A stretch of 27,621 bases of DNA from a virus. The stretch is from the IMG/VR virus record IMGVR_UViG_3300002137_000339, positions 1-27,621 of that record; one strand, given 5' to 3'. A program made the translations under genes and the position numbers. Positions 1 to 27,621 of the stretch are shown here, one piece after another. Within the stretch, counting starts at the first letter, position 1. Every line of letters begins with the position of its first letter. The notes beneath the pieces are model-generated. The model ran no database searches. It was not told the DNA's origin and was given only the letters and a program-made list of their open reading frames with translations.

Positions 1-111
1 AGTCTTAGGGTCTTTTTTAGGTAAGTCTTGCGGTAAGGTGTTTTTATCAACGACAGTTATTTCGTCTAACATTGCCTGACGTATAACTTCTTTCAGTTCT
101 TTTCTTTTCAT
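1..111 (-). CDS. hypothetical protein, partial (N-terminus only)
   Basis: Minus-strand reading frame open from an ATG at 111 to the window edge, 37 codons, starting MKRKELKEVIRQAMLDEI and then turning Pro/Lys/Asp-rich. It lies 33 nt downstream of the dUTPase-like gene on the same strand, which fits continuation of the leftward gene series. The amphipathic, charged N-terminus is compatible with a helix, but no family is recognisable from so little. The start is preceded by an A-rich stretch (ACGTAAATA) and not by a Shine-Dalgarno site, as elsewhere in the window. Confidence 0.6.
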   Translation of the reverse strand, partial: MKRKELKEVIRQAMLDEITVVDKNTLPQDLPKKDPKT

Positions 112-144
112 TATTTACGTGTTGTATATCTTATAAATATGTTA

Positions 145-654
145 CTATTGTGCTTTCGCCCATGCTGTTGTACCTCCTTGGAACTGCCCGTCGTATAGCT
201 CATCTACTGCACTATTCTCATGGAATAGTATTTGACATACCCTAGCGTCTCTTTCAACGATTAACTTAACATGCACAATCATAACGGTACCCATTGTCTC
301 CGTGTGGTATCCCGGGTCCCATACAGGAGATACTATCTGCGTACCTGTTCTATATAAAGAGCTTCTATGAAGGATTAACCCTGTGTAATTCTCCGGAATG
401 TTACATCCTTCGTTGAAGGATATCGCATAAGTGCCGGGTTCAAGTATCCAACAGTCTTTTCCATCTATTTTCGTAGTTTCTATGTTTACAAAGAAGTCTG
501 GATTAACTATTGTTGTATCCTTGTATACAACTGAGCCTCCTGTTATCTTTTCTACTTTTGCTAGACTTAAATCAATTCCTACCTGTGCTGCTTTTGAATA
601 AGCAGATGGAATGATTATTCCTTTTTCTAATATTTGTTTTGCTGTTAATAACAT
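145..654 (-). CDS. dUTPase / dCTP deaminase-like nucleotide hydrolase
   Basis: 169 residues of the trimeric dUTPase/dCTP deaminase superfamily, which act on dUTP or dCTP in the cytoplasm to keep uracil out of DNA and feed dTMP synthesis. Visible signatures are the N-terminal deaminase-type opening (MLLTAKQILEKGIIIPSAY), the phosphate-binding HRSSLYRTG, the core VWDPGY and a C-terminal YDGQFQGG segment resembling the nucleotide-closing tail. In dCTP deaminases the stretch after DPG(F/Y) carries a catalytic Glu (TLE); the corresponding region here reads MGTVMIVHVK with no Glu. This favours dUTPase-type chemistry over deamination, but it is an alignment by eye. It has its own promoter, placing the ATG only 4 nt after the -7 box. 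Confidence 0.8.
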   Translation of the reverse strand: MLLTAKQILEKGIIIPSAYSKAAQVGIDLSLAKVEKITGGSVVYKDTTIVNPDFFVNIETTKIDGKDCWILEPGTYAISFNEGCNIPENYTGLILHRSSLYRTGTQIVSPVWDPGYHTETMGTVMIVHVKLIVERDARVCQILFHENSAVDELYDGQFQGGTTAWAKAQ

Positions 655-658
655 AAAT

Positions 659-690
659 GTATAATATGAAATTTAATTCTGGAATGCAAC
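659..690 (-). promoter_or_regulatory. promoter, GTTGC-N19-TATTATAC, for the dUTPase-like gene
   Basis: On the minus strand GTTGC (686-690) is followed after exactly 19 nt by TATTATAC (666-659). The ATG at 654 comes 4 nt after the box (TATTATACATTTATG), so the transcript is probably leaderless. The -33 element directly abuts the stop codon of the upstream phosphoribosyltransferase gene. Confidence 0.6.
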
Positions 691-1221
691 TTATAGGGAG
701 TAGATTGCTGGGTAGTTTCTGCAGTATCCTTTATCATCGTCACATCCATATCCGATAATCCATTCGTCATCAATTTCAAAGCCGTAATTAAAGCTAGAGA
801 TTAAAGTAGATTCCGGTACTATAGGATTCCATGTGTTTACCTTCCTCTTAACTAAAGTTACAATGTTAATAGAGGCTGGTTTTTTAACTTCCAGGTACTC
901 CGCTACTGCTTTCATAGTGTTACCTGTATCGTAGATGTCATCTACAAGGTAGATATGTTTACCTTTAGCTGCTGTTTCTAAATCCTTGGTGATTTGTATA
1001 TCGCCTTGCTTACGTTTACTGATGTAGGACTTAACTCTCATGAAGTCGCATTCAATATCGATATCTACTGCTCTTGCTAGGTCAGAGTAGAACATGAAGC
1101 ATCCGTTAAGGAGCCCTACTAGTACTACTGGGGTCTTATCTCCTCTATGTTCGTCTGCTATTTTTTTAGCTAATATCCTAGTCTGTATCTGGATATTTTT
1201 TTCTGTTATTAGCTCTGTCAT
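691..1221 (-). CDS. hypoxanthine/guanine-type phosphoribosyltransferase
   Basis: 176 residues of the type I phosphoribosyltransferase fold. The PRPP-binding loop with its two acidic residues is YLVDDIYDTGNTM (residues 91-103), preceded by the substrate loop FMRVKSY (60-66). The C-terminal part (GFEIDDEWIIGYG then YRN-like CRNYPAIYSL) matches the hood region of hypoxanthine-guanine phosphoribosyltransferases, where FEIPDxFVVGYG binds the purine. The expected reaction is purine base plus PRPP to the nucleoside monophosphate. It is third in the QueE-nuclease-PRTase unit, so it may serve purine salvage; a deazapurine substrate is conceivable but unsupported by sequence. The start at 1221 lies 25 nt after the preceding stop. 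Confidence 0.88.
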   Translation of the reverse strand: MTELITEKNIQIQTRILAKKIADEHRGDKTPVVLVGLLNGCFMFYSDLARAVDIDIECDFMRVKSYISKRKQGDIQITKDLETAAKGKHIYLVDDIYDTGNTMKAVAEYLEVKKPASINIVTLVKRKVNTWNPIVPESTLISSFNYGFEIDDEWIIGYGCDDDKGYCRNYPAIYSL

Positions 1222-1245
1222 GTTTTTCCGGTATAATATCGTCTG

Positions 1246-1839
1246 TTAGTTTACCAGGAATGTAGACCAGTCTGATCCTGATACATCTGAGTTTGGGAAG
1301 TAGAAGGTAAACTTCTTACTGCCGCACCAAATTGTTTTTGTGAACCCTACAGGGACTAGAGCTCCAGTCTTTAACCAGTTTTGAGGCTTATCCTCGAAAT
1401 GACAGGTTATAACAACTGCAACTAAGGGGTATACTTTAGCTAGGTCTCTTTCAAACCGCTCTAATTCTTTCCAAGGCCCTCTATTTAATCCTTGATGCTG
1501 CAAAGCACAATTTACGTAGCTGAAGGTTTGTTTTAATGTTGGTATGTCGCAGTTAAAGTCTGCTGCAGGTGCCATATGACCTTTGTCCCATACATTGTTT
1601 GCATAGTCGTCATTATCTGAAGTTTTAACACCGGATGGTTTATAAAAGTCCATTCCTGCTCTATCTGCAGTTCCGGTAGGACATTTAACTGTATAAGCTA
1701 CTTCTAAAGGTTGCTGATAGACTTCGGAGTATATTGCTGTGAATATCTCAGTTTTTACCGTCCTTACTGTTTGTGCCGATAACGTACCCCAGAAGGATAC
1801 CGAAAATAAGAATAAACATATTTTTTTTATATTATACAT
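1246..1839 (-). CDS. exported DNA/RNA non-specific endonuclease (NUC family)
   Basis: 197 residues. An N-terminal signal peptide (KK, then a hydrophobic stretch ending near LSAQ at residue 23) sends it across the inner membrane. The NUC/endonuclease G signature is present: WDKGHMAPAADF at about 85-96 corresponds to the DRGH motif with the general-base His, and the metal-binding Asn region is LNRGPWKELE at about 118-127. Family members need Mg2+ and cut single- and double-stranded DNA and RNA. Its ATG overlaps the queE stop by 8 nt, so the two are co-transcribed and probably translationally coupled. A periplasmic or secreted nuclease in a phage could degrade incoming competitor DNA or released host DNA; this role is inferred. 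Confidence 0.88.
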   Translation of the reverse strand: MYNIKKICLFLFSVSFWGTLSAQTVRTVKTEIFTAIYSEVYQQPLEVAYTVKCPTGTADRAGMDFYKPSGVKTSDNDDYANNVWDKGHMAPAADFNCDIPTLKQTFSYVNCALQHQGLNRGPWKELERFERDLAKVYPLVAVVITCHFEDKPQNWLKTGALVPVGFTKTIWCGSKKFTFYFPNSDVSGSDWSTFLVN

Positions 1840-2665
1840 ATCTTTGTTTTGAGAATGCCATTATATGAGCTCTTCCTGTAAATTTGTATCCCCTATCTCG
1901 ACACATATTCATTACTACTGGGTATGATTCAAATAAAGGTTCTCTATCGTCTCCTGCTGGCATGCACCATACTTTATCTCTTGCGAAGGTAAATACCTCT
2001 TCTCTAGTTTCGAAGTTCTTATACTTAAGTTCAAATAAGGCATCAGCAAGATTCTCAAGGAACTGCTCAAATTCAGGTAGCATTGAGAGATCTTTGTCGA
2101 TTACAGGCTTTAGATGAAAGTCTTTATGGTAGACTATTGATTGAGCTATTGCATCGACGTTTAATCTTAATCTGTTATGAATCTTAATCATACCTTCATC
2201 TACTACCTTTCCCTGTGGAGTTAGAATACCAACTACAGGTACACTATTACTAAATTTAGGACTAATAGAGAGTAGGTCGATCTTATGATCTGTCTCTAGG
2301 TAGTGAGATCCTTCTGTCTCTATAGTTATTACTATTCCTCTTTCGTTTGCAAAGTGAGTTAATTCATTTACTATAGCAGGATGCATAGTTGGAGATCCTC
2401 CTGTTAACATCATCTCCTTAATGTAGGGGTGCTTATCGTACATCTCCACGATATCACTAAACTTATACATTCCTTTTTCAGGTGCTATAGAGGTTTGCCA
2501 ACTATCGCACCACCCTCCTTCTCCGAAATGGCACCTATGTGTACATCCCGTCGTTCTAATAACTACTGTTGGATATCCTTGCCTCGACCCTTCGCTTTGG
2601 ACTGCGGTGTATAGTTCTAGTACGGGGAGTACTTTATTAAAATCTTCTACTCTTTTTAATGCCAT
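1832..2665 (-). CDS. queE: QueE-like 7-carboxy-7-deazaguanine synthase (radical SAM)
   Basis: 277 residues. QueE converts 6-carboxytetrahydropterin to 7-carboxy-7-deazaguanine (CDG) by radical SAM chemistry. Supporting features: EGSRQGYPTVVIR before the cluster, cluster cysteines C41, C45 and C53 (GCTHRC ... GGWCD), the SAM-binding LTGGSP, IETEGS, SPKF, and the C-terminal WCMPAGDD and GRAHIMAF segments typical of QueE. The cluster spacing is CX3CX7C, not the usual CX3CX2C, because of an inserted HFGEGG-like loop. It is longer than compact QueE enzymes. First gene of a unit with the exported nuclease and the phosphoribosyltransferase, and driven by its own promoter. QueD, QueC and QueF lie 3-7 kb away in other units. 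Confidence 0.88.
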   Translation of the reverse strand: MALKRVEDFNKVLPVLELYTAVQSEGSRQGYPTVVIRTTGCTHRCHFGEGGWCDSWQTSIAPEKGMYKFSDIVEMYDKHPYIKEMMLTGGSPTMHPAIVNELTHFANERGIVITIETEGSHYLETDHKIDLLSISPKFSNSVPVVGILTPQGKVVDEGMIKIHNRLRLNVDAIAQSIVYHKDFHLKPVIDKDLSMLPEFEQFLENLADALFELKYKNFETREEVFTFARDKVWCMPAGDDREPLFESYPVVMNMCRDRGYKFTGRAHIMAFSKQRYV

Positions 2666-2685
2666 TTATCTTATCTTTTATTACG

Positions 2686-2717
2686 TTAATATAGTATCTA
2701 TTTTTTAAATTTGCAAC
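2686..2717 (-). promoter_or_regulatory. promoter, GTTGC-N19-TATATTAA, for queE
   Basis: GTTGC at 2717-2713 and TATATT at 2693-2688 on the minus strand, separated by exactly 19 nt, with the queE ATG about 20 nt further downstream after an A-rich leader. Same spacing as eleven other elements in the window. Confidence 0.62.
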
Positions 2718-2754
2718 TTTCAAAATGATAAAACTTGAAAGCTGATCCTCTGCT

Positions 2755-2976
2755 TTAATTGCTGGGTGTGATTGTATATTCTTTCCATTCTCTGACTCTG
2801 CCTAAAACTATATGCCTTGAATATAACTGCTTTGTATCTGGATTGATTGCAAATTCAAATCGAGAATATGTATTGATTAGATTTTCATCATCATATACTA
2901 GAATATCATTGCGAAACGATTCTGTAAGTTGATGATCATTAATGTTTTGTTTTGTTAGAACAACTAAATTTTCCAT
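2755..2976 (-). CDS. hypothetical protein, 73 aa
   Basis: Small soluble protein, starting MENLVVLTKQNINDHQLTE and ending in TITPSN. No recognised domain, membrane segment or cysteine cluster. It is the last of three small genes (84, 79 and 73 residues) transcribed together from the promoter at 3531-3562, with gaps of 12 and 23 nt. The upstream sequence is A/T-rich and shared in part with that of the 79-residue gene, suggesting cassette-like duplication of intergenic sequence. Function unknown. Confidence 0.7.
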   Translation of the reverse strand: MENLVVLTKQNINDHQLTESFRNDILVYDDENLINTYSRFEFAINPDTKQLYSRHIVLGRVREWKEYTITPSN

Positions 2977-2988
2977 AATTTATATTTT

Positions 2989-3228
2989 TTAATTTGATAA
3001 TGGTGCTTTAATTTCTATTCTATAATCTCTAATTTCAGATGCCATTTCATATTCTTCAATTTCAGGTAAAATAGCAAATTTTTCCATATCTTCTAATAAC
3101 TTATCAAAATCCCCTCCAAACTTATCCAATTGATTTTGGAGAAATAATTTTTCATCCATAGGAATATTTGAATTATAAATTTCAGGATGCATTTTGTCTT
3201 TATATAACAATCTTGTATAGTATTCCAT
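2989..3228 (-). CDS. hypothetical protein, 79 aa
   Basis: Small acidic protein (MEYYTRLLYKDKMHPEIYN...) with a central helical, Asp/Glu/Lys-rich segment (NQLDKFGGDFDKLLEDMEKF) and the C-terminus KAPLSN. No family recognised. Its 3' end contains one copy of a 23-nt repeat whose second copy lies between this gene and the 84-residue gene upstream. Middle gene of a three-gene unit of small unknown proteins; such sets in phages often encode early host-takeover factors, but nothing in the sequence shows that here. Confidence 0.7.
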   Translation of the reverse strand: MEYYTRLLYKDKMHPEIYNSNIPMDEKLFLQNQLDKFGGDFDKLLEDMEKFAILPEIEEYEMASEIRDYRIEIKAPLSN

Positions 3229-3257
3229 AATTTTAATTTGATAAAGGTGCTTTAATT
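2991..3257. repeat. pair of 23-nt direct repeats at 2991-3013 and 3235-3257
   Basis: The plus strand reads aatttgataatggtgcttta (2991 onward) and aatttgataaaggtgcttta (3235 onward), each continuing with att: 22 of 23 identical. The first copy encodes the last residues of the 79-residue protein plus its stop; the second is mostly intergenic and enters the 3' end of the 84-residue gene. Both sit next to a start codon context ATTATGGAA, so the duplicated piece is a gene-junction segment. Confidence 0.7.
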
Positions 3258-3506
3258 GTTGGGTGAGATTCCTAACTCTTTTAATTGTTTAGGTGTTAAT
3301 GTTTTAATTGGCTCAGGTTCTACAAACTTTGGATGAGTTCTTTTTATTGGTTCTTTCTTAAAGAAGTATCCTGATATATCTACATAACGAAGTAATTCCT
3401 TATCTCCTTCGATTGTAATTATTCCATTGGATGCTTTAAGCATTGCAATTTTATATCCAAATTTATTGGATATCCAGTTGATAAATTTTATGTGTATTCT
3501 ATTCAT
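3252..3506 (-). CDS. hypothetical protein, 84 aa
   Basis: Small basic protein. The N-terminal half (HIKFINWISNKFGYKIAML) is amphipathic and may touch membrane or nucleic acid; the C-terminal half is Pro/Lys-rich (KRTHPKFVEPEPIKTLTPKQ) and ends GISPNN. No family recognised. First gene after the promoter at 3531-3562, with an untranslated leader of roughly 20-25 nt that is nearly all A and T. The rest of the unit is two further small unknown proteins. Confidence 0.7.
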   Translation of the reverse strand: MNRIHIKFINWISNKFGYKIAMLKASNGIITIEGDKELLRYVDISGYFFKKEPIKRTHPKFVEPEPIKTLTPKQLKELGISPNN

Positions 3507-3530
3507 AACTTATATTTTTTTATTACCTCG

Positions 3531-3562
3531 TAAATATACGAAGTACTTCTTAGAAAACCAAC
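3531..3562 (-). promoter_or_regulatory. promoter, GTTGG-N19-TATATTTA, for the three small genes
   Basis: GTTGG at 3562-3558 and TATATT at 3538-3533 on the minus strand, exactly 19 nt apart. The -33 element lies directly downstream of the stop codon of the 189-residue gene (stop at 3564), so this promoter starts a new unit at the end of the previous one. Confidence 0.6.
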
Positions 3563-3563
3563 T

Positions 3564-4133
3564 CTATAGGGGAGATCCCATAAGTGTTTTTGTATGACTT
3601 GTCCCTCCAATTTTACGATCGTAGGTTCCATCATCATTTACTGTAAACTCTTTACCTTTTAATACTCTTCTAATTGTAACCTCATCTGTAACAATAGGAA
3701 TACCTGCTTCAACAAATATATCTTTTATTCTTCCGGATACTTCAATATAGAATCCCGGTTTTTTTAACTTATCGATTTTGTAAGTTAACATTTTACGTTT
3801 AGCAGGAGATGTTCCATCATGTCCTGATGCTACAAATTTAGTACCTGTTTGATCTTTCGGTTTAGCTACATTTACAACATCTATTCCGGGATCGTCGTCA
3901 AAGTCTATTACTTCGTACTCGTTATCTCCTTCAGATCCAGTTACATCATCTGGTGATTTATAATTGGAGTGGCCTCCAATATACTCATATGCAATTTTAA
4001 TTAGTCCAAAAATATCATCTTTATAATCTTCTAACTCTTGTTGGGAAAGGGTTACCCATTTGCCTTTAGGTAGTTCTGCCTCTAAGAGTAGTGGATTGTT
4101 AGATAAGTATTTTTTTAAATCGAAATTATCCAT
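3564..4133 (-). CDS. MDNFDLKKYL-leader protein 1 (189 aa, unknown function)
   Basis: 189 residues. The first ten, MDNFDLKKYL, are identical to those of the next two genes upstream, while the bodies are unrelated. After the leader comes LLLEAE (residues 15-20), with an L-x-E site at 16-18. The body has the features of a folded globular domain: IAYEYIGGHSNYKSPDDV, an acidic patch IDFDDDPGID, FVASGHDGTSPAKR and a C-terminal KTLMGSPL. It gives a faint impression of the acetyltransferase-like phage proteins that carry IGGH and GHDG segments, but I cannot assign it. The leader may be a targeting or maturation signal like the capsid-targeting sequence of T4 internal proteins. Last gene in its unit, one base after the preceding stop. 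Confidence 0.75.
   Translation of the reverse strand: MDNFDLKKYLSNNPLLLEAELPKGKWVTLSQQELEDYKDDIFGLIKIAYEYIGGHSNYKSPDDVTGSEGDNEYEVIDFDDDPGIDVVNVAKPKDQTGTKFVASGHDGTSPAKRKMLTYKIDKLKKPGFYIEVSGRIKDIFVEAGIPIVTDEVTIRRVLKGKEFTVNDDGTYDRKIGGTSHTKTLMGSPL
4101..4133 (-). repeat. leader repeat copy 1 (encodes MDNFDLKKYL)
   Basis: 33 nt starting at the ATG, nearly identical to 4438-4470 and 4852-4884 (ATGGATAATTTCGATTTAAA, then AAAATACTTA). Unlike copies 2 and 3, identity does not extend upstream of the start codon. Confidence 0.85.
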
Positions 4134-4134
4134 A

Positions 4135-4470
4135 TTATTTTAATTTCCGTTCATTTAAAGTACTTCTATATAATTCAAGGGCTCTTTTTAAAGTATCTTT
4201 TACTTCTTCTTTATCAAGTTTATGGAATGATGATTGGTTGTTTACATCAAGACGGGTTAATTGTAATTCGTTATCTAAACCAACTCCTTGATATCCCTGC
4301 TCTTTAGCTACAGTTGCTCTTGTAAATCTATTTAAAGAAGAAATTAGATCTCTATGCAAGTTATATGGATTTTCTATATCTTTTAATTTGATAAGTTGAT
4401 ACATAGATCCTTTATCTTCTTCATTTAACTTATTCTTAGCTAAGTATTTTTTTAAATCGAAGTTATCCAT
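4135..4470 (-). CDS. MDNFDLKKYL-leader protein 2 (111 aa, unknown function)
   Basis: 111 residues starting MDNFDLKKYLAKNKLNEEDK, i.e. the shared leader followed by an L-N-E site at residues 15-17. The rest is charged and helical (LIKLKDIENPYNLHRDLISS, RATVAKEQGYQGVGLDNELQ, KEEVKDTLKRALELYRSTLN) with no recognised domain and no cysteine. The gene is one base from its upstream and downstream neighbours' boundaries, so all three leader genes are translated from one mRNA. The small size, charge and common N-terminus are what would be expected of proteins packaged inside a prohead and trimmed there, but this is only a hypothesis. Confidence 0.75.
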   Translation of the reverse strand: MDNFDLKKYLAKNKLNEEDKGSMYQLIKLKDIENPYNLHRDLISSLNRFTRATVAKEQGYQGVGLDNELQLTRLDVNNQSSFHKLDKEEVKDTLKRALELYRSTLNERKLK

Positions 4471-4485
4471 TTATGTATTTGTTAT
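4438..4485 (-). repeat. leader repeat copy 2, including 15 nt upstream of the ATG
   Basis: 48 nt, 47 of 48 identical to 4852-4899. It contains ATAACAAATACATAA directly before the ATG and then the codons for MDNFDLKKYLA. The upstream part also encodes the C-terminal residues and stop of the 137-residue protein, so the repeat crosses a gene boundary. Confidence 0.85.
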
Positions 4486-4884
4486 TTTTTTAATTTTATC
4501 TTTCCACCATTCGGTGATGTAAGGAATAAACTTATCTTTTCCAGATTGTAACATCCACCATTGACTGGAACCTGTAAAGTTATGATTCTTAACAGCCTTA
4601 CCGGAAGGATCCATTAATGTAGTTGTTATACCATTTAACATAGGATTTTCTTCACTAACGGTATCACTGTATCCTTTTACTCCTGGGTCTCTAAAGTAGT
4701 AGGTTGTGGTGATTTTTAATTTATATCCGTTATCAAGATTTATTACATCAATAGTATCAAAATTATGATTAATAACATCCGTGCCTACTTCTACATCACG
4801 TTGGTTTATTCTCTCACTTGAATACTGCTCTTCTTTTAATAACTTTCCTTCAGCTAAGTATTTTTTTAAATCGAAATTATCCAT
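4471..4884 (-). CDS. MDNFDLKKYL-leader protein 3 (137 aa, unknown function)
   Basis: 137 residues starting MDNFDLKKYLAEGKLLKEEQ: shared leader, an L-A-E site at 10-12 and an L-K-E site at 16-18. The body is predicted mostly beta (VINLDNGYKLKITTTYYFRD, GITTTLMDPSGK, FTGSSQWWMLQSGKDKF) and ends in a basic helix (WWKDKIKKITNT). No family recognised. The start overlaps the 3' end of the esterase gene by 8 nt. The C-terminal codons, stop and following start are the duplicated 48-nt segment also found at 4852-4899, so this gene and its downstream neighbour appear to have arisen by insertion or replacement at a common junction. Confidence 0.75.
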   Translation of the reverse strand: MDNFDLKKYLAEGKLLKEEQYSSERINQRDVEVGTDVINHNFDTIDVINLDNGYKLKITTTYYFRDPGVKGYSDTVSEENPMLNGITTTLMDPSGKAVKNHNFTGSSQWWMLQSGKDKFIPYITEWWKDKIKKITNT

Positions 4885-4899
4885 TTATGTATTTGTTAT
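4852..4899 (-). repeat. leader repeat copy 3, including 15 nt upstream of the ATG
   Basis: 47 of 48 nt identical to 4438-4485. Here the 15 nt before the ATG encode the last residues of the esterase (in the phrase NIYNKYING) in a different reading frame from copy 2. The nucleotide identity across two different reading frames shows that the segment moved as DNA and is not conserved only for its protein. Confidence 0.85.
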
Positions 4900-5362
4900 A
4901 TATGTTAATAAATATGTCAAAAGGTGTTTTATGTGCCATTCCTTCAACTTCCTCTATTATAAACCTAGTATCACCTTGAAGCATTTCTTTAGTCCGTTCA
5001 GGATCTATAACTTTATCCTCTTTTCCTAATACTACGATTTGACGTTCATGAAATGAAGTATCAAAACTTAAAATAAAGGTATCTAAATCCGGTTCAAAAC
5101 TACGACTATGGAGTGCTGGGTTTAATAAGATAGCAGGTAAGTTAAATGCTTTAGCAAATTCATGAGCAACATATCCTCCCATACTACTACCGATAAGTAA
5201 ATCCGGTTTGAATTCTATTATTATGTTATAAACTTTACTATGTAAATCTTCATCACGGTAGTCCATAGCAGGAGCATAAACACAAGCTTGACCTGCTAGA
5301 AAACCAACTTTTTCCCCACCTTGCTTACTTTCAAGGCCGTGGAGGTATAATATCCTTTTCAT
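4877..5362 (-). CDS. YqiA/UPF0227-like alpha/beta-hydrolase (esterase)
   Basis: 161 residues with a compact alpha/beta-hydrolase fold. N-terminal strand and oxyanion region ILYLHGLESKQG; nucleophile elbow GSSMGGY (Ser at about residue 60); a following ILLNPAL segment typical of the YqiA group; acid residue in GKEDKVIDP; and a His near the end in GMAHKTPF. A complete Ser-Asp-His triad is therefore visible. Relatives hydrolyse short acyl esters in the cytoplasm; the natural substrate is unknown. Its stop overlaps the start of the first leader-peptide gene by 8 nt, and its ATG follows the 82-residue gene by one base. What a phage gains from it is unclear. Confidence 0.85.
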   Translation of the reverse strand: MKRILYLHGLESKQGGEKVGFLAGQACVYAPAMDYRDEDLHSKVYNIIIEFKPDLLIGSSMGGYVAHEFAKAFNLPAILLNPALHSRSFEPDLDTFILSFDTSFHERQIVVLGKEDKVIDPERTKEMLQGDTRFIIEEVEGMAHKTPFDIFINIYNKYING

Positions 5363-5363
5363 A

Positions 5364-5612
5364 TTAAATCCCTACCTCCATTTCGTATTGACGTTTTTCA
5401 TGATCATGCTCACTATAAACATGTAAGTTTAAATACTCACCGTATTTACTATACTCTCCTACGTAGCAGAAATTAGTTTTTTCTGTTGCATCATAAGCAA
5501 TGATGAAATTATATTCATCTTTAGTAACATACTCTTTAGTATTTACTAAAGTTTGAAAATGATTAAACTCTTGAAGGGCTTCGAATTCGGTGTAGTTTGT
5601 TTGATCTGTCAT
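5364..5612 (-). CDS. hypothetical protein, 82 aa
   Basis: Small acidic protein (MTDQTNYTEFEALQEFNHFQ ... YEMEVGI), rich in Tyr, Glu and His, with one cysteine and no membrane segment. No family recognised. It is the first gene of the unit leading into the esterase and the three leader-peptide genes, directly downstream of the terminator/promoter composite at 5632-5668, which gives an mRNA leader of roughly 15-20 nt. Confidence 0.72.
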   Translation of the reverse strand: MTDQTNYTEFEALQEFNHFQTLVNTKEYVTKDEYNFIIAYDATEKTNFCYVGEYSKYGEYLNLHVYSEHDHEKRQYEMEVGI

Positions 5613-5631
5613 AACTCTTATTATCTATACC

Positions 5632-5663
5632 TAAAGATACGAAGAAAGGCCTGCAGAAGCAAG
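5632..5663 (-). promoter_or_regulatory. promoter, CTTGC-N19-TATCTTTA, embedded in a terminator hairpin
   Basis: CTTGC at 5663-5659 is followed by 19 nt and TATCTTTA at 5639-5632, then the 82-residue gene's ATG at 5612. The CTTGC is part of the left arm of the hairpin at 5645-5668, so termination of the que unit and re-initiation of the next unit use overlapping bases. The same layout occurs at 23579-23614. Confidence 0.58.
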
Positions 5664-5668
5664 CCTTT
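5645..5668 (-). terminator. intrinsic terminator hairpin after the queC-queD unit
   Basis: Minus strand: AAAGGCTTGC, loop TTCT, GCAGGCCTTT, a 10-bp stem with one T-G wobble, starting directly after the stop of the 45-residue gene. The minus-strand T-run is short (TTTCTT); on the plus strand the same hairpin is followed by a longer T-run, but no plus-strand genes are seen. Confidence 0.55.
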
Positions 5669-5669
5669 T

Positions 5670-5807
5670 TTAGTTTTTTTTCCGATCTTTAAGTGATTTT
5701 TCTCCGAGTATAGTCATGTTTTGTAACATCCGAAAGAGGTACTTCTCATCTTCTTTTGTGAAGCCGTCTTTAGGTTCTTGCATTTCCCAATCGTCTTCGT
5801 TTTCCAT
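5670..5807 (-). CDS. small acidic protein, 45 aa
   Basis: A short reading frame fills the space between queD and the terminator: MENEDDWEMQEPKDGFTKED, continuing EKYLFRMLQNMTILGEKSLK and DRKKN, then TAA. Its ATG is 4 nt after the queD stop and its stop lies 2 nt before the hairpin. That fit between two boundaries, plus the strong acidic-to-basic charge pattern, supports a real gene. The second half could form an amphipathic helix. No family recognised. Confidence 0.6.
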   Translation of the reverse strand: MENEDDWEMQEPKDGFTKEDEKYLFRMLQNMTILGEKSLKDRKKN

Positions 5808-5810
5808 TAC

Positions 5811-6278
5811 CTAATCTGCAATGTAGAGAGCTGTATTTTTACCGTGTTCCATGAACTCGACTGATATTATTTTTACTCTTTCTTCGGTTTCTTCTTTAAT
5901 AAAGGTGCTTAGCTTTCCGTACAGATACTCTGCGAACTTCTCAGCTCCTGTTGCGGGAACTACTCTTACTTGAGCTACTCCCGCTACATTCATTGCTAAG
6001 AAAGATTCCTTGAACGGATCATCTTCTGCTACTAGGAAGGTATGATCGAACATGTAATCCATCCAAGCTTTAGGCTGTAGCCCGTCAATAAGAGTTTTAG
6101 CTCTTTTCATACCTCCGAAGTCAAATATCCAGTTTCTATGATCTAGCTCTCCTTCGAAAGTTACTTTAAAACTAATGCCATATCCATGTAGTTTCTGGCA
6201 GTGCGTACCTTCTGCATCCCATTGACGAAAGACGGTGCTGAAGCCGTCATATATCTTTGTTGATTGGAATCTACCCAT
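5811..6278 (-). CDS. queD: QueD-like 6-carboxytetrahydropterin synthase, divergent
   Basis: 155 residues of the 6-pyruvoyl/6-carboxytetrahydropterin synthase fold. QueD turns dihydroneopterin triphosphate into 6-carboxytetrahydropterin, the QueE substrate. Recognisable parts are the catalytic Cys-His region THCQKLHGYGISFKV (C27, H31), the WIFDFGGMKR strand (50-59), FDHTFL with the Asp-His pair (D78, H79) and a C-terminal Glu in VEFMEHG. Standard QueD binds zinc with three His (FxxxH and HGH); here the first is replaced in FSTVFRQW and HGH reads HGY. This matches a divergent QueD-like subfamily with FRQW and HGY that I remember from bacteria, so the change is not necessarily inactivating. It overlaps the thioredoxin start by 8 nt. 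Confidence 0.82.
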   Translation of the reverse strand: MGRFQSTKIYDGFSTVFRQWDAEGTHCQKLHGYGISFKVTFEGELDHRNWIFDFGGMKRAKTLIDGLQPKAWMDYMFDHTFLVAEDDPFKESFLAMNVAGVAQVRVVPATGAEKFAEYLYGKLSTFIKEETEERVKIISVEFMEHGKNTALYIAD

Positions 6279-6522
6279 TATAGAAATTTAATACTTCCTG
6301 CATTGATCTAACTCCTATAAACTTATCGATCATTTTTCCTGATCCGTCTACCTTAATTACTGCTGGTACGCTTCGTACTTGGTAGTCAGCTAATGCTTGC
6401 TGGTCTCTGTCTGCATCCAACTTCGTTACAGATACTCCTGAGTTAGCTACTTGTTCCATTATCGGTCCAAAAGTCTTACAAGGTCCGCACCATGTGGCTG
6501 ATATGTATATTAATTTATTCAT
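6271..6522 (-). CDS. thioredoxin
   Basis: 83 residues with the active site WCGPC at 11-15 and the cis-proline region VRSVPAVI near residue 53, so a redox-active thioredoxin somewhat shorter than the usual 105 residues; the N-terminal strand-helix unit is missing, as in many phage glutaredoxin/thioredoxin proteins. No signal peptide, so cytoplasmic. Likely clients are the phage class II ribonucleotide reductase, whose C-terminal Cys pair needs such a reductant, and possibly phage enzymes in the same transcript. It lies between a small membrane protein gene (3 nt gap) and queD (8 nt overlap). Confidence 0.92.
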   Translation of the reverse strand: MNKLIYISATWCGPCKTFGPIMEQVANSGVSVTKLDADRDQQALADYQVRSVPAVIKVDGSGKMIDKFIGVRSMQEVLNFYNG

Positions 6523-6525
6523 GTA

Positions 6526-6762
6526 TTATCTTTTACCTGTTTGGTAGTTGTAAAAAAGTATCATTAAAGCGATTGCTATAAGTCCATCCCCTGCAAGAGC
6601 TTCTAATACGGAAAGTGTAAAGAAACTCCAATGTCCATATTTTAAAAACCAGCCTCGAGCCGTAGTACTTTTCGAAGGTTCCTCCTGTTTAGGTTTACTT
6701 CCTCTAGTTGTTGAGTTATCAAAGTAAGTACCTCGTCTTGCTTCTGTTATTCCGTCGCTCAT
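6526..6762 (-). CDS. hypothetical membrane protein, 78 aa
   Basis: Hydrophilic Lys/Thr/Ser-rich N-terminus (residues 1-37) and a hydrophobic C-terminal region, WSFFTLSVLEALAGDGLIAI then ALMILFYNY, that could be one long or two short membrane segments, ending in YQTGKR. No family recognised. It sits between queC (4 nt gap) and thioredoxin within the que unit, so it is expressed with the modification genes. An inner-membrane location is predicted from hydrophobicity only. Confidence 0.7.
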   Translation of the reverse strand: MSDGITEARRGTYFDNSTTRGSKPKQEEPSKSTTARGWFLKYGHWSFFTLSVLEALAGDGLIAIALMILFYNYQTGKR

Positions 6763-6766
6763 AATA

Positions 6767-7633
6767 TTATTTTATATTTAATTGTTCTTTTTCATATTCT
6801 GATAGAACCTGTTCTACGTAAATTCTAGCTGTTTCATAATCTACAACCCCCTTCTCATCAGCATATTGTGATGGATCAGGTCTACCTAATGCCATAAAAG
6901 CTTCAATACGTTCTACTGAAGAGGCTGATTTATAATCGGCATACCATCCATCTCCCCCTCCACCATGAATATGAATTGGTTTATAAGATGTCATTGTTCT
7001 TTTATAAACTTCATCAAAATCTAAACCTAGTTCTTCACATAATACTTCCCCATCTTGTAGGATAGTGAATTTATCTCCTAATAAGTAAGGTGTCCAATAA
7101 TGTACTCTTTCGGCATCCCAATTACCTAGTCTAAAAGCTTCATCATCTGCATCTCTAAATTCCTGTCTGCAATCAGGATAAATTGAATGATCACCTGCGT
7201 GGATACCCATTGCAATATCACAATTCTCTCCTGTCCTATTTGCTACTGATAGAGCAACGGCTTGGGTAATAGAAGCAAATATTTTGTTTCTGTTAGGAAC
7301 AACTGTTGCTTTCATATTATCTTCTGCATAATGACCTTCAGGTACATCATCTCCTCCTGTTACTAAAGCTGAATCTAATAGGTTAACTAATCCATCTAGT
7401 TTAATAACTTGGTATTTAATTCTACAACCTCCGTAACACTCTTCATCGCTACACTTATTATTTAAATAATCTACTAATGATTGAGCTCTTTCTAATTCAA
7501 CTCTATGTTTTTGTCCATAGTCGAATGATAAAGCTGTTACTGTGTCAAACTCTTTTAGACATTTAAGTAGCAGAGTGCTACTATCCATCCCGCCCGAAAG
7601 CGATAATACTACGTGTTTTTTCTGGTTATCCAT
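6767..7633 (-). CDS. queC: QueC-like preQ0 synthase, zinc cysteines absent
   Basis: 288 residues. QueC uses ATP and ammonia to convert CDG to preQ0 by way of the amide ADG. The PP-loop LSGGMDSST is at 12-20, followed by FDYGQKHRVEL, the VPNRNKIF segment near residue 106, MGIHAGDHSIYPDCRQEF and a C-terminal VERIEAF...G..DP, all normal for QueC. What is abnormal is the zinc site: the family has SCY, then CGxCxSCxxR, but this protein reads TSYKP and DYKSASSVER, so all four ligands are Ser or Asp. A three-Cys cluster (C61, C66, C70, CSDEECYGGC) occurs in an N-terminal loop instead. Longer than typical 220-235 residue QueC. First gene of the unit continuing to the 45-residue gene. Confidence 0.87.
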   Translation of the reverse strand: MDNQKKHVVLSLSGGMDSSTLLLKCLKEFDTVTALSFDYGQKHRVELERAQSLVDYLNNKCSDEECYGGCRIKYQVIKLDGLVNLLDSALVTGGDDVPEGHYAEDNMKATVVPNRNKIFASITQAVALSVANRTGENCDIAMGIHAGDHSIYPDCRQEFRDADDEAFRLGNWDAERVHYWTPYLLGDKFTILQDGEVLCEELGLDFDEVYKRTMTSYKPIHIHGGGGDGWYADYKSASSVERIEAFMALGRPDPSQYADEKGVVDYETARIYVEQVLSEYEKEQLNIK

Positions 7634-7647
7634 CTTTTTTTATTACT

Positions 7648-7679
7648 ATAATATACGAACTTTAAAGTCTTTTTGCAAC
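7648..7679 (-). promoter_or_regulatory. promoter, GTTGC-N19-TATATTATAG, for the queC unit
   Basis: GTTGC at 7679-7675, 19 nt, then TATATT at 7655-7650 on the minus strand. The -33 element and spacer overlap the last codons of the 75-residue gene upstream. The ATG at 7633 follows the box after AGTAATAAAAAAAG, giving a leader of about 10 nt. Confidence 0.68.
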
Positions 7680-7889
7680 AGATTTTATTATTTTTTCTTC
7701 TTCTAGAGTCATTCTTAGCCTAGCTCCTGCGAGTTTTTTAATTATCGTATCCCACTCGTGATCTAGTACATTTTTTTCGGAATCTCTCATAAGTTCTAGA
7801 TCTGAGGTGTATCCGTCTGCGAAGAGTAGGTTAAGCAGTTCTTCTTTTTCCTGCTCGGTTAGGTTGTTGTATTCTGTAAGTAGCTTCAT
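7662..7889 (-). CDS. hypothetical protein, 75 aa
   Basis: Small, almost entirely helical and charged protein (MKLLTEYNNLTEQEKEELLN ... EEEKIIKSVAKRL). No cysteine, membrane segment or recognised domain. It is the last gene of the unit starting at 8829, and its final codons contain the -33 element of the queC promoter. The preceding gene ends 5 nt before its start. Confidence 0.68.
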   Translation of the reverse strand: MKLLTEYNNLTEQEKEELLNLLFADGYTSDLELMRDSEKNVLDHEWDTIIKKLAGARLRMTLEEEKIIKSVAKRL

Positions 7890-7894
7890 ACTGG

Positions 7895-8119
7895 TTAAAT
7901 GTTTCTATCGCTGATAGGTCTTATCAGCTCTACCTTATCTACCTTAAGTAGATCTCCGCCTATTCTACATACTCCTCCTTGCGATAATACCTTCTTAAAC
8001 AATATTACCTCCTTCTCTGCCCAGCCGGTACTTACGAAGATAAGCTCTTCTTTAGTAGTAACTTTTCCGTTTAAGGTAACATCCTCGATTCTTCTTATAG
8101 ATTGTTTTTTTAAAGTCAT
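7895..8119 (-). CDS. hypothetical protein, 74 aa
   Basis: Small protein with a predicted mostly beta pattern (DVTLNGKVTTKEELIFVSTG, KEVILFKKVLSQGGVCRIGG) that could form a small barrel or SH3-like fold; this is a guess from alternating hydrophobicity. Its start overlaps the stop of the membrane-anchored nuclease gene by one base (TAATG type), so they are translationally coupled. Function unknown. Confidence 0.7.
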   Translation of the reverse strand: MTLKKQSIRRIEDVTLNGKVTTKEELIFVSTGWAEKEVILFKKVLSQGGVCRIGGDLLKVDKVELIRPISDRNI

Positions 8120-8550
8120 TATTTTTCTCTTTCTGCGTTACTTTCTACTGCTACTTCATGCCAGTAAACTCTTCCTTCCTGTATAGCTTTTTTTATATTT
8201 TTCTGCTTACCCATTAAGAAAGAACTTCCTGATTTAACTTCTACAAAGTGTACTTCGCATTTAGTCTTACTTCCGGTGTTTGTAAACCCTACGTAGTCTA
8301 TAGGCATTCCTAAAAATACTACATCTTCCGGCGGTATTGGAAATTCTGTCATAAACGGTACAAAATGCTCAATTGTTTTCCCCCAATTCACTGCCGAAGA
8401 TCTAAACTGTGCATCTTTTCTAATCTTGGTTCTCTCCAAGGCAAAACTCTCTTCTAACTCTCTTATATGACTTTTAGCTTCGCGTAGGGAGAGCCCTAGA
8501 TTAACCAGTGCAGCTACAAGGGCTACTGTTATTACTCCTAGTATTATCAT
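8119..8550 (-). CDS. membrane-anchored endonuclease related to archaeal Holliday junction resolvases (COG4741-like)
   Basis: 143 residues. One N-terminal membrane helix (about 2-20, IILGVITVALVAALVNLGLS), a short coiled stretch, then the conserved block of the Holliday-resolvase-related predicted nuclease family: RKDAQFRSSAVNWGKTIEHF, PFMTEFPIPPEDVVFLG, the PD-like MPIDYVGF and the (D/E)xK-like HFVEVKSG (about 111-118), followed by QKNIKKAIQEGRVYW. The Asp, Glu and Lys of a PD-(D/E)XK site are visible. The anchor suggests cutting at the inner face of the membrane or in the periplasm. Substrate unknown; degradation of host or competitor DNA, or processing of replication intermediates, are both possible. 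Confidence 0.8.
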   Translation of the reverse strand: MIILGVITVALVAALVNLGLSLREAKSHIRELEESFALERTKIRKDAQFRSSAVNWGKTIEHFVPFMTEFPIPPEDVVFLGMPIDYVGFTNTGSKTKCEVHFVEVKSGSSFLMGKQKNIKKAIQEGRVYWHEVAVESNAEREK

Positions 8551-8556
8551 ATGTTT

Positions 8557-8829
8557 TTATATAAGTCCGAGGTTCTTTGCTCGGGCGTAACTTACTTCTT
8601 TTCCCGTTTTTGGGTTTACGTATTTCTGTTTACTTTTTGGAATTTTTGCTTCCGGATTAAAATTATGACCTATTGGATATTTTGTAGTTGTCTGATAAGG
8701 TCCGTATGGGTTTTTCTTCTTATCATATCTCCATACACTAATACTCCCGTCATCGTCTTGCATTTCTAAGTCATATACAGTTCGTTGCTCGTATACTTTG
8801 GGCACATAGACATATTTCTTTTTCTCCAT
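8557..8829 (-). CDS. hypothetical protein, 90 aa (start moved to 8829)
   Basis: Basic, Tyr-rich protein beginning MEKKKYVYVPKVYEQR and ending NPKTGKEVSYARAKNLGLI. An upstream in-frame Met at 8847 exists, but it lies inside the promoter, 5' of the -7 box (8840-8833), so the message cannot contain it; the next Met at 8829 is 3 nt after the box and is the likely start on a leaderless mRNA. The C-terminal NPKTGKxVSxxRA pattern hints at a small nucleic-acid-binding motif, without a family match. First gene of the unit with the anchored nuclease. Confidence 0.7.
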   Translation of the reverse strand: MEKKKYVYVPKVYEQRTVYDLEMQDDDGSISVWRYDKKKNPYGPYQTTTKYPIGHNFNPEAKIPKSKQKYVNPKTGKEVSYARAKNLGLI

Positions 8830-8832
8830 ACC

Positions 8833-8864
8833 TAAATATACGAACAATTTTTCTATATCGCAAC
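8833..8864 (-). promoter_or_regulatory. promoter, GTTGC-N19-TATATTTA, leaderless start
   Basis: GTTGC at 8864-8860, 19 nt, TATATT at 8840-8835; the sequence runs TATATTTAGGTATG into the ATG at 8829. The -33 element is 9 nt downstream of the queF stop codon. Confidence 0.66.
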
Positions 8865-8872
8865 TTTATGTT

Positions 8873-9793
8873 TTACTGTCTAAGTGTTTTTCGATTTCTA
8901 AACTCAACTCCTATAAAGGCTGCTGGGATCATATCTTGATGAGTAGCTCTGATAGGGTTAATATCTAATCCTCCTCTTCTTGTATATAGAGCACATACCA
9001 TTAACTTGTTAGGATTAAAAGCTTCAGTAAGATGTGTAAATATCATTTCTACAATCTCTTCATGGAAGTGAGATACCTGTCTATGAGATACTATGTACTT
9101 TGCAATAGAAGCGTAATCTGGCTCTTTTACTCCTTCCATATGTATGTACACATCACCCCAATCCGGTTGATTTGTTACTCTACAGTTAGATCTTAAGAGA
9201 TCTGAATGTACTTTTATTACCGTATCTGAAACTTCTTCATCTACACTTTTTAGTTGGTTTGCGTCTGATTGGAATACGTTAAATTCCACCTCGTCTAAGT
9301 CTGTTAATCGACTTATGTTTATATACTCTTTTCCAAAGTCTGCTTGAGGTCCGAAATCAGTATCGAAGAATCTTACAGCTACTTCTGTATGAAGTGCAGT
9401 ACTCAGGTCTTTAACTACCCTCTCTTCTACCAAGGACATACACTCTTTTGCTGTTTTCCCCAGTCTTGTCATATTAAAGGAGTTTAAATACAGCTTTATA
9501 GATTTAGACTCTACGTGTAAAGGGGAGTCTGAGGGGTATACTATCTTTAACATACCTACTACTGGTCTTCCTGTTTCTGTAATAGCGGATACTTCGTAAG
9601 CATTCCAGACATCGCTTCCTACAAAAGGTAAATTTGCTTCGTCGATACCGTAAGCTTCTCTGTTTAGATTTCTAGGAATTGCTACTAGTAGGTCTGGGTT
9701 GTACTGATCGCTGTACCCTGCTCCTCCTACTTGTCCTAGATGTTTCCCAGCAATAGCTATCACTGCTTCTTGATTTTTGTTGTGTTCTTGCAT
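8873..9793 (-). CDS. queF: QueF, NADPH-dependent 7-cyano-7-deazaguanine reductase (bimodular type)
   Basis: 306 residues, close to the roughly 280-residue bimodular QueF of enterobacteria. QueF reduces the nitrile of preQ0 to the aminomethyl of preQ1 with two NADPH. The N-terminal module carries the QueF motif ESKSIKLYLNSFN (95-107). The C-terminal module carries the nucleophile and acid in SNCRVTNQPDWGD (C204, D211), a HFHEE segment (242-246) and CALYTRRGGLDINPIR (267-282), all matching the enzyme family. All catalytic residues appear intact. It stands alone in its unit, behind its own promoter and directly upstream of the promoter at 8833. Its presence means the phage pathway can proceed past preQ0 to preQ1. 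Confidence 0.95.
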   Translation of the reverse strand: MQEHNKNQEAVIAIAGKHLGQVGGAGYSDQYNPDLLVAIPRNLNREAYGIDEANLPFVGSDVWNAYEVSAITETGRPVVGMLKIVYPSDSPLHVESKSIKLYLNSFNMTRLGKTAKECMSLVEERVVKDLSTALHTEVAVRFFDTDFGPQADFGKEYINISRLTDLDEVEFNVFQSDANQLKSVDEEVSDTVIKVHSDLLRSNCRVTNQPDWGDVYIHMEGVKEPDYASIAKYIVSHRQVSHFHEEIVEMIFTHLTEAFNPNKLMVCALYTRRGGLDINPIRATHQDMIPAAFIGVEFRNRKTLRQ

Positions 9794-9822
9794 TTATTTG
9801 ATTTATAACTTTTATACTTTTT

Positions 9823-9854
9823 TAAAGATAACTTAATTAGTTCAATATAGCAAC
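9823..9854 (-). promoter_or_regulatory. promoter, GTTGC-N19-TATCTTTA, for queF
   Basis: GTTGC at 9854-9850, 19 nt, TATCTTTA at 9830-9823 on the minus strand; the queF ATG is about 30 nt beyond, after an A/T-rich leader. The -33 element is 8 nt from the stop of the upstream gene. Confidence 0.62.
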
Positions 9855-9861
9855 TTGGCTA

Positions 9862-11244
9862 TTAATAGACTTTACCTCCCATACCGTCGTCTGCCTGGAT
9901 AGAGTTGGGTGGTTTATATCCAGGTCTAGCGTGCATGTAGTCCTTAGCTATATCCATGTTTAGTTGAGGTATTTCTTCTTCTACAATCTGCTCCTCGGAG
10001 GTTGTAGCTTCGTACTCTTTAGCTGCTTGCATTAGTGGTTCATTCAGGAGGGGGAATTCCATATTCTCGTACCATGTATCGAACAAATCATCTTCTTCTT
10101 CTAAGTCACTTCCGTATATAATTTCTTCTAATCCCTCATCCCAATCTTCAATTTCATCTAACCCATCATTTATTGTCCCTTCTAAATCGGATAAATCATC
10201 TTCTTCTGGTTTGATTTGTTCAAAAGCAAAGTTAGCGGCTATTACTAGAGCAATCGCTAATGGATCAAACACAAATATAATAATTAAGAGTAAAACATTA
10301 ATGATTTTATTCATAGGAATACCTGTTAACTCGGAAAGGAATTTAAGAGGTCCTAGCTCACTTGTCAACTCGTTATTAGTAGATACTTCTACTATTTCTG
10401 TTTCATATGTAAATAATTTTTCATTTAGATCATCCACTCGGGTATTGATTGAAGTCTGACGTTCAATCGCTTGATCCAGTTGTTTTTCTAATGCTCTACG
10501 GGTAGCTGATGAGGTTGAGGTCATTACCTGTCCTTCTGAATTTGTATATGTTATAACATTATTGGATAGTCCATTTCTTAAATCTGTTACTGATTTGTTA
10601 ATACTTTCCTTTTCTGTGTTGAATACGTTTAATTGCTCTTTAATATTATCCCTTTTAGTTTCCACTAACGTTATTTGAGCATCAATTGTTCCCGATACTG
10701 ATGCTGTTTTTTGATAGGCAGCAGATAGGAACCCGTAAATACCCATACTTGTAATTAGTATTAATACAAAACAAGCTACTGATAGATAGTATTTAAGGAA
10801 TTTGGGTAGTGTTTTTCTATACTGGTATAATAGTGAAGCTATTACTAGTTTAGCTACCTCTAAGGAAGCAGCCATTACATTATCTCTTTTAGTTTCTACT
10901 AACGTTATTTGAGCATCAATTGTTCCCGATACTGATGCTGTTTTTTGATAGGCAGCAGATAGGAACCCGTAAATACCCATACTTGTAATTAGTATTAATA
11001 CAAAACAAGCTACTGATAGATAGTATTTAAGGAATTTGGGTAGTGTTTTTCTATACTGGTATAATAGTGAAGCTATTACTAGTTTAGCTACCTCTAAGGA
11101 AGCAGCCATTATTATGACAGCAAGTGCGGCTCCGGCAAAGAGTTTGCTTAGTCCTGAGACTGAGTAGAATGCTGCGGAAGCGGATACTGAAAGTGCTGAT
11201 ACTGCTATAAGGGAGGGCAGTAAGTACTGTTGGATCTTTCTCAT
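9862..11244 (-). CDS. integral membrane protein with internal 78-residue tandem duplication (start moved to 11244)
   Basis: 460 residues from the Met at 11244 (MRKIQQYLLPSLIAVSALSV); a Met at 11265 lies upstream of the -7 box of the promoter at 11252-11283 and is excluded. N-terminal hydrophobic segments, then a unit running from MAASLEVAKLVIASLLYQYR through FVLILITSMGIYGFLSAAY to VETKRDN that occurs twice in direct succession. After it come a coiled coil (roughly IKEQLNVFNTEKESINKS onward), another membrane segment (INVLLLIIIFVFDPLAIALV) and a long acidic cytoplasmic-type tail (GLDEIEDWDEGLEEI). Without the duplication it would be 382 residues. No function recognised; the layout suggests an inner-membrane scaffold. 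Single-gene unit. Confidence 0.8.
   Translation of the reverse strand: MRKIQQYLLPSLIAVSALSVSASAAFYSVSGLSKLFAGAALAVIIMAASLEVAKLVIASLLYQYRKTLPKFLKYYLSVACFVLILITSMGIYGFLSAAYQKTASVSGTIDAQITLVETKRDNVMAASLEVAKLVIASLLYQYRKTLPKFLKYYLSVACFVLILITSMGIYGFLSAAYQKTASVSGTIDAQITLVETKRDNIKEQLNVFNTEKESINKSVTDLRNGLSNNVITYTNSEGQVMTSTSSATRRALEKQLDQAIERQTSINTRVDDLNEKLFTYETEIVEVSTNNELTSELGPLKFLSELTGIPMNKIINVLLLIIIFVFDPLAIALVIAANFAFEQIKPEEDDLSDLEGTINDGLDEIEDWDEGLEEIIYGSDLEEEDDLFDTWYENMEFPLLNEPLMQAAKEYEATTSEEQIVEEEIPQLNMDIAKDYMHARPGYKPPNSIQADDGMGGKVY
10645..11112 (-). repeat. tandem duplication, 2 x 234 bp, in frame
   Basis: Copies 10645-10878 and 10879-11112 differ at only about three positions (10651 c vs 10885 t; 10663 c vs 10897 t; and the last base). 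234 is a multiple of three, so the reading frame is kept and 78 residues are repeated. The near identity points to a very recent duplication, or to an assembly error. Confidence 0.92.
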
Positions 11245-11251
11245 ACTATTT

Positions 11252-11283
11252 GAAATATAGTACAAAAATACGGAGAGTGCAAC
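11252..11283 (-). promoter_or_regulatory. promoter, GTTGC-N19-TATATTTC, for the duplicated membrane-protein gene
   Basis: GTTGC at 11283-11279, 19 nt, TATATT at 11259-11254 on the minus strand. The ATG at 11244 is 7 nt after the box, so the mRNA has almost no leader. This position decides the start codon of the gene. Confidence 0.62.
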
Positions 11284-11285
11284 TT

Positions 11286-11537
11286 CTATTGCTCCTCTGT
11301 AGTATCTCCTTTTTTACCCCAGATCTTATCTACTGATGCTAGTCCCAAAGCTCCAAATGCTAAAGCTGCTACTGCATTTATTAAAACAGGAGATGGTGCT
11401 ATTGCTTCAGCTGTGAATTGATTTGCAAAGAGCGTTACGCATAAAGATATACCTGATAGTATTCCTATAAAGCGTTTTGAAGAGGGAGTTCCTTTTTCAT
11501 CTTTTAGTAGGCCTGAAAGCCAGTTGATTAATTTCAT
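11286..11537 (-). CDS. small two-helix membrane protein, holin-like, 83 aa
   Basis: N-terminal amphipathic part with KDEKGTPSSKRFIG, then two hydrophobic segments (ILSGISLCVTLFANQF and VLINAVAALAFGALGLASV) and a charged tail DKIWGKKGDTTEEQ. The order - KD, K, IG(F/I)LS, hydrophobic, hydrophobic, Gly-Leu, (E/D)K, KK - resembles the small protein at 14151-14372 in the same operon, so the two look like distant paralogues flanking the lysis genes. Could be an accessory holin or antiholin; there is no direct evidence. Last gene of the long late operon; the 52-nt gap upstream shows no clear promoter. Confidence 0.72.
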   Translation of the reverse strand: MKLINWLSGLLKDEKGTPSSKRFIGILSGISLCVTLFANQFTAEAIAPSPVLINAVAALAFGALGLASVDKIWGKKGDTTEEQ

Positions 11538-11589
11538 AATGTTTTTACTTTTTTATAAATGGGTTTCAAAATTTGAATGCTTTTTTCAT

Positions 11590-12507
11590 TTAGAACCAGT
11601 TTTTTGGATTAGCTTTCTTACCGGCTTTCTTTAAAGCGTCTGCTGCATCTTTTAATCTTAAAGCTTCTGCTGCATCATCTGCCTGCTTTTTTAATTCTCT
11701 TGCGGCATTGTCTTTTTGTCTTTGTAATTCTGCTGCGGCTGCATCTGTTTGTCTTTTTGTTTCTGCGGCTGCATCATCTAATAACTTTTGGGCTGCTTTA
11801 GCATTTTCTTCTAATCTAAGTTTTTCTGCTGTTTCTTCTGCTAGTTTCTGAGCTGCTTCTTGTGCTGGTTTAGTATCTACACTTACTGAAAGGTCTACAT
11901 CAACTCCAACTAAGAGGGCAAGTTTACCATCAACTCCAACGGTTGCAACACCATCATCCATCGTTGCACCACCGCCAACACTACCGCCAGCTTGTACTCC
12001 AACCGATACACCTGCTCCTGCTTCTGCACCATTTCCACTTTCATCGTATGTCCCAGTTGATGCGCCTACACCTACTGATGCGCCAGCTACTGCTCCTGCG
12101 TGTCCTTCTGCTCCATCCATTCCAACTTGTCCACCAACGGATACTCCAGCATTTGCTTGTGCTCCGGCATGAACTTCGGTTGTGTTTGTTACACCGCCAT
12201 ATTCTACTGAGTTAGATACTCCAACTTCTACCGATGTTCCAACTTCTGCTCCAGCTTCTACTTTAGCATTTCTACCATCAAAGCCTGCTTCTGCTCCTGC
12301 TTCGGCATGAACTTCAGCTTCTGCGTGTGCTTCTTGAGAGATAGTTACATCTCCAATTTGATTTGTGTTTTCTACACCTGCGTGTACTTCTACATTAGCT
12401 TCAGCTCCTGCTGCTACAGATGTGTCTGTTACTTCTGTTCCAGCGCTAGCGTTTGCAGATGCTCCTAGGTTTTCATCACCTATTGATTTGTTTACCTCTT
12501 CTGACAT
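11590..12507 (-). CDS. Gly/Ala/Val-rich repeat protein with C-terminal coiled coil, 305 aa
   Basis: Low-complexity protein in two parts. Residues about 10-210 are built from short degenerate repeats of the type GAEAxVEVHAG, VGVGASTG and AGAGVSVGVQAG, in which small residues alternate with Val, compatible with a beta-rich solenoid or fibre; aromatic residues and Cys are nearly absent. Residues about 213-295 are a highly charged Ala/Lys/Glu/Asp helix (TKRQTDAAAAELQRQKDNAA) of TolA-like or coiled-coil character, ending KKANPKNWF. No signal peptide. It lies between the spanin-like gene and the small membrane protein at the end of the late operon. Could be a fibre, a lysis-associated periplasm-spanning rod or an intracellular scaffold; not assigned. 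Confidence 0.82.
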   Translation of the reverse strand: MSEEVNKSIGDENLGASANASAGTEVTDTSVAAGAEANVEVHAGVENTNQIGDVTISQEAHAEAEVHAEAGAEAGFDGRNAKVEAGAEVGTSVEVGVSNSVEYGGVTNTTEVHAGAQANAGVSVGGQVGMDGAEGHAGAVAGASVGVGASTGTYDESGNGAEAGAGVSVGVQAGGSVGGGATMDDGVATVGVDGKLALLVGVDVDLSVSVDTKPAQEAAQKLAEETAEKLRLEENAKAAQKLLDDAAAETKRQTDAAAAELQRQKDNAARELKKQADDAAEALRLKDAADALKKAGKKANPKNWF

Positions 12508-12512
12508 AATCT

Positions 12513-12800
12513 TTATTTGTTTTTAAGTTCTAAAATTCTTTGAATGTAAAAATCTTTTTGTTCTATAAGATATTTCTCTCTTTCGTAACTCTGTGATTTT
12601 TGTTCCTGGTTTATCTTTTCAATTAGGAGTTCTTGTTTTGCTTCAATAGTCTCATGTCTACTGATTCTTTCTCGAAACATTTTATTCTGAAAGTATATAA
12701 CTCCTAGCATTAAAACTATCGTGAAGGATTGTTCTTTCAGTTTAGAAAGGAATACTTCTAAAAAGCTTGATGGACTGCTGTTTAATTCTTGCTTTTCCAC
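12513..12800 (-). CDS. membrane-anchored coiled-coil protein, spanin candidate, 95 aa
   Basis: Short cytoplasmic N-terminus (MEKQELNSSPSSFLEVFLSK), one hydrophobic segment (FTIVLMLGVIYFQ, about 27-39) and then a long charged helix to the end (RHETIEAKQELLIEKINQEQ ... EQKDFYIQRILELKNK) with heptad-like hydrophobics. One N-terminal helix plus a periplasmic coiled coil next to a holin and an endolysin is the layout of an inner-membrane spanin (Rz-like). No outer-membrane lipoprotein partner with a lipobox was found, so the call is only a candidate. It is 2 nt from the holin gene's stop. Confidence 0.72.
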   Translation of the reverse strand: MEKQELNSSPSSFLEVFLSKLKEQSFTIVLMLGVIYFQNKMFRERISRHETIEAKQELLIEKINQEQKSQSYEREKYLIEQKDFYIQRILELKNK

Positions 12801-12802
12801 CT

Positions 12803-13225
12803 CTAGAGTCTATCTCCTTTATGTTTGTCTATCTTATCTAAAATAAGATTCAACAAGTCGTTCTGGATAAATCCTGCCATTGATGCATTTTTAAGTGCTG
12901 ACATTAGTTGAAATACAATAAACGGTGTTACTATTGTTTCACTCAACCACCCTGTTCCTGGGAATCCTTTTTCTATCATCAGGATAGCTGTTAGTATAAG
13001 TTCCCAAGTAAATATTGATTTTAAGACTTTAAGGGCTTTATACGTCTTGAAGCCTTCACGTTTGATTCCAGCTATCATCCCGAAAAAACCGTCGAGTAGC
13101 AGTACAGCAACTATTGCTAAGAACTGTTCAGCGTTCGCCATTGATAATTCAAGAAAGTAAGCTAGTAAGAAGCTAAGTACTGTGGTACTAAGTAAGATAA
13201 TTTTCATTAGGTTTGGAGTTTTCAC
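12803..13225 (-). CDS. phage holin family protein, 140 aa
   Basis: Several hydrophobic segments: MKIILLSTTVLSFLLAYFLE (7-26), FLAIVAVLLLDGFFGMIAG (about 34-52), FTWELILTAILMI (about 72-84) and TPFIVFQLMSALKNASMAGF near 100-120. The pattern LLLDGFFGMIAGIKREGFKT followed by Lys-rich KALKVLKSIF is that of the toxin-secretion/phage-lysis holin family (Phage_holin_4 type), in which an Asp starts the second helix. Holins open the inner membrane at lysis time so that the endolysin reaches the cell wall. It is 5 nt downstream of the endolysin gene, as expected of a lysis cassette. Confidence 0.85.
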   Translation of the reverse strand: MKTPNLMKIILLSTTVLSFLLAYFLELSMANAEQFLAIVAVLLLDGFFGMIAGIKREGFKTYKALKVLKSIFTWELILTAILMIEKGFPGTGWLSETIVTPFIVFQLMSALKNASMAGFIQNDLLNLILDKIDKHKGDRL

Positions 13226-13230
13226 TGTTT

Positions 13231-14151
13231 TTATAAACTGGTTAACATGTCTAGTAATTCTTGTTGTGGGAACATATCAAACTTATCTTTACGAGTATTT
13301 GTATGTGTCCATAGCCCTTTCACTTTGCCGTAATATGCATTTTCGTTAAACTCGAACGCATCAGCTCCTTTCGCTTTTACTAAAGCAGGTAACCCTTTTC
13401 TAACATCTATTCCTTCTCTCTCACCCATCCACACTATCCACTTATGTAGAGCGTTTATTTGCTTATCTGAGTATTTATGCCAAGTCTTATGTCCTTTGAA
13501 TGGTTTTGCTAATGTTACTATTTGTGAATCTACTACAGTAGCTCCGGCATATGTTTTACCGTTTACTACGTATCCGAAGTTGCAAACTTCGATACCTATA
13601 GAGTTTGTATGCATTGTTTGAGATCCGTTTTTTCCTAAATGAGATGCCCAATTTCCTTCCGGAAATGCTTGAACCAGTACTCCATCGTAGAGTACATCGT
13701 TACCTTTGCAAGAAGGTCCTCCTAATACAAACTCAGTAGCTATCCTACCTGCTGTATCGTTATCCCAATTCTTAACGGTATTAAATGGATTGTGCCATCC
13801 TGCAGTGTGGTGTATAAAAAGCCATTCAGCTTTGATAGGTCCTGCATTGTATTCATCTTTCGGCATAAAGTATTCAACTACTTCTAATCCGTTTGATGTT
13901 TTGTACTTAGTATTTGTATAGGTAGCAGAACCGGTTGATTTTTTTATGTTCTCAGTAAGATCTGTATCTAACAAATCCATTTTAGATAATGTACCAGGTC
14001 CAACGAGGCCATCAGCCACTAAACCATTTGCGGCTTGCCACTTTTTTACGGCTGCTTCTGTTCCAGGTCCGAAGATACCATCAGCACCTACTTCTAAGAA
14101 CTCTTGAAGCTCTCTTACGTCTCTCCCTCTCGAACCTATTTTTAGTATCAT
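13231..14151 (-). CDS. endolysin: peptidoglycan-binding domain plus N-acetylmuramoyl-L-alanine amidase (start moved to 14151)
   Basis: 306 residues from the Met at 14151 (MILKIGSRGRDVRELQEFL), whose ATG overlaps the upstream stop as TAATG; a longer frame from 14193 would begin inside that gene and has an unlikely Cys/Trp-rich start. Residues about 1-58 are a PG_binding_1 domain (GADGIFGPGTEAAVKKWQ, DGLVGPGT). Residues about 85-245 are an amidase_2 domain with the zinc-ligand His in FIHHTAG, then GNWASHLG, SIGIEVCNFG, and a late GLWTHTNTRKDKFDMF region for the remaining ligands. It cleaves the amide between MurNAc and L-Ala. No signal peptide, so export depends on the adjacent holin. Confidence 0.93.
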   Translation of the reverse strand: MILKIGSRGRDVRELQEFLEVGADGIFGPGTEAAVKKWQAANGLVADGLVGPGTLSKMDLLDTDLTENIKKSTGSATYTNTKYKTSNGLEVVEYFMPKDEYNAGPIKAEWLFIHHTAGWHNPFNTVKNWDNDTAGRIATEFVLGGPSCKGNDVLYDGVLVQAFPEGNWASHLGKNGSQTMHTNSIGIEVCNFGYVVNGKTYAGATVVDSQIVTLAKPFKGHKTWHKYSDKQINALHKWIVWMGEREGIDVRKGLPALVKAKGADAFEFNENAYYGKVKGLWTHTNTRKDKFDMFPQQELLDMLTSL

Positions 14152-14372
14152 TATTTTTTTGCAAATTTTTCTAACCCAGCAATACCAAAACAACCAAGGG
14201 TGACAATCACAAAGGAGTTGTAAATAAACTCCTGTACTACTAAGTCCTTACCGAAATACCCTGTTATTAAATCTGCTGCAGCAAAGAGTACCATTACTGC
14301 AAAGGATAAAAAGCCAATCACGTTTTTCTCGTTAACGTCATTATTGTCTTTAAAAATTTCTCTAAATGCCAT
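14151..14372 (-). CDS. small two-helix membrane protein, 73 aa (start at 14372)
   Basis: MAFREIFKDNNDVNEKNVIG, then hydrophobic FLSFAVMVLFAAADLITGYF and FIYNSFVIVTLGCFGIAGL, and a basic end EKFAKK. An upstream Met at 14405 would add a Lys-rich stretch (MYMIKYIKKQI); the 14372 start is preferred because AAACAAATA immediately precedes it, like other starts here. The pattern resembles the 83-residue protein at 11286-11537. Its stop overlaps the endolysin start (TAATG). Possibly a holin or antiholin. The 82 nt upstream to the Trx-like gene are A/T-rich without a clear promoter. Confidence 0.72.
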   Translation of the reverse strand: MAFREIFKDNNDVNEKNVIGFLSFAVMVLFAAADLITGYFGKDLVVQEFIYNSFVIVTLGCFGIAGLEKFAKK

Positions 14373-14454
14373 TATTTGTTTTTTTATGTATTTAATCATA
14401 TACAACCTTTTTATAACTGTTCTTACTGATAAATATTAGAGAGAATTTTTTAAA

Positions 14455-14784
14455 TTAGAATCCGCTTAAAATAAGTTCATCTATTTTTTCCTGTACCTCT
14501 TCTTTTGTTGCTGTTAATTTAAAGCTTAAATCTGCTTGATACCGTTTTTTCTCTTCGTCGTATTGGAGAAGTATGACTGTTGGTACTACTACTATTGAAT
14601 ATTTTTTCTTTAATTTATCTTGTTTGGCTATATCTACGAATTCTATATCGCAGTCAGTTAAGTTTTTTATCCATTCTACGTTGTTAGTTTTATTCCATCC
14701 TGCATTAAAATGTAAAACTACTACCTGCGATTTTGCAATAATACTCGATAAGCATAAGGTTATTAGGATTAAAAACTTTTTCAT
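14455..14784 (-). CDS. exported thioredoxin-fold protein lacking the CxxC site, 109 aa
   Basis: Signal peptide MKKFLILITLCLSSIIAKSQ, then a short thioredoxin-like sequence: VVVLHFNAGWNKTNNVEWIK (strand, Trp, helix), FVDIAKQDKLKKKYSIVVVP (strand, helix, cis-Pro region VVPTVILL) and a C-terminal helix. The position that should read WCxxC reads WNKTN, so it cannot do dithiol chemistry; only one Cys remains in the mature part (LTDCDIEF). Probably periplasmic, acting as a structural or binding protein. It is coupled to the membrane coiled-coil gene by a one-base gap (TAATATG) in the operon with the OMP and T9SS protein. Confidence 0.78.
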   Translation of the reverse strand: MKKFLILITLCLSSIIAKSQVVVLHFNAGWNKTNNVEWIKNLTDCDIEFVDIAKQDKLKKKYSIVVVPTVILLQYDEEKKRYQADLSFKLTATKEEVQEKIDELILSGF

Positions 14785-14785
14785 A

Positions 14786-15070
14786 TTACTTCAATTTATC
14801 AATTTTTTCTTCTATACGTCTCATATCGCTTTTCAGTTCCTTGACATCGTCTTGCGTGGTCATAATTGTTTGGCGAATTAATTGATCTTTCATATCATAC
14901 TCCATTCTTGTGACTTCCGGGTCTGGAGGTAGAGGTAGTTCTTTTGCTTTATCAATATCAGATTGTAGGGTAAACCACATACCAACAACTGTTGCAATAA
15001 AAAACACGATGACACCTATAGTCTTTAAATCCAGTGTAACTTTAGTATCTTCTCCTACCTGTTTAGCCAT
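14786..15070 (-). CDS. membrane protein with C-terminal coiled coil, 94 aa
   Basis: N-terminal 16 polar residues, one membrane helix (TIGVIVFFIATVVGMWFTLQ, about 17-36), a Pro-rich turn (ELPLPPDPE) and a charged coiled coil to the end (DVKELKSDMRRIEEKIDKLK). Like the spanin candidate at 12513 it places a coiled coil on the far side of the inner membrane. No family assigned. One base separates it from the genes on each side (TAAAATG, TAATATG), so it is expressed in fixed ratio with the beta-barrel and the Trx-like protein and may bridge them across the periplasm. Confidence 0.76.
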   Translation of the reverse strand: MAKQVGEDTKVTLDLKTIGVIVFFIATVVGMWFTLQSDIDKAKELPLPPDPEVTRMEYDMKDQLIRQTIMTTQDDVKELKSDMRRIEEKIDKLK

Positions 15071-15071
15071 T

Positions 15072-16121
15072 TTATAAAATTATATAGTTAATTCCTGTTG
15101 AAAATTCATGCCACCTTCTATTCCAATATTTATGGTATCTACCTTCGGCGAATATTCCTAGCGATTTATTAAAACGATAACCGAAAATTAAACCCCCGGA
15201 GTAATCTATCCACTGGCCGTTATTAAATTTATGATAGCTGTATTCGTTTTCTATATCAACATGATAAGGCAGTACGTTTGCCCAGGAATGTAGCCAGAAC
15301 TTTTTGGAGTACTTATAGTAGTCAAAACCCGCTACTAAGGAATATTCCCATTTACTAGGTAGAGCGTTTCTTTGAGTATTAGCGTAGTCTGAAAGTATTT
15401 GCGGTACAACTACTTCTTGGAATACTTCTGTACTATTGGCGATTACTTCGCCGTTTGGGCTAGTGTAGGTATCATCTAGCGCATAGTTATATCCCATATC
15501 GGTAGAGATTTTCATCCAAGGTATACTACCATCAGGTCTTAAATAATCAGCAAATGGATCAAATCCGTAAGGTTCGGATATGCGTTGCATTACTCCTATA
15601 TTGACTGAGAGTCTTCTATTGAATTTATGTCTAAATCTTTGCGACGCTTCGAAGTAACCGATATCTGCAAATCCATCTTCTAAATATTCTACTTTTAAAA
15701 CATATCTATCAGCAATATACCTTATAAAATGGTCTTGATTTAAAAATTTTCTACCTTGCTGTCTTCTATAGTCGAATTCAACTAAGTATTCAAACCCTTT
15801 AGATTTACTTCCAATCGTAGCAGCGTCGGAGAATGAATTCTCTGTTCCGTTTTTAAACCTATTTTGAATGTCAGGCTCATATCCAAATCTTTGAATTTTT
15901 CTAATTCCAAATACTGCTGAGTAATCGTAAGGGGTTTCTGTAGTTGTTGTCTTGAGACCGTCTAGTACGGAGTATGATGTTACATCGGAGATGGAATTAT
16001 TACCGTTATAGGCACCATAAAATGTAGAGAACTTAAGAGTTTCTTTAATTCCACTTTTTAAAGTTGTTTGGCTAAAAAGTGATAACGGTAAGATTAATAA
16101 TAACAGTAATATATTTTTCAT
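15072..16121 (-). CDS. predicted outer-membrane beta-barrel protein, 349 aa
   Basis: Signal peptide MKNILLLLLILPLSLFSQ, then about 330 residues of alternating polar/hydrophobic beta-strand pattern rich in Tyr, Trp, Phe and Arg: GFEYLVEFDYRRQQG, YVLKVEYLEDGFADIGYF, RRLSVNIGVMQRI, WEYSLVAGFDYYKYS, YSGGLIFGYRF, SLGIFAEGRYHKYW, ending FSTGINYIIL with the strand-type C-terminus of many outer-membrane proteins. It does not show the PorP/SprF signature that accompanies some T9SS adhesins. The gene starts one base after the T9SS cargo gene (TAAAATG). A phage-encoded barrel could alter host receptors, block superinfection or assist display of the cargo; none of this is shown. Confidence 0.8.
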   Translation of the reverse strand: MKNILLLLLILPLSLFSQTTLKSGIKETLKFSTFYGAYNGNNSISDVTSYSVLDGLKTTTTETPYDYSAVFGIRKIQRFGYEPDIQNRFKNGTENSFSDAATIGSKSKGFEYLVEFDYRRQQGRKFLNQDHFIRYIADRYVLKVEYLEDGFADIGYFEASQRFRHKFNRRLSVNIGVMQRISEPYGFDPFADYLRPDGSIPWMKISTDMGYNYALDDTYTSPNGEVIANSTEVFQEVVVPQILSDYANTQRNALPSKWEYSLVAGFDYYKYSKKFWLHSWANVLPYHVDIENEYSYHKFNNGQWIDYSGGLIFGYRFNKSLGIFAEGRYHKYWNRRWHEFSTGINYIIL

Positions 16122-16122
16122 T

Positions 16123-19077
16123 TTAATCCTCTTTTATAATTCTTTTATTAAATATTTTATCATGGTGTTTGATAGATAGGAAGTAAATACTGTTTGGCAA
16201 TGATGATATATCAAGTACCCTCTCTTTGGAATTTTCAATAAGTACCTTACCTGTAAAGTCATATAAGGTATATGTAATATTTAGGTTAGTTTTAATATTT
16301 AAAAAATCTTTAGTCGGGTTTGGATAGACGATAATACTGTTAAATCCAATTTCATCGATATTGAGAAGGTTATTTGCAATCGCACAATAATCATACAATG
16401 CTTGACAATCAGGATCCCAGGAGTTAGTACAGCAGTAGTTATCAACATCGATTACCCAAGCATAGCAAGGATCGTTTAGCCAATATGGATTTCCTGGGCC
16501 GTCAATACATCCTGCATCATATAAACAGCTTGTAGAATCTGGTACGTTTGCGTCTGGATTGTAGTTGTAAGCTGTTGGGTCTGTGCATCCGACTATTGGG
16601 GGTATACATGTTCCGTTGTCGGTATTTGCATTCGGATCATAATTTAGGGCAGTTGAATCAGTGCAGCCGTAGATGGTAGGAATACATGGGTTTGAAAAGT
16701 CGGTAGCTGAAACTTGGTTTGTATTTGCTAGTGGGTTATAGTTAAATGAACCAGGATCCATACATCCGTAAATATAAGGGATGCAGCTTCCGTTATCAGT
16801 GTTAGCTAATGGGTTATAATTCCACATTGTTGAATCAATACAACCATATACTTTGGGGATACATGAACCGTTTTCTGTGTTTGCAGATGGATTATAATTA
16901 AAGGAAGTTGGGTCTGTACAACCGTAAATTACAGGGATACATGAACTATCATCCGTATTTGCTAGTGGATTATAATTAAATGAGGTTGAGTCCGTACAAC
17001 CGTAAATATAAGGTATACAAGTACCTGATGTGTTGGCGGTTGGGTCATAATTCCACATCGTTGAATCAGTACATCCTACTTTAATTGCTATACATGTATC
17101 AGGAGTATTTGCGTTTGGATTATAGTTAAATGATAATGGATTCATACATCCGTAAATGTAAGGGATACAATTCCCATCGTTTGTATTTGCTAGTGAATCG
17201 TAATTAAATGAAGTTGAATCTGTACATCCGAATACTTTTTCAATGCATACATCTCCGAATGTAGGTTGTGAGTCTACTCTTTGAATTATAGGGAATTGTA
17301 ATGTAGTTGCTCCCCAATATAGGACATCTACAATAGTATCACCCTCTGGTCCATATAAAGTATATGCTACTTGAGCGATTGAGTTTTGAGATTGAGTCGT
17401 TGTAAACAAATATAAATCAATTGGTTCGTATATGTTTAAAGGTACATCAAATGTTTGATTATAACCATCATTAGGACCCATTTTATATTGAGGAGATAAG
17501 TTACTACCTTGTTTGATACCTAACCAAGTACCACCCCAACCATTAGCAGCACCATCGTAAATTTTTAGAGTGTAGTTACCAGTCATTATTTCGCTGGTGT
17601 TAGCGGTATCTATATAATTAAATGCTGATGTATCAATACATCCTACTATTCGTGGAGCTCCACAAGAGCCTGTGTCTATTGTAGCACTTGGGTTATATGT
17701 GGTTGAGAACGGATTCATACACCCATATACATCTGAACTACCAGATGAACATATACCACCAGTACTAAACTGAGGTGAGGTGAATTGGTATCCAAAGTTT
17801 CCATTTGGGATAGTATCGGATAATGCCCATAAAAGATTACCTGAACAATCATATACTTTTAAGTCCCCATCTACTGAACCGCCATAAAGAGTACCATTTA
17901 AACCATCACCATAACTATCGCTAATTACAATATCTATTAGTACGTTTGTATCAACACACATATAATGTGAGATAGGTACACCTTGGGGTTTGCCTGAGAA
18001 TGTACCTTGGGATGCAGTATAAACTGCTCCGTTGTCATCGTAAACAATCCAACTCGATTCCCCGCCATAGGTATCAGGGGTGAATTGTACATCTATATAA
18101 GTTTGGTTGGAAGAACAATTAAGAGATGCGGCAGGGTCACCGGTACATAGCCCATCACTAACAGTAGCCCATGGGTTGAACTCATTTGAAGTACTATCGG
18201 TACATCCGATAATGTCTGCACAATCTAAACATTTTTCCCAACAATTAGTGTCTAATATTACAGTGTCTCCGTTTACAATTAAATTTCTATTAGTAAATCC
18301 AAAAGCATCTAAAAGGAAACACGTTGCATAAGGATTACCACCGCCTGTAATGTTAGGAGGTAGCTCTTGGTCAGCCCAGTTGTCAACTGAGTATTTCCAT
18401 AACCATCCTGGATTGTTTAAGATATCAATAGTACCAGTCCAAACACCATCACCATCGGAGTCCGATAATGAATCTGCAATACCACTCCAACTATTAAATT
18501 GACCACTTACGTAAACTTGAGAGAAGGTATCATTGTATGAATTCATATCAACTGCAAAAGTTACAGGATATTTACATTGACCATTATTAATGTTAGCGGC
18601 GGTGTTATATGATGAAGATGTTGAATCCATACAACCGGCAACTGGTGGTGGTTGAGATAAAAGATTAACAACAGTATCGCATGAATAGCCCCCATAAGTA
18701 CTTGTAAAAAATCCAATATCAGATGGTGATAGGTCTATAAGTGTTCCTTGAGTGTAGTTCCGTAACTTTACAAAAGGAGCACTACCTTGATTATCATACC
18801 ATCTACTTACATTACTTGTGAGTGATATCTTTATATCACCTGTATCAGTTGATGAGAAATTGTACCTATAAGTGTTTGCATTAGTTGTCGAATAACTCGA
18901 ATAGTATAAAGTATCAGTACCTTGTTCAACTAAAATAGATTGGTCGTTTGAATAGATGTTACCTGACGTGAATACGTATCTACCGAATTCTACTTCTAAT
19001 TCAAACCAACTTGTATTTTGTGCAGATGCTACAAACGGTAACATATATAGCAGCAAATTAATCAAATACTTTTTCAT
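16123..19077 (-). CDS. large secreted T9SS cargo protein with Cys-rich tandem repeats, 984 aa
   Basis: Signal peptide MKKYLINLLLYMLPFVASAQ. The N-terminal part is beta-rich; about 170-285 resembles a starch/glycogen-binding (CBM20/48-like) domain (VYVSGQFNSWSG ... DSDGDGVWTGTI). Then a module with SSWIVYDDNG and DSYGDGLNG, another with YTLKIYDGAANGWGG, and about thirteen copies of a 24-residue repeat GCTDSTSFNYNPLANTDDSS-C, nine of them consecutive at about 620-860. The last 75 or so residues form a T9SS type A sorting domain: IIVYPNPTKDFLNIK, YTLYDFTGKVLIE, DISSLPNSIYFLSI, KHHDKIFNKRIIK. It should cross the inner membrane by Sec and be attached to, or released at, the host surface by T9SS. 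First gene of the late operon. Such proteins are normal for free-living Bacteroidota, unusual for a phage. Confidence 0.92.
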   Translation of the reverse strand: MKKYLINLLLYMLPFVASAQNTSWFELEVEFGRYVFTSGNIYSNDQSILVEQGTDTLYYSSYSTTNANTYRYNFSSTDTGDIKISLTSNVSRWYDNQGSAPFVKLRNYTQGTLIDLSPSDIGFFTSTYGGYSCDTVVNLLSQPPPVAGCMDSTSSSYNTAANINNGQCKYPVTFAVDMNSYNDTFSQVYVSGQFNSWSGIADSLSDSDGDGVWTGTIDILNNPGWLWKYSVDNWADQELPPNITGGGNPYATCFLLDAFGFTNRNLIVNGDTVILDTNCWEKCLDCADIIGCTDSTSNEFNPWATVSDGLCTGDPAASLNCSSNQTYIDVQFTPDTYGGESSWIVYDDNGAVYTASQGTFSGKPQGVPISHYMCVDTNVLIDIVISDSYGDGLNGTLYGGSVDGDLKVYDCSGNLLWALSDTIPNGNFGYQFTSPQFSTGGICSSGSSDVYGCMNPFSTTYNPSATIDTGSCGAPRIVGCIDTSAFNYIDTANTSEIMTGNYTLKIYDGAANGWGGTWLGIKQGSNLSPQYKMGPNDGYNQTFDVPLNIYEPIDLYLFTTTQSQNSIAQVAYTLYGPEGDTIVDVLYWGATTLQFPIIQRVDSQPTFGDVCIEKVFGCTDSTSFNYDSLANTNDGNCIPYIYGCMNPLSFNYNPNANTPDTCIAIKVGCTDSTMWNYDPTANTSGTCIPYIYGCTDSTSFNYNPLANTDDSSCIPVIYGCTDPTSFNYNPSANTENGSCIPKVYGCIDSTMWNYNPLANTDNGSCIPYIYGCMDPGSFNYNPLANTNQVSATDFSNPCIPTIYGCTDSTALNYDPNANTDNGTCIPPIVGCTDPTAYNYNPDANVPDSTSCLYDAGCIDGPGNPYWLNDPCYAWVIDVDNYCCTNSWDPDCQALYDYCAIANNLLNIDEIGFNSIIVYPNPTKDFLNIKTNLNITYTLYDFTGKVLIENSKERVLDISSLPNSIYFLSIKHHDKIFNKRIIKED
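16505..17232 (-). repeat. tandem coding repeats, period about 72-75 bp
   Basis: Nine consecutive units encode GC(T/M/I)D-x4-NYNP-x-AN-x3-SCIP-x-(I/V)(Y/V). They diverge at the nucleotide level but keep two Cys per unit and the NY(N/D)P core; one unit carries an insertion (NTNQVSATDFSNPC). Boundaries are approximate. Further more divergent copies lie at about 17.6, 18.2 and 18.6 kb. Confidence 0.88.
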
Positions 19078-19123
19078 ACTTTTATATTATTTAGTATAAC
19101 GTTTTATCTTATATAAATAGAGA

Positions 19124-19144
19124 CAGGGGTGAATAACACCCCTG
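19124..19144 (-). terminator. hairpin terminator after the ribonucleotide reductase gene
   Basis: Minus strand CAGGGGTG, loop TTATT, CACCCCTG: a perfect 8-bp stem, 30 nt after the reductase stop, followed by TCTCTATTTATA (weak T-run). It separates the replication units from the late operon that starts at 19077. No GTTGC-N19-TATATT element follows; the nearest match is GTTAT (19137-19133), 19 nt, TATAAGATA. Confidence 0.62.
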
Positions 19145-19173
19145 CTTTCTAATATTTTAATATGTAGTAGTTA

Positions 19174-21030
19174 TTATACTACCTCGCAAGCTCCTGCAGC
19201 GCATGCTACCTCTCCTGCTAGATCTGTCATGTCGTCTAATTCAACTACTTTAGATAAATCTACATCGACTAGAGTTTTCATTAACTCCTCATAATCTTCT
19301 TTAGTGCAGTCTTCAAAAGGTGCTTGTTTATAAGTATGGTCGGAGAATGGGAGTACTGACAAGCCATTATAATGTTTACGTTCTTTCCACATCCATTCTG
19401 CTACTGCATCCCATTCTTCGTCTTTAATAGAGATAGTTGCGGATACGTTATGGGAGTTGCTTCCGTTTCCATGTCCAGGCTTAACCCATTCCATCGAAAC
19501 CTTTTTAACTCTCTCTAACAAGTCAAATGCACTTTCTGTTCTAAGAATTGCTCCTACTGGTGCTTTTTGAGGTATTGTGATTACTGCTGTATCATGAGGT
19601 CTAAAGAATTCATCTTCTACTAATGTAGGATGGTTCTTTGCTAGATACCCGTATAGCGATTCGTTTTTACCTACTCTTATTCTTCTTAAGTAGAAATCGT
19701 TATGCCAAGCATGTATTCCAGACGATGTCCCTAGTGTCAGAGAGGTTGTCCCTGCAGGCTTCACGGTAGTTACACGAGCCGCTTTGTTTATTCCGATCAG
19801 CTCAGCAACCCTAATATTCTCTTGGTTAGCTATTTCTGCCGCTTCGGTTGTATTTAACTTTAAAACTGCTCCAGAGCCAATACCTGTCATAGATACTCCG
19901 ATTAATGCATCTTTCTCTGTTGTACGTCTCCATACTTCTCTCAAATAATGGAAGTCAGAATAACCCGCTTGAAGTGTTCCTAAGAACGCTGCTGCTTTTA
20001 CTCTTTCATTTAACTCTTCCTGAGTTTCTACGTTACTTACATTTACTTCGCATAAGTTACAGAACTGATAAGGTCTAAGGGCGATCTCACAGCATGGATT
20101 AGTCCCCCAATCTTTATCATTAGTAAAGTATATTCCTGGCTCTCCTGCTCCCGAAGCTTTTACCCTATTCCATAAGTCTAAGAAGTATTCTTTTGTTACT
20201 TTTCTTCGCAGTAATGCTGCAGAGTTGTTAGCTCTTCCTCTTTGCGGGTTTAATTCCCACCAGTTTCCAGACTTACAAGAGATCATTTCTTCGTCGTCTG
20301 CTGAGAATAATGATATTAAGGCTGCTCTTCTGATTCCTCCTGCCAGTACTGCATCTGCGATATGACAAACTATATCATGAACTTCTATCGGCTCTAATTT
20401 ATCTCCATCTTCTTTACGGTCTAAGATTCCTTGCATCTTTACAAGACATTCTTTCAACGGTTGAGGGCCTGGTGCTTTACCTCCTGATGTTATCAGTGCA
20501 GCTCCTTTTGGTCTAATGTCAGAATAATCAAATCTCAAAGTAGAACCTCCTTGGAAGTGTGATTTTATTAATGCTTTTACTGCGTCTGCCCATCCTTCTA
20601 TAGAGTCACTAATCAAGTATCTTCTAAACTTAGCAGGGTTTGGTCTTCTTATCTCAGGTAGTTTTTCTACGTGGTGTTTTTGAACAGAAAATCCTATACC
20701 TGTTCCTCCTAAAAGTAAAAACATAATCTCTCCGAATGTTCTCCAGTCATCTACAGGTGCATACGCACAGTTATAGATACGGTTCGGACTAATTTCAATA
20801 GGCTTTCCTGCAAATTGCATAGACCTCATTGAAGGAAGTATCTTTTTATCGTAAACGAATTTGTAAGTATTTTCAATTTCGTCTGCTAATTGCGGATACT
20901 TTTTTAAGTGCATAGCTTTGTTTCTGTCTACTAATTCGGTCCATATCTCCCGTCTATTAAGACTTGGAGTGTATTTTGCGTACTTTAAGAAAACTGTGAT
21001 GTCTGATAGGATTTTCTGACTGATGTCCAT
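19174..21030 (-). CDS. nrdJ: adenosylcobalamin-dependent (class II) ribonucleoside-triphosphate reductase
   Basis: 618 residues of the monomeric B12-dependent type (Lactobacillus leichmannii RTPR, 739 residues, is the reference). Reduces ribonucleotides to deoxyribonucleotides without oxygen. Conserved parts: LPSMRSMQFAG (65-75), RIYNCAYAPVDD with the first redox Cys C88, LLLGGTGIGFSVQ, the DIRPKGAALITSGGKAPGPQ loop, NPCCEIALRPYQFCNLCEVN with the thiyl Cys C313 and partner C324 (11 apart, as C408/C419 in RTPR), KPAGTTSLTLGTSSG, and the C-terminal shuttle pair C610/C615 (CAAGAC). The phage thioredoxin could regenerate that pair. B12 must come from the host. In a unit with the helicase; 64 nt gap between them. 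Confidence 0.95.
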   Translation of the reverse strand: MDISQKILSDITVFLKYAKYTPSLNRREIWTELVDRNKAMHLKKYPQLADEIENTYKFVYDKKILPSMRSMQFAGKPIEISPNRIYNCAYAPVDDWRTFGEIMFLLLGGTGIGFSVQKHHVEKLPEIRRPNPAKFRRYLISDSIEGWADAVKALIKSHFQGGSTLRFDYSDIRPKGAALITSGGKAPGPQPLKECLVKMQGILDRKEDGDKLEPIEVHDIVCHIADAVLAGGIRRAALISLFSADDEEMISCKSGNWWELNPQRGRANNSAALLRRKVTKEYFLDLWNRVKASGAGEPGIYFTNDKDWGTNPCCEIALRPYQFCNLCEVNVSNVETQEELNERVKAAAFLGTLQAGYSDFHYLREVWRRTTEKDALIGVSMTGIGSGAVLKLNTTEAAEIANQENIRVAELIGINKAARVTTVKPAGTTSLTLGTSSGIHAWHNDFYLRRIRVGKNESLYGYLAKNHPTLVEDEFFRPHDTAVITIPQKAPVGAILRTESAFDLLERVKKVSMEWVKPGHGNGSNSHNVSATISIKDEEWDAVAEWMWKERKHYNGLSVLPFSDHTYKQAPFEDCTKEDYEELMKTLVDVDLSKVVELDDMTDLAGEVACAAGACEVV

Positions 21031-21094
21031 TTATATTTGATTTTTATATTGTATATAATAACTATGTGATTTTTAAAGAAAATTAGGTTTTCTT

Positions 21095-22474
21095 TTAAGA
21101 AACTGTGGAAAGTTGTGCAAATTTTTCGGCTAGTACTTTTTTATCAAAGCTATCCATTAGATTAAACGTCTTAGAGCCAGAAGATCCGTTAGAGGCGGGG
21201 AACTCATCGTAGGTCGGAACATCTTCTGTGAGTTTGATATGCCCGGTATTGGTATCTACCAATGCTCCAAACGTCATACCATCCATACCGTATCGGTTCT
21301 TCATAATGTGTACTCTGCCTGTTCCGTTTACCTTATCTTCTTTCTTTCTTGAGAGAGACATACAGAAGTCCGATACCATAATCTTATCGTAAGATCCTGC
21401 AGCTTTATCGCCTTCTATTACATCATCCTTAGCACCCATTCTATTTACTTGAGAAGGAGAGATTATTGGAATCTTAAGCTCTTTAGCTAATCCTTTACAT
21501 GCTACATACACATCATCTATCTCATCTTTCCTCTCTGCGAACTTATTCGAAGTCCCTCTTAAGTAGTCGATATAATCTATAATTACTAAATCCGGCTTAA
21601 CTTCTGAGTCTACACATTTTTGGAGATGTGCTCTTATGGTTGAGACTGAGGCCATCTTAGGCGGGTATTCTTTTATGATTAGGTTTCCGGTTAATTCTGA
21701 TACCATCTTATCTATCTTAGCTCTATGGTCTCCGATATGTTCTATTCCTATGCCTGTTAGGTAGCAATCAAATCTTTTACCTACATAATCCTCTCCTAAT
21801 TCAAGGGTATAGTATACTACGTTGTATCCCATCTTTACAGCATGTGCTGCCATTCCTACCATAAGCCAACTTTTACCTCCTCCCGGGTTACCGAATACTA
21901 TTCCTAAATCACCCGGGCCGAATCCGCCTTGCATTAGGTTATTAAGTTCCGGCCATGGAGTCGGTATTGTAGGTCTAGAATCTTTTCTATATCTAGTCTC
22001 TATGTCTTTATTGTACTCATGTCCAATATTCCTATCTGCTCCTGCTTTTAACGCATTATCTATTAAAACTCTAATAGTATCATACTCTCCGGTATTTAAC
22101 ATATCTACAGAGCTAAGCAGTGCTGATTTAAGTTGTTGGTTTTTGCAGAAAGCGGTAAATTCTTCTTCTACGTATTGTAACTCATCGTCTGAATGTTTAT
22201 AAGCTTCTTTGAGTTGCTCTCTAATTGAGGTTTTTAAGATTTCATTATCTAATCTCTTTACTTCTATAGTTAAAGTCTCCATAGAGATTACTGTATGGTA
22301 CTTATGCCAGTATCTCAATATCTCATTTATGATCCACTTGTGGGCTGGATTAGGGAAATGTTCGTCTGTTAGAACATCGTATATGTTTTGCAAGAACTCT
22401 TTTCTTGTTAGTAAAGCTCCTAATGTCTTTACCTGGAATGCTGGACCGTAGTCACTTAGCTGCTTTAACGTCAT
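21095..22474 (-). CDS. DnaB-family replicative helicase
   Basis: 459 residues. N-terminal helical domain (about 1-150), then the RecA-type ATPase of DnaB/T4 gp41: GFGPGDLGIVFGNPGGGKSW with Walker A GNPGGGKS at 195-202, YYTLELGEDYVGKR (the H1a-like Glu region), Walker B LVIIDYIDYL at about 296-305, ISPSQVNR (sensor-like Gln, H3) and a late MKNRYGMDG Arg/Lys-finger segment. Unwinds the fork on the lagging strand as a hexamer. It has its own promoter 48 nt upstream, overlapping the end of the exonuclease gene. No separate primase is seen in the window. Confidence 0.94.
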   Translation of the reverse strand: MTLKQLSDYGPAFQVKTLGALLTRKEFLQNIYDVLTDEHFPNPAHKWIINEILRYWHKYHTVISMETLTIEVKRLDNEILKTSIREQLKEAYKHSDDELQYVEEEFTAFCKNQQLKSALLSSVDMLNTGEYDTIRVLIDNALKAGADRNIGHEYNKDIETRYRKDSRPTIPTPWPELNNLMQGGFGPGDLGIVFGNPGGGKSWLMVGMAAHAVKMGYNVVYYTLELGEDYVGKRFDCYLTGIGIEHIGDHRAKIDKMVSELTGNLIIKEYPPKMASVSTIRAHLQKCVDSEVKPDLVIIDYIDYLRGTSNKFAERKDEIDDVYVACKGLAKELKIPIISPSQVNRMGAKDDVIEGDKAAGSYDKIMVSDFCMSLSRKKEDKVNGTGRVHIMKNRYGMDGMTFGALVDTNTGHIKLTEDVPTYDEFPASNGSSGSKTFNLMDSFDKKVLAEKFAQLSTVS

Positions 22475-22521
22475 TTATTTTCTATAACTATTTAATTAAT
22501 ATAACTTATTTTTCTTGTACT

Positions 22522-22553
22522 GTAATATACGATCTTATCTTAAGTTTCCCAAC
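22522..22553 (-). promoter_or_regulatory. promoter, GTTGG-N19-TATATTAC, for the helicase-reductase unit
   Basis: GTTGG at 22553-22549, 19 nt, TATATT at 22529-22524 on the minus strand. The -33 element lies inside the last codons of the exonuclease gene. Leader of about 45 nt before the helicase ATG, the longest of the set. Confidence 0.62.
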
Positions 22554-23575
22554 TTAAAAAAAGTATCAGTTACCCACCCTTCTATATTCTTTATAAAATG
22601 ATCTACTCCGTCCTGGTGGTACATCTCTAGAAACTCTTTTCTATGAAATGGATTATTCTCTTCCTGTATTAATTCTTCGATGTACTTTATCTGCCTATCG
22701 TCCAATATCGGGTTTCGGAGGTCCATCAACTTGTAGGAGTTTCTTATAACCTGTTCCCCTTGTAGTATTTGAGCATAGATTTTATGCTGTGTTAATTTAG
22801 CTTCTGATATCTCAAAGATGTCTTCTAGAGTTAGTGAATGTTTTACTAATTCCGGGAACCTCTTTAGAAGTGTTTTCGGGCCTAGTCCCTTAATTCCCGA
22901 TATTGCATCTGATTTATCTCCTAATAAGGTTTTGTATAGTATGAAGTTGTCTGAATGTATTCCGAATTCCTCTGCTACTTCTTTCTGTTTGTAAAATTTC
23001 TTACCTATAGGCCTATAGACTGTTACCTTATTACTGACCAGCTGCAGATAGTCTTTGTCTGAGGATACTATTATTACGTCTGAGTTGTGAGTATGTGGGA
23101 GGGTGTTCGCCATGTAAGCTATCATATCGTCAGCCTCTGCCTTATCTATCATTCCTGTCTTTACTGGTAGACATTGTAAATAGTGGATTAGACGTGTTAT
23201 CTGGTCTACTTTAGACTCTCCTTCTTCTTCAATATTATCATAGGTGTCCCAGTTTGTTATCCTAGTTATTCCGCGGTTTGACTTATATTCCGGTAAGAGG
23301 TTTTTTCTATTGTTCGAAGATCCTACTCCGTCAAAGATAACATACACTCCTGTTGGCTGTACTAACTGTATCAAGGACCCTAGTGATCTTATAAACCCGG
23401 CCATACCTCCGATAGGAATTCCTTCTTTATTTAAGAAATTAATTGTAGCAAAGTTTCTGAAGAATAGGTTAAGAGCATCTATCATTAGTACTCGTGAATG
23501 GAATTCCTGTACTACTGCAGGTGAGGATTCATGCTCTGTAACAGTAGCAAGAAGAGCTCTTAGATTAGTTGACAT
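22535..23575 (-). CDS. 5'-3' exonuclease, FEN / T4 RNase H type (start moved to 23575)
   Basis: 346 residues from the Met at 23575 (MSTNLRALLATVTEHESSP). A longer frame to 23620 is rejected: it would start upstream of the promoter's -7 box (23586-23579) and inside a terminator hairpin. FEN-family metal-site residues are visible in VLMIDALNLFFR, YVIFDG and the Arg/Lys-containing KNLLPEYKSNRG, DKAEADDMIAYM, VSSDKDYLQL, and the helix-hairpin-helix GDKSDAISGIKGLGPKT. Removes RNA primers and flaps during lagging-strand maturation. Single-gene unit with a leaderless start, between recombinase and helicase. Confidence 0.93.
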   Translation of the reverse strand: MSTNLRALLATVTEHESSPAVVQEFHSRVLMIDALNLFFRNFATINFLNKEGIPIGGMAGFIRSLGSLIQLVQPTGVYVIFDGVGSSNNRKNLLPEYKSNRGITRITNWDTYDNIEEEGESKVDQITRLIHYLQCLPVKTGMIDKAEADDMIAYMANTLPHTHNSDVIIVSSDKDYLQLVSNKVTVYRPIGKKFYKQKEVAEEFGIHSDNFILYKTLLGDKSDAISGIKGLGPKTLLKRFPELVKHSLTLEDIFEISEAKLTQHKIYAQILQGEQVIRNSYKLMDLRNPILDDRQIKYIEELIQEENNPFHRKEFLEMYHQDGVDHFIKNIEGWVTDTFFKLGNLR

Positions 23576-23578
23576 ACT

Positions 23579-23610
23579 TAAAGATAATAAAAAACCCCTG
23601 CATAAGCAAG
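23579..23610 (-). promoter_or_regulatory. promoter, CTTGC-N19-TATCTTTA, embedded in a terminator; leaderless start
   Basis: CTTGC at 23610-23606 (left arm of the hairpin), 19 nt, TATCTTTA at 23586-23579, then AGT and the ATG at 23575. The T-run of the terminator forms most of the spacer. Same architecture as at 5632-5668, including the shared CTTGCTT(A/C)TGCAGG core. Confidence 0.62.
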
Positions 23611-23614
23611 GGCC
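23587..23614 (-). terminator. intrinsic terminator after the SSB-recombinase unit
   Basis: Minus strand CCCTTGC, loop TTAT, GCAGGGG with one T-G wobble, followed by TTTTTTAT: a textbook intrinsic terminator 26 nt after the recombinase stop. Flanking GG/TT and AAA/TTT allow the stem to extend. Confidence 0.8.
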
Positions 23615-23639
23615 TTTCAACTTAATTTAGAGTTTAGTT

Positions 23640-24725
23640 CTATCCTGGGTCGTTTTCAGTTGGTATTGGTGCTGCATCGCCTTCTTCTGCTTGCTCTACT
23701 ACTATCTCGAAGTCTCCTCCTCCTAGTATTGCTGCCCATTCTGCTGCGTGTGCTGCTTTGTAATTCTTAAGATCTTTATCTTCATCTAGAATGAAACCGT
23801 GAGGTGTCATAATAATCTTACCTCTAGTTGTTATACCGTTGATATGATTCTTATCTATCTGGAGATTTGTTCTCTTAGCGAATTCTACCTGCTTACCGTC
23901 TTTGATTGCTTTAATCTTAGATGTGCCGGCATTCATAATGTTTCCAAAGGTGACTACAAACGTTGCGTCATACCACATAGCAAAACCTCCCTTATTCATA
24001 AGTTTCGGCTGTCCCATTGGTGATTCTGCTTTCTGTGTCCACACCTTGTTTACAACTACTAATGAGTTAGTATAAGGAGAGGACTCTTTTCTCGACATTA
24101 CGATACGTTGATTAACTCCGTTACCGAATTGTGTAGACATTGCTCCTGCGTTCCATTCATTATTGTTCTTATTAGAACGTACTGATAATTCGCAAGGTAC
24201 TGATCCGATTGAATCCCATAAGAAGAGTAAGTCGTAAGGTAATGCTCCTTTCTTTTGCTCGTCTATCAGGTCTAGTATGAAAGCCGCTACATCTTCTATT
24301 GTGTGTATAGTCTCCCTGTCTACGTAAATAAAGAATCCTCCATAGTCTAAGACTTCTCCGGTATCTTCATCTACTGTTTGTTCTACTTGTAAACCCATCT
24401 GGACAGCATGTTCCCAGTTCCACTTCATCTCTGTAGTAATGAATACTGGTAGTATTCCGGCTTTTTGAGCCGATACTGCTGCCTCTAATAATGCTGTAGA
24501 CTTCCCTGTATCGGAATGGCCTCTTAGCATAGTTATGTGTCCCATTGGGATCCCCGGTATAGAGGTGATCTCTTGAAATGCCGGGGATAATGGGATCCAT
24601 TTCTGGTCTTTAAAGCGAACATTTTTACTCAGCAATTTCTGCTCTTTAAACTTATTGAGGTTAAACCCTTTTTTAAGTTCTGCGGATACAGCTTCTGTTA
24701 GTGATTTGCTTTGTTTTTTCGCCAT
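23640..24725 (-). CDS. uvsX: UvsX/RecA-like recombinase
   Basis: 361 residues. RecA core: GIPMGHITMLRGHSDTGKST with Walker A GHSDTGKS at 69-76, VFITTEMKWNWEHA carrying the catalytic Glu, Walker B YDLLFLWDSIGSVP near 165-178, and a loop region around NAGAMSTQFGNGVNQRI expected to contact DNA. Acidic C-terminal tail (VVEQAEEGDAAPIPTENDPG), a common regulatory feature of RecA proteins. Forms filaments on ssDNA for recombination-dependent replication and repair. Sits 8 nt downstream of the gp32-like SSB gene, its functional partner, and just upstream of the terminator at 23587. Confidence 0.92.
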   Translation of the reverse strand: MAKKQSKSLTEAVSAELKKGFNLNKFKEQKLLSKNVRFKDQKWIPLSPAFQEITSIPGIPMGHITMLRGHSDTGKSTALLEAAVSAQKAGILPVFITTEMKWNWEHAVQMGLQVEQTVDEDTGEVLDYGGFFIYVDRETIHTIEDVAAFILDLIDEQKKGALPYDLLFLWDSIGSVPCELSVRSNKNNNEWNAGAMSTQFGNGVNQRIVMSRKESSPYTNSLVVVNKVWTQKAESPMGQPKLMNKGGFAMWYDATFVVTFGNIMNAGTSKIKAIKDGKQVEFAKRTNLQIDKNHINGITTRGKIIMTPHGFILDEDKDLKNYKAAHAAEWAAILGGGDFEIVVEQAEEGDAAPIPTENDPG

Positions 24726-24733
24726 CGATTATC

Positions 24734-25552
24734 TTAGAAAGGTACAGCGTCGTCTTCAAATAAACTATCGAATTTATCAGCTTTCGATTCTGCCTTCTTT
24801 CCTGAGTTCTCTAAGGAAAACTTGTTTGTCGGTGATGAAGGAGTGTCAAATGCTACCATTGGAGTTGGTACATCTGTTTCTGCTTCTTCTGGAGCTAGAT
24901 AATCATGAAGTACTTTTTTCATGTCGTCAAATTCCATTCTACTAAATGCTTCTGTTGGATTAGGTTGATCTTCTAAGACTGTTGCAAGTAGGGCTGCATT
25001 GTCTGTTAAGGTAGTTTCTGCAGTTCTTGCTCTGATGGTTGTCTTAGCGTAGCCTGTTCCTGTTGTAGCAGCATCGATGGTAGTTAAAGTTAAATCTCTA
25101 CCTGTAATAATGTCTGTAAAATCTCCTATGTCCTCATCTTCAACCATTGATAATAATTCCATGTAGATCTCTTTTCCGAATCCCCATAGTTTTACTCCTT
25201 CATCTTCCTTACCTCTTACGATTACTGGAGCAAATACTCTCATTTTAGGTTCTAGCTTTCTAGCAAGTCTCCAGTTTTCCTGTCCTCCTGCTTCTCTCAA
25301 TTTTGCAACAAATTCAACTATTGGATCTTTATCTCCGAAGTTGATTGGTGAAATGATTGGGAATTTGTGAATACCGTAATGGAACATTAGCTCCGAAAAT
25401 GGATTTGATTTGTTGAATTTTGACGGCACTACTCGAATAACTTCCTTACCTACACTCGGTTTATAAAAGTTGTTTTTCCTTGACCCTGTCGACTGGGCAC
25501 TGTTCTGGGTTTGCATAGCTTGTAGCTTTGCTTTGATTTCATTTACGTTCAT
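24734..25552 (-). CDS. gp32-like single-stranded DNA-binding protein
   Basis: 272 residues. N-terminal polar Gln/Ser-rich linker (MQTQNSAQSTGSRKNN), an OB-fold-like core (IRVVPSKFNKSNPFSELMFH, KMRVFAPVIVRGKEDEGVKL, WGFGKEIYMELLSMVED) matching T4 gp32-type proteins where EGKVF..FGKKI occurs, then DLTLTTIDAATTGTGY and an acidic tail. The final LFEDDAVPF resembles the DDDIPF protein-docking tip of bacterial SSB. T4 gp32's zinc-binding Cys/His cluster is absent. Coats ssDNA and loads recombinase and helicase. First gene of the SSB-recombinase unit. Confidence 0.85.
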   Translation of the reverse strand: MNVNEIKAKLQAMQTQNSAQSTGSRKNNFYKPSVGKEVIRVVPSKFNKSNPFSELMFHYGIHKFPIISPINFGDKDPIVEFVAKLREAGGQENWRLARKLEPKMRVFAPVIVRGKEDEGVKLWGFGKEIYMELLSMVEDEDIGDFTDIITGRDLTLTTIDAATTGTGYAKTTIRARTAETTLTDNAALLATVLEDQPNPTEAFSRMEFDDMKKVLHDYLAPEEAETDVPTPMVAFDTPSSPTNKFSLENSGKKAESKADKFDSLFEDDAVPF

Positions 25553-25569
25553 TCTTATAACTTATTACT

Positions 25570-25601
25570 ATAATATATGAACTTTGCTGCTCAGAGGCAA
25601 C
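25570..25601 (-). promoter_or_regulatory. promoter, GTTGC-N19-TATATTAT, for the SSB-recombinase unit
   Basis: GTTGC at 25601-25597, 19 nt, TATATT at 25577-25572 on the minus strand, then AGTAATAAG into the leader. The box and following bases (TATATTATAGTAATAA) are identical to those of the queC promoter at 7648-7679. Confidence 0.68.
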
Positions 25602-25607
25602 TTAGAT

Positions 25608-26069
25608 TTACACGTTTCTAATTTCGTGTATTTTTGTTTTTAGAGATCTTAATTCTCCTTGAGTAGTCAGCAGCACTGTATTTCTATAATGCTGCCAGTC
25701 CACTCTAAAACGGGTGTCCACCACTCCCCCGTTTAAACTTTTAATAAGCTCGTTGAGTGCATTAATAGTGTAGAGAGTGTTAGTCTCCTTTTTTCTATGA
25801 ACTAAAATTGTATTCGGTGGAATACTATCTATGCTCATTTCATCTAAATTATAGGTACAGGCTACTTCGTCTGAATCTTTTATATTTAAGATGAATATTT
25901 TATTATATAGTATTGTGTGTTTTTGTGTTAGATCGGCTATAAAGTAATCTATCTCCTCAGTGGGTACGAATGTACACAACAGTTTATTCTTCAACATCTC
26001 TTGACTCTCTATAGTATCTATATCATACATATCAAAAGGGCTGTAAAGTATCGTATCTTTTTCCAACAT
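25608..26069 (-). CDS. hypothetical protein, 153 aa, coupled to the DNA polymerase
   Basis: Starts MLEKDTILYSPFDMYDIDTI and overlaps the 3' end of the polymerase gene by 38 nt in another frame, so it is co-transcribed and probably translationally coupled. Acidic N-terminal half, alpha/beta pattern (NKIFILNIKDSDEVACTY, NTILVHRKKETNTLYTINAL) and a basic C-terminal helix (GELRSLKTKIHEIRNV). No family recognised. Position suggests a polymerase accessory factor, but nothing in the residues confirms that. Confidence 0.75.
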   Translation of the reverse strand: MLEKDTILYSPFDMYDIDTIESQEMLKNKLLCTFVPTEEIDYFIADLTQKHTILYNKIFILNIKDSDEVACTYNLDEMSIDSIPPNTILVHRKKETNTLYTINALNELIKSLNGGVVDTRFRVDWQHYRNTVLLTTQGELRSLKTKIHEIRNV

Positions 26070-27303
26070 TTATCGTTATCTTTAAATTTTCTTTTTCAAA
26101 GACTTCTACTATTTTACGTAGAATATCTTTATCTTCTTTTGCTAAATCTAAGAGTATTGCATCATATGTATACAGTACTATCTTAGACTTTTTATCTTCC
26201 AGAAGATAGAGTATTTTCTGCAATAAACCAACATTACTTACAGTTTCATAATTCTGTATTATGTAATTGAATAGTTTCTGCGGATTCATATTTGCTAAGT
26301 CTTTCCTGTAAAACCTATATCTTTCATCCACCCCGTCGATATAGCCTTGCTTTTGAAACTTTGTCCATAGTTCATCTATATAGGCAGTTGTGAGTTTAAA
26401 GAATTCAAAATCCTTATACTGTTCAAAGACGTTTCCGTATAGTTGCTTAAATACTAGCTTCTTTGCTTCGTCCCTATCCATTCCATATACCTGTCCAAAA
26501 TCTTCATAAATATCTCCTGTTGCAGACTCGTACTGTACTAATTTCGATATCAAAGTAGGATGGTATGCTACCAAATCTATTTCCATTAAGAGATCGTTTC
26601 TCGGTATAAAAACACTTCTACACCCGTTATCTTTGTTCAATGCTGCGAAGTTTATATGGTTAAAGTGGTTGGAAGGTCTTCCTGTTGTGTTATTGAGGTT
26701 GTATTGGGTTAGAATATGGTGATTAATAAGTGAAAGAAAGGGTCTCTCTATGTTAAAGTACTCCTCTAATGTATCACTTACCTTTAAGCCGTTTCTTTCT
26801 ATAACCCAAAATATATCTTCTACTGTTTTCCGGAATTCATTAGGTGAATAGTCTGCTATACCTTTAAGATGTTCTTCTGATACTTTTTGACAATGCTCAA
26901 AATGCTTTACAATCGGAATAATATTACTTAGTTCTGGATCGTTATAATACCTTCTTGAAAAGTAATTTAATGCTTGAGTGTTTTCTTCTTTAATACCGGG
27001 TAGAGAGTATGTATTTTGACCGTGGTAAAAGTAATTAAAGACTTTCCTATCCGGAGTATAGATTTTCTGTATAGTTGCTAGCCATTCTCTGACTTGAGTA
27101 TGTTCTATTTTTAATGCTTCGCTGTGAAAGAAGTTTAAGAGGTATCCTTCCTTTGTATCTACATCTTTTACGTATAGGCAAAGAGGAGTATAAATAGCGG
27201 GATGTAACTCGAGATGTCTCTGTATAGGAATAGCTATAATATTCTCTAACTTATGATCCTTTAGATCATCGAACTGCTCTTGTGTCTCTATTAACCAAAA
27301 CAT
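26032..27303 (-). CDS. divergent family A DNA polymerase (polymerase domain only)
   Basis: 423 residues. Polymerase motifs in order: TGRPSNHFNHINFAALNK (207-224), comparable to TGRLSS..NLQNIP of Pol I; motif A EIDLVAYHP with catalytic D243; motif B R277-x3-K281-x3-F285-x3-Y289-G290 (RDEAKKLVFKQLYG), the exact O-helix spacing; motif C TYDAILL with catalytic D381. Two deviations: the motif A Glu (E710 of E. coli Pol I) is His248, and motif C HDE is YDA. The first 190 residues keep a faint exonuclease-like strand pattern but no acidic exonuclease motif. So a polymerase without visible proofreading, much shorter than T7 (about 700). Own promoter directly upstream. Confidence 0.85.
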   Translation of the reverse strand: MFWLIETQEQFDDLKDHKLENIIAIPIQRHLELHPAIYTPLCLYVKDVDTKEGYLLNFFHSEALKIEHTQVREWLATIQKIYTPDRKVFNYFYHGQNTYSLPGIKEENTQALNYFSRRYYNDPELSNIIPIVKHFEHCQKVSEEHLKGIADYSPNEFRKTVEDIFWVIERNGLKVSDTLEEYFNIERPFLSLINHHILTQYNLNNTTGRPSNHFNHINFAALNKDNGCRSVFIPRNDLLMEIDLVAYHPTLISKLVQYESATGDIYEDFGQVYGMDRDEAKKLVFKQLYGNVFEQYKDFEFFKLTTAYIDELWTKFQKQGYIDGVDERYRFYRKDLANMNPQKLFNYIIQNYETVSNVGLLQKILYLLEDKKSKIVLYTYDAILLDLAKEDKDILRKIVEVFEKENLKITINVGKRYDTLQPF

Positions 27304-27313
27304 AACCTTTCCT

Positions 27314-27345
27314 ATAATATAAGAAAAGATGTTAAGAGTTACAAC
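27314..27345 (-). promoter_or_regulatory. promoter, GTTGT-N19-TATATTATAG, for the polymerase
   Basis: GTTGT at 27345-27341, 19 nt, TATATT at 27321-27316 on the minus strand; the ATG at 27303 is 10 nt after the 8-nt box, through AGGAAAGGTT. That purine-rich stretch is the only start here with any Shine-Dalgarno likeness. Confidence 0.64.
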
Positions 27346-27351
27346 TTAGAT

Positions 27352-27621
27352 TCAGAATTCGGTGTAGTTTGTGATGTATTGAGTAAGACCGTAGACTTTA
27401 TATCGCTGTTCAGCTAGGAGTGTAACTCGTCTATTGGTGGCTTCTACGTTAGCTCCTACTGTTGTCCAGGGTATCTCGAATGGGATATAAATTCCCCAGT
27501 TGTAACCCTCTCTTTTGCTCTTTATAGCAGTGAAGTCTTTCTGGGAGACTTCTATAAATACTATGTTGTTAGTTCTTTTAAGGAAGTACCTAATGAAGCT
27601 TGGAGATCCTCCTTGAGGAAT
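27352..27621 (-). CDS. hypothetical protein, partial (C-terminal 89 residues)
   Basis: Open minus-strand frame from the window edge to a TGA at 27352-27354. It reads IPQGGSPSFIRYFLKRTNNI, later GYNWGIYIPFEIPWTTVGA and ends LTQYITNYTEF. Beta-type pattern with many aromatic residues; no cysteines. No family recognised from the fragment. The stop lies 7 nt upstream of the -33 element of the polymerase promoter, so it ends the preceding unit. Confidence 0.62.
   Translation of the reverse strand: MPQGGSPSFIRYFLKRTNNIVFIEVSQKDFTAIKSKREGYNWGIYIPFEIPWTTVGANVEATNRRVTLLAEQRYKVYGLTQYITNYTEF

Follow-up and report, generated by a model that had tools for sequence, protein, structure and literature searches.

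Interchangeable N-terminal leaders ending in (L/I)-x-E on unrelated proteins of aquatic phages, very probably capsid-targeting sequences of the T4 type

Background

The closest described counterpart of the leaders reported here is the capsid-targeting sequence (CTS) of phage T4, in which residues 4 and 7 serve targeting and residues 8 and 10 processing, the protease gp21 cleaving after L/I-x-E; in the internal protein IPIII, the first ten residues suffice for packaging (PMC9026906). The products of T4 genes 67, 68 and 22 are prohead core proteins (roles: PMC9026906), and the same three genes flank gene 21 in the T4 record, where IPII and IPIII start with MKTYQEFIAE and gp22 with MLKEQLIAE, a layout common to MDNFDLKKYLAE. 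In the literature searched, the leader sequence treated here occurred in no paper found, and no such leader was described for phages of Bacteroidota.

We analysed a complete 27.6-kb IMG/VR record (27,621 nt, IMGVR_UViG_3300002137_000339), hereafter the window, which is a piece of a larger phage. Its genes (QueC/D/E/F, DnaB, RecA, SSB and a polymerase) resemble the set of Flavobacterium phage immuto (MW353175), and no close DNA match to the window was found among GenBank phages.

Results

Three adjacent ORFs on the minus strand of the window, at 3564-4133, 4135-4470 and 4471-4884 (189, 111 and 137 aa), start with MDNFDLKKYL. The 189-aa protein combines the leader MDNFDLKKYLSNNPLLLE (residues 1-18; 4080..4133), over which model confidence falls and which has a predicted cut after LLE (residues 16-18), with a GNAT-fold body (about residues 22-189). 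The 111-aa protein carries the leader MDNFDLKKYLAKNKLNE (residues 1-17; 4420..4470), with a predicted cut after LNE (residues 15-17), on a body without assigned family, and the 137-aa protein the leader MDNFDLKKYLAEGKLLKE (residues 1-18; 4831..4884) on a probably beta-rich body. This last leader holds two L-x-E sites, LKE at residues 16-18 and LAE at 10-12, the latter absent from the initial annotation; E12 is missing from the other two, which depend on the second site. The initial annotation had described three dissimilar bodies behind ten shared residues and an L-x-E at residues 15-18, and the ORF translations bear this out in all three proteins: when the window was searched with the 137-aa protein, its residues 1-33 alone gave a match, to the 111-aa protein, and body clustering placed the three bodies in three separate clusters. 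Judged from the sequences, an identity over ten residues between proteins that are otherwise unrelated, three in number, far exceeds chance. None of the three bodies matched a Pfam or PHROG family, and the 137-aa body had no relative among GenBank phages. The 12 bases preceding the start codon are identical in two of the three genes, so that a recent cassette duplication is likely.

Two further features of the window were recorded. At 10645-11111, a 234-bp tandem duplication (99%) within the ORF 9862-11265 repeats a 78-residue membrane segment and is either real or an assembly artefact. At 16123-19077, a 984-aa protein with repeated GC(T/M)D..NYNP units ends in a C-terminal Por_Secre_tail domain, by which proteins of the host are sorted for type IX secretion, here on a phage protein.

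Further MDNFDLKKYL starts, which the initial annotation had proposed to look for, proved numerous and not local to the window. A degenerate DNA pattern for M-x-N-F-D-L-K-K-F/Y-L located the leader in at least 120 IMG/VR stretches, single records holding as many as five exact matches, and the reversed control pattern gave no match in 25 records. Among bacterial and archaeal genomes (85,000 genomes, about 257 Gb) the pattern matched six times, and only two of these matches, both on 14-kb MAG contigs, were true gene starts with a matching leader. The phages with the leader are T4-type, derive from aquatic samples and are only distantly related to T4. Immuto (host LMO8) is a cultured carrier; its four leader genes occupy 1803-2318, 103806-104354, 117631-118632 and 118632-118931, the last of which begins MENFDLKKFL; a 20-aa short-form leader query had no match in GenBank phages. 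Across 83 genes, MDNFDLKKYL is written in 37 different DNA spellings, and therefore it is the peptide, not the DNA, that is conserved by selection.

The position of the L-x-E site was analysed in 128 distinct leader proteins of at least 70 residues from viral loci, a set in which homologous rows are counted although non-independent. E12 was present in 120 of the 128, and a second (L/I)-x-E ending at residues 15-28 in 111, whereas shuffling of residues 13-28 (2000 trials) gave 37.8 on average and 54 at most; about 12% had no clear second (L/I/M)-x-E site. L-x-E peaked at residues 12, 17/18, 23/24 and 28 and occurred elsewhere about once per position. Leaders of three lengths thus have the same kind of end, exemplified by YLAEGKLLKE, FLVENKLTTNSKLLKE and FLKESKALENLNPSFKSLNE. 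The aromatic residues F4 and Y/F9 are partly fixed by the search pattern; F also occurs in MSF.. leaders, which were collected without a pattern that requires an aromatic, and short leader classes such as MKLTKILLE are without aromatics. A bare L-x-E pattern was dropped as a cargo detector because ordinary enzymes, RNR for instance, match it too.

The leader behaves as a swappable module. Among homologues of the 189-aa body, gathered with a pattern set that included a body motif, all 52 distinct N-termini terminate in (L/I)-x-E just ahead of the body, while control windows along the body of this family contain (L/I)-x-E in 0 to 10 of 58. These N-termini belong to several classes (MDNFDLKKYLAEGRLFNE, MSFDLKKYLAEGKLFE, MSFNLHGWFKKQYLRE, MIKLVDLLNE, MKLTKILLE and MRAREFITE). 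Similarly, the leader of a 145-aa body (CPxxTQ) differs between phages, being MDNFDLKKYLAEGKLYE in one set of them and either MINLLDILSE or MKLSKLISE in another; leaders are also swapped in a further body family, which has MKKSELVKLIKEE in immuto. In Actinomycetia phage DSL-LC01 (L356), the gene immediately ahead of that for the capsid maturation protease encodes a homologue of the cysteine-rich 145-aa body. An unbiased comparison of N-termini inside single genomes recovered the leader above a null of random segments, with signal peptides, recovered too, as positive control; it found class A and, independently of it, MENNFDxxxWxxxFLKE, MINLLDILxE, MKKSELxxIIKE and MKKQILSEQFxRMQxLAGIITE. Several classes can occur on one body, and one class occurs on scores of bodies.

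Leaders were also found inside longer proteins. The 343-aa product of L083 comprises three parts with leader sequence between them, and internal leaders divide proteins of L076, L053, L106 and L069 into two or three parts. In G004 and L043, one ORF fuses two genes that are adjacent in immuto and are both leader genes. In three cases (L076/L288, L069/L364 and L144/L072), the internal site falls where, in a homologue that stands alone, the leader gives way to the body.

The bodies are mostly small, 84% of them are net acidic, and those of the 128 proteins form 95 clusters, 77 of them singletons. For the 189-aa protein, an AlphaFold model (pLDDT 92; leader 57-72) shows a GNAT fold that begins near residue 22; it aligned with RimI 5isv (VIA Z 11.2, 134 aligned, 3.7 A), and structural rows mostly begin at residues 22-24. 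The model thus presents the body as a GNAT fold that folds apart from the leader. Pfam GNAT did not match this body, and its family has an invariant GHD after the matching strand in place of the acetyl-CoA loop Q/R-x-x-G-x-G/A. Viral structure matches sharing the fold include annotations as 'internal virion protein A', with weak E near 0.01. A UPF0227 (alpha/beta-hydrolase, esterase) gene without leader (4877..5362, minus strand) lies directly upstream of the leader genes and near the GNAT-fold gene; an esterase also adjoins the homologue in Tenacibaculum phage pT24 (L165), and the GNAT part is spanned by the 406-aa model of a viral 'Esterase D'. The 137-aa body, folded without relatives, reached pLDDT 68, and Foldseek matched its model to nothing at E below 0.05, wherefore no fold is claimed for it.

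The initial annotation had reasoned that a leader borne by many cytoplasmic enzymes would speak against packaging. This is not the pattern observed: the only confident enzyme-like domain among the 128 proteins is that of a sigma factor (regions 2 and 4; L093:8509-9105) with the MDNFDLKKYL leader, which we regard, speculatively, as a candidate for a head-packaged, injected transcription factor. Weak Pfam matches, such as Tad5 (E 0.008, one of 128), were at chance level. Neither the window bodies nor the leader bodies examined matched known anti-restriction families; the anti-restriction role raised in the initial annotation is thereby neither supported nor excluded, and nearness to queuosine-type genes proves nothing in this respect.

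No head genes were found within the window, and since it is a fragment, the prohead protease that the initial annotation had suggested searching for was seen in relatives only. Peptidase_S77 (gp21) together with gp23 was present in six of the first eleven records, including all those of at least 160 kb; the six are five near-complete genomes, immuto among them, and one 102-kb record. S77 was further detected in 11 of 14 additional long records, and the T4 gp21-type protease in 10 of 11 exact-leader records of at least 120 kb. Its N-terminus retains LLIE, exactly or with slight variation (MSQLLIET, MKQVLIET, MNKQLLIET), compared with MNEPQLLIET in T4 gp21, a site that agrees with the gp21 logo according to the T4 review (PMC9026906).

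Eighteen leader loci, all picked for having a leader, extend as far as the protease; in 12 of them a leader gene shares its strand at a distance of 16-72 bp, near the slot of the T4 core genes 67/68. When 11 other genomes were chosen by their protease, a leader-like gene was directly adjacent in only two (short class, MKLSELILE and MKIADLILE), and the notion of a leader gene beside every protease was rejected, as it fails in nine of these 11. Genes with hydrophobic-(L/I)-x-E N-termini were over-represented 2.9-fold at distances of up to 16 kb from the protease (60/165 vs 120/954; five genomes, Fisher P = 2e-12). Most leader genes are located away from the head module, many of them among replication genes (primase, RecA/SSB, GroEL and Que genes).

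A 280-aa leader protein of L065 has the C-terminus RMxxLAGI, as in gp22-like scaffold. RMQKLAGI is C-terminal in gp22-like scaffolds (gene 204 in immuto); other proteins of immuto (L123:36676 and L125:25061; immuto 111675 and 25061) have it within MKKQILSEQFRRMQKLAGIITE, their N-terminal leader, and it might constitute a second core-binding tag. The sequence HFIAEAR, with the residues of the T4 IPII cleavage junction FIAE-AR, occurs in the product of immuto gene 200 (L123:48579), which lies immediately before the protease (gene 201).

Discussion

The leader is very probably a capsid-targeting sequence of T4-type phages that is cleaved by the prohead protease. The analogy to T4 internal proteins drawn in the initial annotation is strongly supported, as far as the leader is concerned, by the discrete L-x-E peaks, the protease and gp23 of the relatives, the leader genes beside that protease, leader swapping and internal copies at domain boundaries, whereas core binding, cleavage, location in the virion and the proposed injection are what we infer from T4; no virion proteomics was found for leader phages, immuto included. 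By this analogy, the leader, as a short helix with aromatics at 4 and 9, would bind a gp22-type scaffold core during prohead building and thereby draw the body into the head. A gp21-type prohead protease would then cut behind the glutamate of (L/I)-x-E, either at residue 12, at the second site (17/18, 23/24 or 28) or at both. Released within the capsid, the body would be packaged with the DNA and probably enter the next host along with it. In fused genes, the internal leader sites would let the protease separate the parts. Delivery of the bodies into the next host appears likely on the T4 model.

The most serious alternative accepts the leader as an address to the virion or core, and holds that its proteins are head-assembly factors which are degraded or expelled like T4 gp67/gp68 and never delivered. 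Leader genes adjoining protease and scaffold genes, the RMxxLAGI tail of the L065 protein and the acidity of the bodies, as in core proteins, are all consistent with such a role; 95 body clusters, a GNAT fold and a sigma factor would nonetheless be odd for scaffold parts, and most leader genes are distant from the head module, so that we consider it unlikely. It is quite improbable that the leader instead docks its protein to something else in the phage or the host (the membrane, a site of replication or a chaperone), with an incidental L-x-E. The many leader genes among those for primase, RecA/SSB, GroEL and Que would suit a tag of this kind, but the L-x-E recurs at discrete places across leaders of different sequence and length and also at internal boundaries, and co-occurrence with S77 is near complete in long records. 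That the shared N-terminus is a DNA or RNA element (a start context, translation signal or recombination hot spot) with the peptide as by-product would agree with the 12 bases shared upstream of two window genes and with the help that a conserved 5' end would give to body exchange, but synonymous variation (37 spellings for the same ten residues) and copies of the peptide retained in the interior of fused ORFs, which require no start there, leave it hardly any credence.

Taking the leader, then, as a capsid-targeting sequence, we lean slightly toward a broader proposal, namely that aquatic T4-type phages, those of Flavobacterium included, use a general modular packaging code of interchangeable (L/I)-x-E leaders, in which any gene may acquire a leader and so become an effector packaged in the head and injected, with cleavable polyproteins and a packaged sigma factor among the outcomes. 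If this holds true, the injected proteome, perhaps about 20 cargo proteins per phage, could be read from sequence. As a tag, the leader would also lend itself to bringing foreign proteins into Flavobacterium phage heads. T4-type phages are common in aquatic environments, and the leader would make their head-carried proteins searchable by sequence; some 95 clusters of hypothetical proteins, including the GNAT-fold protein and the sigma factor, thereby become putative delivered effectors.

Several known systems invite comparison. Dar of phage P1 and, in T4, IPI (PMC9026906) are packaged in the head and delivered against host defence, whereas the leader bodies match no known anti-restriction family. 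In the giant phage SPN3US and phiKZ relatives, which are a different phage group from the leader phages, the prohead protease is described as stripping N-terminal propeptides from packaged and ejected head proteins (PMC5694885, PMC10052503). The closest likeness is to the T4 CTS of IPI, IPII, IPIII and Alt: in both, a short N-terminal peptide with an (L/I)-x-E end is carried by unrelated small proteins, with an aromatic residue at position 4 and a second one before the hydrophobic-x-E site, and a gp21-family protease is present in the same phages. The bodies are not filed under the IPI-IPIII family, because they are unrelated to it and mostly acidic, in contrast to the basic T4 internal proteins. 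What is new with respect to T4 is another and longer leader sequence (17-28 residues), often with two L-x-E sites, which comes in interchangeable classes, heads about 95 clusters of bodies, and recurs internally in fused proteins as the seam of putative polyproteins.
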